Below are positions 1 through 64,000 of a stretch of 64,000 nt of DNA, piece after piece (positions within the stretch are counted from its first letter, which is position 1; every line of letters begins with the position of its first letter). Both the position numbers and the translations under genes were made by a program. The stretch is taken from assembly GCA_947501265.1 (NCBI GenBank), contig CANMVY010000001.1, positions 186,001 to 250,000 of the forward strand, read 5' to 3'. The stretch comes from Bacteroidota bacterium. GTDB taxonomy: Bacteria; Bacteroidota; Bacteroidia; UBA7662; CANHCV01. The notes under the pieces were generated by a model, which ran no database searches, had not been told where the DNA came from, and saw nothing but the letters and a program-made list of their open reading frames with translations.

Positions 1-63
1 CACGGTAGCCCGAATTTGAGTGGAAAAGTAATTGGAATATAGCGTCTCGCGGTAGTTGTTCAT
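1..63 (-). CDS. Partial CDS, probable methyltransferase N-terminus
   Basis: Only the first 21 codons lie in the window; the gene continues off the left edge. Its ATG (61-63) overlaps the TGA of the flippase gene in the ATGA arrangement, so it is the next gene of the same minus-strand operon and probably translationally coupled. The visible peptide contains LYSNYFSTQ, which resembles the opening of SAM-dependent class I methyltransferases found in polysaccharide clusters. That assignment rests on a very short stretch and on the neighbouring flippase, so it is a guess; the existence of a coding start is better supported than its function. Confidence 0.45.
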   Translation of the reverse strand, partial: MNNYRETLYSNYFSTQIRATV

Positions 64-1502
64 GCCGATTTTTTCAAAAATAAAGTAAAGGTTCGAAGAT
101 CCAATAATCCCAAAATTACAGCGCTCAAGCCCAAAATCAAGAACCAAACCCACAAACCCAATTCAAACACCAATGGATCCCAGTATAAAAAAGCAATCAG
201 CAAAGAAAAAAAGATTCCAATTTTCCAGCCTTTCTTCAAAAGTTCCTTTTTTAGTCCCGACTTTTTCATGACGCCCCAAAAACAACCCAAAGCCATCCAA
301 CCGTGTCCAACAGCGGTCGCACATCCTGCTCCTAAAGCACCATAGGTTGGAATGAGGATGACGTGGAGGAAAAGCGAAAGCAATGCCGATCCCATTGCCC
401 AAAAAATCAACCACTTCATTTCACCCATTGCGGTTAATGTTGCTCCGTACAAAAGAACCACCGAATGAAAGAAAAAAACCAAGCCTACCATGGGAAACAA
501 CGCTTGAATCAGGTCGGCAGGCAGTGCATCTCCTTGGTAAACGACCTCAAAAATTTCTTGGGGATAGGAAAATAGAGCTCCAACCACTCCAACAGCTGGA
601 AGCAAAATCCACGATGCACCGGTTTGCAAAACTTCACCAATGGATATTCCGGAACCCAATTGACGGGCAATGAGTGGAGTAAGAACCCCGGCAATAAGGG
701 TAGGAAAGATGATGCCGGCTTCGTAAAGCCTGAAAAAAGCAGCATAGGCGCCGGCTTCTTTCGGCAATTGAAATACCCGATCCAACATGATTCCATCCAA
801 ACGAGCATAGAGCGACATGGCCATGACCATCACAAAAAACGGAAAAGAGGATCGGAGGATTTCTTTAAAAATGCCTGGACTTACTCCGAAACTCCAGCGA
901 AATTGAAATCGGCGCAAGAGTAGAAAAACCAAAAATGCGCTGAGCGCGTAAGAAGCTGCCTGAATCCACGCAAACGACAACGCGCTAATTCGTTGATCCC
1001 ACAAAAGCCAACCCACTCCCAGCATGGCCAATAAACGATCCAAAACCGAAAAGAAAGCATCCCATCCAAACTTCTGAATTCCCGAAAGCACCGAACGAAA
1101 AAACGATAACCAATGGCTGAACCACTGCAACATCATGCCCCCCCAAAACAGCACCAATGCGTCGCCTTTTAATGAAGTAATCAACGACAAACACAATCCC
1201 AAACCCAAAAACAGTAAAGAGAAAAATCCCTTCAAGGTAAAGATGGCTTGTTGGTATTTCCTTTGTTTCGCTTCGTCGAAAGCCAACGCCCGGTTGTTCC
1301 AGTAACTCATCCCAAAATCAAGAACAATGGATACTAAAAAAGCCAAGTTGAAGGCCGAAAAGTAATTTCCATAATCGGCATTGCCCAAGGTAGCTTGTAC
1401 TTTTCGGTCGAAGAGAAATAGCCAAACAGGTTTTACCAACAGATTGAGGACAACCGTTAAACCAGCAAATTTGACCAACGTCTTTTTTCCTTCCAAAACC
1501 AA
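60..1502 (-). CDS. Polysaccharide/oligosaccharide flippase (Wzx/MATE-like membrane protein)
   Basis: A 480-residue, highly hydrophobic protein with about 12-14 predicted membrane segments and the overall look of the polysaccharide biosynthesis/MOP flippase family, which moves undecaprenyl-linked sugars across the inner membrane. Charged residues cluster in short loops (for example the FDRKVQ region near residue 31). The reading frame opens with TTG directly after two stop codons (TAA TAA), so no ATG start exists near the N-terminus and TTG is the likely initiator. It lies 40 bases after the thiamine pyrophosphokinase gene and overlaps the next gene by an ATGA. Which glycan it transports cannot be told from here. 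Confidence 0.8.
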   Translation of the reverse strand: MVLEGKKTLVKFAGLTVVLNLLVKPVWLFLFDRKVQATLGNADYGNYFSAFNLAFLVSIVLDFGMSYWNNRALAFDEAKQRKYQQAIFTLKGFFSLLFLGLGLCLSLITSLKGDALVLFWGGMMLQWFSHWLSFFRSVLSGIQKFGWDAFFSVLDRLLAMLGVGWLLWDQRISALSFAWIQAASYALSAFLVFLLLRRFQFRWSFGVSPGIFKEILRSSFPFFVMVMAMSLYARLDGIMLDRVFQLPKEAGAYAAFFRLYEAGIIFPTLIAGVLTPLIARQLGSGISIGEVLQTGASWILLPAVGVVGALFSYPQEIFEVVYQGDALPADLIQALFPMVGLVFFFHSVVLLYGATLTAMGEMKWLIFWAMGSALLSLFLHVILIPTYGALGAGCATAVGHGWMALGCFWGVMKKSGLKKELLKKGWKIGIFFSLLIAFLYWDPLVFELGLWVWFLILGLSAVILGLLDLRTFTLFLKKSA

Positions 1503-1542
1503 TTATTAGGATTCAAAGATAGGAAAAAATCGGGCGAAGGGC

Positions 1543-2202
1543 TTAATCCCAATACTCCACCAACAGAACATCGCCCGATTGGTAAGCGATCTCCACCCAA
1601 CCCGTTTCGGCCACCCGATTGCTGCTTCCCGTTCGAAAACCCAGCTTCAAATCGATGTTCTCTACCGCCCAAATTAAGTTGGTGGCCGAAAGTCCGCAAA
1701 CTTCCGGAAACGGCATCAAACCCAAACCAACACCTTTTTCGTAAAACTTTTTAAAAGGTTGTGGAACCGGATACAACCGATCTTGCGTGCCAATCCATTG
1801 CCAATTGATTTGAGGGGTGTATTTCATGCAAACGCTTAAATTCTCTAACCAATGGTCGGAACGATCGCCGGAGGCTCCCAAAATATGGCAGGCCGAATGT
1901 CCGTCTTCCACTAAAAAACGAATCCCTTTTTCTAAATCGTTGCAATCTTGATCATCCAATTTCATCATGCGAACATCGGGCTGAAGCACCAACAACTCGT
2001 TCATTTCCAATTCCGAGTCGAAGTCGCCGATTACCCAATCGACTTTTATTCCTTGTTCCATGATTCGGCGTGCAGCCCCATCCAGGGCCACCACCGTAGG
2101 GCTCCATTCCAACAATTCAAAGAGGGAATTCCAGGCTATGATCCCGTCGGCAATCAGAAGTGCCGGTTCTTGTTTTTCTCTTACGGTGTGGTGGGAAGAC
2201 AT
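1543..2202 (-). CDS. Thiamine pyrophosphokinase (thiamine diphosphokinase)
   Basis: A 219-residue protein that by family transfers pyrophosphate from ATP to thiamine to give thiamine diphosphate. Hallmarks seen: DGAA at residues 41-44, GDFDS at 59-63, an acidic DQD-NDLEKG segment at 84-93 and GASGDRSDH at 109-117, in the order and spacing of the family's ATP and metal site. The start overlaps the end of menE by 22 bases, so the two are cotranscribed. Length is normal for bacterial thiamine pyrophosphokinases. Cotranscription with menE and a flippase looks like genomic convenience and not a pathway link. Confidence 0.88.
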   Translation of the reverse strand: MSSHHTVREKQEPALLIADGIIAWNSLFELLEWSPTVVALDGAARRIMEQGIKVDWVIGDFDSELEMNELLVLQPDVRMMKLDDQDCNDLEKGIRFLVEDGHSACHILGASGDRSDHWLENLSVCMKYTPQINWQWIGTQDRLYPVPQPFKKFYEKGVGLGLMPFPEVCGLSATNLIWAVENIDLKLGFRTGSSNRVAETGWVEIAYQSGDVLLVEYWD

Positions 2203-3284
2203 GACTCTAAAATAACCTTCAATTGCTTTCGATTCAATTTTCCTTGATCATTTAAAGGGAAATTTTTCACTACGTAACTTTTTTTCAAGTTGTTGTACGC
2301 AGGTAAGCCAACATTCACCTCTTTCAATTTTAAGGCGAGTTTCTGTTGACTAACGAAAACCAAGGCCTCTCCCAAGGAATCATCTTTGACCGATGAAACT
2401 GCAAATTCAAAAGGAGGAATACTTCTTTTTTCAAGATTGGCTAAAATCATCTTTTCAACTTGAAGTGGAGAGATTTTCACTCCTCCAGAGTTGATTTGAT
2501 CGTCAATTCTTCCTAAAAAAGTAAGGAGATTTGATTTTAATTCCACCAAATCGTTGGTAGAAAGCCATTTGTTTTCGGTAATGGAACCCCGAACTTGCAA
2601 ACACCCCTCCTCATTGGTTCTCGCTTCGATTCCCGGCAACAATTGAAACCCTTTGGAAAGATTAGAGAGCGATTGAAGCGCGATGTGGGAAGATGTTTCG
2701 GTCATCCCAAATCCCATCCACATTTTCTCTGCTGGAAGTTGTTCAAACATCGTTTGTTGGGATTCTGAAATTCCCGTTCCTCCCAAAAGAATATGTTGAA
2801 ATGATGAAGTCCAGGACCTGCCCAGTTGTTGGGTTAATTTCTCTGCTTGAAGCGGAGCCATGGCCACAAAATGATAGTGATGATTGAGAGGAAAGAGTTC
2901 CGACAAATTTTGAGGTGCTACGGCATCCAAATGCAAACCGCCTTCCATGGCTCGAACCAGCATCATGGCACCACCGATGAATTGGGGATTGATGCAAAGC
3001 AAGGCCCGGCTTCCGGCTTCCAATTGAAAAAACGAAATGGTTTGCCGGGCAGAGGCGCGCATCACGTCTTTGGACAACTCAATTCGTTTGGGCGCGCCGG
3101 TAGTTCCAGATGTAAAAAATTCCATGGTGGGAGTTTCGGAATACCAACGATTTAGGAAAGCAAACAAGGCCACCTCCCAATTTTCATCGGAAGAGGGAGT
3201 TGCCTTGGTGGCCATTTCAGGAGAAATTAAGCGACCATTAAGAAAAATAGGGGGGAATAATTTCCAACTTCCAAATCCGTGCAT
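2181..3284 (-). CDS. menE: o-Succinylbenzoate-CoA ligase (AMP-binding), menaquinone synthesis
   Basis: A 367-residue AMP-forming acyl-CoA ligase. The phosphate-binding loop TSGTTGAPK is at residues 58-66, GMTET lies in the middle and a C-terminal mobile domain ends in a DQGKLNRK segment with the conserved Lys. It is about 100 residues shorter at the N-terminus than generic AMP-binding enzymes, as is usual for MenE of Bacteroidota, and should activate o-succinylbenzoate for menaquinone. I chose the ATG at 3284, not an upstream in-frame codon at 3365, because a -7-like element sits four bases before it and the longer version would run into the pheT promoter region. MenE versus another short acyl-CoA ligase is not proven. 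Confidence 0.78.
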   Translation of the reverse strand: MHGFGSWKLFPPIFLNGRLISPEMATKATPSSDENWEVALFAFLNRWYSETPTMEFFTSGTTGAPKRIELSKDVMRASARQTISFFQLEAGSRALLCINPQFIGGAMMLVRAMEGGLHLDAVAPQNLSELFPLNHHYHFVAMAPLQAEKLTQQLGRSWTSSFQHILLGGTGISESQQTMFEQLPAEKMWMGFGMTETSSHIALQSLSNLSKGFQLLPGIEARTNEEGCLQVRGSITENKWLSTNDLVELKSNLLTFLGRIDDQINSGGVKISPLQVEKMILANLEKRSIPPFEFAVSSVKDDSLGEALVFVSQQKLALKLKEVNVGLPAYNNLKKSYVVKNFPLNDQGKLNRKQLKVILESCLPTTP

Positions 3285-3288
3285 CGTA

Positions 3289-3296
3289 CAAAGTTC
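3289..3296 (-). promoter_or_regulatory. Candidate -7 element for menE
   Basis: GAACTTTG matches five of six fixed positions of TAnnTTTG and ends exactly four bases before the menE ATG, the spacing seen at several other genes in this window. No convincing -33 element. Confidence 0.45.
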
Positions 3297-3382
3297 GCTG
3301 ATTTTAAGCGTTATCGGGTAACAAAGGAAATTGGGTTTCTGTTTTTGGTTCAAACGTATTCCCAAGCCGCAACAAATTTTTG

Positions 3383-3390
3383 TAACTTTG
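3383..3390 (+). promoter_or_regulatory. -7 element for the pheT operon
   Basis: TAACTTTG is a perfect TAnnTTTG match, 23 bases before the pheT ATG. It supports the ATG at 3414 over upstream in-frame codons. A TTG triplet upstream is too far away to be a good -33 element. Confidence 0.6.
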
Positions 3391-3413
3391 CTTTCTTAAA
3401 GGATTGTGCGTTC

Positions 3414-5810
3414 ATGAAAGTATCTCTGAATTGGTTGTTGGATTATGTTGGCGAACCATTAACCGCCGAAAAAGTAGCTGAAATTCTTACCCAAACCGGG
3501 CTGGAAGTAGAACATATTGAGCAAATTGGTCCCCGTTTGGATGGCCTCATTGTTGGAGAAGTTAAATCGAAAGCAAAGCACCCGAATGCCGATAAACTAT
3601 CGTGCACCAAGGTTGACGTTGGAACCGGTGTGTTGTTGGATATTGTTTGCGGGGCACCCAACGTTGCTGAAGGTCAAAAAGTTATTGTTGCGCCCGTGGG
3701 TTGCATCATTCATCCCAGCAAAGGCGACGCGTTTGAAATCAAAAAAGCAAAAATTAGAGGAGAAGTTTCCGAAGGCATGTTGTGTGCCGATGATGAAGTG
3801 GGATTGGGTGAAAGCCACGATGGAATACGGGTGTTACCGCCCAATACTCCCATTGGAATATCTGTAGCAGAAGCCTTGGGCGCTACTTCGGATGCGATTT
3901 TGGAGGTTGCCATTACGCCCAACCGAACCGATGCCATTTCTCACATGGGCGTTGCCCGAGATTTGTGCGCTTTTCTTCGAAAACCTATGGTTTTCCCTGA
4001 ATATCCCGGAAAATTCCCCAATACCGATTCGCTTCCGATTTCTGTTCAATTAGACGAAACCGGAAAGTGCAAAAACTACTACGGGTTGGTGGTGAAAAAT
4101 GTGAAGGTAGGTCCATCCCCAATGTGGTTGCAAAACCGTTTGAATGCCGTAGGTATTCGTCCGATTAACTCCATTGTTGATGCTACCAACTACGTGATGT
4201 TGGAAATGGGCCAGCCGCTTCACGCGTTCGATTACGACAAAACCGGTGGAAGCATTCACTTAGGGATGTCCAAAGAAAACGATGTTTTTCAAGCGTTAGA
4301 CGGCAAATCCTACACCTTGTCAGGGCAAGAATTAATGGTTCAAAACGAATCGGAAAACTTGGCCATGGCGGGAGTCATTGGAGGAAATAGCAGTTCCATT
4401 TCCGTTGAAACCAAAAACATTTTGGTGGAAGCAGCTTGGTTTGATGCCAGTGTGGTTCGTGCCGCTTCCAAACGATTTGAATTGAAGACCGATGCGGCCT
4501 ACCGTTTTGAGCGTGGTACCGACCCGAATGGGCCGAAAAACGCCATGCTTCGGGTTGTTTCTCTCATCCTTGAGTTAGCGGGCGGCATGGTTGCAGGCGA
4601 AATCCAACAGTACCCTCACCCGGTTGAAGGCCCGCAAATTCACCTTTCCATGTTCCACTTGGAAAAATACCTCGGATTTAAAGTCAACAAAACAGATCTT
4701 AAATCCATTTTGGAACATTTAGATATTCGGGTGATTCAAGATTACAGCGACGTGTTGTTGATTCAACCGCCGACCTACCGAACAGACGTTACCCGAGAAA
4801 TTGACGTTATTGAAGAATTCTTGCGGATTTATGGGTTCGAAAACATTCCTTTCACCGGGGTCGTTTCATTTGGAGACACCTTCCCGAAAAAACAACAGAA
4901 ATACCGAATTAAACAACTGACATCTTTCTACTTGGCAGGAAATGGTTTCTTTGAAATTCTCAATAATTCCTTAACTTCCAAAGAAGCGATTGAATTTATT
5001 GATCTTCCAGAGGATGAAATCATTTCGCTCAAAAACCCGTTGAGTGAAGAACTATCCATTCTCAGGAATAATTTGTTATACGGAGGATTAAAAACGATTC
5101 AATACAATTTAGCTCGCCAACAACACCACCTGAAATTTTTCGAATTTGGCATCAGCCACACGACTCGAATGAAAAAATATTTCGAAACGGAATTGTTGGG
5201 AATTTGGCTAACCGGCAACAATCACGAGGAACATTGGTACCAACAGCCCCAAAAATCAGATTTTTACCAACTGAATGCCATTGTACACAACATTTTCAAA
5301 CGATTGAATATTCAAACAACGGATGTTTCTGAATTCAAAAATAAAATTTTTAACAACGGATTAAAATACAAAGTTAAAAATCGAGTGTTGTGTGAAATTG
5401 GTCGTGTAAATCAGCCATTATTGAAGAAAATGGACATCAAACAGGATGTTTTTTATGCTAGAATCAATTGGGAAGTCGTGAAAGAAATGGCAACTCAAGA
5501 GAAGATTTCTTTCCATGAACCCAGTAAGTTTCCGGCGATGGAACGCGATTTGGCCTTGGTTGTAGATCAAAAAGTGTTGTTCAGGGATTTACAACATTCG
5601 ATGCAAGAATTGGAATTTGCCGATTTGGAATCCATGAATGTTTTTGATGTTTACGAAGGAAAGTCGTTGGAAACGGGTAAAAAGTCCTACGGTTTGAAGT
5701 TCACGTTCCGAAATCCTAGCCGAACTTTGAAGAGTGAAGAAGTTGATCAAATAATGCAGAAATTAATGGTTACCTTTGAGCAACAAAACGGAGCCATCAT
5801 TCGTCAATAA
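3414..5810 (+). CDS. pheT: Phenylalanine--tRNA ligase beta subunit
   Basis: A 798-residue protein, the normal length for PheT, beginning MKVSLNWLLDYV, the characteristic N-terminus. In order: N-terminal B1 region, a tRNA-binding (EMAP-like) domain around residues 40-150, the B3/B4 editing domain, B5, the catalytic-like core, and a C-terminal ferredoxin-fold anticodon-binding domain (FPAMERDLALVVD through TLKSEEVDQIM). Forms the alpha2beta2 phenylalanyl-tRNA synthetase with PheS, which is not in the window. First gene of a plus-strand run with a coiled-coil gene, zapA and rny; the next gene starts seven bases after its stop. Confidence 0.97.
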   Translation: MKVSLNWLLDYVGEPLTAEKVAEILTQTGLEVEHIEQIGPRLDGLIVGEVKSKAKHPNADKLSCTKVDVGTGVLLDIVCGAPNVAEGQKVIVAPVGCIIHPSKGDAFEIKKAKIRGEVSEGMLCADDEVGLGESHDGIRVLPPNTPIGISVAEALGATSDAILEVAITPNRTDAISHMGVARDLCAFLRKPMVFPEYPGKFPNTDSLPISVQLDETGKCKNYYGLVVKNVKVGPSPMWLQNRLNAVGIRPINSIVDATNYVMLEMGQPLHAFDYDKTGGSIHLGMSKENDVFQALDGKSYTLSGQELMVQNESENLAMAGVIGGNSSSISVETKNILVEAAWFDASVVRAASKRFELKTDAAYRFERGTDPNGPKNAMLRVVSLILELAGGMVAGEIQQYPHPVEGPQIHLSMFHLEKYLGFKVNKTDLKSILEHLDIRVIQDYSDVLLIQPPTYRTDVTREIDVIEEFLRIYGFENIPFTGVVSFGDTFPKKQQKYRIKQLTSFYLAGNGFFEILNNSLTSKEAIEFIDLPEDEIISLKNPLSEELSILRNNLLYGGLKTIQYNLARQQHHLKFFEFGISHTTRMKKYFETELLGIWLTGNNHEEHWYQQPQKSDFYQLNAIVHNIFKRLNIQTTDVSEFKNKIFNNGLKYKVKNRVLCEIGRVNQPLLKKMDIKQDVFYARINWEVVKEMATQEKISFHEPSKFPAMERDLALVVDQKVLFRDLQHSMQELEFADLESMNVFDVYEGKSLETGKKSYGLKFTFRNPSRTLKSEEVDQIMQKLMVTFEQQNGAIIRQ

Positions 5811-5816
5811 CACAAC

Positions 5817-6086
5817 ATGTTGGAATCATTACTCACCACGTTAGACCGCATTTATCTCAAAGCCAATCGGTTAAGTTCTATCGTTGAACAACAACGCATT
5901 GAACTCAATTCGGTTCGAGATGAAAACCAAACCTTGGTTCGGGTCAATTTGGAATTGAATCAACGCCTTCAAGACTTGGAGCAAAAGCTCCATCAGGGAG
6001 GAAATATGGTTCCTGTGGAAAAGTTTGAAGAATTAAAAAGAGAAATAGACTTAATAATCAAAAATATCGACAACAAAATCGGTTAA
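5817..6086 (+). CDS. Small coiled-coil protein, ZapB-like in size and position
   Basis: An 89-residue soluble protein with heptad-patterned Leu/Glu/Gln content over nearly its whole length (LEQKL, ELNQRLQDLEQKL) and no signal peptide or membrane span. Only six bases separate it from pheT and about 20 from zapA. I do not recognise the family. Its length, coiled-coil character and position directly before a Z-ring component invite comparison with ZapB, the coiled-coil partner of ZapA in gammaproteobacteria, but I see no sequence identity to support homology; treat that as inference. Confidence 0.75.
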   Translation: MLESLLTTLDRIYLKANRLSSIVEQQRIELNSVRDENQTLVRVNLELNQRLQDLEQKLHQGGNMVPVEKFEELKREIDLIIKNIDNKIG

Positions 6087-6107
6087 GTATGCGCTTAGCC
6101 TCAAACT

Positions 6108-6395
6108 ATGGAAGATAAGATCAGAATAAAATTAAGCATAGGTAATCGTCAATACCCGCTCTCCATAGCGCAGGAAGACGAGAATCAGGTTCGTCAGGCT
6201 GCGGAAGCGGTGAACGAAAAGCTTCGTACATTCATGGATTCTTATTCTGTAGCCGATCCGGTTGATTTACTTTCGATGTGTGCCTTGTATTTCGCAACAG
6301 AATTTGAGCGATTGCAACAGGTTCAAAATAAAGCCCAAAGCGAAGTTTCGCAAAAATTAGCGCTGATTGAAGGATTGATCGAAAAAGGACTTTGA
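6108..6395 (+). CDS. zapA: Cell division protein ZapA
   Basis: A 95-residue protein with the ZapA pattern: an N-terminal beta/alpha globular part (IKLSIGNRQYPLSI, then a helix with VRQAAEAVNEKL) and a C-terminal coiled coil. ZapA binds FtsZ and bundles its filaments in the cytoplasm. In Bacteroidota the order pheT, small coiled-coil gene, zapA, rny is familiar and supports the call. It ends 36 bases before rny; I see no 6S RNA-like gene in that gap. Confidence 0.88.
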   Translation: MEDKIRIKLSIGNRQYPLSIAQEDENQVRQAAEAVNEKLRTFMDSYSVADPVDLLSMCALYFATEFERLQQVQNKAQSEVSQKLALIEGLIEKGL

Positions 6396-6431
6396 GATAA
6401 CCGCCTATTTAGCCATTAAATCACAGATCTA

Positions 6432-7994
6432 ATGGAAATTATAGGGTACATTATTGCCGCAGTGGTTGGTGGAGGAACAGGGTTCTTCTTAGGCCGCAAC
6501 TTACTACTCTCCATGTTTAAAGGAGAACAAATTAAGGCAAAAGCTGAAGCTGAAGCCATCTTAAAAACAGCCGATGAAAAGGCTAAAAACATCGCCAAAG
6601 AAAAAGAATTAGAAATTCGAGAAAAATTCGATCAACAACGCCGAGATTACAACCAAGATGTTGAACGTAGAAATCGCGAATTGAACGAAAAAGAACAAAA
6701 AGCGAAACAGCGCGACCAGCAAATGTCCCAAAAAATGGAACAAGTAGCGCGCAAAGAGCAGGAATTAACCCAATCACAATCGCAAACCGAAAAACTTCAA
6801 GAACAATTAACCACCCGAAAAGGGGAATTGGACAAAGCTCATAACGAAGCCGTAAGCCGATTGGAAAAAATTGCTGGAGTATCAGCTGAAGAAGCTAAAA
6901 ACGAATTGATTGCCGCCTTGAAAGAAGAAGCACGTGCGAAAGCATTTGCCCAAGTAAAAGAGGTGATCGACGAAGCAAAATCTACCGCTGCAAAAGAAGC
7001 GAAGAAAGTAGTGATCGAAACCATTCAACGTACCGCTACCGAACACGCCATTGAGAATGCCATTTCAGTTTTCCCCATCAAATCGGATGAGGTTAAGGGG
7101 CAAATTATTGGACGTGAAGGACGAAACATTCGTGCATTGGAAGCCGCAACCGGAGTGGAAGTGATTGTAGACGATACCCCTGATGCCGTAATTCTATCTT
7201 GTTTCGACCCTCTTCGCAGGGAAATTGCCCGTTTAAGTTTGCACCGATTGGTTACTGATGGTCGTATTCACCCAGCACGCATCGAAGAGGTGGTAGCAAA
7301 GGTGAAGAAACAAATCGAAGATGAAATCATGGAAATCGGCGAGCGAACTTGCATTGATTTAGGAATCACCGGATTGCATAAAGAGTTGGTTCGTTTAGTT
7401 GGAAAAATGCGTTACCGCTCTTCCTACGGTCAAAACTTATTGCAACACTCCCGAGAAGTGGCCAACCTTTGCGCCGTTATGGCAGCAGAGCTTGGATTGA
7501 ATCCGAAGTTGGCCAAACGCGCCGGATTGCTGCACGATATTGGTAAAGTACCCGACGATAATCCTGAACTCCCTCACGCCATTTTGGGAATGGAGTTGGC
7601 CAAGAAATACAACGAACATCCGGTGGTATGCAATGCCATTGGAGCTCACCACGACGAAATTGAAATGACCGATCCCATTTCGGCCATCATTCAAGCATGT
7701 GATGCTGTTTCAGGGGCAAGACCGGGCGCTCGCCGAGAAGTTGTTGAAAGCTACTTGAAGCGTTTGAAAGAATTGGAATCCATCGCGAATGGCTTCAACG
7801 GCGTTCAAAAATCATATGCCATCCAAGCTGGACGTGAATTGAGGGTAATTGTAGAATCGGAAAAAGTAACCGACGAACAATCCGATCTTTTGAGCGTTTC
7901 CATCTCAGAAAAAATCCAAAACGAAATGCAGTACCCTGGCCAAATCAAGGTGACCGTTATTCGTGAAAAAAGAGCAGTTTCATTCGCAAAATAA
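6432..7994 (+). CDS. rny: Ribonuclease Y
   Basis: A 520-residue endoribonuclease that initiates mRNA decay at the inner membrane. Features in order: an N-terminal membrane anchor (about residues 4-24), a long charged coiled coil rich in Glu, Lys and Gln to about residue 170, a KH RNA-binding domain ([18 protein letters not shown]), and an HD catalytic domain with HSREVA and [11 protein letters not shown] carrying the metal-binding His-Asp pair. Full length for the family. Sits between zapA and the superoxide dismutase gene (6-base gap), so probably cotranscribed with both. Confidence 0.97.
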
Positions 7995-8000
7995 AAAGTT

Positions 8001-8600
8001 ATGAGTTTTGAATTACCCCAATTGCCTTACGCATACGATGCGTTAGAGCCCCATTTTGATGCTCGTACCATGGAAATTCACCATTCCAAGCATCACCAAG
8101 CCTACATCACTAATTTGAACAATGCCGTTGCAGGAACCGAATTAGAAGGCAAAAGCTTGGAAGAATTGATGAACGTTTGTAAGGACAACACCCCCGTTCG
8201 AAACAACGGTGGTGGTCATTGGAACCATACTTTTTTCTGGAGTATTCTTTCACCCAACGGTGGTGGAGAGCCAACCGGAAAAATTGGAGACGCCATTGCT
8301 AAATCTTTCGGTTCTTACGATAATTTCAAAGTTGAATTCACCAAGGCTGCAACGACACGTTTTGGATCTGGCTGGGCGTGGTTGTGCATGCATACCGATG
8401 GTTCATTGGAGATTTGTAGCACGCCCAATCAAGACAACCCCTTGATGCCAGGTTTAGGTTATTGCGGTGGCCAACCGATCCTTGGTTTGGATGTTTGGGA
8501 ACATGCCTATTATTTGCACTACCAAAACCGCCGTCCCGATTTTATTTCAGCATTTTTCAACCTGATTAATTGGGAAAAAGTGAACTCATTCATGGGTTAA
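8001..8600 (+). CDS. Superoxide dismutase (Fe/Mn type)
   Basis: A 199-residue cytosolic enzyme that dismutates superoxide to oxygen and peroxide. Metal ligands are visible: His27 in the HHSKHHQAY segment, the His of [10 protein letters not shown], and the Asp and His of [14 protein letters not shown]. There is no signal peptide. Metal choice (Fe, Mn or either) cannot be read reliably from sequence alone. It follows rny by six bases and may share its transcript. Confidence 0.96.
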
Positions 8601-8656
8601 TCGTTTAAAAATCAGGCTCCAAAAAAGCAAATATTTTATTTTTTTTTACATCAAGC

Positions 8657-8688
8657 TTTGGAGGAACAGATTTTTAATATTACATTTG
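8657..8688 (+). promoter_or_regulatory. Promoter of the ArsR-type regulator (-33/-7)
   Basis: TTTG at 8657-8660, a 20-base spacer, then a perfect -7 element TACATTTG at 8681-8688: the best match to the Bacteroidota consensus in the window, giving a roughly 25-30 base leader. An imperfect inverted repeat (CTCCAAA-AAAGC at 8617-8628 against GCTTTGGAG at 8655-8663) overlaps the -33 element and also flanks a T-run after the sod gene, so it could be an operator or a weak terminator. Confidence 0.7.
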
Positions 8689-8718
8689 TGTTAACCACAT
8701 ATTTAAACACGAAAAAAC

Positions 8719-9030
8719 ATGGTAGAAGCTAAATCCTTGGTTAGCCAGCTAACGCTGAAAGACCTTAAAAATACAGCAAAAGTATTCCGTGCGATCAATC
8801 ACCCATTGCGTTTGGAAATCGTTCGTTTGATCGAAACCAATGTTAGCATGAATGTGACTCGCATTTACATCAAATTACGCATCGAGCAATCGGTTGCTTC
8901 CCAGCACTTGGCTATTTTGCGTGAAGCTGAAATTTTAAACTTCAAGCGCGACGGTAAAGAAATTCATTATTCTGTAAATCAAGAGCGCATTCAAATTCTT
9001 TTGGATGCTATCAAGATTTTGAAAGACTAA
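8719..9030 (+). CDS. ArsR-family winged-helix transcriptional regulator
   Basis: A 103-residue winged helix-turn-helix protein: ALPHA segment NHPLRLEIVRLI, recognition helix in EQSVASQHLAILREAEIL, and a beta-wing FKRDGKEIHYSV. It contains no cysteine, so it lacks the thiolate metal site of classic ArsR/SmtB sensors and probably responds to something else or is regulated by abundance. It has its own strong promoter and is followed by a terminator, so it is monocistronic. Its targets are not evident; the overlapping inverted repeat upstream suggests possible autoregulation. Confidence 0.9.
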   Translation: MVEAKSLVSQLTLKDLKNTAKVFRAINHPLRLEIVRLIETNVSMNVTRIYIKLRIEQSVASQHLAILREAEILNFKRDGKEIHYSVNQERIQILLDAIKILKD

Positions 9031-9055
9031 AAAATTTAACCTCAAATCATAAAAG

Positions 9056-9081
9056 ACTGCCCTAAACGGCAGTTTTTTTTT
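9056..9081 (+). terminator. Rho-independent terminator after the ArsR gene
   Basis: Perfect six-base stem ACTGCC (9056-9061) and GGCAGT (9068-9073) with loop CTAAAC, followed by eight T residues. Confidence 0.9.
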
Positions 9082-9092
9082 GCAAAAAAGTG

Positions 9093-9100
9093 TACCTTTA
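9093..9100 (+). promoter_or_regulatory. Candidate -7 element before the PHP phosphatase gene
   Basis: TACCTTTA (five of six consensus positions) ends three bases before the ATG at 9104, just after the terminator of the preceding gene. Transcription would begin at or near the A of the start codon. Confidence 0.5.
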
Positions 9101-9103
9101 ATT

Positions 9104-9862
9104 ATGGGATTTTTTAGTCAGCTATTCGGCAGTAAACAAAAGAAAGAAAGCTTAACCGATTTAAGCATTTTGGGATGTGATATGCACTCTCATTTCATTC
9201 CAGCCATCGATGATGGATCCAAAAGTGTAGAAGAAACGATGAGCATGCTTCAATCCCTTTCGGACTTGGGCATTCAAAAGTTCATTACAACTCCCCATAT
9301 CATGGGCGACTTTTACCAAAATTCTGCAGAAACCATCAATCCTGGCCTCGAAAAAATAAGAGAAGAAATTAAGAAAGAAGGAAAGCCTTGGGAAATTAGA
9401 GCAGCGGCAGAATATTACATGGATCATGAATTTCTTTCTAAACTTGATTCAGGTCCATTGTTAACCGTTCACAAGAATAAGGTGTTGATTGAGTTTTCCT
9501 ACATCAATCGACCCAATAACATGAAGGATATGTTGTTTGCCTTGAAAATCAATGGATATCAGCCCATTGTTGCACATCCAGAACGCTATCCTTACTTGTA
9601 TACATCCATGAAGGAGTACGAGGATCTTCTCGATTTTGAGGTTGATTTTCAATTGAACTTGGGATCGATTTCTGGAATGTATTCTCAAGGAGCACAAAAA
9701 ATTGCGCTTGAGTTGATGAAACGCGGATGGATTTCTTATGTTGGAACGGATATGCACAACATGAAAAATTACCCCTTTTACGAAGCACTCTTAAACATCC
9801 CAGAATTTGTAGCTTTGATTGAATCTGGCAAGCTAAAAAATGCCGAACTATTCAAGGACTAA
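9104..9862 (+). CDS. PHP-domain tyrosine-protein phosphatase, CpsB/YwqE type
   Basis: A 252-residue protein of the polymerase-and-histidinol-phosphatase (PHP) fold. The metal-binding opening DMHSHFIPAIDDG is near the N-terminus; further His/Asp/Glu clusters are TTPHIMGDF, AAAEYYMDHEF, VAHPERYP and VGTDMHN near the end. By family it is a manganese-dependent phosphatase that resets tyrosine kinases controlling capsule export. I chose the ATG at 9104 over a TTG at 9080 that lies inside the preceding terminator. No Wzc-type kinase is in the window. The membrane gene after it overlaps by 23 bases. Confidence 0.87.
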   Translation: MGFFSQLFGSKQKKESLTDLSILGCDMHSHFIPAIDDGSKSVEETMSMLQSLSDLGIQKFITTPHIMGDFYQNSAETINPGLEKIREEIKKEGKPWEIRAAAEYYMDHEFLSKLDSGPLLTVHKNKVLIEFSYINRPNNMKDMLFALKINGYQPIVAHPERYPYLYTSMKEYEDLLDFEVDFQLNLGSISGMYSQGAQKIALELMKRGWISYVGTDMHNMKNYPFYEALLNIPEFVALIESGKLKNAELFKD

Positions 9863-10928
9863 AATCTATGGAATAGCAGGAGTTTTTTTTCTGCTATGGT
9901 TGGGGTTGCATTTTTTCCCAGGTAAAATAAGCATGTTCAATTACAGCGATTGGACCGACTTTCAAGAAAAAGAAATTCCTGCCCAAAAATACCTTCAATC
10001 GGTTATCGATTACCACCGTGAATTTCCGGCGTTTGCCAGGCGGTGGTTTTCCAATTTTTGGTACAACCTTTTCCCAACATCCATTTCCGGTTACAGCTTT
10101 ATTTTCAGCGAATGGTTGGCCATGGTTGTTCTGGGAATTTTATGGCTAAGGCGAAATGGCCAAAATATTCTTCCTGTTTTTTTATTCTTTCTCAGCTTCC
10201 CGGTGTTATTCGCTTGGTTTCCTTCCCAATATACCTTTGAAGAACCTTTTCTTTGGCTGTTTTTATTGGGATTTACCACCTATTTATCAAAGAATCAACT
10301 CGCCTCCAGCGTATTCGCACTTCTGGCTATCCTAACTCGAGAAACAGCCCTTCTTTTCCTTCTTCCCTGGCTGTGGGTGGAAAGCCGATTATCCTTACGT
10401 TGGATCTTGGTTATGCTTCTCGGAATCGTTCCATATTTTTTTCAAGGAAACCACCTTTCAACCGAAATTCATGATCGATGGCAGCTATTGGTGAAATACA
10501 ATTTCCAAAATCAAACCTTTTCCATTGAAACCATTCTTTACTTCTTTCTCACCTTTTTTCCAACGTTGTTTTTTTTGTTTCAACAACCTAAAAAAGACCG
10601 AAAGGCATTTCTAATTCTACTCCTAATCAACACCTTTTTGGTATTCTTTGGAGCCAAAGCACGGGAATCCCGCCTACACCTCATCCCCTTGTTTTTCATT
10701 TTGTTACGATGGAAGAAAGTTGACCTTCACCTGCCCTATCGAACAGCTTACCTTTCAGGAATTTTAACCTCAATGTTAGCCGGAATTTTCTTCTATTCCG
10801 AACGATGGACTCCCTCGGGCGCCATGATTGAAACGGTTTGGATTCGAGAATATGGAATTCTTTGGGCTGGAATTTTTGGATTAACGGCAACCATGCTTAT
10901 TTTTGGGAAATCAACAAATCAAAAATGA
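9840..10928 (+). CDS. Multi-pass membrane protein, possible GT-C type glycosyltransferase
   Basis: A 362-residue, strongly hydrophobic protein with roughly 9-11 membrane spans. The segment [15 protein letters not shown] and the late EKARESRLH-like stretch ([14 protein letters not shown]) resemble mannosyl/dolichyl-phosphate-sugar dependent transferases, which often show an Arg-Glu pair in a helix followed by an E/RxR loop. I cannot see an unambiguous catalytic acidic pair in the first loop (candidates [10 protein letters not shown] near residue 37), so enzymatic function is inference. Overlaps the phosphatase gene by 23 bases and gcvH by an ATGA, giving a three-gene unit. Confidence 0.75.
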
Positions 10929-11305
10929 ATTTTCCAAGCGATTTAAAGTACACCAAAGAACACGAATGGGTTCGTGTTGAAGGAGATGTTGCCACCATTG
11001 GCATTACCGAATTTGCACAAAGTGAATTGGGCGACATTGTTTTCATCGATATCAATACCATTGGAGACTCCATTGGCCAAGATGAAATCTTCGGAGCCGT
11101 AGAAGCCGTTAAAACCGTTTCTGATTTGTTTATGCCCATCTCAGGTGAAGTTCTTGAAAAGAATGATGACCTCGACTCTTCCCCAGAATCGGTGAACTCC
11201 GATCCTTACGGTGCAGGATGGATGATTAAAGTAAAAATGAGCAATCCATCTGAAATGGATGGCTTGCTTTCTGCTGAAACATACCGCGAAATGGTAGGAC
11301 ACTAA
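10925..11305 (+). CDS. gcvH: Glycine cleavage system H protein
   Basis: A 126-residue lipoyl carrier of the glycine cleavage complex. The start [18 protein letters not shown] is typical, and the lipoylated lysine is in [13 protein letters not shown], within the usual hairpin turn. The ATG overlaps the previous gene's TGA (ATGA). A longer in-frame reading from 10838 would add a peptide foreign to the family, so it is rejected. Other glycine cleavage genes (T, P, lpd) are not nearby. A clear terminator follows. Confidence 0.96.
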
Positions 11306-11330
11306 GAACAACCAACCCTTGAATATAAAG

Positions 11331-11355
11331 CCCTCCCCCGTTGGAGGGTTTTTTT
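11331..11355 (+). terminator. Rho-independent terminator after gcvH
   Basis: Perfect stem CCCTCC (11331-11336) / GGAGGG (11343-11348), six-base loop, then seven T residues. Confidence 0.9.
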
Positions 11356-11385
11356 ATGCCTGAAAAATTAATTTTGCATCAACCA

Positions 11386-11426
11386 GTACTTTGTATTGCA
11401 AAGTACCAAGCCATGCATTAGATTTG
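11386..11426 (+). promoter_or_regulatory. Palindromic operator overlapping the PadR-operon promoter
   Basis: A perfect eight-base inverted repeat, GTACTTTG (11386-11393) and CAAAGTAC (11399-11406), with a five-base centre TATTG. The centre supplies the TTG (11396-11398) that lies 20 bases before a perfect -7 element TAGATTTG (11419-11426), itself four bases before the padR ATG. A dimeric regulator on this palindrome would block the -33 region; the PadR protein encoded immediately downstream is the obvious candidate. Confidence 0.75.
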
Positions 11427-11430
11427 CCCC

Positions 11431-11760
11431 ATGAATGAAGAAAACTTCCGTTCACAAATGAAAAAAGGCATTCTCGAATTGTGCGTCCTCAAGATTGTGC
11501 AGTTTCAAGAATGTTACGCCTCAAACATTTCAGAACGATTAAAAAAAGCCGATTTATTGGTCGTGGAAGGAACCCTCTATCCTCTCCTAACCCGCATGAA
11601 AAATGCTGGTTGGATCCAATACCGTTGGGAGGAGAGCAAATCGGGTCCACCGAGGAAATACTACCAAATCACCGATGAAGGCGTAAGCATTCTGGAAAAA
11701 CTTGAAAAGGAATGGGATTCTTTAACCCAATCCATTCAATCTTTAAATCAACCGTCATGA
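11431..11760 (+). CDS. PadR-family transcriptional regulator
   Basis: A 109-residue winged-helix regulator. The PadR signature is clear: an N-terminal helix ending MKKGILELCVLKIV, the wing region EGTLYPLLTRMKNAGWIQ, the hairpin GPPRKYYQITDEG and a C-terminal dimerisation helix. It is coupled by an ATGA overlap to a PspC-domain membrane protein, a pairing common in Bacteroidota and Firmicutes, where the regulator is thought to govern a membrane-stress response. The promoter palindrome suggests autorepression. Effector unknown. Confidence 0.93.
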   Translation: MNEENFRSQMKKGILELCVLKIVQFQECYASNISERLKKADLLVVEGTLYPLLTRMKNAGWIQYRWEESKSGPPRKYYQITDEGVSILEKLEKEWDSLTQSIQSLNQPS

Positions 11761-13277
11761 AAAAAACCATCCATATCAATGTCAGTGGGCAATTGTTCCA
11801 TGTTGACGAAGACGCTTTTGAAAAACTAAGTGCGTATTTAAAAAGTTTGGAACTTTCCCTTCAGCAGCAAGATGGAGGGCAAGAAATCTATTCGGACTTG
11901 GAGGCACGAGTGGCCGAATTGTTTCATGAAAAGCTCTCCACCAAGAGTCAAATTGTAAGCATAGAAATGGTTCAGGCGGTGATTGACCAAATTGGAACTC
12001 CGGAAGAAATGTTGGGAGCCTCTACAGGAGAATCCCAACAAGAGCCCCAAGAATCAACCCATGTGACTTCTCGCCGCCTTTATCGTGACGGCGAAGATAA
12101 AATGATTGGAGGCGTGGCGGCTGGAATTGCAGCCTACTTTCATATCGATCCAACGGTGGTGCGCGTTTTGGCTGCGATTCTCATTTTGAGCGGTGTTGGA
12201 TTTGGCATTTATCTCCTCCTTTGGATCGTGATTCCCGAAGCCAAAACCCCAGCAGAGCGGTTGAAAATGAAGGGAGAGCCGGTCAATCTAAAAAATCTGC
12301 AAGACCAGGCAAGCCAAGAATTCAACGAAATAAAATCGAGAGTCAATGGCTGGATTAAAAAAGAACCTCAAAATGCCTTCGAACGAATCGTGGCATTCCT
12401 TGGACAAATTCTCCAATTCATCCTGAAAATACTCTCAAAAATCATTCGTTGGGTACTCATTTCTTTTTTAATCTTCTTCCTTTTCATCCTAACAACCGTT
12501 TTGATTGGCCTCTTTTTTACGGGAATTCAAGTAGGAAGTATTCACCTCATTCCATCTGAAATCGCTGGAATTTTAGGAAACTCCCTGCCCGAAGGATTTG
12601 ATGCCTTTTCTTTTTGGGCGATTGGTTTTTTGTTGGTGCTTGCTCCCATTTATTGGGTCATTTCCATCTCCATTCGAATGATCTTCAACCTTCCCAAAAC
12701 CAATCCGGTCCTAAAAAAGCTGAATACCACGGTTGGCATTTTGTCGGCCATCGGATGGGTACTTGCTTTTGTTCTGGGAGTTCAGATGGCCATGGAATTT
12801 CGAACAACGGATACGGTTGCTCAATCCGTGAACCTTCCAAAATCAAACCAATACACCATCGTTAATGAATCATTCCAGTTTCTCAAATCTGGATTTGAAA
12901 TTGAAGATAAGGAAGATGGAATAGATTGGTTTATTACGAACGACCGCTGGTACCAAAATCAGGTTGAAGTCGATGTAAACGATTCTCCCGATAGCACCGC
13001 TTTTGTGAAAGTCATTCGCATATCAAAAGGAAAAGATTTAGAGAAAGCGCATCAACTTGCATCCGAAATTCAGTATTCAATCAGAGTTGATTCGACCGGA
13101 AAAATTACCTTACCCAGCCATTATTCTTTTCCTTTCTCCCAACCCTACCGAGCTCAACACGTTCGAATTCGCATCTTTTTACCCAAGTCTTCGGAAATCA
13201 TCCAACAAATCGACGATCAATGCACCTTCCCAACGATCGACCGACGAGAGGTTGCCAACATCAAGCATTTGTATTGA
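11757..13277 (+). CDS. PspC-domain membrane protein (PadR partner)
   Basis: A 506-residue protein starting at the ATG that overlaps the padR stop. Residues 1-100 form a cytosolic part with acidic helices (YSDLEARVAELFHEKL). The PspC domain follows (RRLYRDGEDKMIGGVAAGIAAYF, then a transmembrane segment ending LLLWIVIPEA), then a linker, two or three further membrane spans around residues 225-355, and a C-terminal extracytoplasmic part with beta-rich character. It is much larger than E. coli PspC (about 120 residues). Likely senses or buffers envelope stress with PadR. Its last 17 bases overlap the convergent FAD-dehydrogenase gene. Confidence 0.85.
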   Translation: MKKTIHINVSGQLFHVDEDAFEKLSAYLKSLELSLQQQDGGQEIYSDLEARVAELFHEKLSTKSQIVSIEMVQAVIDQIGTPEEMLGASTGESQQEPQESTHVTSRRLYRDGEDKMIGGVAAGIAAYFHIDPTVVRVLAAILILSGVGFGIYLLLWIVIPEAKTPAERLKMKGEPVNLKNLQDQASQEFNEIKSRVNGWIKKEPQNAFERIVAFLGQILQFILKILSKIIRWVLISFLIFFLFILTTVLIGLFFTGIQVGSIHLIPSEIAGILGNSLPEGFDAFSFWAIGFLLVLAPIYWVISISIRMIFNLPKTNPVLKKLNTTVGILSAIGWVLAFVLGVQMAMEFRTTDTVAQSVNLPKSNQYTIVNESFQFLKSGFEIEDKEDGIDWFITNDRWYQNQVEVDVNDSPDSTAFVKVIRISKGKDLEKAHQLASEIQYSIRVDSTGKITLPSHYSFPFSQPYRAQHVRIRIFLPKSSEIIQQIDDQCTFPTIDRREVANIKHLY

Positions 13278-14826
13278 ATTCAGATTGAAGCATGGCTTGT
13301 ACCGCCGCCATTCCATCGAGGGCAGCGCTCATGATTCCGCCCGCGTAACCGGGGCCCTCACCACAAGGATAAAGGTTTACGATTTCAAGGTGCCGCATGG
13401 TTTCACGATCTCGCGGAATGCGAACAGGACTGCTTGTGCGGCTTTCCACCCCTACCAAAACAGCCTCATTGGTTCGGTAGCCGCGCATTTTCTTACCAAA
13501 ATCGATGAGACCTTCCCTCAAACTTTCGGCAATAAACGGAGGTAAAATTTTATTCAGATCTGCCGACACCAATCCCGGAAGATAACTGCAATGGGGAAGG
13601 TCGGAAGAAACCCGTTGTTGGATAAAATCTTCCATTCGCTGGGCCGGTGCCGCCAAACTTTGGGTAGCATCAAAGGCCCGCTTTTCAATTTGTTTTTGAA
13701 ACTCCAAAGCGGCAAGCGAGCCATAATCTGACTCCAAATGAGCCCAATGCTCTGGATTTACGGTGACCACCATTCCGCTGTTGGCGAACTTCCCATTCCG
13801 CTTGCTTGGGCTCCAACCGTTCACCACCATTTCTCCATGGGCGGTGGCAGCTGGAGCAATGATTCCTCCCGGACACATGCAAAACGAGAACACTCCGTTA
13901 CCTTTCGCTTGGGTAACCAAGCTGTAACTGCTGGGTGGAAGGTCATCTCCGCGTTCGTCTTGTTTGTATTGGATTTGATCGATTAAATTCTGAGGATGTT
14001 CAATGCGCAATCCCAAGGCAAAAGGCTTGGCTTCCAAGAAAATATTTCTTCGGTGAAACAACTCGAAAATATCTCGAGCAGAATGTCCAGTTGCCAACAC
14101 CAACGTCTCTATTTCCTCCCAATTCCCATGTTGATTTTGGATACGAACGATTTGATTTCCATTCAATTCCACATCCACCAATTTGGTATCGAAATGAATT
14201 TCACCCCCAAATTCCAAAATGGTTTGTCGGATATTTTCAATGATGCCGGGTAATTTATTGGTCCCGATGTGGGGATGGGCATCGATGGCAATTCGTGAAT
14301 CGGCACCGTGATCGATGAGACTTTGAATGACTCGTTTAACATCGCCACGTTTTTTGCTACGGGTGTACAATTTTCCATCGGAATACGTTCCGGCTCCCCC
14401 TTCTCCGAAACAATAATTGCTTTCGGGATTCATTTTCTTTTCCTTATTGATGGCAGCCAAATCGCGTCGGCGTTCTTGTACGGCCTTACCTCTTTCCCAA
14501 ATGATGGGTTGAATTCCATTTTCCAACAAAGACAAGGCGGCATACATTCCAGCCGGACCAAATCCAATGATGTGAACCTTTTTGGAAAAAGATGCAGGCG
14601 AAAAATGCCATTGTGAAGGTTCATCCTTTGGTATTTCGCCATTCCACACTTGAACCTTGCACCGATAAATGATGGGTTTCTTTCGAGCATCGAGAGAACG
14701 TTTCACCATTTTGAATGGCCTTCCATTCAAGGCACCTACCGCTTGTTCAATTTCACGAATTTGTGCTTCACTGGAATTCAATTCCTCGGGAAGAAGGACA
14801 ATTTCAATTTCTTGGAATTCAGACAT
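13261..14826 (-). CDS. FAD-dependent dehydrogenase of the COG2509 type
   Basis: A 521-residue flavoprotein of unknown substrate. After a roughly 90-residue N-terminal extension (seen as a small alpha/beta domain) comes the dinucleotide-binding motif VHIIGFGPAGMYAALSLL and the acidic end of strand two, IIWERG. Later family landmarks are GEGGAGTYSDGKLYTR, VLATGHSARD, and a C-terminal NLYPCGEGPGYAGGIMSAA that closes the FAD site. All belong to the uncharacterised FAD-dependent dehydrogenase family. The start overlaps the YitT-type gene stop (TGATG), so it is the third gene of the cyclase operon. Its 3' end overlaps the PspC gene on the other strand. Confidence 0.9.
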   Translation of the reverse strand: MSEFQEIEIVLLPEELNSSEAQIREIEQAVGALNGRPFKMVKRSLDARKKPIIYRCKVQVWNGEIPKDEPSQWHFSPASFSKKVHIIGFGPAGMYAALSLLENGIQPIIWERGKAVQERRRDLAAINKEKKMNPESNYCFGEGGAGTYSDGKLYTRSKKRGDVKRVIQSLIDHGADSRIAIDAHPHIGTNKLPGIIENIRQTILEFGGEIHFDTKLVDVELNGNQIVRIQNQHGNWEEIETLVLATGHSARDIFELFHRRNIFLEAKPFALGLRIEHPQNLIDQIQYKQDERGDDLPPSSYSLVTQAKGNGVFSFCMCPGGIIAPAATAHGEMVVNGWSPSKRNGKFANSGMVVTVNPEHWAHLESDYGSLAALEFQKQIEKRAFDATQSLAAPAQRMEDFIQQRVSSDLPHCSYLPGLVSADLNKILPPFIAESLREGLIDFGKKMRGYRTNEAVLVGVESRTSSPVRIPRDRETMRHLEIVNLYPCGEGPGYAGGIMSAALDGMAAVQAMLQSEFNTNA

Positions 14827-15698
14827 CAGTGTTTGGCGATTTTCTTCAGGACCCCACCGCTGGCTTCCTTGATGGAATAGGTATAAATAAACGCAGCAGG
14901 ATCGATTTCTTTGACTGCATTTCTCAAACGACGCACTTCCAATCGAGTAACGATGGTGAAAACAATGTCTACCTCGCTGCTTTGATGAAAATTATCGGGT
15001 AAAAATCCGCGTTCGCCTTTGTAAACCGAGATTCCCTTACCCAATTCCATCACCAATTTTTCTTTGATGCTTTCAGAATCGGCAGAGATGATGGTCACTC
15101 CGGTGTATTCTTCAATCCCCCCAATCACATAACCGATGGTCTTGGAGGCCACAAAATACGTCAGCATGGAATACAGGGCCAGTTCCACTCCGAAGAAAAA
15201 TCCGGCAATAACGAATAAGATGGCATTGAGCCCTAAAATGATTTCTGAAATGGTGAAACTGGATCGTTTGAGGGTGTAGAGGGCCAATACTTCAATGCCA
15301 TCTAAGGCGTATCCTCCTCGCATCGAAAGACCTACCCCTAAACCCATGAAAAATCCGCCGAAAACGGAAACGATCAAACGGTCGTGGGACAGCACTTCAA
15401 TGGGTAGAAATTCAAGGAATAGTGCCAAAAGTGCTACCGAAAACAAAATTTTGAGGGAAAATTTCCAATGAATTTGTTTCATCCCCATCACCAAAAATGG
15501 AACATTGATGATCAAGAGCAGCAGCGGTAAATTCCAATGAAACAATTCATGCAACAAGAGGGAAACTCCCGTTACTCCTCCGTCGAGTGCTGCATTCGGA
15601 ACCAATAAACCTTTCAATGCCACACAAACCGAAACAATTCCACCCAACAGGTAAGCCGCATCGATCAATCGTTCTTTTGCCGTATGTTGGTGACTCAT
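14826..15698 (-). CDS. YitT-family membrane protein (DUF161 + DUF2179)
   Basis: A 290-residue protein with five or six N-terminal membrane spans (LLGGIVSVCVALKGLLVPNA onward, including GGVTGVSLLLHELF and GFFMGLGVGLSMRGGYALDG) followed by a cytosolic domain of about 80 residues (VTIISADSESIKEKL to the end) that matches the DUF2179 position. Function is unknown; the family is sometimes described as transport-related. It is coupled on both sides: its ATG overlaps the cyclase stop (ATGA) and its stop overlaps the flavoprotein start. Confidence 0.9.
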   Translation of the reverse strand: MSHQHTAKERLIDAAYLLGGIVSVCVALKGLLVPNAALDGGVTGVSLLLHELFHWNLPLLLLIINVPFLVMGMKQIHWKFSLKILFSVALLALFLEFLPIEVLSHDRLIVSVFGGFFMGLGVGLSMRGGYALDGIEVLALYTLKRSSFTISEIILGLNAILFVIAGFFFGVELALYSMLTYFVASKTIGYVIGGIEEYTGVTIISADSESIKEKLVMELGKGISVYKGERGFLPDNFHQSSEVDIVFTIVTRLEVRRLRNAVKEIDPAAFIYTYSIKEASGGVLKKIAKH

Positions 15699-17308
15699 GA
15701 TTGGGATAAATTTTGTATTAGCTGTTTCAAATGTTCCAATTTTTTAGGCATTCTCTTTTCGATCGATGTGGCCGTAAAGTAACGATGAGCAGTCAGGAAT
15801 TCGACCTGTAATTCGTTCCATTGCCGCTCGGAAGTCACCACTTTTTGAATTTTCAATTCTTCGAATAAGCGCTTCCCAATGGATGGAAAATCGGCGCGGC
15901 CCAAGTAATCCAAATCGGCATCGGCAATGATTTCTTCTAATTTGTTCTGGGGTGATTGAGGAATTTGGGTGGCTCGAATCAACCCTAATACGACCTCAAT
16001 TTCGGCTTGGGAATAGTGAAATTGGGGGAGGTGTTCGGCTGCGAGTTGGCAAGAAATTTCTTCATGCCCTTTCATCGTTTTTAAAAATCCAAGATCGTGG
16101 AACCAAACGGCTGTTAACAGGATTTCGCGATCATCCCGTCCCAAATTCTCAAAAAAAGCAAGTTCATCAGCAGCATGAAAAACATCGATGGTGTGATCCA
16201 AATTATGATAAAATAACCCCTCTGGCAAATGGTTGCTCAATTGGTCTTCGGCAAATTGACGAACCTTCTCCAATCGAGTTAAGGATGGCGAAATGGCGAA
16301 TAAATCCATGGCTTCAGCTCCTTTCAATTGAACGGTACCCATGGAAATGAAATCGTATTTTTCGCGCAACAAGTCCTTGGTGGTGGTTGAAATTGTTACG
16401 TGCATTTCCATCCCGTTGCTCTCTACCCTTGCTGCAATATTGACGTCATGCCCAAAAATATCGTAAATGAACCTGGTTTTACCAATAATACCTGCAATAA
16501 CCGAACCCGAATGAATACCAATTCTACATTTCCATTCTTGTTGTGCCGAGGAATTTCGTTTTTCTAAAAACCGAATGAACTCCAATCCAAGTTTCACCAA
16601 TTTATCTGAATGCAACGGATCAAATTGATGAATTCCGGTTGCAGCCATGTAGGCATCTCCAATGGTTTTGATTCGACTGCACTTGTATTTGGAGCACAAT
16701 TCATCAAAATACCCATAAATGTCGTTGAGCTCTGCAATTAAAAACTCAGGATCTAATCTTGAAGAAATCTGGGTAAATCCCACTAAATCACAGAACATGA
16801 TGGAAACATTCTCTTGAATTTGCGGCTTATGAACTCCATCTTCCATCAAATCTGAAATCACATTTTCTGGAAGAAGCACTTTCAATAATTCCTCGGTTCT
16901 ACTGCGTTCTTGTTGAAGAGCAATGTGGGTTTTTATTCGAGCTTTTACAATATCAGGGTTGATGGGTTTGGAAATAAAATCGGCTCCTCCACTCTTGAAT
17001 CCCATGGTTTCATCGGCCACTTCATTCAGGGCAGTTAGAAAAATCACCGGTATTTTTTGAGTCAATGAATTCGCCTTCAGCTGTTCACAAACCTCATAAC
17101 CATTCATATCCGGCATCATCACATCCAACAAAATCAAGTCAGGATGGGGAAAATTCCCCGCAATTTCCAAGGCTTTTTGTCCGTTTTTTGCCACTTTTAC
17201 CTGATAATCGTCCTTCAGAATGGCCGATAGAACTTGCAAATTTTCAACAGAATCATCAACGGCCAGTACCAAAGGTCGGGAAGAAATATTTCCAAAAAGT
17301 TTTGCCAT
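15695..17308 (-). CDS. Response regulator fused to class III adenylate cyclase and HD phosphohydrolase domain
   Basis: A 537-residue, three-part cytosolic signalling protein. Residues 12-130: receiver domain with phospho-acceptor Asp62 and Lys114. Residues 165-340: class III nucleotidyl cyclase with metal Asp174 and Asp218, adenine-selecting Lys214 and Asp283, and transition-state Asn290/Arg294, so it should make cAMP and not cGMP. Residues 360-537: an HD-type domain with FYHNLDHTIDVF (His368, His372), WFHDLG (His404-Asp405), His415 and an Asp at 463/465. All three active sites look intact. The HD part resembles small metal-dependent phosphohydrolases with a YHNxxH motif; its substrate is unknown. 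No cognate kinase is adjacent. First gene of an operon with the YitT-type and FAD genes. Confidence 0.93.
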   Translation of the reverse strand: MAKLFGNISSRPLVLAVDDSVENLQVLSAILKDDYQVKVAKNGQKALEIAGNFPHPDLILLDVMMPDMNGYEVCEQLKANSLTQKIPVIFLTALNEVADETMGFKSGGADFISKPINPDIVKARIKTHIALQQERSRTEELLKVLLPENVISDLMEDGVHKPQIQENVSIMFCDLVGFTQISSRLDPEFLIAELNDIYGYFDELCSKYKCSRIKTIGDAYMAATGIHQFDPLHSDKLVKLGLEFIRFLEKRNSSAQQEWKCRIGIHSGSVIAGIIGKTRFIYDIFGHDVNIAARVESNGMEMHVTISTTTKDLLREKYDFISMGTVQLKGAEAMDLFAISPSLTRLEKVRQFAEDQLSNHLPEGLFYHNLDHTIDVFHAADELAFFENLGRDDREILLTAVWFHDLGFLKTMKGHEEISCQLAAEHLPQFHYSQAEIEVVLGLIRATQIPQSPQNKLEEIIADADLDYLGRADFPSIGKRLFEELKIQKVVTSERQWNELQVEFLTAHRYFTATSIEKRMPKKLEHLKQLIQNLSQS

Positions 17309-17327
17309 GTTGAGGTGGTTTATCCTA

Positions 17328-17335
17328 CAAAGGTA
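17328..17335 (-). promoter_or_regulatory. -7 element for the cyclase operon
   Basis: Perfect TACCTTTG on the minus strand, 19 bases before the ATG at 17308. It lies back to back with the promoter of the divergent nuclease-family gene within a 60-base gap. Confidence 0.6.
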
Positions 17336-17356
17336 CCATTTTTATTTTTTTTGATT

Positions 17357-17364
17357 TAGGTTTG
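17357..17364 (+). promoter_or_regulatory. -7 element four bases before the bifunctional-nuclease gene
   Basis: Perfect TAGGTTTG match ending four bases before the ATG at 17369, predicting a leaderless or nearly leaderless transcript. Confidence 0.6.
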
Positions 17365-17368
17365 CACC

Positions 17369-17950
17369 ATGCAAAAGATCCGCGTCCATATTCACCAAAT
17401 TCGCGAAAATTTCAACAGTACTCGTTCCTGTTTTATCGACCTGATCGACGATTCAAGAAAAGTGGTCCTTCCCATTTTGGTTGGTCCTTGCGAAGGACAA
17501 GTAATTCAATTGCATTTTGATGGGGCCACTCCACCACGGCCATTTACCCACGATTTAATTTTCAACATGGCAGGAGCCTTGGAATTCGAACTTCGTGAAG
17601 TGGTCATTCGAAAGTTTGAGGAGGGCATTTTTTACGCTTCCCTGTATTGGTTGAAGGATGGAAACAGCGTTATTTCCGACTCCCGAACTTCCGATGCCAT
17701 AGCACTTGCCCAACGATTCGACATCCCCATCTATGTTTTACCGCAAGTGATTCGGGAAGCCGGCGTTAACCGGGAAGTCATTGAAGACGATTGGGATATT
17801 CTCATGGATGAACTAGAGGAAGAACAAGCTCCAAAGGGATTAGGGATTTACACCTTGGCCGAATTGGAAGAACAACTGGCTGAAGCCTTAGATAACGAGG
17901 ATTACGAAAAAGCGGCCCGAATTCGGGACGAAATTGAAAAGCGGAAATAA
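17369..17950 (+). CDS. Bifunctional nuclease family protein (DUF151) with UVR motif
   Basis: A 193-residue protein. Residues 1-135 match the DUF151 bifunctional nuclease fold (VLPILVGPCEGQVIQLHFDG, the RPFTHDLI segment, then SRTSDAIALAQRFDIPIYV). Residues 155-193 (YTLAELEEQLAEALDNEDYEKAARIRDEIEKRK in outline) form a UvrB/UvrC-type helical hairpin. Plant and bacterial members have reported DNase/RNase activity, but the physiological role is unclear. Monocistronic; its stop is one base from the convergent nucleoside transporter's stop. No signal peptide. Confidence 0.88.
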   Translation: MQKIRVHIHQIRENFNSTRSCFIDLIDDSRKVVLPILVGPCEGQVIQLHFDGATPPRPFTHDLIFNMAGALEFELREVVIRKFEEGIFYASLYWLKDGNSVISDSRTSDAIALAQRFDIPIYVLPQVIREAGVNREVIEDDWDILMDELEEEQAPKGLGIYTLAELEEQLAEALDNEDYEKAARIRDEIEKRK

Positions 17951-17951
17951 C

Positions 17952-19178
17952 TCACATCAAAATTCCGGCAAGCGTGGCGCTTAAATAGGAAGCCAAGGTG
18001 CCGGCTACCAATGCACGCATTCCCAACTTGGCCAATTCGGCACGTCGCTCCGGAATCATTTCGCCAATTCCACCAATTTGCATTCCTACCGATGAAAAAT
18101 TTGCGAATCCGCAAATGGCAATGCTCGTAATCATCAATCCTTTTTCCGATACCATTTTTATGGCTCCGGTAGTCATGTTTTGAAAAGCAAAAAACTCGTT
18201 GATGGTTAACTTTTGACCCAGCAATGTAGCCGAATTGGCCACATCTTGGGAAGGAACTCCCATGGCATACGCCATCGGATAAAACAAAGTTCCAAAGATC
18301 ACGTCCAAACTTAAACCCGGAATAATCCAACCCAGCAAGTAATTGATCAGCGCAATGATGGCGATAAAACCAATGAGCATGGCAATAACGTTGATGGAAA
18401 TTTTCATACCCACCGAGGCGCCATGCGAAATGGCATCGATCACGTTGGCGTGATGGCTTTTCACTTCCAATTTCACCGAACCCATGGTGGCACTTTCTTC
18501 CGTTTCCGGGTAAAGAATTTTTGAAATGACCAAAGCCCCGGGTGCTGCCATCAAACTGGCAGCTAACAAATACTCGGCTTTGGCACCCATATTCACGTAA
18601 ACGATCAAAATTCCGCCAGCAATGCAGGCCAAACTACCGCTCATCGAAGCCAACAATTCACTTCGAGTCATGGTGGGCAAGTAAGGGCGAATCATCATTT
18701 GAGCTTCAACCTGTCCAACAAATGCGGAAGCCACGTTGCTCAAGGCTTCTGCGCCCGAAACAGGCATAATTTTTTTCATTCCTTTGGCGATTAAATTCAC
18801 CAAACGCTGCATCACTCCAAAAAAGTAAAAAATTTCGATCAAGGCGCAGACCAAAATAATGGTAGCGGTTACGCTAAAGGCAAAAACGAATCCGCCTTGA
18901 CTGTAATCCAAAACACCGGTTGGAGTTCCTACCTGTACCCCGCGAAAAACAAAGGCAGCACCTTCTTTGGCAAACATTTCAATTTTCTGCATCACTCCCC
19001 CAATTTGTTGGAAAAACCAGGTAACCGGTGGGATTTTTAAGACGGAAATGGCAATGATGATTTGCAACAATAAACCGGAAACGACCAACCGAACGTTGAT
19101 TTTTTTTCGATTGTTTGAAAACAAAAAGGCTATTCCGAGAATGAGAATAATACCGAGCAGACCTTGAAATCGTTCCAT
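17952..19178 (-). CDS. Concentrative nucleoside transporter (NupC/CNT family)
   Basis: A 408-residue inner-membrane protein with 9-10 spans. Family markers: the N-terminal hydrophobic pair, GVMQRLVNLIAKGMKKIMPVSG, the substrate-site loop SAFVGQVEAQMMIRPYL with the GQxE motif, and near the end ICGFANFSSVGMQIGG. It should import nucleosides with a proton or sodium gradient. Sodium versus proton coupling cannot be read here. Single gene transcribed away from the LD-carboxypeptidase gene end, with its own near-consensus promoter. Confidence 0.93.
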   Translation of the reverse strand: MERFQGLLGIILILGIAFLFSNNRKKINVRLVVSGLLLQIIIAISVLKIPPVTWFFQQIGGVMQKIEMFAKEGAAFVFRGVQVGTPTGVLDYSQGGFVFAFSVTATIILVCALIEIFYFFGVMQRLVNLIAKGMKKIMPVSGAEALSNVASAFVGQVEAQMMIRPYLPTMTRSELLASMSGSLACIAGGILIVYVNMGAKAEYLLAASLMAAPGALVISKILYPETEESATMGSVKLEVKSHHANVIDAISHGASVGMKISINVIAMLIGFIAIIALINYLLGWIIPGLSLDVIFGTLFYPMAYAMGVPSQDVANSATLLGQKLTINEFFAFQNMTTGAIKMVSEKGLMITSIAICGFANFSSVGMQIGGIGEMIPERRAELAKLGMRALVAGTLASYLSATLAGILM

Positions 19179-19182
19179 GGTG

Positions 19183-19190
19183 CTAAATTA
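19183..19190 (-). promoter_or_regulatory. Candidate -7 element for the nucleoside transporter
   Basis: TAATTTAG (five of six consensus positions) ends exactly four bases before the ATG at 19178. Confidence 0.45.
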
Positions 19191-19212
19191 AGAAGATTAA
19201 GGTTAAATTAAC

Positions 19213-20100
19213 TCAACCCACATGGAATTCCACCGATCGGCCTAAGCGAACCGGCAACTGATGGGAAATATGGCCGAAAGGGGCACCAAATGAAACCGGG
19301 TAATGATATTCCGATACGGCCTCCCAAACAACCTCTTCTACACTTTTCCCAAAAGGAACCTGATGGTCTTTCATATCGGTGAGCCCGCCCACCACCAAAC
19401 CGACAATTTTTTTCAATCGGCCAGATCGTTTCAGGGTTTCCATCAATCGATCGATATGGTAAATGTATTCATCCAAATCTTCGATCAATAAAATCTTATC
19501 CTTATAATCGAACTCTGAAACGGAATCGATGTTTGAAACCAAAACCGATAGGTTACCACCTACCAAAATTCCTTTTGCTTCACCTTTTCGGTGAAAAGAT
19601 TGATTTTCCCACGACCAGTTCCAGGCCTTTCCCGATGCAATATCTAATGTTGGTTGAATGCCTTTCTGGATTTTTCCATCTTTCAGAAAATTCAACAACA
19701 TTTCTCCGTGAACGGTAGGAATTCCTCTTTTAGATGCCTTGGCATGAATGATGCTAACATCACTGAAGCCGATCAAAGGTTTGGGGCGCTTGATCCAAAA
19801 ATCCCAATCGATAAGTTCAACCATTTTTATGCTACCGTATCCTCCTCGAACCGCCCAAAGGGCATCTACTTCCGGATCGTGCAAAAAGTCGTTGAATTCC
19901 AGAGCCTTTTGTTCACCCGTGCCGGCCAACTGTCCGAATTTCTCATCGATATTTCCCGCCAATTTCACTTCAATTCCTTGGGAATTTAACCATTGAATGG
20001 CGGGTTGTAGGGCTTCTAAGTCCATCCAACGAGCTGTTGCAACTAAACCTACGGTTGAAATCGAATGAAACCGCTCCTCTTGTCCGAATAATTGGGTCAT
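19213..20100 (-). CDS. LD-carboxypeptidase (peptidase family S66)
   Basis: A 295-residue hydrolase that by family removes the terminal D-Ala from murein tetrapeptides during recycling. The nucleophile region AVRGGYGSIKMVELID, the glutamate region ILLIEDLDEYIYHIDR and the histidine region GAPFGHISHQLPVRLG line up with the Ser-Glu-His triad of S66. No signal peptide, consistent with cytosolic recycling. I prefer the ATG at 20100 to a TTG two codons upstream because the -7-like element would overlap the latter. Divergent from ychF with 48 bases between the starts. Confidence 0.92.
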   Translation of the reverse strand: MTQLFGQEERFHSISTVGLVATARWMDLEALQPAIQWLNSQGIEVKLAGNIDEKFGQLAGTGEQKALEFNDFLHDPEVDALWAVRGGYGSIKMVELIDWDFWIKRPKPLIGFSDVSIIHAKASKRGIPTVHGEMLLNFLKDGKIQKGIQPTLDIASGKAWNWSWENQSFHRKGEAKGILVGGNLSVLVSNIDSVSEFDYKDKILLIEDLDEYIYHIDRLMETLKRSGRLKKIVGLVVGGLTDMKDHQVPFGKSVEEVVWEAVSEYHYPVSFGAPFGHISHQLPVRLGRSVEFHVG

Positions 20101-20103
20101 GCA

Positions 20104-20111
20104 CAAAGTAA
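20104..20111 (-). promoter_or_regulatory. Candidate -7 element for the LD-carboxypeptidase gene
   Basis: TTACTTTG (five of six positions) ends three bases before the ATG at 20100. Confidence 0.4.
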
Positions 20112-20126
20112 ACTAAAATTATCGTT

Positions 20127-20134
20127 TACCTTTG
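20127..20134 (+). promoter_or_regulatory. -7 element for ychF
   Basis: Perfect TACCTTTG, 14 bases before the ychF ATG; supports the start at 20149 over an upstream in-frame codon inside the divergent gene. Confidence 0.6.
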
Positions 20135-20148
20135 TGAAAATTTTTTTT

Positions 20149-21252
20149 ATGGCTCTAAAATGCGGTATTGTAGGATTGCCCAACGTAGGGAAATCGACCT
20201 TATTCAACTGTTTATCGAATGCGAAGGCCCAAGCGGCGAATTTTCCATTTTGTACCATCGAACCAAATTTAGGGGTAATTACCGTACCCGATGCCCGTTT
20301 AAATGCTTTGGTGGAAATTGTAAATCCACAAAATACCCAACCTGCCACCGTAGAAATTGTGGATATTGCCGGATTGGTACAGGGAGCATCTCGTGGTGAA
20401 GGACTTGGAAATAAGTTCTTGGCGAACATTCGCGAAACGAATGCCATCTTGCACGTTGTGCGTTGCTTCGACGATCCAAACATTGTTCACGTTCATGGAA
20501 ACGTAGATCCCATTCGCGATAAAGAAATCATCGATACCGAACTTCAATTGAAAGATATGGAGTCGGTGGAAAAGAAACTTCAGAAGGTGGAACGTGCAGC
20601 AAAAACTGGCGATAAAGATGCCAAGAAAGCCTTTGAGGTTTTGACTGAATTTAAAAACACCTTAGCCCAAGGAAAATCGGCCCGCCAACTCGAAACTTCC
20701 CCGGAAGATCGGGAGCACATTGCCGATTTGTATTTGCTAACCGACAAGCCGGTTTTGTACGTTTGTAACATCGACGAGAACGACTTGAAAAAAGGCGGAT
20801 CAAACGCTTGGGTAGAGTCGGTAAAATCCATGGCGGCGGCAGAGGGCGCTGGTGTGATGATTGTTTCTGCTGCGGTGGAAGCCGATATTGCTGAAATGGA
20901 AAGCTTTGAAGACCGTCAGGTATTCTTGGAGGAATACGGATTAAAAGAGAGCGGAATGGAGCAATTGATTCGTGCCGCCTACGATTTGCTCAACTTACAA
21001 ACGTATTTCACGGCAGGCGAAAAAGAGGTTCGCGCTTGGACAATCCACAAAGGATCTACTGCCCCTCAGGCCGCCGGAGAAATTCACACCGATTTTGAAA
21101 AAGGATTCATTCGTGCGGAAGTCATCAAGTACGACGATTTCATCCAATTCAAAAGCTGGGCTGCCTGTCGAGACAATGGAAAAATTTCGGTAGAGGGAAA
21201 AACGTATATTGTTCAAGATGGAGATTTAATGTTGTTCCGCTTCAATGTTTGA
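20149..21252 (+). CDS. ychF: Redox-regulated ATPase YchF (Obg family)
   Basis: A 367-residue P-loop protein of normal length. Walker A GLPNVGKST is at residues 9-17, the switch/Walker B region is VEIVDIAGLVQGASRGEGLG, and the base-recognition site reads NIDE in place of NKxD, the change that makes YchF prefer ATP to GTP. A coiled-coil insertion (VEKKLQKVERAAKTGDKDA) and a C-terminal TGS domain (RAWTIHKGSTAPQAAGEIH) complete the family layout. It associates with ribosomes. The start at 20149 gives the canonical MALKCGIVG opening. Confidence 0.97.
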   Translation: MALKCGIVGLPNVGKSTLFNCLSNAKAQAANFPFCTIEPNLGVITVPDARLNALVEIVNPQNTQPATVEIVDIAGLVQGASRGEGLGNKFLANIRETNAILHVVRCFDDPNIVHVHGNVDPIRDKEIIDTELQLKDMESVEKKLQKVERAAKTGDKDAKKAFEVLTEFKNTLAQGKSARQLETSPEDREHIADLYLLTDKPVLYVCNIDENDLKKGGSNAWVESVKSMAAAEGAGVMIVSAAVEADIAEMESFEDRQVFLEEYGLKESGMEQLIRAAYDLLNLQTYFTAGEKEVRAWTIHKGSTAPQAAGEIHTDFEKGFIRAEVIKYDDFIQFKSWAACRDNGKISVEGKTYIVQDGDLMLFRFNV

Positions 21253-21255
21253 TGC

Positions 21256-22125
21256 ATGAGAATTGCCTTTCTTCTGTTGGTTTTGGTTTCAACCCTAAAG
21301 GGATGGAGTCAATACCAACCGTGGAAAAACATTGAACCGGGCGTTCACCAATTTCGGGGCTTATTTCCTCCGTTGCGCAATACTTTTTTGGTTGAAGTGG
21401 GGAAGGATGGATATTTTTTAATCAATACACCCTTCAACTCGCCGGATCAAGCTGCCATGATGAATTCCATTCGAACGGATTTTCCGGGAAAGAAATTAAA
21501 GGCGCTGTTCGTATTGGAGAATGATTATGCCTCGGCGGCAGGCGCCTTTTTGGTCACTTCCGCCTTGGGAAAAGTACCCATTTATTCCGCTAGCAACTTG
21601 GATTTTTCCGAGGAGGAAAAACAAGCTTATTTGTCTAAAAATCCGAAAAATCAAGAAGCGGGTAAACTGCCCCCTCCCCTCTCTTCCAATAAATCTTTCG
21701 CTTTTCAATTCGGAAAACTAACCTTGAAAAGTTTTGGGGGAAACTGTGGTGAACCCAGTTTTTACATTTCTGTTCAACCCTCTGGCACCTTATTTGGTCC
21801 GTCAAAATGGCTGGAAATGCCTTTCCCGATTTCGAATTCTTGGACCTATAAATCCATGATTTCCAATTACCAACAACTGTTATCCCAAAATCCCAGCCGA
21901 ATTTTTGGAGGACTTTCTTCCGAACCTTTTCCCAAGTACCGTGTTTGGGAAATGCTTAGAAATTGGGAAGCATGGAAAGCAGATTACGATGAACGGAAGA
22001 AGGAGAAAATGACATTGGAAGAATTTCGTAAAAGCATTGAACAACGAAAAAATCTTTACCCTTGGGTACCGAACGGTGAAAAAAGTTTGGAAATTCTCTG
22101 GAAAATTGGGTTGAAAGCCCTTTGA
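21256..22125 (+). CDS. Secreted metallo-beta-lactamase-like protein lacking the metal motif
   Basis: A 289-residue protein with an N-terminal signal peptide (about 1-19). The order of blocks copies an MBL-fold hydrolase: NTFLVEVGKDGYFLINTPFN, then FPGKKLKALFVL, then at residues 85-97 a segment that should be the HxHxDH metal loop but reads LENDYASAAGA, then VPIYSASNLDF, and later PSGTLFGPSKWLEMPFP where the family has its product-site aspartate strand. None of the metal-ligand histidines is present, so catalysis by the normal zinc mechanism is unlikely. It starts four bases after ychF. The fold assignment is inference from block order. Confidence 0.7.
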   Translation: MRIAFLLLVLVSTLKGWSQYQPWKNIEPGVHQFRGLFPPLRNTFLVEVGKDGYFLINTPFNSPDQAAMMNSIRTDFPGKKLKALFVLENDYASAAGAFLVTSALGKVPIYSASNLDFSEEEKQAYLSKNPKNQEAGKLPPPLSSNKSFAFQFGKLTLKSFGGNCGEPSFYISVQPSGTLFGPSKWLEMPFPISNSWTYKSMISNYQQLLSQNPSRIFGGLSSEPFPKYRVWEMLRNWEAWKADYDERKKEKMTLEEFRKSIEQRKNLYPWVPNGEKSLEILWKIGLKAL

Positions 22126-22148
22126 AAATCACAATTATATTACCTTTG
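22121..22148 (+). promoter_or_regulatory. Promoter of the terC gene
   Basis: TTTG at 22121-22124 and a perfect TACCTTTG at 22141-22148 with a 16-base spacer (slightly short). The -7 element ends four bases before the ATG at 22153. Confidence 0.6.
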
Positions 22149-22152
22149 AATC

Positions 22153-22896
22153 ATGGATATTATTGCACCACTTTTTACCCTTGAAGGATGGATCAGTCTC
22201 TTAGCCTTAACGGTTTTAGAGATTGTATTAGGAATCGATAACATCATTTTCATTTCCATTCTAACGGATAAGCTTCCATCGGCCATGAAGAAGCAAGCTC
22301 GTTTTTGGGGACTGGTTGGTGCTTTGGTGATGCGAATAATATTGTTGAGTTTCATCAGTTTCTTAACGGGAATGACTTCTACCTTATTCACCTTGGCTGA
22401 ATTTGATTTTTCGGGAAGAGACCTCATTTTACTTTCAGGCGGTTTGTTTCTATTGTACAAATCAGCCGTGGAATTGCACGAAAAAATCAATAAACCTCAT
22501 CACACGGCTGGAAGTGGAAAGCAAGTTCAAAGTTTCGCTTCTGCGATCACCCAAATCATATTAATTGATATCGTTTTTTCCTTCGATTCGATTTTAACGG
22601 CAATAGCCATTTCCAACATCAAAGCGATCATGATTGGGGCCGTTGTAATTTCCATGATCATCATGATTATTTTTTCTGGTGCTGTTGCCGAATTCATCAA
22701 CCGTCGCCCAACCATGAAGATTTTAGCCCTAACCTTTTTGTTGATGATTGGGGGCATTTTGGTTTTGGAAGCTTTTCATTCTTCCATCTCGAAAAATTAT
22801 TTGTACACCGCCTTGGCCTTTTCGTTTACGGTAGAACTGCTCAATAGCCGGATGCAGAAAAAAATGAAACAGTCGGAAAAAGAGCAAAAACATTGA
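22153..22896 (+). CDS. TerC-family integral membrane protein
   Basis: A 247-residue protein with about seven membrane spans. The two acidic family motifs are present: EIVLGIDNIIFIS in the first third and DIVFSFDSILTAIA in the middle. TerC/Alx proteins are linked to metal (notably manganese) export and tellurium resistance in some bacteria; the substrate here is not evident. Coupled to the downstream acyltransferase by a TTGA overlap. It has its own promoter and is probably the first gene of a two-gene unit. Confidence 0.92.
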   Translation: MDIIAPLFTLEGWISLLALTVLEIVLGIDNIIFISILTDKLPSAMKKQARFWGLVGALVMRIILLSFISFLTGMTSTLFTLAEFDFSGRDLILLSGGLFLLYKSAVELHEKINKPHHTAGSGKQVQSFASAITQIILIDIVFSFDSILTAIAISNIKAIMIGAVVISMIIMIIFSGAVAEFINRRPTMKILALTFLLMIGGILVLEAFHSSISKNYLYTALAFSFTVELLNSRMQKKMKQSEKEQKH

Positions 22897-23753
22897 TCGA
22901 ATACGGATTTTTCCGCTTTGTCATTGCCCTTGTTTCCATCCTTCCTTGGAAAATCGTTGAGTTTTTTGCTTTTGGCACTTCGGTCTTATTCCTTATTTTT
23001 CCTTACCGAAAATCGACCATCGACGCCAACCTGATTCGTTGTTTTCCTCATTTTTCAGAACAGGAGATTTCAAAAATTCGCAAAAAATACTACCAATTCC
23101 TAAGTCGATTGTTTTGGGAAACGCTCAAAGGGTATTCCGTTCCTCACCAACAAGCGAAAAAAAGGTTTTTTTTCAAAAACCCGGAAGTCGTTCAACAATT
23201 CTTGAACGCAAACAAATCGGTCATTGGATTAGCAGCCCACTATGGAAATTGGGAATTGGGAGCATTGAGTTCGGGTTTATTTTTTCACCGCGTCATTGGC
23301 TTGTACAAGCCCATCAAAAACCAACGAATTAACCGATTTGTACGCCAGAGACGAGGTCAATTTGGACTTCAGCTTGGAGCCATTGAACACACCCATCGCA
23401 TATTTGCAAAAAATCAAAATCCAGCTCATTTGTTTTTGCTTGTAGCCGATCAACAGCCCAGCAACCGAGAAAAAGCCATTTGGGTTGATTTTTTTGGTCA
23501 GGAAACGCCTTGCTTGCACGGAGCAGAAATGTACGGCCAACGGTTCAACATGCCGGTGGTTTTTATTGATATCATCCCCAAATCATTTGGGAAATACGAA
23601 GCACATTTCATCCCTATTTCCGAAGATGCATCCTCCTTGCAACCTGGTGAACTAACCCAAACGTTTATGTCACAGGTAGAAAATCGTATTCGAATTCACC
23701 CCGAACATTGGTTGTGGTCGCACCGCAGATGGAAATGGAACAAAAACAAATAA
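22893..23753 (+). CDS. Lipid A biosynthesis acyltransferase (LpxL/HtrB-like)
   Basis: A 286-residue inner-membrane acyltransferase with an N-terminal hydrophobic anchor. The HX4E catalytic motif is AAHYGNWELG; the later DQQPSNREKAIWVDFFGQ and CLHGAEMY and the closing PEHWLWSHRRWKW segment are typical of the LpxL/LpxM family that adds secondary acyl chains to lipid A. The start is a TTG (22893) overlapping the TGA of terC (TTGA), so it depends on translational coupling; no ATG start lies nearby. Confidence 0.92.
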   Translation: MIEYGFFRFVIALVSILPWKIVEFFAFGTSVLFLIFPYRKSTIDANLIRCFPHFSEQEISKIRKKYYQFLSRLFWETLKGYSVPHQQAKKRFFFKNPEVVQQFLNANKSVIGLAAHYGNWELGALSSGLFFHRVIGLYKPIKNQRINRFVRQRRGQFGLQLGAIEHTHRIFAKNQNPAHLFLLVADQQPSNREKAIWVDFFGQETPCLHGAEMYGQRFNMPVVFIDIIPKSFGKYEAHFIPISEDASSLQPGELTQTFMSQVENRIRIHPEHWLWSHRRWKWNKNK

Positions 23754-23773
23754 CTTTACACAAATTTCAAACC

Positions 23774-24718
23774 ATGAAAAAATTATTTACCCTATCATTC
23801 CTGTTCATTTCTCTTTTGGGAAATGCTCAAATTTGGCGTTTCACCCATTCTTCTGGCACTTACACTCCGCTTCCAGCCAATTTACCCAGCTTGGTTTCAC
23901 CAGGATGGGACGATGAGTACGTGCCCATTACCCTTCCTTTCAATTTTACATTGAGAACGGTTACTTCTAACCAATGGATTTTAGATACCTGGGGATTGAT
24001 CATCGATGATTCAACCTCGGAGACAGCGGCCATCATCCCATTCTCTTGCGATGTTCAAGATCGAGGAAACTTATCGGGAACCACGGGTGTTTCACCCATT
24101 CGCATGCAAACAAGTGGAACAACACCCAATCAAATTGTGAAGATTGAATTTGTTAATGCAGGTTTTTACAGCGGCGATTCAACGGAATTTGTAAACTTCC
24201 AAGTTTGGATTTACGAAAACAATACCGTTGAATATCGTTTTGGTCCCAATTCTTACCTCACGGGCACCAATGCATTCGATGGTTCCACAGGACCCATCAT
24301 TGGGATTGCTAACGATTTAACCAACGGCCTTGATGAGCTCTATTTATTGGATAGCATTGCTGCAAGTCCAGTCATGGTGTTTCTTCAAAATGCTGCTGCA
24401 CCGGTAGAATTGGATGATGCGCCTGCTAGTGGAAAAATCTACCGCTTTGAAAAAACGACTCCAGCCAATAGTCTGTCATTGGACGAGCAAAAAACAAAGG
24501 CTTATCCCAATCCCGCCAATGATTTCCTGGTTTTCTCCCAAGTCCAAAACGGAGATTTGATTTCGCTTCAGAACATGGCGGGCCAAATCGTTTGGAGCGA
24601 ACAAGCCCAAAATTCGACGGTTGAAATTCCGGTTTCGGAATTGCCAAACGGACTCTATTTGCTTTCCAAGAAAAGCAAAACAGGAAACACGGTTGAAAAA
24701 GTGATGATTCAACACTAA
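23774..24718 (+). CDS. Secreted protein with type IX secretion sorting domain
   Basis: A 314-residue protein with a Sec signal peptide ending about residue 21 (LLGNAQ) and a C-terminal sorting domain of about 75 residues (AYPNPANDFLVF, NMAGQIVWSE, LPNGLYLLSKK, ending VEKVMIQH), the type A pattern recognised by the Bacteroidota type IX system. The central part is beta-rich with no motif I recognise. It should be exported and cleaved or anchored at the cell surface. I chose the ATG at 23774, the only one that gives a signal peptide. A strong terminator follows. Confidence 0.85.
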   Translation: MKKLFTLSFLFISLLGNAQIWRFTHSSGTYTPLPANLPSLVSPGWDDEYVPITLPFNFTLRTVTSNQWILDTWGLIIDDSTSETAAIIPFSCDVQDRGNLSGTTGVSPIRMQTSGTTPNQIVKIEFVNAGFYSGDSTEFVNFQVWIYENNTVEYRFGPNSYLTGTNAFDGSTGPIIGIANDLTNGLDELYLLDSIAASPVMVFLQNAAAPVELDDAPASGKIYRFEKTTPANSLSLDEQKTKAYPNPANDFLVFSQVQNGDLISLQNMAGQIVWSEQAQNSTVEIPVSELPNGLYLLSKKSKTGNTVEKVMIQH

Positions 24719-24724
24719 ACTAGA

Positions 24725-24755
24725 AATCCCCCGAAAGCTTTCGGGGGATTTTTTT
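24725..24755 (+). terminator. Rho-independent terminator after the T9SS cargo gene
   Basis: A perfect 13+13 inverted repeat centred on AAGCTT (24725-24737 / 24738-24750) with a CCCCC/GGGGG core, then a T-run. Confidence 0.9.
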
Positions 24756-24810
24756 ATGAAAAAACTCAAACACTGAAGCGATTAAAAATGTTTATCCTTC
24801 AGGTTCATTG

Positions 24811-24818
24811 TACTTTTG
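24811..24818 (+). promoter_or_regulatory. -7 element four bases before bshA
   Basis: Perfect TACTTTTG match (TAnnTTTG) ending four bases before the ATG at 24823; predicts a leaderless transcript. Confidence 0.6.
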
Positions 24819-24822
24819 ATTT

Positions 24823-25953
24823 ATGAAAATAGGGGTTGTTTGTTATCCAACGTACGGAGGTTCCGGAGTTATCGCTACGGAATTAGGAAAAGCCATGGCC
24901 AGAGCCGGGCACGAGATTCATTTCATATCCTACGCACAACCTGCCCGGTTGGATGCCTTTACCGAAAACGTTTATTTTCATGAAGTCAACTCCATCAAAT
25001 ATCCGTTATTCGAACACGAGCCCTACGTTTTGGCCCTCGCCTCCAAATTGGTAGATGTGGTTCAATACGAAAAATTGGAGATTCTTCATATTCACTACGC
25101 TATTCCTCACGCTACCGCTGCCTTTTTGGCTCAATCCATTCTGAGAGAAAAGGGCATCAATATTCCTTTTGTTACCACCTTGCACGGGACCGATATTACC
25201 ATTGTTGGGAAAGACGCAACGTTTGAACCCGTGGTATCTTTCAGCATCAATCATTCCGATGGAGTAACTGCTGTGTCAGAATCATTGAAGTCAGACACCC
25301 TGAAACACTTTCACGTTGGAAAAGAAATCAAGGTCATTCCCAATTTTATCGATTTTACTCGTTTTAAATATTCACCAAAAGACCACTTCAAAACAGCGAT
25401 TGCCCCAAACGGAGAAAAAATTCTGGTTCACACTTCGAACTTTAGGAAGGTGAAGCGCATTGACCACGTGATTGAAATTTTTGCCAAAGTGCGGGCCGCA
25501 ATTCCGTCCAAGTTATTGCTGGTTGGCGACGGCCCGGAACGCAGGAATGCCGAAATGCTTTGTCGGGAATTGAACGTAACCGAAGACGTTCGATTCCTTG
25601 GAAAACAAGACGCCATTGAAGAAATTCTTTCGGTATCGGATCTTTTTCTCATGCCGTCTGAAACCGAGAGTTTCGGTTTGGCAGCTTTGGAAGCAATGGC
25701 ATGTAGAGTACCCGTTGTTTCGTCCAATACAGGTGGAATTCCAGAGGTGAATGTGGAAGGCGTTACCGGCTTTTTACGTTGCTACAAAGACGTTCAAGGC
25801 ATGGCAGACGCTGCCATTTCCCTCTTAGGAAACGATGAATTGCTATCTCGAATGAAGGAGCAGGCCTATCAGCATGCCTTGAACTTTGATATTCAAGAGA
25901 TCATGCCCCAATACATTGAATTTTACAAGCAATTTTTGGTAAAAACCAATTAA
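24823..25953 (+). CDS. bshA: N-acetyl-alpha-D-glucosaminyl L-malate synthase
   Basis: A 376-residue GT4-type glycosyltransferase that joins GlcNAc from UDP-GlcNAc to L-malate, the first step of bacillithiol synthesis. The start MKIGVVCYPTYGGSGVIATELG, the HIHYAIPHA and TLHGTDITIVG segments and the nucleotide-sugar site MPSETESFGLAALEAMACRVPVVSSNTGG are characteristic of BshA. Length is normal. bshB and bshC are not here. The final TAA is shared tail-to-tail with the convergent gene (25950-25953). Monocistronic with its own promoter. Confidence 0.95.
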   Translation: MKIGVVCYPTYGGSGVIATELGKAMARAGHEIHFISYAQPARLDAFTENVYFHEVNSIKYPLFEHEPYVLALASKLVDVVQYEKLEILHIHYAIPHATAAFLAQSILREKGINIPFVTTLHGTDITIVGKDATFEPVVSFSINHSDGVTAVSESLKSDTLKHFHVGKEIKVIPNFIDFTRFKYSPKDHFKTAIAPNGEKILVHTSNFRKVKRIDHVIEIFAKVRAAIPSKLLLVGDGPERRNAEMLCRELNVTEDVRFLGKQDAIEEILSVSDLFLMPSETESFGLAALEAMACRVPVVSSNTGGIPEVNVEGVTGFLRCYKDVQGMADAAISLLGNDELLSRMKEQAYQHALNFDIQEIMPQYIEFYKQFLVKTN

Positions 25954-26312
25954 GCAACCACGCTTCGCACGGGCATTCCTCCAGGGCGAATGAATTTGTT
26001 TTCTCCGGCTTTTGCCCAAATAGCCATGCTCACTTGTCGAAGAGCCTGAGGATTAAACTCTTCCACCAACAATTCGGGTTCCAAGCCACAACTCTCTAAA
26101 AAGTAAAATCGTACGGCAACTTCATAGGGCAATACGCCAATTTTTTGATTTCGGTAACGAACTTGCCCAACTTTCATGGGGAATAACTTCCCATCGCTCC
26201 AAACCACCTCCAACTTGGTTCCCTTTTTCAAGGGTGGATTGGGAAGTCGATCTTCAATGAGCAAGCAAATCCCTACGACGGATTTTTTTTCGCGAATAGA
26301 AAAGAAACTCAT
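25950..26312 (-). CDS. Conserved-looking hypothetical protein, 120 residues
   Basis: A 120-residue soluble protein of unknown function. It begins MSFFSIREKKSVVGICLL and holds the stretch KLFPMKVGQVRYRNQKIGVL, a basic, beta-rich region, then a helix rich in Leu/Glu. I recognise no family. The start at 26312 is set by two facts: it overlaps the TGA of a small upstream gene (ATGA), and a strong Shine-Dalgarno-like GGGAGGT lies five bases upstream, rare in this genome. It is the second gene of a two-gene unit with the 56-residue Cys-rich gene and converges on bshA. Confidence 0.7.
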   Translation of the reverse strand: MSFFSIREKKSVVGICLLIEDRLPNPPLKKGTKLEVVWSDGKLFPMKVGQVRYRNQKIGVLPYEVAVRFYFLESCGLEPELLVEEFNPQALRQVSMAIWAKAGENKFIRPGGMPVRSVVA

Positions 26313-26479
26313 GCCGCACCTCCCTGCATCATTCCGTCCATCCAGCTTCCTAAACAATCCAAATGACGCATTTCGGGTTCAGTGGAAGGAGAAACGACTC
26401 CATAACACAAATCACAAACATCTTCAGCAACCACCAAATGTTGGTTATCGCAATAGCAGGAATTTTGATTTTGTTTCAT
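26309..26479 (-). CDS. Small Cys-rich protein, 56 residues
   Basis: A 56-residue reading frame starting MKQNQNSCYCDNQHLV and ending MMQGGAA. Cys8 and Cys10 with Cys22 and Cys25 (CYC and CDLC) form two knuckle-like pairs, and Cys42 is a fifth; the pattern suggests a small zinc-binding or redox-active fold. Its stop overlaps the next gene's ATG (ATGA), which supports translation of both. I recognise no family. It has been missed by size cut-offs because it is under 60 residues. Its ATG lies inside the left arm of an inverted repeat (26477-26515). Confidence 0.62.
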   Translation of the reverse strand: MKQNQNSCYCDNQHLVVAEDVCDLCYGVVSPSTEPEMRHLDCLGSWMDGMMQGGAA

Positions 26480-26515
26480 CGCTCATTGTTTTTGATGATT
26501 CAAAATTGAGCGATG
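26477..26515 (-). repeat. Inverted repeat covering the start codon of the Cys-rich gene
   Basis: Perfect nine-base arms CATCGCTCA (26477-26485) and TGAGCGATG (26507-26515), with partly complementary inner bases (GTTTTTG against CAAAA). Read on the minus strand the right arm contains the ATG of the 56-residue gene, so a folded mRNA would hide the start. A TAnnTTTG-like CAATTTTG lies in the loop. Could also be a protein-binding operator. Confidence 0.6.
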
Positions 26516-26537
26516 CTTGCGCCATCTTATGACACAG

Positions 26538-27311
26538 TTATTTTCCGAAATGTTGGAGGCGGATTTTGGTAATGACGCGTTTGGTGTACTCTGGAAAATC
26601 TCCGTCCATCATCCATTGGTAATAGGAAGGCTCGAACTGAAACACTTCGGCCACCGAACGTCCTTTGTGTTTTCCAAAATTGAAAACGGGAATATTCTTT
26701 TCGTTGTAAACGATTCTTCCTGCAAGATCTACGGATTTGTTGTTCTTTGCCGTGTAGCGGTGAAGGAAATCAACATCGGGCTTAATGGTTTCGGGATATC
26801 TATCCAACTGAGACAGGAGAATTTCGTAGGTTGCCGTAATATCAGCTACAGCCGAATGCGCATTGGTTAACTCCTTTTGGCAGTAAAAACGGTAAGCCGC
26901 TTTCAAATCGCGGGGTTCATTTTTGTGAAAGATGGCTTGAACGTCAACAAACCGTCGGCCATCCAATTCAAATTCCACCCCAACTCGGAGTAATTCTTCA
27001 ACGAGAAAAGGGATATCGAAATAATTGCTGTTGTACCCCGCAAAGTCGCAATTTTCCAAAAATAAAAAAATCTCTCCCGCCACCTCCTCGAAACTCGGTT
27101 CGTTGGCCACCATTTCATTGGTGATGCCATGGATCTTTGAAATGGCTTCTGGGATGGGAATTTCTGGATTCAAACGGCGGTGGTAATGAATCTTATCACC
27201 ATTGGGAAGCAATTTCAAGATGGCAATCTCAACAATGCGATCGCCTCCAATTTTCAAACCGGTGGTTTCTAAATCGAAAAACGCAAGGGGGCGGGAGAGG
27301 GAAAGATCCAT
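26538..27311 (-). CDS. 3'-5' exonuclease, DnaQ/ExoX-like, with C-terminal extension
   Basis: A 257-residue DEDDh exonuclease. Motif I FFDLETTG carries Asp13 and Glu15, motif II is FAGYNSNYFDIPFL, and motif III AHSAVADITATYEIL carries the His and Asp. After residue 190 a second module (VFNFGKHKGRSVAEVFQFEPSYYQWMM) resembles the C-terminal helix-rich tail seen in ExoX-type and other proofreading-like nucleases. It is unlikely to be the replicative epsilon subunit because of that tail. Four bases after the mdh stop, so cotranscribed with malate dehydrogenase. Confidence 0.9.
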   Translation of the reverse strand: MDLSLSRPLAFFDLETTGLKIGGDRIVEIAILKLLPNGDKIHYHRRLNPEIPIPEAISKIHGITNEMVANEPSFEEVAGEIFLFLENCDFAGYNSNYFDIPFLVEELLRVGVEFELDGRRFVDVQAIFHKNEPRDLKAAYRFYCQKELTNAHSAVADITATYEILLSQLDRYPETIKPDVDFLHRYTAKNNKSVDLAGRIVYNEKNIPVFNFGKHKGRSVAEVFQFEPSYYQWMMDGDFPEYTKRVITKIRLQHFGK

Positions 27312-27315
27312 GATC

Positions 27316-28251
27316 TTAAAACAAGTTCATGTTATCCAATACACCCATAACTTCTTTAACCGCTACTGAAGAAGCCTCTAAAAGTGCTTTTTCATCATCG
27401 TTCAATTTCAATTCGATGATTTTCTCCAATCCGTTTTTGCCCAATATTGCCGGAACGCCCAAGTAAACGTTATTCATGCCATACTCGCCATCAAGCAAAG
27501 CACAAACGGGGAAAATTCGCTTGGAATCTTTCACGATGGCTTCTACCATTTGAGCAGCAGCAGCACCGGGAGCATACCAAGCAGAGGTACCCAAAAGGTT
27601 CACGATTTCGCCTCCACCCACTTTGGTGCGGTGAATGATTTCGTTCAAGCGACCTTCTTCAACCAATTCAGTAACTGGAATTCCAGCAACGGTGGTGTAG
27701 CGAGGTAGTGGAACCATGGTATCGCCATGGCCGCCCATCAAAACTGCTTGAATATCTTTTGGCGAGCAATTTAACTCGGTTGCAAGGAAAGCACGGTAGC
27801 GAGCAGTATCCAAAATACCCGCCATACCAATCACTTTACTGCTGTGTTTTTTGGCTGTTTTGTACGCACAGTACGTCATAACGTCCAACGGATTGGAAAC
27901 CACAATGATAACTGCATCTGGAGAAAACTTGATCACCTGCTCGGTAACACTCTTTACGATGTTAGCGTTGGTAGCAATTAAGTCATCGCGGCTCATTCCA
28001 GGTTTGCGTGGCAAGCCTGAAGTGATCACAACAACATCTGAATCGGCTGTTTTGGAATAATCGTTGGTAGCGCCAACGGTTCGGGTATCGTACAAATTGA
28101 TGGGAGCCGTTTGCCACATGTCAAGCGACTTGCCTTCAGCAAAATTTTCCTTGATATCCAACAACACCACTTCGTTCACAAAATCTTTGTGCGCAATTAC
28201 GTCGGCACAAGTTGCGCCCACATTTCCGGCGCCAATGACAGATACTTTCAT
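27316..28251 (-). CDS. mdh: Malate dehydrogenase
   Basis: A 311-residue NAD-dependent enzyme of the TCA cycle that interconverts malate and oxaloacetate. The Rossmann motif VIGAGNVGA is at residues 5-13, the substrate loop has RKPGMSRDDLI (Arg pair), and the catalytic region is MGGHGDTMVPL with the proton-accepting His. Length fits the LDH-like malate dehydrogenase clade. The ATG at 28251 gives the standard MKVSVIGAG start; seven earlier codons are rejected. Promoter TAATTTTG lies 18 bases upstream, divergent from the metalloprotease gene. Confidence 0.96.
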   Translation of the reverse strand: MKVSVIGAGNVGATCADVIAHKDFVNEVVLLDIKENFAEGKSLDMWQTAPINLYDTRTVGATNDYSKTADSDVVVITSGLPRKPGMSRDDLIATNANIVKSVTEQVIKFSPDAVIIVVSNPLDVMTYCAYKTAKKHSSKVIGMAGILDTARYRAFLATELNCSPKDIQAVLMGGHGDTMVPLPRYTTVAGIPVTELVEEGRLNEIIHRTKVGGGEIVNLLGTSAWYAPGAAAAQMVEAIVKDSKRIFPVCALLDGEYGMNNVYLGVPAILGKNGLEKIIELKLNDDEKALLEASSVAVKEVMGVLDNMNLF

Positions 28252-28269
28252 GTTAAAAAAACTTTTTCG

Positions 28270-28277
28270 CAAAATTA
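28270..28277 (-). promoter_or_regulatory. -7 element for mdh
   Basis: Perfect TAATTTTG on the minus strand, 18 bases before the ATG at 28251. Confidence 0.55.
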
Positions 28278-28321
28278 CAGTTTAAATTCAAAAAACGTCG
28301 ATTATTTTCGCTCCTCTGTGT

Positions 28322-28329
28322 TATTTTTG
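28322..28329 (+). promoter_or_regulatory. -7 element six bases before the secreted metalloprotease
   Basis: Perfect TATTTTTG ending six bases before the ATG at 28336; favours that ATG over the second in-frame ATG at 28360. Confidence 0.5.
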
Positions 28330-28335
28330 GCACAC

Positions 28336-29916
28336 ATGAAAACGACGGAACCAACTCGTATGAAAAATAAAATTTTTGCCACCGCTATCGCCTTGTTTTT
28401 AGGGATATTTGGTACTCAAGCCCAGCAAAATGTACGCAACTTCGGTTGTGGAACTCAGCCAACTCAGGAATTTTGGGATTGGTTCAACGCTTTGGACATG
28501 GAAACGTATGCTTCCGCCAATCCAAATCGTACCGAATCTACCATTTTCCTTCCCGTTCAATTCCATTTGGTGGGTCCTTCGAACGGAGCTGGGCGCCAAA
28601 GCACCACTCGTGCATTGGATTTGCTATGTTCCTTGAATAGCTTTTACAAGCCGGTGGATGTTCAATTCTACATGCCGTACAACATCAACATCATTTTGAA
28701 CGATAATTTATTCGATTTGAATGATTACACGGAAGGTTCCCAATTGATGATTCAAAATAACCGAGCAGATGTAGTAAACGTTTACATCACCAAATTGGAT
28801 AACTTTTCGGGTGCCGGATTTGCAATTTGTGGTTACGCTACTTTACCAGGAACCGGCTCTTCCGGTTCTGCGGGAGCACCGCGGGCACAAGGAGGAATGG
28901 TTTTAGGACTAGGCGGTTGTACCGACATCAATGGCACAACTTTCCCTCACGAAATGGGTCACTTCCTTTCTATGCTTCACCCTTTCCAAACCACCAGCGT
29001 GAACCCTATTTCTTCTCAAGCAGAATTGGTAGCCCGCCCTGGAGCAACAGGTAAAACTTACCAACCCAATTGCGGAACAAATGGTGACCGTTTGTGCGAT
29101 ACCGAGGCCGATTACCTTCAAGGCGGATGGTCGGGTTGCAACATGAACCACACCCAACGCGATCGCAACAACGATGTTTTCGGTCCCGACCCCACACTTT
29201 ACATGAGCTATTCACCGGATAACTGCCAAACCCGTTTTTCCACTCAACAAAACAGCCAAATGCGTTCAACCTGCAATGGCCAGCGTTCTTACCTTCAAGC
29301 ATTGGCTTCAGGAAGATCACCAGTAGATTCGGTTTGGGGTACTGCTAATTTGATTACACCTGCTGATCAAGCAGCAAACATCCAAGGGAATTGGACCAGC
29401 TTCAGATGGAACTCCGTAAAAAATGCGGAAAAATACCTGCTTCAAATTGCAACGGCCAGAACCTTCAATCCTCAAAACATGTTGATGGAGACCACCTTGG
29501 CCGACACTCAATATTTGTACACCAATCTTCAAATGAACACCTCTTCCACGTATTTTTGGAGAGTTCGCCCCTACCGCACCTCCAATACGTGTGGATTCCC
29601 ATCTGCCATTCGTTCTTTTACGTGTTCAACCATTCGTGGTTTTTCAACCCAAGATTTAAATGCTACACCTTTTGATGTTTACCCAAATGTATTGGAAGGC
29701 CGTGGTTTCGTAACCGCACAGTTATCTCAAGATATGAGCCAATTCACTGTAACCCTTTTAGATATTCATGGAAGAACGCTTTCAACCCAATCGTTCAATC
29801 AGGTAAAAAATGGCCAATTGGTAGAAATTGAAATCAATACCAACCAAACCGGGATGTACATCCTTTCTTTGGAAACCGAAAAAGGACGCTTCACTCAAAA
29901 AATCATGGTGAAATAA
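28336..29916 (+). CDS. Secreted zinc metalloprotease (M43-like) with type IX sorting domain
   Basis: A 526-residue exported protein. Residues 1-30 carry a signal peptide (KNKIFATAIALFLGIFG). The zinc motif HEMGHFLSMLH at 205-215 matches the metzincin HExxHxxGxxH except that the Gly is Ser, which is unusual; the Met-turn is likely YMSYS. The cysteine-rich loops (NCGTNGDRLCDTEAD) match pappalysin-type M43 members. A fibronectin-III-like module (residues about 340-430, WNSVKNAEKYLLQI through TYFWRVRPY) is followed by a type A sorting domain (FDVYPNVLEG onward to QKIMVK). A strong terminator follows. Confidence 0.9.
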   Translation: MKTTEPTRMKNKIFATAIALFLGIFGTQAQQNVRNFGCGTQPTQEFWDWFNALDMETYASANPNRTESTIFLPVQFHLVGPSNGAGRQSTTRALDLLCSLNSFYKPVDVQFYMPYNINIILNDNLFDLNDYTEGSQLMIQNNRADVVNVYITKLDNFSGAGFAICGYATLPGTGSSGSAGAPRAQGGMVLGLGGCTDINGTTFPHEMGHFLSMLHPFQTTSVNPISSQAELVARPGATGKTYQPNCGTNGDRLCDTEADYLQGGWSGCNMNHTQRDRNNDVFGPDPTLYMSYSPDNCQTRFSTQQNSQMRSTCNGQRSYLQALASGRSPVDSVWGTANLITPADQAANIQGNWTSFRWNSVKNAEKYLLQIATARTFNPQNMLMETTLADTQYLYTNLQMNTSSTYFWRVRPYRTSNTCGFPSAIRSFTCSTIRGFSTQDLNATPFDVYPNVLEGRGFVTAQLSQDMSQFTVTLLDIHGRTLSTQSFNQVKNGQLVEIEINTNQTGMYILSLETEKGRFTQKIMVK

Positions 29917-29946
29917 TCTTTAAAAATCATCAAAAATGTGGAAAAA

Positions 29947-29974
29947 GGTCGGGCCGAAGCCCGACCTTTTTTTT
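29947..29974 (+). terminator. Rho-independent terminator before mutL
   Basis: Eight-base GC-rich stem GGTCGGGC / GCCCGACC (29947-29954, 29959-29966) with CGAA loop and eight T residues. Confidence 0.95.
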
Positions 29975-29975
29975 G

Positions 29976-29983
29976 TACCTTAG
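29976..29983 (+). promoter_or_regulatory. Candidate -7 element for mutL
   Basis: TACCTTAG (five of six positions), 22 bases before the mutL ATG. The same variant lies before mraZ. No clear -33 element. Confidence 0.35.
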
Positions 29984-30005
29984 CTGAATAGGTAGGAAGA
30001 AGCGC

Positions 30006-31829
30006 ATGGAACAAATCATTCGAGTTTTACCCGATGCTCTGGCCAATCAAATTGCAGCCGGAGAAGTTGTACAACGGCCCGCGTCGGTGGTCAAAGAATT
30101 GTTGGAAAACTCGATCGACGCAGGTGCGACCGAACTAAAACTAATCGTTGTTCAATCCGGAAAAAGCCTCATCCAAGTCATCGATAACGGCAAAGGAATG
30201 TCGCCCATCGATGCACGATTGTGCTTTGAAAGGCATGCAACGTCAAAAATTAAAGCGACCGACGATCTCTTCAACATTCAAACCCTTGGTTTTCGAGGTG
30301 AAGCCATGGCCTCTATTGCTGCCGTAGCTCAAGTTTCATTGCAAACCAAACGGGAGGGCGACGAGCTAGGCACCGAAATCATCATCGAAGGAAATGAGTT
30401 CAAAGGCCAATCGGCCGTACCCATGAATTCGGGAACTTCCTTTGCGGTAAAAAATCTCTTTTTCAATATTCCCGCTCGAAGGAATTTTCTGAAGAACGAT
30501 TCCATCGAGTTGCAGCACATCATCGATGAATTCATTCGGGTAGCCCTGCCCAATCCGCACATTGCTTTTCATTTCTACCAAGGCGATCGGCTCCTTTACT
30601 CCCTCCCCGAAGCCACCCTGAAAAAACGAATCATTCAAATCATGGGCGATAAGGTGGCGGAAAACATCTTCCATGTTGAGGAACATACCAATCTCATTTC
30701 CATCCATGGATTTGTGGGAAAACCCAACATCGCCAAGAAAAAAAGAGGCGACCAATACCTTTTCGTAAACAACCGATTTATCAAGGACGCCTATTTGCAC
30801 CACGCCATTACGACTGCTTTCGAAGGTCTGTTGCCTGAAGGATCCCACCCCTCCTATTTTTTGATGCTTTCCGTTGATCCCAAAAGCATCGATGTGAATG
30901 TGCATCCGACCAAAACCGAGATCAAATTCGAACACGCCGCATCGTTGTACGCCATCCTTGCTTCAGCCGTGAAACGAGGCCTTGGTCAAACTTCCGTCGT
31001 ATCCCAAATCGATTTCCAAACCAGCAGCGAGTTTGAACAATACATTCAAGCCGTTCCTCAACATCAACCCGTGGCGTCACCCCGATCTTCTGCAAACCCC
31101 GATTATAATCCGTTCCAAAACGATCCCTCTTACGCCTATCGGCAACAGCAATCTGCCAAAAATTGGGAGAAATTGTACCAAGTAGAGGAAATTGCCGATG
31201 AAGATCCCATCCAAAAAGCGCTCTTCCAAGCCCCAGAAAAAGGTCCGAAAGAGGAAGCATTGGCAGGAACTCATTCCTTTTTCCAATTTCATCAAACCTA
31301 TATTTTAGCTCAAGTAAAGTCGGGATTATTGGTCATCGATCAACAGGCGGCCCACGAACGAATTTTATTCGAATCGTTCAAAGGCATGTTGCACGACAGT
31401 GGAATACCGCGACAAAAATGCCTTTTTCCGGCCACCTTTGAAGTATCGAAAGCCGATGCCCTTGTGCTGGAAACGCATGTGAACGACTTCATTGATGTAG
31501 GTTTTGAATTGGAAACCTTCGGCGAGAATTCGTTCATTGTTCAGTCTGTCCCCACCCTACTCGAAAACCACGATCCCATTCAGTTCTTTCAAGATTTTCT
31601 ACATCTATTCAAAGAAAAAGGTTCTCACGAAGTTTCCATAACCACCCAACTTGCGAAAAGCATGGCCAAAAGTGGAGCTGTAAAACCAGGAACGGCCCTT
31701 CAACAAGAAGAAATGTCGGCCTTGTTCGATCACCTTTTCGCTTGCGAAACTCCCGGATTTTCCCCCTTCGGGAAACCAACCGTGGTAACTTTACCCCTCA
31801 CCGAAATTCAAAATAAGTTTCAGTCATGA
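30006..31829 (+). CDS. mutL: DNA mismatch repair protein MutL
   Basis: A 607-residue protein of the GHKL ATPase family that couples mismatch recognition to strand removal. ATPase motifs: VVKELLENSIDAGA, IDNGKGM, TLGFRGEAMASIA and a GTSFAVKNLFFNIPAR loop. The C-terminal endonuclease-type motif appears as DQQAAHERILFE, with Gln where many MutLs have His (DQHA), and the closing zinc-site motif reads SPFGKPTVV without the Cys-Pro-His. This may be a lineage trait. Its last TGA overlaps the rhomboid ATG, so they are coupled. Confidence 0.95.
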   Translation: MEQIIRVLPDALANQIAAGEVVQRPASVVKELLENSIDAGATELKLIVVQSGKSLIQVIDNGKGMSPIDARLCFERHATSKIKATDDLFNIQTLGFRGEAMASIAAVAQVSLQTKREGDELGTEIIIEGNEFKGQSAVPMNSGTSFAVKNLFFNIPARRNFLKNDSIELQHIIDEFIRVALPNPHIAFHFYQGDRLLYSLPEATLKKRIIQIMGDKVAENIFHVEEHTNLISIHGFVGKPNIAKKKRGDQYLFVNNRFIKDAYLHHAITTAFEGLLPEGSHPSYFLMLSVDPKSIDVNVHPTKTEIKFEHAASLYAILASAVKRGLGQTSVVSQIDFQTSSEFEQYIQAVPQHQPVASPRSSANPDYNPFQNDPSYAYRQQQSAKNWEKLYQVEEIADEDPIQKALFQAPEKGPKEEALAGTHSFFQFHQTYILAQVKSGLLVIDQQAAHERILFESFKGMLHDSGIPRQKCLFPATFEVSKADALVLETHVNDFIDVGFELETFGENSFIVQSVPTLLENHDPIQFFQDFLHLFKEKGSHEVSITTQLAKSMAKSGAVKPGTALQQEEMSALFDHLFACETPGFSPFGKPTVVTLPLTEIQNKFQS

Positions 31830-32614
31830 TGCAGCTGACCCCCGCCGTAAAAAACATCCTCATCATTTGCGTTTTGTTGTTCTTCGCCAAATTCGGGCTG
31901 GAGCAACAAGGGATCGACCTCAATCGAATTTTAGGAATGCACTACCCGTTTTCCTCCTTGTTCCGCCCTCATCAATTGGTGAGTTACATGTTTATGCATG
32001 CCGATTTAGGCCATATTTTCAGCAATATGATCGGGTTTGTCTTCTTTGGAAGGATGTTGGAACAGGTGTGGGGAACCAAACGTTTCATCTATTTTTTCTT
32101 GCTTACCGGTTTAGGTGCCCTTGTTTTTCACTACGGATACATCGGTTATCAAGTGGTACAACTGAAAGATGGATTGTTGGCATTGGGACTGAAATCTGAT
32201 GATTTGGATGCCCTTTTATCCTTGAATCGCATCGATGATTTGGAATTGATCAACAAGAATTTATCGAACATCATGCCTTCCATTGCGCCTGAAAACCAGG
32301 ATTTACTGATCCCTGCATTATCCCAATTGTACGGCTATTTGGAAGAACCCACCATTGGAGCTTCGGGTGCTTTGTTCGGCATTATTGGCGCTTTTGCGAT
32401 GTTGTTTCCGAACACCGAAATCTTTTTGTTGTTCCCTCCCATTCCCATCAAAGCCAAGTGGCTCGCCATCGGTTACGGGGCTTATGAAATTTATCAGGCG
32501 ATGCAAAATAGCGCTTCCGATCCCATTGCTCACTTGGCCCACCTTGGGGGAATGGCCGTTGGATTGGCTCTTGTTTATTTCGTTTACAACAAGCAAAACA
32601 GGCATTTTTATTAA
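31826..32614 (+). CDS. Rhomboid family intramembrane serine protease
   Basis: A 262-residue, six-span inner-membrane protease. The catalytic serine is Ser180 in GASGALFG, the partner His239 is in AHLAHLGG, and the HxxxN helper is at His63-Asn67 (HIFSN). A hydrophilic insertion of about 65 residues (residues 105-172, LKSDDLDALLSLNRIDD) separates the third and fourth spans, more than in E. coli GlpG. It cleaves single-pass membrane proteins; its substrates are unknown. The ATG overlaps mutL's stop and its stop overlaps the next rhomboid start. Confidence 0.93.
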   Translation: MMQLTPAVKNILIICVLLFFAKFGLEQQGIDLNRILGMHYPFSSLFRPHQLVSYMFMHADLGHIFSNMIGFVFFGRMLEQVWGTKRFIYFFLLTGLGALVFHYGYIGYQVVQLKDGLLALGLKSDDLDALLSLNRIDDLELINKNLSNIMPSIAPENQDLLIPALSQLYGYLEEPTIGASGALFGIIGAFAMLFPNTEIFLLFPPIPIKAKWLAIGYGAYEIYQAMQNSASDPIAHLAHLGGMAVGLALVYFVYNKQNRHFY

Positions 32615-33318
32615 TGACCAATCGGCGATTCCTTCTTCTTTTTTCCCTCCTCATGCTCCTCGCCTACGCAGGGGAAGTGCTGGTTTTTTCTTGGGATTTG
32701 GATGAAGGGATTTCCGTTCAACACACCTCCAACTGGATGAATCAATGGCTGTTGCAACGAGAAGGGTTGCAAAATGGAGAATGGATTCGCCTTTTTACCT
32801 GGCCCTTTGTTCACGATTTGAATCGCATTCATTTCGGATTAAACCTATCGATGTTTTTAATTCTGATGTGGTTTATCCCCAAAATTTCGTTCAAAAAATT
32901 AGGATGGGGATTATTGGGTTCGTGGGGAATAGCATCGGTTTTATTCTTGTTGATGGCCCCAAAAAGCCATTATTTATTGGGCAGCAGCCACTGGATTTTC
33001 TTTCTTTGGGGCTTAGCGTTGGGAAACGAAAAAACATCGTTTCGCTCCATTTTGAGAGGCTTAGGAATCATGTTTGCCGTTGGATCGTTTTTCACTTCCG
33101 GATGGATTAGCGGCACGATCCATGCCAGCTCCTTCGCATTGGGAATCCTCCTCCTTGAAAAACCGAAAAAGAAGTCCGAAGAATTTTTCGCTTCTAAAGT
33201 AGGATTTCCACCCGCTCGTTTGCAACTCATTCAACAAAAAATTCAGCAGAGCGGGTTTGAATCGCTCTTGAACGAAGAAAAACAAATTTGGAAGGAGGCA
33301 CATGGGCAATTGGATTAG
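32614..33318 (+). CDS. Second, divergent rhomboid-like protein
   Basis: A 234-residue membrane protein with six predicted spans. It keeps HxxxN (His73-Asn77, in IHFGLN), a candidate nucleophile Ser125 in LGSSHW where the family has GxSG, and a candidate His170 in TIHASSF where the family has AHxxG. Both glycines that shape the active site have changed, so activity is doubtful but not excluded. A cytosolic C-terminal tail (about residues 183-234) is Lys/Glu/Gln rich. It overlaps the first rhomboid stop by one base and the next gene by 17. Confidence 0.8.
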   Translation: MTNRRFLLLFSLLMLLAYAGEVLVFSWDLDEGISVQHTSNWMNQWLLQREGLQNGEWIRLFTWPFVHDLNRIHFGLNLSMFLILMWFIPKISFKKLGWGLLGSWGIASVLFLLMAPKSHYLLGSSHWIFFLWGLALGNEKTSFRSILRGLGIMFAVGSFFTSGWISGTIHASSFALGILLLEKPKKKSEEFFASKVGFPPARLQLIQQKIQQSGFESLLNEEKQIWKEAHGQLD

Positions 33319-34378
33319 TTCGATTTCCTCAAAACTCATTTGGGGAGTTTACGGTATTTTCACCTTTTTCACCTTCCTTTTGTGGTTTTGCCGTTTCATT
33401 CCTACCGATGTTTTCTGGATCAGTGGGGCGGCAACCGTGTTTCTCAATGTTTTTGTTTTCGGACATTTGGGATTCACCCTCGTTTGGTTATTTTTCCGAC
33501 CCAAGCGATTTTGGATTCCCTTAACCCTGTTTTTCCTTTTCGCTTGGCAGGCCGATTGGGGAGTTTCCCTACCGCATTCCAACAACCCTAACCATCAAAT
33601 ATCCATCGGTTTAATCAATTATGGAAATTTCCAAGGGAGTCGGGAAAGTGCTAGAAAAGAAGGAATTAGGGCCATGTTGTTGGAAGAAATGAATACCGAT
33701 GTGGTGGTCATAAATGAGGCAAGATTTACGGAATCAAAAAGCTTTTCTTCCATTCACTTGTTGAAACGAATGGGTTACCGATATTTCCACATGGTACCCT
33801 TCAAAAAAAAGAAATCCGTGCAAAATGGAATTGCGATCATTTCAAAATTCCCCATTACTCATGTGCGTCAAATTCCTATTCAGCCCTCTGGTGAACATTC
33901 CACCAATACGGCTTTTGAATGCATGCTCACCGTTCAGGAAAAAAACATTCGAATTATTGGATTTCACCTGAAAAGCAACGGCGTTTCACCGTCTCAGATT
34001 CAAGAAAACGAAGGGGTGCAAATTCTTCGCGAAGTCAAATCAAGCTTTCTTCAACGTTACAAACCGGCCGAAAAAATTCGGGCAAATCAAGCTCAAATTT
34101 TACGAGAAGCCATTCATTCAAAGGAAATTCCAACCGTTGTTTTGGGCGATTTCAACGATCCTCCCGGAAGCTACGTTTATCAAACCATCAAAAAGAACTA
34201 CACCAACGCATTTTCTACCAACGCTTGGGGACCAGGGGCAACGTATAGTGGGCCGATTCCCTTTTTACGCATTGACAATATTCTGATTTCCAATGACCTG
34301 CATGCGGTGAACTACCGAAGTATTTCTTCGAAGATTTCCGACCACCATCCGATTCAGGCCAGCATTCAATGGGATTAA
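33302..34378 (+). CDS. Endonuclease/exonuclease/phosphatase family protein, membrane-anchored
   Basis: A 358-residue protein. The first 90 residues have three membrane spans (WGVYGIFTFFTFLLWF, ISGAATVFLNVFVFGHLGF, FWIPLTLFFLFAWQ). The rest is an EEP-fold domain with the catalytic glutamate VVINEARF, the GDFNDPPGS loop and the C-terminal SDHHPIQ histidine pair, in the correct order for metal-dependent phosphodiesterases. Substrate unknown (nucleic acid, phosphoinositide-like or cell-envelope). It overlaps the second rhomboid by 17 bases; its stop is shared tail-to-tail with the convergent phosphatase gene. Confidence 0.9.
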   Translation: MGNWISSISSKLIWGVYGIFTFFTFLLWFCRFIPTDVFWISGAATVFLNVFVFGHLGFTLVWLFFRPKRFWIPLTLFFLFAWQADWGVSLPHSNNPNHQISIGLINYGNFQGSRESARKEGIRAMLLEEMNTDVVVINEARFTESKSFSSIHLLKRMGYRYFHMVPFKKKKSVQNGIAIISKFPITHVRQIPIQPSGEHSTNTAFECMLTVQEKNIRIIGFHLKSNGVSPSQIQENEGVQILREVKSSFLQRYKPAEKIRANQAQILREAIHSKEIPTVVLGDFNDPPGSYVYQTIKKNYTNAFSTNAWGPGATYSGPIPFLRIDNILISNDLHAVNYRSISSKISDHHPIQASIQWD

Positions 34379-34986
34379 CCGAGGTGAGACGTATCGTTTT
34401 CTTTTTCTAAAATCAATTGAGAACCGTCCCACCAACCGTGGTACAAACACGTGTTGGAGTGATCAAACGAATCCATGTGTTCCAATCCACGGCCGGTAAG
34501 CCAACTCAGAAATACTCGCATACATCGGCCGTGCATGCAAATCAACACCAAATCTTCATCGGTTTCAATCCATTTATCCCAAAAAACTTTTTGTCGCTGC
34601 ATCACCTGCAAAGGCGTTTCGCCCAACTCGGGTCCAAGATCAAACTGACCTTTTCTCCACGCTAAGGTAATTTCATCGAATTGCGCTTTTAACTCTGGAG
34701 TGGATGCCATTCCTTCGTGAATTCCCCAATCGAACTCGTCCAATTCTACGTGGGCTTCGTGGGGAATTCCTTTTTTCAAAAAAGAAGCTACGGTTTGTTG
34801 AGTTCGTACCAAAGAACTGGTATAAACTTTTTGAAACGGCAAATGATGGTAATGGTTGAAAAATCGCTGGGCTTGATGCAGGCCTTCCTCGTTCAAGTGC
34901 GAGTTCACCCCACGGCCTTGAATGATTTTTTCTTTATTGAAATCGGTTTGGCCGTGTCGGATGATGTACAATTCTTTACGCTTCAT
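34375..34986 (-). CDS. Histidine phosphatase family protein (phosphoglycerate mutase-like)
   Basis: A 203-residue protein. The phospho-histidine motif is IIRHGQTDFN near residue 9, the second Arg is in YTSSLVRTQQT, the general acid is in FDWGIHEG, and the second His is in ICMHGRCMRV. This is the fold of cofactor-dependent phosphoglycerate mutases, alpha-ribazole phosphatases and related enzymes; which one cannot be told. It overlaps rluD's end by 11 bases and is likely cotranscribed with it. Confidence 0.9.
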   Translation of the reverse strand: MKRKELYIIRHGQTDFNKEKIIQGRGVNSHLNEEGLHQAQRFFNHYHHLPFQKVYTSSLVRTQQTVASFLKKGIPHEAHVELDEFDWGIHEGMASTPELKAQFDEITLAWRKGQFDLGPELGETPLQVMQRQKVFWDKWIETDEDLVLICMHGRCMRVFLSWLTGRGLEHMDSFDHSNTCLYHGWWDGSQLILEKENDTSHLG

Positions 34987-36058
34987 CTTCTTCGAATTGA
35001 AAACCTTTGGCTTGGGTATAATCCTCCCACTTTTTCATGGCCGAAACAAAGTCGTTGGGAAGTGGGGTTTCGAAAAACTTCCATTCTCCTGTGCGAGGAT
35101 GTTCAAATCCAAGCGATTTGGCATGCAAGGCCGTTCGAGAAAGAATTGCAAAACAGTTCTCTACAAACTGCTTGTATTTGGAAAAGAGAGTTCCTCTCAA
35201 GGGGCGATCTCCTCCGTAATGACTGTCGTTAAAAAGGGTATGACCGATGTGTTTGCTGTGTACTCGAATTTGGTGGGTTCTCCCGGTTTCCAGTTGAAAT
35301 TCCATCAAAGTGATGTAACCGTATCGCTTTAAAACCTGATAATGGGTAACCGCGTGTTTCCCCAATCCTTCTTCTTCTTCAAACACCCGAAAGATTTTCC
35401 GATCTTGTTTAGATCGACCTATATTTCCGGTGATTGTTCCTCGATCCTCTTTCACATCTCCCCACACCATTGCCATGTATTTCCGTTCAATCGTATGGTG
35501 GAAGAACTGTTTGGCCAAATGTTGCATGGCATGATCGTTCTTGCCGAAAACCAATAATCCCGACGTGTCTTTATCGATGCGGTGCACCATTCCAGGGCGT
35601 TGCGGTTCTTTACCGGTGGCTACGGGCAATTTTTCGAGGTGAAACAGAACGGCCTGAACCAGTGTTCCGTGGTAATTTCCATGGCCGGGATGCACCACCA
35701 TGCCGGGAGCTTTATTCACGACCAAAACATCATCGTCTTCGTAAACGATATCGATGGGGAGGTCTTCTCCTTTGAGTTCGAAAATGCGGGGAGGGGCCGC
35801 CATAACCAGGGCCACGGTATCGCCTGCACGAACTTTGAAATTGGATTTGACCTCTTTCCCGTTGACGTGAATGGAGCCGGCATCGGCGGCCAGTTGGATT
35901 CGATTACGGGAGGCATTGGGCAAGCGATCGACCAAAAATTTATCTACCCGAAGCGGTTCTTGTCCGCCATCGGCCACGAAACGGTGGTGTTCGAATAATT
36001 CCTGTTCTTCTGCTTCTCCACTCCAAATTCCGTCTTCTTCCAAAAAATCGTCTTGCAT
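34976..36058 (-). CDS. rluD: RluA-family pseudouridine synthase, RluD-like
   Basis: A 360-residue RNA modification enzyme. An S4 domain is at about residues 35-85 (LRVDKFLVDRLPNASRNRIQ), followed by the catalytic domain with the Asp in HRIDKDTSGLLVFGK and the closing motifs YMAMVWG, GRTHQIRVHSKHIGH and LHAKSLGFEHP. RluD makes pseudouridines in helix 69 of 23S rRNA; the RluA/RluC alternatives are not excluded. An acidic 30-residue N-terminal leader precedes the S4 domain. It has a perfect -7 element four bases before its ATG. Confidence 0.9.
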   Translation of the reverse strand: MQDDFLEEDGIWSGEAEEQELFEHHRFVADGGQEPLRVDKFLVDRLPNASRNRIQLAADAGSIHVNGKEVKSNFKVRAGDTVALVMAAPPRIFELKGEDLPIDIVYEDDDVLVVNKAPGMVVHPGHGNYHGTLVQAVLFHLEKLPVATGKEPQRPGMVHRIDKDTSGLLVFGKNDHAMQHLAKQFFHHTIERKYMAMVWGDVKEDRGTITGNIGRSKQDRKIFRVFEEEEGLGKHAVTHYQVLKRYGYITLMEFQLETGRTHQIRVHSKHIGHTLFNDSHYGGDRPLRGTLFSKYKQFVENCFAILSRTALHAKSLGFEHPRTGEWKFFETPLPNDFVSAMKKWEDYTQAKGFQFEEDEA

Positions 36059-36062
36059 ACGG

Positions 36063-36070
36063 CAAAGTTA
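36063..36070 (-). promoter_or_regulatory. -7 element four bases before rluD
   Basis: Perfect TAACTTTG on the minus strand ending four bases before the rluD ATG (36058). Confidence 0.6.
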
Positions 36071-36071
36071 A

Positions 36072-36105
36072 GGGGAATTGGGGGGTAACGGAGGGGATGG
36101 AGGGG
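36072..36105 (+). other. Putative G-quadruplex motif upstream of rluD
   Basis: Four G-tracts at 36072-36075 (4), 36080-36085 (6), 36093-36096 (4) and 36102-36105 (4), with loops of 4, 7 and 5 bases, which fits the G3+N1-7 rule. It lies on the strand opposite the rluD coding strand, immediately upstream of its -7 element. It stands out in an otherwise AT-rich region. Confidence 0.6.
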
Positions 36106-36285
36106 TTGAAATTTTTGGAGGATGCATTTTTAAACGATTACCAACGGATAAATTGGGATAACATCAATCGGTCCTTGAGTCCTACGACTTTCTTGTGGAA
36201 CCAAGGAAGGTTCGAAAGAATGAATAATCCTTTTGTTGATTGGAAAAAATTGACAGATTATTTTCCGTTTAACTTTTCCAATCCC

Positions 36286-36316
36286 TTGTTCCAATTGTAA
36301 ATATTTTGTAGATTTG
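36286..36316 (+). promoter_or_regulatory. Promoter upstream of the GAF histidine kinase
   Basis: TTG (36286-36288), a 20-base spacer and a perfect -7 element TAGATTTG (36309-36316). Transcription toward the kinase would leave a leader of about 265 bases. The 36070-36585 gap otherwise holds the G-rich motif, this promoter and a decayed reading frame; I see nothing else in it. Confidence 0.6.
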
Positions 36317-36394
36317 AAAGAATTGGGACGAAAAACTCCTAAATCTCGGGTTTTTGATGCTTGTGGGCGCTGTTAAGGGAACTAGGATGAAGCA

Positions 36395-36628
36395 ATGAAA
36401 AAACAAAAAATAATAATTAAAACACAACCCACCAATGAGTGCAATTGACACATAAAACAATTAAAATCAACGGATTGCAAAGCCAGTGAAATAGAACAAC
36501 TTCACTCTGCACTCCACAAAAAAGGCTATTCGCAACTGCTATTTGCCACAAGCCCATACAACATTCACGAACCAAATAAAAAATTATGCAGAAACCAATT
36601 GATCACAAAAAAGAGGCTGAACGCATAA
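36395..36628 (+). pseudogene. Possible decayed reading frame before the kinase
   Basis: One frame runs from ATG 36395 to TAA 36626, interrupted by a single TGA at 36446. Translation before the stop is basic (MKKQKIIIKTQPTNECN); after it comes SEIEQLHSALHKKGY and LLFATSPYNIHEP, which looks protein-like. It overlaps the kinase start in another frame. I recognise no family, and chance is a real alternative; it is offered as a possible remnant of a gene disrupted when the kinase arrived. Confidence 0.22.
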
Positions 36629-37800
36629 AAAGTTTAAAGTCATATTTGGTTTTAGATACGGAAGCAGAGGAAGAAATAGACAATCTTACTGAACTAGCCT
36701 CTGAAATTTGCGAAACTCCCATTTCTCTCGTTAGCCTGGTCGATGAAAATCGACAGTGGTTTAAATCGAAGGTTGGTCTCGAAGTAAATGAAACGAGTCG
36801 CGAATTAGCATTTTGCGCACATGCCATCAATAAAACCAACGAGTTGTTTGTTGTAGAAGATGCAAGAACAGATAAGCGTTTTTTTGATAATCCTTTGGTT
36901 ACAAGCCATCCAAATGTGATTTTTTATGCCGGGGTTGTATTGAAAAGCGATGAGGATCTCCCTTTGGGAACGCTTTGTGTTATTGATAATGTGCCACGAA
37001 AATTAAGCGACAAACAAATTAGATCGCTTAAAATGATATCAAAGCAGATCATGACCCTGCTTAATTACAAGAAAAGTTTGCGTAAACAGGAAGAACTAAG
37101 TGTTCAACTGTTACAGAAGAACCTCGAACTAGATAGTTTTGCTTCCATAGCAGCACATGACCTAAAATCTCCATTGGCCAATATCATTGGTTCCGCCAAT
37201 TTATTTTCTGAAATATACGCCAAACAAATCGATGAAGAAGGAAGGGTTATTATTGATATCATTGAAAAGTCTGGACAGCATTTAAAATCACTCATCGACG
37301 GTTTATTGCAGTTTTCAAAAATTGACGATTTGAGTTTATTGACAAAGACGAAAGTAAATTTGGTTAAACTGGTAAAAGACCTCACGAAGCTAATTGGCAA
37401 TAAGGATAACTTGAAAATTTCGCTCAACACCCCATTAACAAGCATTGAGACCTATCCAATAATACTTGATCAGATCCTCATCAATTTATTTACGAACTCG
37501 CTAAAATACAGCAACAAAAAAATCGCAGAAATCGAACTTAACGTTTCCGAAAATTCAAGCCATTATTTGTTTGTTGTCAAAGACAACGGACCAGGAATCG
37601 CAAAAAAGGATCAAAGTGTCATTTTTAATTTATTTCACACCGCCGCCAGCGAAGATCAATATGGAAATAAAGGCAATGGTATAGGATTAGCAACCATAAA
37701 GAAAATTATTGAAAAAATTGGTGGCGAAATTCACGTAGTATCTGAAGAAGGGCAAGGGGCTGAGTTTCATTTTTCCATTTTGAAAGGAATTCAGAAGTAA
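36586..37800 (+). CDS. GAF-domain sensor histidine kinase (soluble)
   Basis: A 404-residue protein without membrane spans. Residues 20-165 form a GAF-type sensor (SLVSLVDENRQWFKSKVGLEV, FCAHAI, LGTLCVIDNVPRKL). A coiled linker leads to the HisKA dimerisation helix with phospho-acceptor His191 (ASIAAHDLKSPLANI). The ATPase domain has the N box NLFTNSLKYS, G1 DNGPGIA and G2 GNGIGLATIKKI. It is an orphan: no response regulator is adjacent. The gene uses ATA and TTA codons more freely than its neighbours and sits in the loosest gap of the region, suggesting possible acquisition by transfer. Confidence 0.92.
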   Translation: MQKPIDHKKEAERIKSLKSYLVLDTEAEEEIDNLTELASEICETPISLVSLVDENRQWFKSKVGLEVNETSRELAFCAHAINKTNELFVVEDARTDKRFFDNPLVTSHPNVIFYAGVVLKSDEDLPLGTLCVIDNVPRKLSDKQIRSLKMISKQIMTLLNYKKSLRKQEELSVQLLQKNLELDSFASIAAHDLKSPLANIIGSANLFSEIYAKQIDEEGRVIIDIIEKSGQHLKSLIDGLLQFSKIDDLSLLTKTKVNLVKLVKDLTKLIGNKDNLKISLNTPLTSIETYPIILDQILINLFTNSLKYSNKKIAEIELNVSENSSHYLFVVKDNGPGIAKKDQSVIFNLFHTAASEDQYGNKGNGIGLATIKKIIEKIGGEIHVVSEEGQGAEFHFSILKGIQK

Positions 37801-37865
37801 CTAATAGGCTCCACTGCATATCCTACCCCGTTTGAGCACCGTTCAAAAAGACCATATTCACTCCT

Positions 37866-39080
37866 TCATCTCCAATTCGGGTGTGTCCAAATCCCTAAAA
37901 TTTCGACCAGCCTTCCACTCCACTCCACCACCATCACTCCGTCTTTTTCCAGCCCGTAAATCCCTTTGGTTGGCAAAAAGTCGCTCACTTTTTTGTGTTT
38001 CCCCACCGTGTATTCCAAACGGTCACCGGGTTTCCAATTCCGAACCACCACGCTTTCTCCCAGCTCCAAGTTTGCAGAAATTTTAGGCGAAAACTGCTCA
38101 TTCCATTCCTTCAACGTTCCTTCGAATTCGACCTTTTTACTGGGAAATTCCCCCAATTGAAGGATTTGATCCACCACCACCACTTGCCAATTTTTGGAGT
38201 GCCAACGCATGTTTTTCTGCCCGATGTGCGCCAGAACGTCGGCGCATTGTTCAAACGAAAATCCGTACCGGCGCAATACCATGAACAACAACATGGATGC
38301 ATTATTGATGGTTTGAAGTCCACTCAAATCGATGATAAACCCAAACGATGTTGGTATGAGTGGCAACTTTTCATCCACCAACTCGTTCATCAGCTCGTTT
38401 TGAAGCCCCATGAACCACGCATTCCGAGCAATCGTTTCCGAAGCATGGGGAGCAACGTCCTCCAAAATCGGGATAACCTGATGGCGAATTTTATTCCGAA
38501 AAAATTGAACATCATCATTCGATTCGTCATCCATCCAAGAAATGGCATGGGTTTGAGCAAATTGAATCAAAGAAGATTTGGGGAACGAAATCAGCGGTCG
38601 AACATAAGGCCCTCGAATGGAGGGAATTCCTTTCATGCCCGAAAGCCCAGTCCCTCGAAGCTGATTCATGAGCACCGTTTCTACCACATCGTCGCGGTGA
38701 TGGCCCAACAACACTTTCTCGTACTGAAATTCTTGCATTAACCGCTCAAAAATGGCATACCGCAAATTCCTGGCTTCCAACTCCCAACTTCCTTGAAAAT
38801 TTTCCCAATGCGTTGGCGGGATAGTTTCGGCATGAAATGGAACGTGAAATTCCTCGCAGACTTGCCGAACATGTTCCAATTCTTGATCGGCCTTTTTCCT
38901 CCATCCGTGATGAATGTAAACGACTCCAATTTTCGGGAAAAATTGTGCAGCGCAATGCAAAAGCACCATGGAATCAACGCCCCCACTGCATCCGATGAGC
39001 ACCTTTTGCTGGGGGTGCAAACCTACTTTTTCCCATGAAATTTTCAAGTCAATTTTTTTCACAAAGATGCAAAAATCCAT
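37866..39080 (-). CDS. tilS: tRNA(Ile)-lysidine synthetase
   Basis: A 404-residue PP-loop enzyme that attaches lysine to cytidine-34 of the CAU-anticodon tRNA(Ile), so that it reads AUA. The PP-loop SGGVDS is at residues 32-37; the family's HHGWRKKADQE, LGHHRDDVVET and GPYVRPLI motifs follow, and a C-terminal domain with RKIS/TilS-like ending (GDRLEYTVGKHKKVSDFL) is present. The ATG at 39080 is taken; a GTG at 39062 is a possible shorter start that I cannot exclude. Divergent from the large protease gene, with a 54-base gap. Confidence 0.94.
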   Translation of the reverse strand: MDFCIFVKKIDLKISWEKVGLHPQQKVLIGCSGGVDSMVLLHCAAQFFPKIGVVYIHHGWRKKADQELEHVRQVCEEFHVPFHAETIPPTHWENFQGSWELEARNLRYAIFERLMQEFQYEKVLLGHHRDDVVETVLMNQLRGTGLSGMKGIPSIRGPYVRPLISFPKSSLIQFAQTHAISWMDDESNDDVQFFRNKIRHQVIPILEDVAPHASETIARNAWFMGLQNELMNELVDEKLPLIPTSFGFIIDLSGLQTINNASMLLFMVLRRYGFSFEQCADVLAHIGQKNMRWHSKNWQVVVVDQILQLGEFPSKKVEFEGTLKEWNEQFSPKISANLELGESVVVRNWKPGDRLEYTVGKHKKVSDFLPTKGIYGLEKDGVMVVEWSGRLVEILGIWTHPNWR

Positions 39081-39111
39081 TCCAAGTATTCCATAACTCT
39101 ATGGTTTTTTG

Positions 39112-39119
39112 TACATTTG
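39112..39119 (+). promoter_or_regulatory. -7 element for the large protease gene
   Basis: Perfect TACATTTG, 15 bases before the ATG at 39135. Confidence 0.6.
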
Positions 39120-39134
39120 AAACGAACTAACGGT

Positions 39135-42100
39135 ATGAAAAATTTAATTTGGGGCAGTGTGTTCTGCCTGTTTGCAACAGGGGCTTTCGCCCAAAGTAAC
39201 CTTTCCCCTTTGTATTTCCAATCGGGAACGGTACAACCTACGGGTTTCAGCACTTGGAATAACCCTTGGAACAAGGGAGAAATCCTATCGGGCAAAGGGG
39301 TAAGAATCATCCAATTTGCTGAAATACCCAGTCAAAAACAAATCGAAATAATCCAATCTTTCGGAATTGAGTTACTCGATTACATGCCCGAAAAGGCTTA
39401 TTTTGCTTCTATTCCAACTTCTGTTTCTGTTGAAACTCTGAAGCAAAACGGAGTGGTTGCCATCTTAACCGTTAGCAATTCCATGAAACAGAGTAAGGAA
39501 TTATTTTCTGCTCAATATCCGGTTTGGGCTTTGAATGGAAAGCAGATTAAACTTTCCATTTCGGCTTATAAAAACGCATCTGTTGATGACGTGGAAAAAG
39601 CGATGGAGGCTCTTGGATTTCATATTTTTGAAAATCAACGGCAGTACCAACATTGGTTGGTTGAAGGACCCATTTCAAAAATCGATGACCTCACTCAAAT
39701 CAATGCCCTTCAATTTTTGGAGTGCGTATCCAAACCCGGGGAAAAAGAAGATACCGAGGCACGAGCCCTACACCGTTCTTCCCCTATCAACAATAAATTC
39801 AATCCTGTTGCCCGTAAATTTAACGGGAGCGGGGTAACTGTGGCGTTGGGCGATGATGGAATTGTTGGACCCCACATCGACTTTACTGGTCGATTGACCA
39901 ACGTGGCGACGAACAATACCGGAACGCATGCCGACATGTGCGCTGGCATCATTGGGGGTGCAGGAAACCTCGACTCCCGCGCAGCTGGCATGGCCGATGG
40001 CGCCCAAATCATCAATTATTCCATCAATGGATATGCTCAAGTGGTGAATGCCCCTCAAAACTTCACCACCACCGGACAGGTTATTTCCACCACTTCGTAT
40101 TCCCAAACCTGCAACGGAGGTTACACCGCCGATGCTCGAACCATTGATTTGCAAATGGGAGCCAACCAGCAACTCATGCACGTTTTTTCTGGGGGTAACC
40201 AAGGCCAAAACAACTGCAATTACGGAGCTGGAACCGGTTGGGGAACCATTACCGGCGGATACAAAGCATCCAAACACGTGATGGCCGCAGGGAACACCAC
40301 TTACTTGGGTGTAATTGATCCCACCTCCTCCCGCGGCCCTTCGGCCGACGGTCGCATCAAGCCCGATATTTGCGCCAACGGAACCAACCAAATCAGTACC
40401 GATCCCAATAACACCTATGCTCCTGGTGGCGGAACCTCGGCGGCTTCTCCAGGGATTGCTGGAATTACCGCTCAATTGTACCAAGCTTACCGCGAATTCA
40501 ACGGAGGTCGAAATGCCCATGGAGCTCTTTTGAAAGCAGTTCTCTTGAATACAGCCGAAGACTTGGGCAACCGTGGCCCCGATTACACGTACGGATTTGG
40601 ACGCGTTAACGCTTATCGCGCCTTAAAAGCCTTGGAGCAACGTACCTACATCGATTCATTTTTGGTTCAAGGAGATTCCATCAACCACAGCATTGTAGTT
40701 CCTGCTGGAACAAGACAAGTCAAATTGATGTGTTATTGGCCCGATACTGCAGGCGTAGGTAACGCAACAAAAGCCTTGGTAAACGACATCGATTTCAAGG
40801 CGGTGAACAATGGCATCACTCACCTACCCTTGGTGTTAACTCCGGCTCGCAATGCTTCCGTTTTAAACAGTTTGGCTGTTCCCGGAAGAGATTCATTGAA
40901 TAACGTAGAACAGATTGTGATTGATAATCCTTTTGCAGGTCCCATTCAACTTCAAATCAAAGGATCTTCTATTCCCATGGGACCTCAGCGCTACATCCTG
41001 GTTTACACCTTTTTAACGGAGGATGTTAAGTTCATGGCACCATTCGGAAGAGAAGGATTATCGGCAGGACAACGGGAAGTGATTCATTGGGATGCTGTTG
41101 GAAACAGCGGAACTTTTGATTTGGCTTATTCGGTAGATAGTGGATTGAATTGGTCGACCATCGCCACCAACATTGCAGCTACCGTTCGCCATTACGAATG
41201 GACGGTGCCCTCTGTTCCTGCAACCGGAAACGGGATGCTCCGCATCGGCAGAAACGGGCAGTACTTTTACCCAGATACGACCGTTTCGTTCATCAATCGC
41301 CCAACTGGATTGCGTTTAGATTGGCAGTGCGCCGATTCGTTGCGGTTAATTTGGAATGCCGTTCCCGGCGCAACAAGTTACCGCATTCACGAATTGGGCG
41401 CTCGGTACATGGATTCCATTGGAACTTCTAATTCTTCATCATTTATCGTTCGAAGGACTGGAGTTTCAACCGCAAATACCTGGTTTGCCATTACTGCTTT
41501 TGGAGCTCAAGGAGCAGTTTCTGAACGCGGATTGGCATTCAATAAAAACGCAACGGCCTTAAATTGTCCGGTAACCATTGATGCCGAAGCTTTGGGGGTC
41601 ATTTCTCCGGCTGCGGGTAGAATTCCAGCTTGCCACGGAAATGCTCAAACTGCCGTTACGGTGGTCATTCGCAACGATGGCACTCAATCTATATCCAATG
41701 TTCCCGTAAGTTATTCCATCACGGGTGCGATTACCGCTTCGGGAGCGGATACCTTGCGTAGGTCCATCGACCCGTTCGACACAGCTTGGTTCACTTTCCC
41801 AACGTTTATTTCTACCACGAGTGCGGGAGTTTATACGGTTAATTTCCAAGTTGGACTTGCGGGTGATTTGGTTGCTGCCAACAACTCCATCAACAGTGTT
41901 TCTACCTTTACGGCTTCAAACTTGATCAATTTGCCGTATTCTGAAAATTTCGATCAACTAACCACCTGTGCAACAACCGCCAATTGTGGAACGGGAACAT
42001 GTGCATTGGGATCGGCCAACGGAGGAATTTCCAACGAGCCCAACGGCTCGGCCGACGATATTGATTTCCGCAATACCAATGTTGCAACTCCATCGGCCGG

Positions 42101-43835
42101 AACAGGACCTGATGTAGACCACACCAGCGGAACCGGCCGTTTTGTATTTTTGGAAGCATCCAATTGTTTTTCCAAAGTTGCTAAAATGAATACCCCTTGC
42201 ATCAGCTTATCGGGAGTTCAGTTGCCCATGTTGGAGTTTTGGTACCACATGTACGGAGCGGATATGGGTTCTCTTTCGGTTGATATTTTAGCCAACGGTG
42301 AATTGTTTTCCAATGTCTTTCAAGAGAATGGTGACAAGGGAAATGCTTGGAGAATGGGGCAGGTTAATTTGAATGCTTTCATCGGCAAAAACATTACCAT
42401 CATTTTCAAAGGTATTACCGGCGGAAATTTTGCTTCGGATTTGGCGATCGATGATATTCGGGTTTACAGCGCAGCGGTTTCTCCAACTGCTCAATTCACC
42501 ACCAGTAAATCTCAAGATTGCGTTGGAAAATCCATCATCCTTTCCGATCGCAGCTTGAACAATCCCACCTCTCGCCGCTGGACCATCACGCCGAATACGT
42601 TTACTTTCGTTCAAGGAAACGACACCTCGGCAAATCCAATTGTTGCGTTTCAAGCGTTGGGAACTTACCAAATTAAACTTTGGGTATCGAATGCGTTTGG
42701 AGTGGATAGCATGATCATGGGCAATGCCGTTCGAATCATTTCCGGCCTTCCGTTGCCCATGATCGAAAACTTCCAATTGGGTAATTTGCCTACGACCAAC
42801 ATTTCTGTTGAAAATCCAGATAACAGCAATACGTGGGCGTTGGAAAACGTTACCGGAGCAGGAGGAACAAGCAGTTCCGCCATTCGCGTTGATAATTTCA
42901 ATTACAACGCTGCTGGAGAAAAGGACTTTTTATTGACACAACCCCTGATTGTTCCATCTTCTAAAACGACCTACCTTACTTTTTATCGTGCGCACGCTCC
43001 GTACAATGCAACTACAAACGACAGCTTGTTGGTTGAGGTAAGTACCGATTGCGGAAGCACTTTCTCATCCGTTGTTTATCAAAAAGGTGGAAGTAGCTTG
43101 GCTTCAACCGCCATTTCTAATCGCATTTTCCGTCCAACAGCTGCGAATCAATGGGCCAAAGACACCGTTAACCTCAGCAATTTCGGCGGACAAAATATCG
43201 TCATTCGTTTTACCAATGTTACGGCCTACGGTAACAATACCTATTTGGATTCCATTCAAATCGATACGGCTGCACCTGTGGTACAAACGGTTGTTGATGG
43301 AAATGTTGCAAGAATCATTGGATTAAACGGCATCATCAATGCACCTACGAACCTATCGGGTGTTTTGAAAAATGTGGGAACGGCCTCAATAAGCAATCAA
43401 ACCCTCACGTACACCGTAAATGGAGGAAATGCCGTTGTTTCATCGGCATCGGGAACCATCAATCCGGGCGACTCGGCCACCCTGACGTTTGCAACACCAT
43501 TTTCACCAACGACCGGTGGCAGCTACCGCATTTGCATCTTCCCCACTAACCTGGCCAACGATATCAACCGTACCAACGACACGATTTGCCAGGTTGTGAC
43601 CAGCTCTTTGGGCGTAACAAATCCTTCATCCAATCTTGTCATTTATCCCAATCCAACCACCGAAGCTGGATTTTGGATTGAAACTTCCACTCCACAAGAA
43701 ATTCGATTGTTCAACAGCCTTGGTCAGTTGGTTCGAAAAGAGTGGATTTCAACCCGTGTTTTTGTTCAAGGGATTCCATCCGGAATCTATTTCATGGAAT
43801 GGAAAAACGGAAAAGAGAAATTGATTGTTCATTAA
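39135..43835 (+). CDS. Secreted subtilisin-like serine protease with MAM-, PKD- and T9SS-type domains
   Basis: A 1566-residue exported protease. Signal peptide 1-20; pro-region to about 225; S8 domain with candidate triad Asp241 (GDDGIVG), His265 (GTHADMCAG) and Ser435 (GTSAASP). After it come fibronectin-like segments, a MAM-like domain (about residues 930-1113, ending LAIDDIRV), a PKD-like domain, a second jelly-roll domain, a CARDB-like domain (residues about 1385-1490) and a type A sorting domain (NLVIYPNPTTEAGFWIET to the end). It should be surface-exposed or released and degrade proteins. Start at 39135 gives the signal peptide; a TTG at 39117 is rejected. A bidirectional terminator follows. 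Confidence 0.93.
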   Translation: MKNLIWGSVFCLFATGAFAQSNLSPLYFQSGTVQPTGFSTWNNPWNKGEILSGKGVRIIQFAEIPSQKQIEIIQSFGIELLDYMPEKAYFASIPTSVSVETLKQNGVVAILTVSNSMKQSKELFSAQYPVWALNGKQIKLSISAYKNASVDDVEKAMEALGFHIFENQRQYQHWLVEGPISKIDDLTQINALQFLECVSKPGEKEDTEARALHRSSPINNKFNPVARKFNGSGVTVALGDDGIVGPHIDFTGRLTNVATNNTGTHADMCAGIIGGAGNLDSRAAGMADGAQIINYSINGYAQVVNAPQNFTTTGQVISTTSYSQTCNGGYTADARTIDLQMGANQQLMHVFSGGNQGQNNCNYGAGTGWGTITGGYKASKHVMAAGNTTYLGVIDPTSSRGPSADGRIKPDICANGTNQISTDPNNTYAPGGGTSAASPGIAGITAQLYQAYREFNGGRNAHGALLKAVLLNTAEDLGNRGPDYTYGFGRVNAYRALKALEQRTYIDSFLVQGDSINHSIVVPAGTRQVKLMCYWPDTAGVGNATKALVNDIDFKAVNNGITHLPLVLTPARNASVLNSLAVPGRDSLNNVEQIVIDNPFAGPIQLQIKGSSIPMGPQRYILVYTFLTEDVKFMAPFGREGLSAGQREVIHWDAVGNSGTFDLAYSVDSGLNWSTIATNIAATVRHYEWTVPSVPATGNGMLRIGRNGQYFYPDTTVSFINRPTGLRLDWQCADSLRLIWNAVPGATSYRIHELGARYMDSIGTSNSSSFIVRRTGVSTANTWFAITAFGAQGAVSERGLAFNKNATALNCPVTIDAEALGVISPAAGRIPACHGNAQTAVTVVIRNDGTQSISNVPVSYSITGAITASGADTLRRSIDPFDTAWFTFPTFISTTSAGVYTVNFQVGLAGDLVAANNSINSVSTFTASNLINLPYSENFDQLTTCATTANCGTGTCALGSANGGISNEPNGSADDIDFRNTNVATPSAGTGPDVDHTSGTGRFVFLEASNCFSKVAKMNTPCISLSGVQLPMLEFWYHMYGADMGSLSVDILANGELFSNVFQENGDKGNAWRMGQVNLNAFIGKNITIIFKGITGGNFASDLAIDDIRVYSAAVSPTAQFTTSKSQDCVGKSIILSDRSLNNPTSRRWTITPNTFTFVQGNDTSANPIVAFQALGTYQIKLWVSNAFGVDSMIMGNAVRIISGLPLPMIENFQLGNLPTTNISVENPDNSNTWALENVTGAGGTSSSAIRVDNFNYNAAGEKDFLLTQPLIVPSSKTTYLTFYRAHAPYNATTNDSLLVEVSTDCGSTFSSVVYQKGGSSLASTAISNRIFRPTAANQWAKDTVNLSNFGGQNIVIRFTNVTAYGNNTYLDSIQIDTAAPVVQTVVDGNVARIIGLNGIINAPTNLSGVLKNVGTASISNQTLTYTVNGGNAVVSSASGTINPGDSATLTFATPFSPTTGGSYRICIFPTNLANDINRTNDTICQVVTSSLGVTNPSSNLVIYPNPTTEAGFWIETSTPQEIRLFNSLGQLVRKEWISTRVFVQGIPSGIYFMEWKNGKEKLIVH

Positions 43836-43851
43836 TCTCTTTAAACCCAAC

Positions 43852-43883
43852 AAAAAAGCCCCGAAGAATTTCGGGGCTTTTTT
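43852..43883. terminator. Bidirectional terminator between convergent genes
   Basis: Stem AGCCCCGAA (43857-43865) / TTCGGGGCT (43870-43878) with a four-base loop, flanked by A-run and T-run on both strands; it can terminate the protease gene on the plus strand and the DUF983 gene on the minus strand. Confidence 0.9.
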
Positions 43884-43884
43884 G

Positions 43885-44289
43885 TTATCGGTCTAAATCT
43901 TTTAAATCGTGAATTTTCCAATCGGGATCGAACTTCAATCCGCCAAATAAATGAAGCATTAAAGTGCGGCTGTAGCGCAAACTCCAAGGACTTGCCAAAA
44001 CCACCACGGGAACAATGAAGGACATGTACACCAAAACACTGGGGTTATTTAGGAAATAGTACACCAAAAACGCGGTGATCATGGTAAACCCAACGCTGAA
44101 AGCATAACTAAAATACATGGCTCCCCAAAAGAATCCGGGTTCGGGTTCGAAGGCGACTCCACAAACCGGACATAGGACCGGCATTTCGGTGAATTTTTTC
44201 GAAAGGGCTGGATTTTTAAACATTTCGCCTTCGCGGCATCGCGGACATTTGCACTGGGCCAGTGCGGAAAAATTGGAGGAAGCGGACAT
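43885..44289 (-). CDS. DUF983 family membrane protein
   Basis: A 134-residue protein. The N-terminal half has two Cys pairs, CKCPRCREGEMF and LCPVCGVAFEPEPGFFWGAMY, a likely zinc site characteristic of DUF983; the C-terminal half has two membrane spans (YFSYAFSVGFTMITAFLVYY, VLVYMSFIVPVVVLASP). Function unknown. The ATG at 44289 is used because longer upstream readings overlap def in another frame. Last gene of the ndk, ruvX, def, DUF983 run. Confidence 0.86.
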   Translation of the reverse strand: MSASSNFSALAQCKCPRCREGEMFKNPALSKKFTEMPVLCPVCGVAFEPEPGFFWGAMYFSYAFSVGFTMITAFLVYYFLNNPSVLVYMSFIVPVVVLASPWSLRYSRTLMLHLFGGLKFDPDWKIHDLKDLDR

Positions 44290-44327
44290 CTTTTTTAGGG
44301 GGAAAGCGAAAGGGTGAAATAAAGTTC

Positions 44328-44894
44328 CTACAACCTTCTGGAAATGTTTTTGGGAAATTTCATTTTGTAGGAAACGTTGATGTTGCCCGTTGAAATTAAA
44401 TCCAATTTTTTCTTCAACAAGTTTCTCTTGAACGGACTTAGGTGATCGACGAATAAGATTCCTTCGATGTGATCGTATTCGTGTTGAATGACCCGAGCCA
44501 AAAAATCGTCGAACCACTCGGTATGTTCCACAAAATTTTCATCGAAGTAACGCATTTGAATTTTTTCGGGACGGGCTACTTGTGCTCGAATTTTGGGAAT
44601 GCTTAAGCACCCTTCTTCCACCAAACTGGTCTCTTCGCTTTCATTGATGATGTGAGCATTAATAAATGCTTTTCGGTATCCCTTGTATTTAACCTCATCA
44701 ACAATTTCGAGATCTACCACAAACAAGCGGATGGGCAACCCAATTTGTGGCGCAGCCAAACCAACACCGTCGGCCACATCCATGGTTTCGAACAGGTTGG
44801 CCAACAATTCTTTCAATTGGGGATAATCGGGGGTGATGTCTTCGGCTACTTTTCGTAAAACCGGGTCACCAAAAGCAACAACAGGTAAAATCAT
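44328..44894 (-). CDS. def: Peptide deformylase
   Basis: A 188-residue metalloenzyme that removes the N-formyl group from new proteins. All three motifs are present: GVGLAAPQ (residues 43-50), EEGCLS (93-98) with the metal Cys, and QHEYDH (137-142) with the two metal His and catalytic Glu. The start overlaps the ruvX stop by four bases. Length is normal. It is ended 38 bases before DUF983. Confidence 0.97.
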   Translation of the reverse strand: MILPVVAFGDPVLRKVAEDITPDYPQLKELLANLFETMDVADGVGLAAPQIGLPIRLFVVDLEIVDEVKYKGYRKAFINAHIINESEETSLVEEGCLSIPKIRAQVARPEKIQMRYFDENFVEHTEWFDDFLARVIQHEYDHIEGILFVDHLSPFKRNLLKKKLDLISTGNINVSYKMKFPKNISRRL

Positions 44895-45301
44895 GGGTGA
44901 AACTCTAAGTATTCTTGCAACAAAATTACGGCACTCATCCCATCGATCAATCCTTTTTCTTGTCGCTTCTTTTTGGGGACTCCCGCCTGAATCATGGATT
45001 GGACGGCCATTTTGGAAGTAAATCGCTCATCGATCCAATGGATGTTCAGGTTGGGAAAAAAATTTGCCACCGTTTCGGAAAATTTCTTGACCGGAACGGT
45101 GGCATGGGTATCGGATCCATCCAGCCTTAAAGGAAGGCCTAGAATGAGATCTGTAACTTTTTCGTCTTTAAAATATTGCTTCAACCAATCGAAAATCTCC
45201 TCGGTGGGAACGGTAGGAAGTCGTCCTGCCACCAACCGATTGGGGTCGGTTACGGCGATGCCGCAACGTTTTGTCCCGTAATCGATGGCCAAAGCCCGCA
45301 T
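44891..45301 (-). CDS. ruvX: Putative Holliday junction resolvase RuvX (YqgF)
   Basis: A 136-residue RNase H-fold protein. The N-terminal strand ALAIDYGTKRCGIAV carries the first catalytic Asp, ILGLPLRLDGSD the substrate loop, and IHWIDERFTSKMA the second acidic cluster, typical of YqgF. In other bacteria it processes 16S rRNA precursor ends or resolves junctions. Coupled at both ends (TAATG with ndk, ATGA with def). Confidence 0.92.
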   Translation of the reverse strand: MRALAIDYGTKRCGIAVTDPNRLVAGRLPTVPTEEIFDWLKQYFKDEKVTDLILGLPLRLDGSDTHATVPVKKFSETVANFFPNLNIHWIDERFTSKMAVQSMIQAGVPKKKRQEKGLIDGMSAVILLQEYLEFHP

Positions 45302-45717
45302 TAAAACTGCTCTAAAGCCGAGAAAAAGAAGCTTCCTTCGATGGCAGCATTCTCATTAGAATCTGAACCATGAACGGCATTTTCACCGATAGAACGCGCA
45401 TATTTTTTACGGATGGTTCCATCTTCAGCATTTGCTGGATTGGTAGCGCCGATCAATTTGCGAAAATCTTCAACAGCATTATCTTTTTCTAAAATGGCAG
45501 CAACGATAGGACCGCTGCTCATGAAGGATACCAATTCTCCGTAGAAAGGACGCTCTTGGTGAACTTCGTAAAACTTTCCAGCTTGTTCAGCAGAAAGTTT
45601 GGTGTATTTCATAGCTACAATGCGAAAACCTGCAGCGTTGATATCGTTTAAAATTGCTCCAATGTGGCCATCTTCCACCGCATCGGGTTTGATCATGGTA
45701 AACGTACGATTTGTCAT
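45301..45717 (-). CDS. ndk: Nucleoside diphosphate kinase
   Basis: A 138-residue enzyme that transfers gamma-phosphate among nucleotides. The phospho-histidine is His116 in [27 protein letters not shown] and the GATNPANA loop are all in place. First gene of the operon ndk, ruvX, def, DUF983, with a perfect -7 element 20 bases upstream. Confidence 0.97.
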
Positions 45718-45737
45718 AAGATATTTTTTTGTCGGCG

Positions 45738-45745
45738 CAAAGATA
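45738..45745 (-). promoter_or_regulatory. -7 element for ndk operon
   Basis: Perfect TATCTTTG on the minus strand, 20 bases before the ndk ATG. Confidence 0.55.
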
Positions 45746-45808
45746 AATAAACAAAAGCAAGCCTCCGAATGCGTCCTTTTTATTTGTCATTTTTAACGCA
45801 AATCAGTA

Positions 45809-46864
45809 TCACCGTGTCATCTCAATTTTTCCTCGTTGTTCATAGAGAATGCTGCTCTTCCTCCGTTGAATCAATCGGCCCGATGGAGGAAGAACGATTT
45901 TACAATTCCGAACAATCAAAACCGAGCGACGACCCAAAATCAAATCACCCCTCAAGAAACGATTTCCGGAAACAAGCAGCGTATCTCCCGGCGAAATGAA
46001 CACATCCAAAGAGTCGTAGATTTGAAGGTAATCTGGAACTAAAAAATCGCGGGGAATTCCTGGATTGGACAAAGCGAGATGAACCTTCCCAACTTGGCAA
46101 GGAGTCCACGCATTTTCGTTGGCATTGTAATCCATCACATTGTTCGAAGGAATCTTACATGGCCCCTCCTCGGCAACGTTCCAACAATTTTCATTCATGG
46201 GAGTATCATCGCAACCATCGTTTTCGTTCCACGTGTGGAACAACCCCAAAGAATGTCCAATTTCATGATTGAAGAGTCCGGCACCGAACCATGCCCACCG
46301 TTGGTAATTTTTGAAATGGTAAAACAACCCTCCCACCTTTGCCCAATCACTGGCTCCGATTCCTCCGGTTTTTCCACTTCCGTCGGTATTTTCAAAGAGG
46401 AAAACGTTCAACACCTTTCCTTTTTGCTTTCCGTATTTTTCAAAAATGGAAGGATCGAAAATGGTGGAAATATCGGAACGATTGAAGCGATAATCGGAAT
46501 CGGAACGGATGAAATAAATTCCGTCGGGTGCAGCAGAATCGCCAGACAGCTCGTACCGAATTTGGATGGGAACCACGGGAGTTTGGTTGCCTTTCGGCAA
46601 ATTCATGGGTTGGTTGTTGGCCAATAATCCGTTGGCTGCAGCCACCAAATCTCGGGCAAATTTCCGGCCCGTTTCTTCATCAAAATTTCCAGAACCATCG
46701 CTTTTGCTAACAAAATGAATGTTGATGCGCACGGTTTTCACGGGCATCCATTCCAACGAAGAAGGAGTTGGAACATAATCCCTCCAGTTTTGTTGGTAAA
46801 GCTGCCCAATTCCCAAGGAAGGAAAAAGAAATAAACCCATCAAAACTACCAAAAATTTCGTCAT
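45809..46864 (-). CDS. Secreted M43-like zinc metalloprotease without a sorting domain
   Basis: A 351-residue exported protein with a signal peptide (residues 1-20, LVVLMGLFLFPSLGIG). The full metzincin zinc motif HEIGHSLGLFH is at residues 200-210 and the Met-turn is NNVMDYN. The C-terminal part (GDTLLVSGNRFLRGDLILG onward) is beta-rich and ends abruptly in basic residues. No type IX sorting domain is visible, unlike the other metalloprotease in this window. The ATG at 46864 overlaps the fucosidase TGA (ATGA), so both are made from one mRNA. Confidence 0.87.
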   Translation of the reverse strand: MTKFLVVLMGLFLFPSLGIGQLYQQNWRDYVPTPSSLEWMPVKTVRINIHFVSKSDGSGNFDEETGRKFARDLVAAANGLLANNQPMNLPKGNQTPVVPIQIRYELSGDSAAPDGIYFIRSDSDYRFNRSDISTIFDPSIFEKYGKQKGKVLNVFLFENTDGSGKTGGIGASDWAKVGGLFYHFKNYQRWAWFGAGLFNHEIGHSLGLFHTWNENDGCDDTPMNENCWNVAEEGPCKIPSNNVMDYNANENAWTPCQVGKVHLALSNPGIPRDFLVPDYLQIYDSLDVFISPGDTLLVSGNRFLRGDLILGRRSVLIVRNCKIVLPPSGRLIQRRKSSILYEQRGKIEMTR

Positions 46865-48258
46865 TTCACCCACATTTTTACGACGGTGGCATGCGGATTG
46901 GTGCAAAAGGCTTTCGCATTTCCAACGGTAATTTGGGTGGTTCCCAAATCTTCGATGCTTATCCCGCACGAGGTTTTACTCCCTAAAACTTGCGCTTTTG
47001 TTACATGGAACGGCACTTCTATGGTTTGGGAATTGGGGGTATTCAGAAGAATGGCATAAATTACATTTCCTTTTTGGGTGAATACCATTCCTTCCTTTTC
47101 GTAGGGTGCTATCGGCTGAGTTCCATAAATGGCTTCTCCGTGCACCTTCATCCAATCTCCTATTTCTTTCAATCGGGCCAAAGCGGTGTCGGGCAATTTT
47201 CCATTCGGATCGGGCCCGATGTTCAACAACAAATTACCACCCCGACTTACGATTTTAGATAAGGTTTGCACAATTTGGGTGGTGGTTTTGTACCGATCAT
47301 TGGGAACATAACTCCAAGAATTGGCCATGGTTAAACAGGTTTCCCAAGGATGATTGATCGTTTGGTGGGGCACTTCTTGTTCAGGGGTGGTATAATTTTC
47401 CAATGCCCCGCCCACAGAACGATCCACCACCAACATTTCGGGATTGTTCTTTTTCAGTTCGGGAAGCATGTCCCCCAACCGAATGTCTTGTTCGTAGGGA
47501 ATGGTTTTTTGCCACGAAACCGAGGTATCGATGCTGGCGTAAGGACGAACCCATCCTCCATCCAACCAAAGAATATCAATTTTTCCATATTCCCCTCCGG
47601 TTAATTCTTTCAATTGCTCGAAGGTAAAATTGCGAAAAGCCTCCCAACGTTGGGGGTACTTCTTGGGATCGTAATTGGAATTTCGGTCTTTGGGAGGAAA
47701 ATAGCTCCACCAATAATCTTTGGCATGCCAATCGGGTTTAGAAAAATACGCACCGATGAGAAATCCCCGCTTGCGAAACGAAGAGAAAATCTCCTTGGCA
47801 ATGTTGGAGCGGGGATTGGACGCAAACGGATAATCGGGATTGGTGATTTTATAATCGGTTTGCTTGGTATCGAACATGCAAAATCCATCGTGGTGCTTGG
47901 TGGTAAAAACCACGTACTTCATCCCTGCGTACTTTGCCGCATCGGCCCATGCTTCGGGATTGAATTGCACCGGGTTGAAAACCCTGGGAAGGGCCTCATA
48001 TTGCGCCTTGTAGGTTTGATAATCGGCCGAATAGGGGCCGCATCGAACGGTCCATCCTTCGTCTTCCGGACAAAGGGACCAAGATTCTACGATTCCCAAT
48101 TGGGAATACGTTCCCCAATGCATCAATAATCCAAATTTCTGATCCTGCCAGTTCTTCAATCCGCGAAGGGTAGAGGAATCGGTTGGGCTTACGTACGGCC
48201 ATTGCGCTTGAGCAAAAAGAGAGTAAAAAAGAGCGATAAAAAAGAGGTTCCACTTCAT
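46861..48258 (-). CDS. Alpha-L-fucosidase (GH29)
   Basis: A 465-residue glycoside hydrolase with a signal peptide (1-18). GH29 landmarks: FGLLMHWGTYS near residue 42, the VFTTKHHDGFCMF substrate-binding block at about 117, and the nucleophile Asp233 in IDILWLDGGW. A C-terminal beta domain follows. It should remove alpha-L-fucose from glycans in the periplasm or outside. The acid/base residue is not identified. No sorting domain is seen. Translationally coupled to the downstream metalloprotease, an unusual partner. Confidence 0.92.
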   Translation of the reverse strand: MKWNLFFIALFYSLFAQAQWPYVSPTDSSTLRGLKNWQDQKFGLLMHWGTYSQLGIVESWSLCPEDEGWTVRCGPYSADYQTYKAQYEALPRVFNPVQFNPEAWADAAKYAGMKYVVFTTKHHDGFCMFDTKQTDYKITNPDYPFASNPRSNIAKEIFSSFRKRGFLIGAYFSKPDWHAKDYWWSYFPPKDRNSNYDPKKYPQRWEAFRNFTFEQLKELTGGEYGKIDILWLDGGWVRPYASIDTSVSWQKTIPYEQDIRLGDMLPELKKNNPEMLVVDRSVGGALENYTTPEQEVPHQTINHPWETCLTMANSWSYVPNDRYKTTTQIVQTLSKIVSRGGNLLLNIGPDPNGKLPDTALARLKEIGDWMKVHGEAIYGTQPIAPYEKEGMVFTQKGNVIYAILLNTPNSQTIEVPFHVTKAQVLGSKTSCGISIEDLGTTQITVGNAKAFCTNPHATVVKMWVK

Positions 48259-48262
48259 GACA

Positions 48263-48270
48263 CCAAGTTA
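48263..48270 (-). promoter_or_regulatory. Candidate -7 element for the fucosidase operon
   Basis: TAACTTGG (five of six positions) ends four bases before the ATG at 48258. The rest of the 48259-48576 gap is AT-rich with T-runs and the MraZ-type boxes. Confidence 0.4.
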
Positions 48271-48514
48271 CCAAAATTGAGGAGGGTTTCCGTTCAAAAT
48301 GGGAAAAATGGAGCTCTTTTTTTCATGTGGATAAGCCTGAAAGAAGAAACAAAAAGATACTAATGAACAACATACCCAATATTCTGACACTCCATGACAC
48401 CATTTTTTTAAAAACATAATCACTTGCTTTACTTTGTTTTAAGTCATTTTTTTTTGATTTTTTGAGAAGTTTTGCACGTAGAAAAAGCTGTGGATAAATA
48501 AATAGACAAAAAAA

Positions 48515-48550
48515 GTGGGAGGAAGTGTCAGGAATTGGGAAGATGTGTTA
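48515..48550 (+). promoter_or_regulatory. Putative MraZ box array upstream of mraZ
   Basis: Boxes TGGGA (48516-48520), TGTCA (48526-48530), TGGGA (48536-48540) and TGTTA (48546-48550) repeat with exact 10-base period, with GGAA spacers before the second and third. TGGGA repeats spaced by five bases are the known binding sites of MraZ. The array covers the -33 region and meets the -7 element TACCTTAG, so binding would repress the dcw operon. Confidence 0.75.
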
Positions 48551-48556
48551 CCTTAG
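48549..48556 (+). promoter_or_regulatory. Candidate -7 element of the dcw operon
   Basis: TACCTTAG (five of six positions), 20 bases before the mraZ ATG; the last MraZ-type box ends inside it. It has no good -33 element, which would suit a regulated promoter. Confidence 0.45.
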
Positions 48557-48576
48557 CAAAACGAAATCGACCTATC

Positions 48577-49044
48577 ATGGCGCACTTTTTAGGAGAACAT
48601 AACGGCAAACTGGACCCGAAGAATCGGGTGGTATTGCCGTCTGCTTTATTGAAGCAGATGTCTCCGGATGCGATGAACCAAGTGGTCTTGAAAAAAGGGT
48701 TGGGAAAATTCTTAGTGGTGTACCCGCTGAATGTGTGGTTAAAGACCATCGATGAAATTTCCAAAATCAACCAATTTAATCCTCAGGCATCTGAATTCCG
48801 CCGTCGCTTTTTAATGGGCGCATCATCCCCAATGGATTTGGATTCAGCCAGCCGATTCTTAGTACCAAAAAATATGTTGGAGCACGCTGGGTTAAAGAAA
48901 GACGTTGTGCTCTTGGGAGATATCGATAAAATTGAATTGTGGGATCGTGAAGAATACGAGCGATACCTCCAAAATCCCGACATTGATGAGGCGGCATTGG
49001 CTGCTCAAGTACTAGGAAAGGAGGTTTCCGGTGGCCACCTTTGA
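48577..49044 (+). CDS. mraZ: Transcriptional regulator MraZ
   Basis: A 155-residue DNA-binding protein with two tandem SpoVT/AbrB-type domains (EHNGKLDPKNRVVLPSAL and LDSASRFLVPKNMLEHAG). It binds TGGGA repeats upstream of the dcw operon and controls it. I chose the ATG at 48577 because it starts MAHFLGEHNGK; an upstream in-frame codon at 48535 lies inside the box array. Its stop overlaps rsmH by 14 bases. It carries no unusual features. Confidence 0.95.
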   Translation: MAHFLGEHNGKLDPKNRVVLPSALLKQMSPDAMNQVVLKKGLGKFLVVYPLNVWLKTIDEISKINQFNPQASEFRRRFLMGASSPMDLDSASRFLVPKNMLEHAGLKKDVVLLGDIDKIELWDREEYERYLQNPDIDEAALAAQVLGKEVSGGHL

Positions 49045-49945
49045 TCTTCCTTATCACATTCCCGTATTGGCCCAGGCCTGCATCGAGGGGTTGAACATCC
49101 GCCCCAACGGCACCTATGTAGATGTTACTTTCGGCGGGGGCGGACACTCCCGTTTAATTCTTGACCAATTGGATGAAAACGGACGTTTGTTCGCTTTCGA
49201 CCAGGATCCAGATGCGCATGAAAATGCATTGAATGATCCTCGTTTTACCCTCATTCCTGCGAATTTCGCGCATTTAAAGCGATTCTTGAAGTTGTACGGA
49301 GCCACCGAAATCGATGGCCTGTTGGGTGACCTCGGCGTTTCATCCCACCAATTTGATGTTCCCGAACGAGGATTCACTTTTCGTGCAGCCCAATCTCCTT
49401 TGGACATGCGCATGAATCCGGCCGATGATCGCACAGCTGCAGACCTGCTCAATAGCTACGAACTGCGCGCATTAACCACCCTTTTCCGCGAGTTTGCCGA
49501 ATTAAGCAATGCCTTTCAAGTGGCCAACTCCATCGTTTATCAAAGGGAGATCAAACCCTTTGAAACTGCTGGCGATTTGGTTAACGCATTAGAGAAACAA
49601 GCTCCTCGCGACAAACACAATCAGTTTTTTGCACGGGTTTTTCAGGCTTTGCGCATGGAAGTCAATCAAGAGCTGGAAGTACTCAAAAATTTATTATTGC
49701 AATCAACCGATGTATTAGCTAAAAATGGTCGATTGGTTATTATTTCTTACCATTCTTTGGAGGATCGATTGGTAAAAAACTTTTTTAGGGCTGGAAATTT
49801 TGAAGGCAAAGTGGAAAAAGATTTCTTCGGAAACGATCTACGCCCGCTTCGTCCCCTGCACGCTAAAGCCCTTGTTCCATCCGATGAGGAATTGATCCAG
49901 AATCCTCGTTCCCGAAGTGCCAAGTTACGTATTGCCGAAAAATAA
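49031..49945 (+). CDS. rsmH: 16S rRNA (cytosine-N4) methyltransferase RsmH
   Basis: A 304-residue SAM-dependent methyltransferase that modifies C1402 of 16S rRNA. The SAM site VDVTFGGGGHSRLIL is near the N-terminus; LFAFDQDPDA, the DLGVSSHQFDVPERGFTF block and the closing ISYHSLEDRLVKNFF are diagnostic. Translation starts at GTG 49031 inside the mraZ end; there is no ATG nearby. Its stop overlaps ftsL's start (TAATG). Confidence 0.96.
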   Translation: MATFDLPYHIPVLAQACIEGLNIRPNGTYVDVTFGGGGHSRLILDQLDENGRLFAFDQDPDAHENALNDPRFTLIPANFAHLKRFLKLYGATEIDGLLGDLGVSSHQFDVPERGFTFRAAQSPLDMRMNPADDRTAADLLNSYELRALTTLFREFAELSNAFQVANSIVYQREIKPFETAGDLVNALEKQAPRDKHNQFFARVFQALRMEVNQELEVLKNLLLQSTDVLAKNGRLVIISYHSLEDRLVKNFFRAGNFEGKVEKDFFGNDLRPLRPLHAKALVPSDEELIQNPRSRSAKLRIAEK

Positions 49946-50382
49946 TGGGTTTAGAAAACGAATTCTTCGACGATGTTCAAAAGACTGCGCCTTCAACAAC
50001 GGTGCAAGAGCCAACTCCCGTTGCGGAAGCGGAAGATGCATCGGCAGAAGCAGCACCGAAGAAAAAATCCAAACGTATTCTCGATCCTGAAAATTACATA
50101 CAGTTGGACTGGATCCTTCGCCACGGCAAATTCATGATCTTTCTGTTTTTCATCATCATTCTTTACATCTTCAATAGCCATTATTCTGTAAAAACCCAGT
50201 TTTCCATCAAAAAACTCGATGAGGAAATCAAGGAATTGAACAGCGAATACATCATCCTAAAATCGGAGATCATGAACTTAAGCAAACAGTCGGAAGTTGC
50301 CAAAATGGTAGAAGCCGACAGTTTGAAAATCATTACCACTCCACCTACTCCCTTGGCGCCCTTTCAAACCGAACAACCATGA
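49945..50382 (+). CDS. ftsL: FtsL-like division protein
   Basis: A 145-residue bitopic membrane protein. A cytosolic Ala/Glu/Pro-rich tail of about 45 residues, a KKKSKR stop-transfer patch, one membrane span (KFMIFLFFIIILYIF) and an extracytoplasmic coiled coil (IKKLDEEIKELNSEYIILKSEI). The family is poorly conserved in sequence; position between rsmH and the penicillin-binding protein and topology make FtsL the likely identity. Overlaps the next gene by four bases. Confidence 0.85.
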   Translation: MGLENEFFDDVQKTAPSTTVQEPTPVAEAEDASAEAAPKKKSKRILDPENYIQLDWILRHGKFMIFLFFIIILYIFNSHYSVKTQFSIKKLDEEIKELNSEYIILKSEIMNLSKQSEVAKMVEADSLKIITTPPTPLAPFQTEQP

Positions 50383-52493
50383 GTACAAGGGATACGAGGA
50401 AAGAGATTGTTGTTCGGGCAAAAGTTTTATTCATTGCCTTTGCCTTGATCGGAATTGTTTTGGTTGGCCGCACCTTCCAACTGCAATTTATTCAAGGAGA
50501 TAAGTACCGGGAAATGGGTGAAAAACACGGTACCAAAACCATGGAAATTGAAGCCAGCCGCGGAAACATCTTAGCGGAGGACGGACGTTTGCTGGCTACA
50601 TCCGTCCCTATTTACGATCTTCATTTCGATTTCGTGGCCATGAACGAAACGTTATTCAAGGATTCTTTGGAATCCCTTGCAAAAGGATTGGCCGCTGTTT
50701 TCCCAGAAAAATCAACTTCCGATTTTCGCTCCTTTATTGTATCGGGAAAAAATAAAAACAAAAGATTCGCTCTATTGAAGCGTGGGGTTACCTACCAGCA
50801 ATTGCAAAAAATTAAGGTTCTCCCCATCATCAACAAAGGAAGAAACAAAAGCGGATTGGTGGTAGAAACCAGATACCGAAGGGAAATGCCTTTTCGAATG
50901 TTGGCCAAACGAACCATTGGCTACATCATTCCAGGTGTAAAACCCGTAGGCATTGAAGGCGCGTTCAACAAATCCTTATCGGGTGCGAGTGGAAAAAGAT
51001 TGATGCAACGGGTAGCAGGCGGCCAATTGTGGATCCCCATTGATGTTGCATCCGATGTAGATCCCATGCACGGGAAAGATATCGTTACCACCATTCGGGT
51101 AGATGTTCAAGATGTGGCCGAAAGCACCCTTGAAAAAGCCCTCATCAAGCAAAACGCCAAGCACGGATGTGCCATCGTTATGGAAACCAAAACGGGCAAA
51201 ATCATCGCCATCGCTAATTTGGGGAAAGACGAAAAAACAGGAACGTATACCGAGGATTTGAATTACGCCATCGGCGAATCGGTTGAACCCGGATCAACCT
51301 TCAAAGTAGCTTCATTGTGTGTTGGATTTGAAAACGGCGATTTTGATCTTCAAACCAAAATCAACATGCACGGCGGAGCTTTCTCCATCCTTGGACGCCC
51401 TATCAAAGACAGTCACAAAGGCGAATACGAAGGAACAGTTAAAAAAGCATTGGCCGTTTCTTCCAATGCCGCCATCACCGAATTGGTGTACAATACCTAC
51501 AAAAACAAGAAAAATCAATTCTACAAAACCATTGAACAATTTCGATTGACTCAACCGTTGGGCCTTGAAATTGCAGGCGAACCTAAGCCAAGCTTTCCCA
51601 ATCCGAATGGTTCTTATTTCCACCCCCAGAGCTTGGTTTCCAATGCATTTGGATACGAGATGAAAATTACTCCCCTTCAATTGCTGGCGTTCTACAACTG
51701 CATCGCCAATCGGGGCAAATACATGAAACCCTACTTGGTCAGTGAAATTCAGCAATTTGGAAAATCCATCCAAAAGTTCGAACCTGTAGTATTGGCAGAA
51801 AAAGTGATGAAGCCCAGCACGGTAGAAATGGCTTTTGAAATGATGCGGGCCGTGGTTGATAGCACTTTTGGTACAGCGACCAAAGAACTCAAAAATCCGT
51901 ATTACTCCGTAGCCGGAAAAACAGGAACCGCGGTGATTTACGATGGAACCTCTACCGATGCACCCCGTAAGTATCGTGCTTCCTTCGCAGGATTCTTCCC
52001 GGCTGACACCCCCTTGTACTCTTGCATCGTGGTTATTACCGAACCTTCCAATGGAGCCTATTACGCCAGTGCAGTTGCAGCACCCGTTTTCCGAGAAATT
52101 GCCGACGTTTTGATGGCTTGGGAAAAAAGTCGTCCGCAACCCTCCAAAATGGTTCAATACCCTTCCAATCGATATAACTTATTGAGCGGTAGCACCAAAG
52201 CCATGAACTCCACCTTGGAAGCATTCGGATTCCATGCCCAATTCGATGAAACGTCCAATTGGTCGTCCGACTATTGGGATTCGGTAGGCAAGGTTCACCA
52301 ATTGAAACCCATTCCTCAACAAAATGGGTTGGTTCCCAATGTCGTTGGAATGGGATTAACCGATGCCATTTTCCTGTTAGAATCACGAGGTTACCAAGTT
52401 ATTCCAAAGGGAAAAGGAAAAGTAGTTGCGCAAAGTGCAAGGCCCAATACCCGACTCCCCCTTCGTTCAACCGTTCAAATCGACTTAAAATGA
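50379..52493 (+). CDS. ftsI: Division-specific transpeptidase (PBP2/3-type, FtsI) with PASTA domain
   Basis: A 704-residue class B penicillin-binding protein. One N-terminal membrane anchor (AKVLFIAFALIGIVLVG), a pedestal domain (MEIEASRGNILAEDGRLLA), then the transpeptidase with Ser306 of STFK, SSN (VSSNAAIT) and the KTG triad at about 514 (AGKTGTAVIYDG). A single PASTA domain closes the protein (GLVPNVVGMGLTDAIFLLE), a feature of SpoVD-like division enzymes and of Bacteroidota FtsI. Overlaps murE by four bases. Confidence 0.95.
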   Translation: MSTRDTRKEIVVRAKVLFIAFALIGIVLVGRTFQLQFIQGDKYREMGEKHGTKTMEIEASRGNILAEDGRLLATSVPIYDLHFDFVAMNETLFKDSLESLAKGLAAVFPEKSTSDFRSFIVSGKNKNKRFALLKRGVTYQQLQKIKVLPIINKGRNKSGLVVETRYRREMPFRMLAKRTIGYIIPGVKPVGIEGAFNKSLSGASGKRLMQRVAGGQLWIPIDVASDVDPMHGKDIVTTIRVDVQDVAESTLEKALIKQNAKHGCAIVMETKTGKIIAIANLGKDEKTGTYTEDLNYAIGESVEPGSTFKVASLCVGFENGDFDLQTKINMHGGAFSILGRPIKDSHKGEYEGTVKKALAVSSNAAITELVYNTYKNKKNQFYKTIEQFRLTQPLGLEIAGEPKPSFPNPNGSYFHPQSLVSNAFGYEMKITPLQLLAFYNCIANRGKYMKPYLVSEIQQFGKSIQKFEPVVLAEKVMKPSTVEMAFEMMRAVVDSTFGTATKELKNPYYSVAGKTGTAVIYDGTSTDAPRKYRASFAGFFPADTPLYSCIVVITEPSNGAYYASAVAAPVFREIADVLMAWEKSRPQPSKMVQYPSNRYNLLSGSTKAMNSTLEAFGFHAQFDETSNWSSDYWDSVGKVHQLKPIPQQNGLVPNVVGMGLTDAIFLLESRGYQVIPKGKGKVVAQSARPNTRLPLRSTVQIDLK

Positions 52494-53941
52494 AATCGCT
52501 CATTTCGTTATTGAATCACGTTGGAGCCCGTTGGAGCGGAAACGATGGAACCGTTCGTGGAATCACCACCGATTCCCGCAAAGCCGAACCCGGAATGCTG
52601 TTTGTAGCCATTTGCGGCACCCAAACAGACGCCCACCAATTTATTCCTCAAGTTCTTGAAAAAGGAGCATGGGTATTGGCTCAAGAAGGAAAAACCGATC
52701 TTACCGATGGACTAGCTTTCGTTTCGAATCCGCAACAAGTTTTAGGAGATTTGGCTTCGGCCTTTTACGATTTCCCATCCAAACACCTCAGGATGGTTGG
52801 GGTAACCGGCACAAACGGAAAAACAACGGTTGCCACGGTTTTATTCCAAGCTTGCATGTCCATGGGTTACCCTTGTGGATTGATCTCTACTGTTGAAAAT
52901 CGCATAGGAAATCAAATCATTCCCAGCACCCACACTACACCCGATCCCATTTCCTTGCAAGCCCTTCTGGCCGAAATGAGAGATGCGGGAGTTAGTTATG
53001 TTTTCATGGAAGTATCCAGCCACGCCATTCACCAAAATCGCATTGGCGGAATTGCATTTGAAGTGGCTTTGTTCACCAATTTAACCCACGACCATTTGGA
53101 TTATCACGGCACTTTTGCCCATTATCGAGATGCTAAAAAGTTGTGGTTTGATCATTTAACGAAATCGGCCACTGCGATTGTAAACAAGGACGATAAAAAC
53201 AGCATGGTGATGGTTCAGAATACCAAAGCCAACATTCAAACGTACTCGCTTCACAGCATGGCCGATTACAAAGGGCGGCTTAAAAGCATTGGATTAGAAG
53301 GAATGGAATTAGAAATCAATGGTATTTCGGCATTTTACCGATTAACCGGCGCCTTCAATGCCTCCAACCTACTCGCCATTTTTGGCGCCGGAAAAGTGTT
53401 GGGATTCGATTCAGAAGAATGGATTCAATCGCTTTCGGCTACACCGGCTGCTCGAGGAAGAATGGAAACCGTGGTTTCTACCAACGATAAAATCATTGGC
53501 ATTGTTGATTATGCCCACACGCCCGACGCACTTAAAAATGTGTTGGAGACCATTCAACAAATGCGTCACCCCAACCAACGAATTCATTGTTTGGTGGGCT
53601 GCGGAGGAAATCGCGATGCCGAAAAACGCCCCATCATGGGAGCCATTGCAGCAGAACTTTCAGATCGCGTGATTCTCACTTCCGACAATCCGCGGAACGA
53701 GGACCCCCAATCCATCTTAGAGCAAATGTGGGCCGGAATTGGATTGCATCTGCAATCCAAGGTGCTGCGATTGGCAGATCGAAAAGAGGCAATCCGCCTG
53801 GCAGTTTCCACGGCTTCGGCGGGAGACATCATTTTGGTAGCGGGAAAAGGGCACGAAACCTACCAAGAAATTCAAGGGGTAAAATTCGATTTCGATGATT
53901 TATCACAGTTACAAATCAGTTTTAAAGAAATGAATCGATAA
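52490..53941 (+). CDS. murE: UDP-MurNAc-L-Ala-D-Glu--meso-DAP ligase
   Basis: A 483-residue Mur ligase. ATP loop GTNGKTTVATVL is in place; the catalytic Lys is within the SHAIHQNR-to-HDHLDYHG region typical of the family; the amino-acid selecting motif SDNPRNEDP has DNPR, which marks meso-diaminopimelate specificity over lysine. The start at 52490 overlaps the ftsI stop (ATGA); a longer reading from 52259 is in the PASTA domain and is rejected. Start matches the family's MKSLISLL opening. Confidence 0.96.
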   Translation: MKSLISLLNHVGARWSGNDGTVRGITTDSRKAEPGMLFVAICGTQTDAHQFIPQVLEKGAWVLAQEGKTDLTDGLAFVSNPQQVLGDLASAFYDFPSKHLRMVGVTGTNGKTTVATVLFQACMSMGYPCGLISTVENRIGNQIIPSTHTTPDPISLQALLAEMRDAGVSYVFMEVSSHAIHQNRIGGIAFEVALFTNLTHDHLDYHGTFAHYRDAKKLWFDHLTKSATAIVNKDDKNSMVMVQNTKANIQTYSLHSMADYKGRLKSIGLEGMELEINGISAFYRLTGAFNASNLLAIFGAGKVLGFDSEEWIQSLSATPAARGRMETVVSTNDKIIGIVDYAHTPDALKNVLETIQQMRHPNQRIHCLVGCGGNRDAEKRPIMGAIAAELSDRVILTSDNPRNEDPQSILEQMWAGIGLHLQSKVLRLADRKEAIRLAVSTASAGDIILVAGKGHETYQEIQGVKFDFDDLSQLQISFKEMNR

Positions 53942-53946
53942 TTCCC

Positions 53947-55080
53947 ATGCTTTATTACCTATTCAAAACCCTCGACCAAATGGATGTTGCCGGAGCAGGA
54001 GCTTTCAAATACATCTCTTTCCGTGCAAGCATGGCCGCTATTGTAGCATTGCTCATCAGTTTGTTCATTGGCAAGCGGATCATTCAAAAATTGCAACAAA
54101 AGCAAATCGGCGAAATCGTTCGGGACTTGGGTCTGGAAGGTCAACTCGCCAAAAAAGGCACCCCAACCATGGGAGGCATCATCATCCTCATTTCGATCCT
54201 TGTACCAACCCTCCTGTTCGCCCGATTGGACGATGTTTACGTGCTTTTGTTGATGGTTGCCACAGCGTGGATGGGCGGAATTGGCCTTTTGGATGACTAC
54301 ATCAAGGTTTTCAAAAAAGACAAAGAAGGGTTGAAGGGATGGTTCAAAGTATTGGGCCAAGTGGTTTTAGGCGTACTCATTGCGGTAGTGATCGATTACC
54401 ACCACGCCCAACACGGCATTCCATTGAACACCAATCTTCCTTTCTCGAAAATTGCTTTGGAATACGGCGGCATTCTTCCCTGGAAAGGATTCGCTTGGAT
54501 CATCTTCGTTCCGGTTATCATGTTCATTGTTACAGCAGTGAGCAACGCCGTTAACTTAACCGATGGAATCGATGGATTAGCGGCCGGAACAACGGCCATT
54601 GTAGGTGGTGGTTTAGCGGTTATTGCTTACATGGCCGGAAACTTCAATTTCGCCGAATATTTGCACATCATCTATGTGCCGGATAGCGGTGAGGTGGTTG
54701 TGTTTTTAGCCGCCTTGATTGGTGCTTGCATTGGATTTTTGTGGTACAACACCTACCCGGCCCAAGTTTTCATGGGGGATACTGGGAGTTTAGCGTTGGG
54801 CGGTGCCGTGGCGGCGGTGGCCATCATCGTAAAAATGGAATTGCTGATTCCCATTCTTTGCGGGGTATATTTCGCTGAAAGCTTGAGTGTTATCCTTCAA
54901 GTTACCTATTTCAAATACACCAAAAAGAAGTACGGAGAAGGTCGTCGAATTTTCTTGATGTCGCCCCTTCACCATCATTTTCAAAAGAAAAACATTCCTG
55001 AATCGAAAATTACCATGCGATTCATGATTGTAACCCTGCTTTTGGTTCTTGTTTCCATTGCCATTTTAAAATTACGATGA
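53947..55080 (+). CDS. mraY: Phospho-N-acetylmuramoyl-pentapeptide transferase
   Basis: A 377-residue enzyme with about ten membrane spans that makes lipid I. Key blocks: TPTMGGIIILISIL, the LLDDYIKVFKKDKEGL acidic pair, NAVNLTDGIDGLAAG with the magnesium site, and near the end VFMGDTGSLALGG and MSPLHHHFQKK (HHH motif). It starts five bases after murE and overlaps murD by four bases. Confidence 0.97.
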   Translation: MLYYLFKTLDQMDVAGAGAFKYISFRASMAAIVALLISLFIGKRIIQKLQQKQIGEIVRDLGLEGQLAKKGTPTMGGIIILISILVPTLLFARLDDVYVLLLMVATAWMGGIGLLDDYIKVFKKDKEGLKGWFKVLGQVVLGVLIAVVIDYHHAQHGIPLNTNLPFSKIALEYGGILPWKGFAWIIFVPVIMFIVTAVSNAVNLTDGIDGLAAGTTAIVGGGLAVIAYMAGNFNFAEYLHIIYVPDSGEVVVFLAALIGACIGFLWYNTYPAQVFMGDTGSLALGGAVAAVAIIVKMELLIPILCGVYFAESLSVILQVTYFKYTKKKYGEGRRIFLMSPLHHHFQKKNIPESKITMRFMIVTLLLVLVSIAILKLR

Positions 55081-56411
55081 AAAGGGTTTTGATACTTGGC
55101 GGAGGCGAAAGCGGCGTTGGTTCAGCAGTGCTGGCTCAGAAATTGGGCTATAAAGTGCTGGTGTCTGATGCAGGAATCTTGAAAGAGGAACGCCAAAAAG
55201 AATTGGAGGCACGTGGTATTCCCTATGAAATGGGCGGACACGTTCAGGCCTTGGAGTTTGGAGCTAGCAGAGTGATTAAGAGTCCGGGAATTTCTCCAAA
55301 AGCGGCCATTGTAAAAGAATTGGAAGCCAAAGGCGGAAAAATGATTGGGGAGATGGAGTTTGCCGCACCGCATACCTCGGCGAAACTGATTGGCATTACC
55401 GGTTCAAATGGAAAAACCACTACCACCTCTTTGGTTTATCACATTTTGAAACAAGCGGGCCTGAACGTGGGTTTGGGTGGCAACATCGGAAAGTCGTTTG
55501 CCCGACAGGTTGCCGAAGAACAACACGACGTGTATGTGTTGGAGTTGAGCAGCTTTCAGTTGGACGATATGTTTTCGGTACGATTGGATGTAGCGGTACT
55601 CACCAACATTACTCCCGACCATTTGGATCGCTACAATTACGAGTTGAAAAATTACATGGGATCCAAAATGCGGATTACCCAAAATCAAACGGAGGCAGAT
55701 TATTTCATCTACTGTGCCGATGATCCGATTACGCAAGACGCATTGAATCTGGTTGAATGGAAAGCCCAAGCGCTTCCGTTCTCCCTTGAAAAAAAACTAC
55801 ACCACGGCGCTTGGGCCGAAAACCAAGAAATCATCTGGAAAATAAACGAAGAAACCAACCATATGTATCGCACTGAACTAGCATTACGCGGAAAACACAA
55901 CGAGTACAACTCCATGGCCGCCGGACTGGTGGCGAAGATTTTCGATATCCGCCAAGAAAATCTCCGCGAAAGCCTTTCTCACTTCGAAGGAATTGAGCAC
56001 CGCTTGGAACCCGTTGCCACGGTAAAAGGAGTGGATTACATCAACGACTCCAAAGCAACCAACGTGAATTCCACTTGGTATGCCTTGGAAACCATGGACA
56101 AACCCGTGGTTTGGATTGTTGGAGGAGTGGATAAAGGCAACGATTACGAACCATTGATTCCATTGGTTAAGGACAAGGTAAAAGCCATTGTTTGTTTGGG
56201 AGAAGATGTTTTGAAAATTCACGAAGCCTTCCGCGGTTGCGTTGAAACCATCATCAACACCGGCAGCATGCAGGAAGCTGTAACCATGTCGAGCCATTTC
56301 TCGAGCCGCGGTGATGTGGTTTTGCTATCGCCTTGCTGCGCTAGCTTCGATTTGTTCCAGAACTACGAAGACCGCGGTCGTCAATTCAAATTCCACGTTA
56401 GAAATCTATAA
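55077..56411 (+). CDS. murD: UDP-MurNAc-L-Ala--D-Glu ligase
   Basis: A 444-residue Mur ligase that adds D-glutamate. Rossmann opening LILGGGESGVGSAVLA, ATP site GITGSNGKTTTTSL, DHLDRYNYELKNY and HRLEPVATVKGVDYINDSK blocks in order. Overlaps mraY by four bases; ftsW starts four bases after the stop. Confidence 0.97.
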   Translation: MKRVLILGGGESGVGSAVLAQKLGYKVLVSDAGILKEERQKELEARGIPYEMGGHVQALEFGASRVIKSPGISPKAAIVKELEAKGGKMIGEMEFAAPHTSAKLIGITGSNGKTTTTSLVYHILKQAGLNVGLGGNIGKSFARQVAEEQHDVYVLELSSFQLDDMFSVRLDVAVLTNITPDHLDRYNYELKNYMGSKMRITQNQTEADYFIYCADDPITQDALNLVEWKAQALPFSLEKKLHHGAWAENQEIIWKINEETNHMYRTELALRGKHNEYNSMAAGLVAKIFDIRQENLRESLSHFEGIEHRLEPVATVKGVDYINDSKATNVNSTWYALETMDKPVVWIVGGVDKGNDYEPLIPLVKDKVKAIVCLGEDVLKIHEAFRGCVETIINTGSMQEAVTMSSHFSSRGDVVLLSPCCASFDLFQNYEDRGRQFKFHVRNL

Positions 56412-56415
56412 GACC

Positions 56416-57570
56416 ATGTTGGAATCGTTCATTCATCGCTTTAAGGGAGATCGTTATCTTTGGTTATTCACCATCGTGTTAACGTTTTTCTCGCTTATGG
56501 TGGTATATTCCTCAACCGAGTCCTTGGCTTTCCGAGAAAAGGCATCATTGGAATACTACCTCATTAAGCATGCCGCTTTTGCTGGAATGGGCGTCGCCAT
56601 CATGTTTATTTTTCACCTGTTTAATTATCGAGTTTACCGAAAGATGGCCACCTTGGTTTTCTTTTTGGCCATCCCTTTATTGATTTATACACTGGTAGCC
56701 GGAACATCCATCAACGATGCCAATCGGTGGATTACGATTCCTGGAATTGGGTTAAGTTTCCAGTCATCCGATTTAGCTAAAATTGCCTTAATTCTATTCC
56801 TTGCTCGTTTACTATCCGACAAAACGGTGGATTTCTCGAGTTGGGCTTTGTTTCGCAAATGCATGTTTCCGATCACAGCGATCTTCATTCTCATTGTTCC
56901 TACCAATTTGTCTACGGCAGCCATGTTGTTCGGAACCGGAATGGTCATCATGTTCATGGGGCGTTTTTCAACCAGCAAACTCATTTTGGCTGGGATGATC
57001 ATGATCGCTTTGATTGGATTAACCATTTCTACCGGCTTACTTGGAAGGGCAGATACTTGGAAGGCGCGAATTGAACGATTCACCCAAAGCGACCACGAGG
57101 GAGGGGAAGAAAACATTCAAACAAAACACTCCAAAATTGCTGTTGCCAGCGGTGGTTTCTTTGGAGAAGGACCCGGAAACGGCAAACAAAAAAACTATTT
57201 GCCCCACGCTTATTCGGATTTTGTGTATGCGATCATCATTGAAGAGTACGGGTTAATTGGCGGGGCAGCCGTTTTCTTGCTTTACTTGTTTATTTTTCAA
57301 CGCGGACTCGCTATAGCAAGAAAAGCACAATCGCCTTTTGGCGCACTCATTGCAGTTGGAATAACGTTTCAATTCCTGCTGCAAGCCATCATCAACATGG
57401 CGGTTTCTTTGGATTTATTTCCAGTAACCGGCCAAACCCTACCGCTATTGAGTTTAGGCGGATCATCTCAAATCATCACTTTTTCGGCCTTAGGAATTGT
57501 GCAGAGCGTTGCTCGCGACTCCGGAGAGGCCGAAGCCATGAAACAACCTGAAAATGTCGTACTCACCTAA
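56416..57570 (+). CDS. ftsW: Lipid II flippase/polymerase FtsW (SEDS family)
   Basis: A 384-residue protein with about ten membrane spans. SEDS markers: SLMVVYSSTESLAFR, the INDANRWITIPGIGLSFQSSD region (near the glycosyltransferase Asp), and the closing GQTLPLLSLGGSSQIITF. It pairs with FtsI to polymerise septal peptidoglycan. The ATG at 56416 is used; a longer frame reading back into murD is a shadow. Overlaps murG by 17 bases. Confidence 0.95.
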   Translation: MLESFIHRFKGDRYLWLFTIVLTFFSLMVVYSSTESLAFREKASLEYYLIKHAAFAGMGVAIMFIFHLFNYRVYRKMATLVFFLAIPLLIYTLVAGTSINDANRWITIPGIGLSFQSSDLAKIALILFLARLLSDKTVDFSSWALFRKCMFPITAIFILIVPTNLSTAAMLFGTGMVIMFMGRFSTSKLILAGMIMIALIGLTISTGLLGRADTWKARIERFTQSDHEGGEENIQTKHSKIAVASGGFFGEGPGNGKQKNYLPHAYSDFVYAIIIEEYGLIGGAAVFLLYLFIFQRGLAIARKAQSPFGALIAVGITFQFLLQAIINMAVSLDLFPVTGQTLPLLSLGGSSQIITFSALGIVQSVARDSGEAEAMKQPENVVLT

Positions 57571-58663
57571 AACATATCGTTTCATTCTCAGCGGAGGTGG
57601 CACGGGTGGACACATCTATCCGGCCATCGCCATTGCCCAGGAATTGGAATCCCAATTCCCTCACTGCGAAATCCTTTTCGTGGGTGCTGAAAACAAAATG
57701 GAAATGCGTTTGGTTCCGGAATCGGGTTACCAAATCAAAGGTTTGCCCATTGTTGGATTCAACAGAAAAAGTCTGCTTTCCAACATTTTTCTTCCCTTTA
57801 AACTGTGGAGGTCGCTTTCTAAAGCCAAACAAATCCTCCAAAATTTCCAACCCGATGCCGTAATCGGTACAGGTGGATTTGCGTCAGGGCCACTTCTGAA
57901 ACAAGCGCAGAAGCTGGGAATTCCAACTTTTATTCAAGAACAAAATGCCTTCGCAGGTGTCACAAACAAGCTTCTTGCAAAAAATGCGGTAAAAATCTTT
58001 ACGGCATTCGAAGGAATGGAAAAGTGGTTTCCAGCAAATAAAATTGTCATCACTGGAAATCCGGTTCGCCGTTTGAATCAGTTAACCATTTCTCAGTCAG
58101 AAGCCAAAGAACAACTCGGATTTGAGGCCGATTATCCGTTGGTATTCGTTACCGGTGGAAGTTTAGGAGCTGCAGTGATCAACCGAGCCATCGGTGCTGC
58201 CACGCCCTATTTCGTTAAAAATCAGGTGCAACTGTTGTGGCAGTGCGGAAAAAATAACTACAAACACCTCAAAGGCACGTTCGGAGAAGCCGGAATGAAT
58301 TGGAAACTTCAAGACTTCGTTTCTCGAATGGATTTGGCTTTCCATGCGGCTGATTTGGTGGTTTCCCGAGCGGGCGCAAGCACCATTTCGGAATTGGCCT
58401 TGGTTGGAAAACCAGCCATCCTCATCCCCTCTCCCAATGTTGCGGAGGACCATCAAACTTATAACGCTAAAGCCGTTGAAAAAGCGGGTGGTGCCCTGTT
58501 TTTGGCCGATGAAGACGTGGCTCAAGATCTCCATAAACTCATTTTCAAAATCGTTGAAAACACCCCACTTCTTCACCAATTAAGCAACGGAATGTTGAAG
58601 TTTAGCCAGCCGTTTGCCACTCAAAAGATTGTTGAATCCATCCAAAATCATTTAGATAAATGA
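57554..58663 (+). CDS. murG: UDP-GlcNAc--lipid I N-acetylglucosaminyltransferase
   Basis: A 369-residue GT28 enzyme that makes lipid II at the inner face of the membrane. Opening GGGTGGHIYPAIAIAQEL, lipid loop GTGGFASGPLL, IQEQNAFAGVTNKLL, and the nucleotide-sugar motif SRAGASTISELALVGKPAILIPSP. Its length and order are standard. Overlaps murC by four bases. Confidence 0.97.
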   Translation: MSYSPKTYRFILSGGGTGGHIYPAIAIAQELESQFPHCEILFVGAENKMEMRLVPESGYQIKGLPIVGFNRKSLLSNIFLPFKLWRSLSKAKQILQNFQPDAVIGTGGFASGPLLKQAQKLGIPTFIQEQNAFAGVTNKLLAKNAVKIFTAFEGMEKWFPANKIVITGNPVRRLNQLTISQSEAKEQLGFEADYPLVFVTGGSLGAAVINRAIGAATPYFVKNQVQLLWQCGKNNYKHLKGTFGEAGMNWKLQDFVSRMDLAFHAADLVVSRAGASTISELALVGKPAILIPSPNVAEDHQTYNAKAVEKAGGALFLADEDVAQDLHKLIFKIVENTPLLHQLSNGMLKFSQPFATQKIVESIQNHLDK

Positions 58664-60015
58664 ACGAACGGAAGCACGTATTTTATCTTGGAATCGGCGG
58701 AATTGGCATGAGTGCCCTCGCCCGGTACCACCGTGCGTGCGGATGGAACGTGGCAGGCTACGACAAAACCCCATCGAGCATTACCGAAAGTTTGCAATTG
58801 GAAGGAATTGAAGTCGTATTCGATGATAATGTAACAGCACTTCCGAACGGATTTGACCAAGAAAATACCTTGATCATTTTCACCCCTGCTGTTCCTCAAA
58901 CCTCGAAATTGTTTCAGCATTTCTCCAGTCCTGAATTTAGAATGATCAAACGTGCGCAAGCACTTGGAGAAATCACTCAAAATTCTACCCTTCTCGCCAT
59001 TGGAGGAACCCACGGAAAAACCACGACCAGTTGCCTGGTAAGTCAATTGTTGGACGCGCAAGGAATTTCTTTCACGGCTTTCTTGGGCGGAATTGCCTCC
59101 AATTTCGAAACCAATTACATCGCTGGGAATCCAAATTTGGTGGTGGTTGAGGCCGATGAATTCGACCGATCTTTCCTTCACCTTCACCCAACTCACGCCG
59201 TTATCACGTCCACCGATGCCGACCACTTGGATATTTACGGTGACAAAGAATCGGTGGTCGCTTCATTCCAAGAATTTGCCAGCCTCGTTCCCCAGCAAGG
59301 GAAGGTTTGGTTGTTTGATGACGCTCAAAAAATAAACGGTGGGAATATTTTAACCTATGGAAATTCAGGGGATGCGAAAGCCAAAAACATTCGCATTGAA
59401 AACCGGAAATTCACTTTCGATTTTGAAATGGGAGAAATTTCATGGAAAAATTTAAGTTTGGGTATTCCCGGATTTCACAACGTGTGGAATGCCACGGCAG
59501 CTCTGGCCATTCTGTTGGGAGCAAACTTGCCCGTGCATGAAGAGGAAATGAGAAAAGGGTTGGCCCAATTTAAAGGCGTAGCCAGACGGTTTGACCAACG
59601 TTTTGCCAATGATCAAGTGGTTTACATCGATGATTACGCTCACCACCCTACCGAAATTGACTCATTGATTTCCTCTGTTCGAGCGCTTTATCCAGGTAAA
59701 AAGATTACGGGAATTTTTCAACCCCATTTATTCAGCCGAACCCGCGATTTTATGTCGGGTTTTGCCGAATCCCTTGCCCATTTGGATCGCTTGATTTTAA
59801 TGGATATTTACCCTGCAAGGGAACTACCTATCGCCGGAATTACCTCCGAGAAGTTGTTGAACATGGTACATCTTGACCAAAAATCGTTAGCCTCCAAGGA
59901 TGAAGTATTGGGAATGCTCAACAATACCGACGAAGTGATTTTAACCATTGGAGCCGGAGACATTGACCGTTTGGTTCCTGTTCTTGAACAAAAATTGAGA
60001 GGAGGATGGTTATGA
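58660..60015 (+). CDS. murC: UDP-MurNAc--L-alanine ligase
   Basis: A 451-residue ligase that adds L-Ala. Opening YLGIGGIGMSALAR, ATP site GTHGKTTTSCL, then VEADEFDRSFLHL and GVARRFDQRF with downstream DDYAHHPTEI, all typical. The last codon overlaps ftsQ by four bases (ATGA, taking ftsQ at 60012). Cytosolic. Confidence 0.97.
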   Translation: MNERKHVFYLGIGGIGMSALARYHRACGWNVAGYDKTPSSITESLQLEGIEVVFDDNVTALPNGFDQENTLIIFTPAVPQTSKLFQHFSSPEFRMIKRAQALGEITQNSTLLAIGGTHGKTTTSCLVSQLLDAQGISFTAFLGGIASNFETNYIAGNPNLVVVEADEFDRSFLHLHPTHAVITSTDADHLDIYGDKESVVASFQEFASLVPQQGKVWLFDDAQKINGGNILTYGNSGDAKAKNIRIENRKFTFDFEMGEISWKNLSLGIPGFHNVWNATAALAILLGANLPVHEEEMRKGLAQFKGVARRFDQRFANDQVVYIDDYAHHPTEIDSLISSVRALYPGKKITGIFQPHLFSRTRDFMSGFAESLAHLDRLILMDIYPARELPIAGITSEKLLNMVHLDQKSLASKDEVLGMLNNTDEVILTIGAGDIDRLVPVLEQKLRGGWL

Positions 60016-61076
60016 AGCGCTGGAAAAAATGGTTGATCCTCGGATCCTTCTTGCTTTTGGTGATTGGAATATTTGCTGGAATTCAAATCAAAAAATCTTC
60101 AGAAATCATCAATGAATTCCGGTTGGTGATCGATGAATACTTCAAAACCGAACAGTTTTTTGTAGATGAAACGATTTTGAGAACGCGATTGGAAGAAGCG
60201 GGAATGCGGGAAATCAAAGGGAAAAAAGTTGGAGAGATTGATCTTCTTCAACTGGAAAAAGCGCTGGAGCAAGTGGAATACGTGGCCGATGCCAAAGCTT
60301 ACTTCACCATGCAGAAAGAACTGGTGGTGGAGGTTGCACAACGGGTTCCGGTGCTGCGGGTTTTCAATCGCTTGGGTCAGAGTTTTTACGTGGACCAAAA
60401 AGGTAAATTGATGGCCACTTCTCCCCATTTCTCTGCCTATTGCTTAACGGCAACGGGAGATATTGGCACGCTTTACCGGAAAAATTCAACCGATACTGGT
60501 TTGGTTTCTCAATTGGCTCTCATGGCTTATGAATTGGGAAAACAAGAATCAACTTCCAGTTTGTTTACCCAAGTTTCGGTAGAAGGCGATGCGATTTGGT
60601 TGATTTCCCGAATTGAAGGCTTCCCATGTCGGGTTGATTTGAAAGAGCCCATTCAACCTCAGGTGATGAAATGGTTGGCGTTTGTTTCCGGTGCCGATTC
60701 AACAGGAGGATGGCGGAACAAATACGAAGCCGTTGATTTGCGCTTTTCGAACCAGGTTATTGCTCTTCAGCGTGGGCGCAAAATTCGATATGGAGAAATG
60801 CCCATTGCCGATTCCGTTCTGAAACCGGTAGAAGAACCCATCACCATCGATACTCAACCTCAAATTTCTTCCAAAAAAACAGAGGAAAAAGAGAAAGAGC
60901 AACCCAAAAAGAAGAAAGAAAAAGAGCAGCCCAAGAAGGAAAAAGAGAAAAAACCTACCAAAAAAGATTCTAAAAAAGAATCCAAAAAAGGAAAAAAAGA
61001 TTCATCCAAAAAAGGAAAAGAATCCACCAAAAAGAACGATAAAAAGAAATCAAAAAATAAAAATCAAAAAAAATAA
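60012..61076 (+). CDS. ftsQ: FtsQ-like division protein with a Lys-rich C-terminal tail
   Basis: A 354-residue bitopic protein: a short basic cytosolic start, one span (WLILGSFLLLVIGIFAG), a POTRA-like extracytoplasmic part (about 40-110, RTRLEEAGMREIKGKKV), and a beta domain (to about 280). Residues 286-354 are roughly half lysine with Glu, Pro, Ser (34 Lys of 68), a tail not standard for FtsQ. I start it at the ATG overlapping the murC stop, with GGAGGA five bases upstream; the ATG two codons earlier (60006) is an alternative. FtsQ links FtsL/FtsB to the divisome. Confidence 0.9.
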   Translation: MKRWKKWLILGSFLLLVIGIFAGIQIKKSSEIINEFRLVIDEYFKTEQFFVDETILRTRLEEAGMREIKGKKVGEIDLLQLEKALEQVEYVADAKAYFTMQKELVVEVAQRVPVLRVFNRLGQSFYVDQKGKLMATSPHFSAYCLTATGDIGTLYRKNSTDTGLVSQLALMAYELGKQESTSSLFTQVSVEGDAIWLISRIEGFPCRVDLKEPIQPQVMKWLAFVSGADSTGGWRNKYEAVDLRFSNQVIALQRGRKIRYGEMPIADSVLKPVEEPITIDTQPQISSKKTEEKEKEQPKKKKEKEQPKKEKEKKPTKKDSKKESKKGKKDSSKKGKESTKKNDKKKSKNKNQKK

Positions 61077-61080
61077 ACCT

Positions 61081-62403
61081 ATGAAAAACAAAAGCGAATT
61101 GGTTGTAGGCCTTGACATTGGTACCACCAAAATTCTTTGCTTGGTGGGACGTGAAAACGAACACGGCAAACTGGAAATTTTAGGAGTAGGAAAAGCAGAA
61201 TCACTTGGCGTTAAACGCGGAGAGGTACAAAACATCAAAGACACTGTGGAATCCATCAAGAAGGCCGTTGCCATGGCTTCTGAAGAATCCAAAGTGAACA
61301 TCAAAAAAGTAAACGTTGGCATTGCAGGGATTCACATTCGTTCCATGCAACAACACGGCATGGCCATTCGTGCAGAATACACCAAAGAAATCGACGAGAC
61401 CGATGTGAATGGCCTCATCGAAAAGATGAAGAAAATGCAAATGCAACCCGGATACGAAATCATCCACTGCCTTCCACAAGAATTCATCGTTGACGAGCGT
61501 ATTGGGGTAAAAGATCCAATTGGCATGTTTGGATCGAAGTTGGAAGCCAATTTCCACGTTATTACCGGACACATTTCTGCGGCTCAGGTGATTTATCATT
61601 GCATTGAGCGGGCGGGTTTGAGCATTCAAGATTTGATTCTTGAGCCGCTTGCCTCTTCCGATGCGGTTTTAACCGAGGAGGAAAAAGAAGCCGGTGTTGT
61701 ATTGGTAGATATTGGTGGTGGAACAACCGATATTGCCATTTTCCACGATGGAATCATTCGCCATACAGCCGTATTGCCATTTGGAGGAAACATCATTACC
61801 GACGACATCCGCATGGGTTGCAATGTGCTTCAGCGCAATGCAGAAAAATTGAAAGAAAACCACGGAAATGCTTTGGCCAGCATGGTAAAAGACAACACCT
61901 TTGTTTCCATTCCAGGTTTGAAAAACCGTCAGCCCAAAGAAATCGCATTGAAAAACTTGGCGTTGATCATTCAAGCGAGAATGAAAGAAATCATTCAAAT
62001 GGTGAATTCTGAAATCCGCGCATCCGGTTACGAAAAGAAATTAATTGGAGGAATCGTTTTAACTGGCGGTGGTGCCATGTTGAAAAACCTAAAAGCCCTT
62101 TTTGAATTGGAAACCGGATTCGACGTTCGCATCGGATCACCAGCCGAATTCCTCGCCAAAAACGACCGTTCGCTTCAACATCCCATGCACGCCACCGGCG
62201 TTGGCTTGGTTCTTCAAGGAATTCGAAACAAGCGAACCGTTCTTACGGCACAGGTTGAAGATGAGGGCGTTACAGGTCAACCCATTTCTGTAACCCAGAA
62301 GAACGATCCTCCACGCGGTCCATTCTATCAAAAGATTCTTGCCGGATTCAAAAAAATCCAAGGAATGTTGGGAGAAGATGAGGAAGACTACAACGATCGT
62401 TAA
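61081..62403 (+). CDS. ftsA: Cell division protein FtsA
   Basis: A 440-residue actin-fold ATPase that anchors FtsZ to the membrane. Phosphate loops VGLDIGTTKILCLVG and VDIGGGTTDIAIF, the 1C subdomain, adenosine motif GGIVLTGGGAMLKNL and a C-terminal amphipathic membrane-targeting region (GPFYQKILAGFKKIQGML) are visible. Four bases after ftsQ. The 133-base gap after it holds a folded element. Confidence 0.97.
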   Translation: MKNKSELVVGLDIGTTKILCLVGRENEHGKLEILGVGKAESLGVKRGEVQNIKDTVESIKKAVAMASEESKVNIKKVNVGIAGIHIRSMQQHGMAIRAEYTKEIDETDVNGLIEKMKKMQMQPGYEIIHCLPQEFIVDERIGVKDPIGMFGSKLEANFHVITGHISAAQVIYHCIERAGLSIQDLILEPLASSDAVLTEEEKEAGVVLVDIGGGTTDIAIFHDGIIRHTAVLPFGGNIITDDIRMGCNVLQRNAEKLKENHGNALASMVKDNTFVSIPGLKNRQPKEIALKNLALIIQARMKEIIQMVNSEIRASGYEKKLIGGIVLTGGGAMLKNLKALFELETGFDVRIGSPAEFLAKNDRSLQHPMHATGVGLVLQGIRNKRTVLTAQVEDEGVTGQPISVTQKNDPPRGPFYQKILAGFKKIQGMLGEDEEDYNDR

Positions 62404-62433
62404 TGCAAATTGTTGAAAAAATATGCATAATCA

Positions 62434-62495
62434 ACCTGTTGGTTACCTTTTGAAATCGACGTTCTATCTCGATTTTTGTAGAGGTCGCAACAGGT
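62434..62495 (+). promoter_or_regulatory. Nested hairpin leader between ftsA and ftsZ
   Basis: Outer stem ACCTGTTG (62434-62441) / CAACAGGT (62488-62495), perfect eight bases, encloses an inner stem AAATCGA (62453-62459) / TCGATTT (62469-62475) followed by T residues. A TACCTTTTG (62444-62452), near the -7 consensus with one extra T, lies between. The gap 62404-62536 is the only sizeable spacer in this run, so a structured leader or internal ftsZ promoter is plausible. Confidence 0.55.
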
Positions 62496-62536
62496 CCACC
62501 ACTTAACACTTTAACAACTTGGAAAACAATAACTTT

Positions 62537-64000
62537 ATGTTTGATTTACCCACTTCTCGCCCCAAAATTATCAAAGTCATTGGTGTTGGTGGCGGTGGAA
62601 GTAATGCTGTTTCGGCCATGTTTCAACAAGGAATCAAAGATGTTGACTTTTTGGTTTGCAATACCGATGCTCAACACTTGGACGCTTGCCCGATACCTCA
62701 GAAGTTAATTCTGGGCCCAAGTTTAACCGAGGGAATGGGCGCAGGTTCCATCCCCGCGGTTGGAGAACAAGCGGCTTTGGAAACGTTGAACGACATCAAT
62801 TCGATGATTGGCACGGAAACCAAAATGGTTTTCATTGCAGCCGGAATGGGCGGAGGTACCGGAACAGGTGCTGCTCCGATCATTGCCGAAGAATGCCAAA
62901 AAGCTGGAATTCTCACCGTAGGAATTGTAACCATGCCCTTCAAATTTGAAGGACCACGTCGAAGAAAACAAGCAGAAGAAGGTTTAAAGTCTTTGGCCAA
63001 ACATTTGGATTGTTTGATCGTGGTTTCCAACGACCGTGTGATGGAAATTTATGGAGAGTTGTCCTACTCCAACGCTTTTGCCAACGCTGATTTGGTTTTA
63101 ACCAATGCAGCAAAATCCATTGCAGAAATCATTACCGTTCGAGGAATCATCAACGTGGATTTCAAAGATGTTGAAACGGTGATGCGCAACAGTGGAAAGG
63201 CTGTCATGGGAACCGGTTCGGCAGAAGGAAACGATCGCGCTATTCGTGCTACCGAAGCTGCATTGCGTTCTCCTTTGTTGAACGACACCGATATTTCCGA
63301 CGCTCGTTACGTATTGTTGAACATTACATCCGGTGGAAAAGAAATCACCATGAATGAAATCAGCGAAGTTACCGATTACATTCAAGATTATGCTGGAAAC
63401 AATGCAGATTTGATTTGGGGAACCTGCGTAGATCCAAACATGGGCGATAAAGTACAAATCACTGTCATTGCTACCGGCTTTAGCGGAGAAAAAGGAAATA
63501 TGTTGGCCGATCACATCAACGAACCCGTAAAAAAGGAAGTGATTGATTTGAATGGAGGTCGTGTGCAACAAGTAACGGTGAATCCGGTTGTTGCAACAGT
63601 ATTCGAAGCTCCCAAAACCATTCAACCGGAATCCTTTTCTTCTCCTGAAAACAAAGTTGTGGTTCCTCTTGAAAAACAAGAACCAATTTCTGTTCAGGAA
63701 AATGAAAATACCATCGTTTTTGAATTTTCACCCTCAGTTTCAGCACCTGAACCCATCACTCCAGAACAATTCTTTCATCCAGAAGCTGCCTCAGTAGATT
63801 TACCTCAAGCTGAATCATCCCCAATCTTGGCTTCCGAAATGGGAGGTATTAATCATTCCGAAGAATTTCAAGAAGAAGATCATGGCTGGAAAGTTTACGA
63901 AAAACAAGCATCAGATACCATTAGTGTGATGGGCACCCGTTCCGTACATCCCGGAAACGACGCAACATCTTCCCCAAATCAACACCGGGCCGATACCCTA
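62537..64000 (+). CDS. ftsZ: Cell division GTPase FtsZ (3' end cut off by the window)
   Basis: 488 codons are visible; the gene runs past 64000 in frame without a stop. The tubulin-like GTPase is complete: N-terminal VIGVGGGGSNAV, signature GMGGGTGTGAAPI, T7-type loop and central helix are recognisable. After about residue 320 the sequence becomes a Pro/Glu/Ser-rich variable linker (EAPKTIQPESFSSPENK, then acidic stretches); the FtsA-binding C-terminal peptide lies beyond the window. It polymerises to form the Z ring. Start ATG 62537 is preceded directly by TAACTTTA. Confidence 0.96.
   Translation, partial: MFDLPTSRPKIIKVIGVGGGGSNAVSAMFQQGIKDVDFLVCNTDAQHLDACPIPQKLILGPSLTEGMGAGSIPAVGEQAALETLNDINSMIGTETKMVFIAAGMGGGTGTGAAPIIAEECQKAGILTVGIVTMPFKFEGPRRRKQAEEGLKSLAKHLDCLIVVSNDRVMEIYGELSYSNAFANADLVLTNAAKSIAEIITVRGIINVDFKDVETVMRNSGKAVMGTGSAEGNDRAIRATEAALRSPLLNDTDISDARYVLLNITSGGKEITMNEISEVTDYIQDYAGNNADLIWGTCVDPNMGDKVQITVIATGFSGEKGNMLADHINEPVKKEVIDLNGGRVQQVTVNPVVATVFEAPKTIQPESFSSPENKVVVPLEKQEPISVQENENTIVFEFSPSVSAPEPITPEQFFHPEAASVDLPQAESSPILASEMGGINHSEEFQEEDHGWKVYEKQASDTISVMGTRSVHPGNDATSSPNQHRADTL

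Follow-up and report, generated by a model that had tools for sequence, protein, structure and literature searches.

A DnaA-box motif beside the MraZ box array at the dcw promoter of Bacteroidia: a candidate composite cell-cycle promoter

The dcw promoter of the Bacteroidota bacterium studied here is probably a composite cell-cycle promoter, on which MraZ would bind four boxes and DnaA an adjacent TTATCCACA box at a constrained spacing. About four fifths of the genomes sampled from the class Bacteroidia pair a predicted DnaA box with an MraZ operator, which suggests a direct link from replication to division. We describe the anatomy of this promoter, its conservation, its spacing, its restriction to the class, and its association with a residue of DnaA, starting from a 64,000-nucleotide stretch of one contig (hereafter the window) of genome G000 and extending to related genomes.

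An MraZ Box Array Precedes the dcw Cluster

The mraZ gene (48577..49044, + strand) was identified by a TIGR00242 equivalog match above cut-off and encodes two MraZ domains. It is the first gene of a standard dcw cluster, in which it is followed by rsmH, an ftsL-like gene, a PBP/FtsI-type gene, murE, mraY, murD, an ftsW-like gene, murG, and murC. A single-protein search returned matches in two Bacteroidetes MAGs only, both of the same genus. Divergent from mraZ lies an alpha-L-fucosidase gene (PF01120; window 46861-48258, - strand), and a peptidase M43 (pappalysin-like) gene carrying the motif HEIGHSLGLFH occupies window 45809-46969 (- strand).

Four boxes stand in front of mraZ on the + strand: GTGGGA (box 1, 48515..48520), which is identical in G001 and G002; GTGTCA (box 2, 48525..48530), a Mollicutes-like GTGT box; TTGGGA (box 3, 48535..48540), with TTG in place of GTG; and GTGTTA (box 4, 48545..48550). 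An earlier note on this DNA had placed TGxxx starts at 48516, 48526, 48536, and 48546 in exact 10-base steps, and direct reading of the sequence confirmed both the positions and the steps. As that note had also claimed, box 4 shares the first two bases, TA, of a -7-like element, TACCTTAG (48549..48556, + strand), which is conserved in f1 and f2. This element is a partial match to the -7 consensus TAnnTTTG; the class consensus, with -7 positions assigned by a simple score, is TAcTTTTg. The proposed overlap of the boxes with a -33 region was borne out only as to place: the boxes span the position expected for a -33 element, but TTTG is absent there. No TTTG -33 element was present in the window's mraZ promoter at the usual spacing of 19-20 bp, nor was one present at 17-23 bp spacing in any of the 117 class promoters scored. 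A search of Rfam gave no match.

The 64 kb window contains a single instance of the exact four-box pattern. With up to three mismatches allowed, approximately 0.09 matches were expected from shuffled sequences, and a looser form of the pattern was found at one place in the window; when the 318-bp intergenic region was simulated as 20,000 Markov-1 copies, none contained it. Alignment of the regions upstream of mraZ in relatives showed that all four boxes and their spacing are kept in two congeners while one spacer varies: in G001, the bases between boxes 2 and 3 change from GGAA to CAGT with the boxes unchanged. Across three congeners, the DnaA box, the array, and the promoter together make up the chief unchanging stretch of the promoter region. 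Among members of the order, the array has four or five boxes whose frame is retained and whose letters differ (in G003, GTGGGG, GTGGGA, GTGGAA, and GTGCTA), and similar 10-bp arrays are found in the 131 Bacteroidia mraZ promoters sampled, where the boxes are mostly TGGTA, TGGGA, and TGGGG, typically three or four per array. These class arrays sit upstream of the -7 element and run towards it. The reading of the array as an MraZ operator is thus upheld by relatives near and distant.

The alternation of TGGGA with TGTNA boxes, which had been put forward as a variant of note for Bacteroidota, proved weak. TGTNA boxes occur in 20/131 arrays, true alternation is found in genus f1, and alternation-like patterns beyond that genus were seen in G021 and G054; the alternation was rejected as a conserved Bacteroidota code. 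Published MraZ sites share a GTG core (PMC7761207), and the Mollicutes site, as summarized in PMC8475190 from Fisunov et al. 2016, is AAAGTG[T/G]. The mixed array is therefore a variant inside the known range, and, judged by its letters, this is an MraZ operator of the ordinary kind, in which the alternation is a minor, lineage-specific variant.

A Perfect DnaA Box Lies Beside the Array

Directly upstream, outside the segment described by the earlier note, lies a perfect match to the Escherichia coli DnaA-box consensus TTATnCACA / TTWTNCACA (PMC5742627, PMC7561715). This proximal box, TTATCCACA on the - strand (TGTGGATAA on +; 48489..48497), begins 88 bp ahead of the mraZ ATG and ends 17 bp short of MraZ box 1, with the -7 element 51 bp away; the genus retains it, as does nearly every order member that was examined. 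The earlier picture of the site stood as regards the array but had missed this perfect box. The predicted DnaA box, conserved among relatives, is the part of the locus that had not been expected. The DnaA protein of the host carries GGRDHSTV, the canonical box-contacting residues (DH[ST]TV in domain IV).

A second, distal TTATCCACA box (48326..48334, - strand) is located 251 bp before the mraZ ATG. It has an equal position in three congeners, and none was seen in f2. Its position at 48326 is 68 bp from the start of the alpha-L-fucosidase gene, where it might act as well. A possible third, weak box, TTTTGCACG (48470..48478, + strand; TTTTACACG in G001), emerged from the three-congener alignment; this candidate has one mismatch to TTWTNCACA, and its N position varies. 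Perfect DnaA boxes number only two in the 64-kb window, both before mraZ, and 15 in the 2.33 Mb genome.

Two further arrangements of DnaA boxes were observed elsewhere in this genome. An inverted pair of perfect boxes, TTATCCACAGTTTGTGGATAA (L048 6134-6154; G000:C2:121133-121153), lies in the divergent promoter region between a gene for a 2-oxoglutarate/Fe(II)-type oxygenase and an htrA/degQ-like protease gene, and a near-palindromic pair, TTATCCACGATGTGGATAA, is found near parA (MGKIICIANQKGGVGKSTT...) at L010 around 1501 (G000:C2:177117).

The DnaA-Box Motif Recurs at Fixed Spacing Across Bacteroidia

The class was sampled as 131 mraZ promoters from 55 families, drawn evenly from a larger group. 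Of the 131 Bacteroidia promoters, 109 (81% when weighted by family) carry the motif TTWTYMACA on either strand in the 45 bp preceding the MraZ array, a lower bound, given that two of the misses are misplaced anchors (L086, L092). Of the 22 arrays lacking the strict motif, some have closely similar sequences, for example TTGTCCACA (G061) and TTATCGACA (G070). In each of four adjoining 45-bp control bins, the motif was found in 3-10% of promoters. Forward boxes occur in 37 families, mostly as TTTTCAACA, TTATCAACA, and TTATTAACA, and reverse boxes in 11 families, mainly as TTATCCACA and TTTTCCACA. With -7 positions assigned by score, 53/75 forward boxes end 37-39 bp from the -7 element, and 16/22 reverse boxes end 50-52 bp from it. 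The tight spacing to the -7 element favours action on the promoter, and the occurrence of two orientations favours a protein site over base composition.

It is scarcely credible that the DnaA-like box is a by-product of AT-rich sequence or of chance, with the MraZ operator alone being real. The upstream DNA is indeed AT-rich, but 300 shuffled motifs of the same composition averaged 0.9%, with a maximum of 20%, against the 81% obtained with the motif itself, and chance would not account for the sharply peaked spacing.

The pairing is restricted to the class. In other classes of the phylum, TTWTYMACA stood beside the array in 1/36 promoters (Fisher's test against Bacteroidia, 8e-20); many of those promoters are of the TTGAC type, with the promoter upstream of the boxes. 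No DnaA box adjoins the array at the E. coli mraZ promoter. Genome-wide in G000, at least 315 occurrences of TTWTYMACA were counted, compared with at least 277 of the reversed control; because it is barely commoner than that control, the motif is not a general promoter element.

We also considered whether the 9-mer could be one more MraZ box, in degenerate or inverted form, as it adjoins the array and GTGGA within TGTGGATAA is similar to GTGGRA. This is very unlikely, as four observations argue against it: same-orientation GTG-to-GTG offsets are mostly 13, 15, or 25, values that are not multiples of 10; the commonest form, TTTTCAACA, is oppositely oriented and has lost the GTG core (GTTGA); the WAA end matches that of DnaA boxes in its degree of conservation; and MraZ arrays of other classes occur without the 9-mer.

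The two perfect boxes within 163 bp, the AT-rich stretch between them, and the flattening of the GC skew nearby would fit an origin of replication, or a site that titrates DnaA, positioned ahead of mraZ by coincidence. We nevertheless hold this to be highly improbable, since the class mostly has one box, placed with bp-level spacing to the mraZ promoter, and an oriC-like box cluster lies elsewhere in G058. The window's GC skew shows no clean sign change, and skew cannot settle the position of oriC in G000 because the chromosome is in 26 contigs. Among the dnaA loci examined, a box cluster upstream of dnaA was found in G095 only. The G058 cluster is a candidate oriC of family f41, an AT-rich region with four DnaA boxes (L183 1062-1353; G058:C1:11561-11853), near a nadB-like gene and approximately 10 kb from dnaA.

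Box Base 6 Follows Residue 435 of DnaA

The TnCACA part of the box is recognized in E. coli DnaA by the helix from residue 434 onward, and the T435M variant is defective (PMC5742627). Residue 435 and box base 6 agree in 58/65 genomes, an association that comes down to essentially one shift on the tree, so that its Fisher value is not a phylogenetic probability. Genomes with Ala435 have A6 in 36 cases and C6 in 3, whereas those with Ser/Thr435 have C6 in 22 and A6 in 4; the exceptions run both ways (G152, G134, G162, and G040; G078, G131, and G157). On a DnaA tree of 75 rows, Ala435 arose essentially once, which indicates one coupled shift with scattered exceptions rather than dozens of independent events. 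A reading of the association as strong independent covariation was accordingly downgraded.

In 16 genomes, almost all of them from the Ala435 clade, 47 doublets of A6 boxes were counted against 12 of the reversed pattern, about a fourfold excess, and many of the A6 doublets are 19-21 bp apart, about two helical turns. TTWTYAACA doublets lie upstream of HU genes in eight genomes (L281, L286, L288, L293, L295, L299, L278, and L279), and A6-box doublets precede purH in three (L274, L285, and L290) and a transketolase N-terminal gene in three (L284, L296, and L302). The identity of HU was established by profile for one gene; the other HU genes and the purH and transketolase genes were recognized from their translations. 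From the positions of these doublets, the HU, purH, and transketolase genes are plausible DnaA targets in the Ala435 clade, and together they resemble a regulon of replication and nucleotide genes. In Ser435 genomes, the HU promoters have a mixture of C6 and A6 boxes, which blurs the picture of an A6/C6 regulon. Upstream of dnaA itself, the CAACA variants, which are candidate DnaA boxes of their genomes, are only weakly enriched in the Ala435 clade, and a search of that clade for oriC located none.

The same observations bear on whether the 9-mer belongs to another Bacteroidia transcription factor with a DnaA-box-like motif, next to an ordinary MraZ operator. Many variants, among them TTTTCAACA and TTATTAACA, have a base 6 other than that of the E. 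coli consensus, and the presence of the motif at HU, purH, and transketolase promoters would suit a dedicated regulator controlling those genes. We consider this explanation unlikely, because the canonical TTATCCACA is found in nearly every member of the window's order, base 6 tracks the recognition residue of DnaA, and the C6 and A6 forms share one place. Recognition of the 9-mer by DnaA remains the preferred reading.

Discussion

Binding by DnaA, binding by MraZ, and the sign of the regulation are predictions from the promoter sequences. In the mechanism that we propose, MraZ, a ring-shaped autoregulator, would bind the 10-bp-phased boxes spanning the -33 region to the -7 element and would thereby cover the upstream contacts of the polymerase, and DnaA, the replication initiator, would bind the 9-mer directly upstream at the same promoter. 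DnaA more likely activates the promoter, with MraZ opposing or modulating it, because the promoter has no recognisable -33 element and the box lies approximately 50-70 bp upstream of the start. MraZ has been reported to act as a repressor in E. coli, and in M. genitalium the other dcw genes go up when mraZ is lost (PMC8475190); on these two grounds, repression by MraZ is the default assumption. Other signs may apply, namely competition, co-repression, or DnaA as a repressor.

The array resembles the E. coli dcw operator, which consists of direct TGGGN boxes (Eraso et al. 2014, as summarized in PMC8475190 and PMC7761207): in both, GTG-core boxes are repeated directly in front of mraZ at 10-bp intervals, and the array of E. 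coli reads GTGGGA-GTGGGG-GTGGGA. The window array differs in having four boxes, two of them of the GTGT type, and in its placement, which is upstream of the -7 element and reaches into it, whereas the arrays of E. coli and B. cenocepacia are downstream of the -10 (PMC7761207). In most members of other classes of the phylum, unlike in Bacteroidia, the array is not upstream of the -7. As far as the summarized Mollicutes site goes, GTGT is accepted there as well as GTGG, and window boxes 2 and 4 fit it; the window array differs from it in mixing GTGT with GTGGGA boxes and in being paired with a DnaA box.

With known DnaA-regulated promoters, the locus shares an exact consensus 9-mer, a fixed spacing, and a host DnaA whose domain IV reads GGRDHSTV. 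It differs from them in that the promoter is that of mraZ and the dcw cluster, that an MraZ array abuts the box, and that the arrangement is conserved through the class. In Caulobacter, DnaA controls division genes such as ftsZ. A literature search, with most subscription journals outside its range, found no paper linking a DnaA box with MraZ boxes. The MraZ operator and the DnaA box are each of a known kind singly, and the class-wide pair at the dcw promoter appears, as far as that search reached, to be new.

A broader proposal, that DnaA and MraZ jointly control dcw throughout the class, that DnaA specificity shifted together with its sites (residue 435 from Ser/Thr to Ala, base 6 from C to A), and that the regulon takes in dcw, HU, purH, and transketolase, could be correct, and we advance it tentatively.

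The coordination of division with replication in bacteria is a long-standing question, and to our knowledge little is known of it in Bacteroidota. A DnaA box fixed at the MraZ operator in about four fifths of the promoters sampled from this large class would constitute a direct link between the two processes that can be mutated through one 9-bp change. If true, the association with residue 435 would amount to a naturally occurring shift in DnaA specificity together with its target sites, and searches for DnaA boxes that use the E. coli consensus would need correcting in these genomes.
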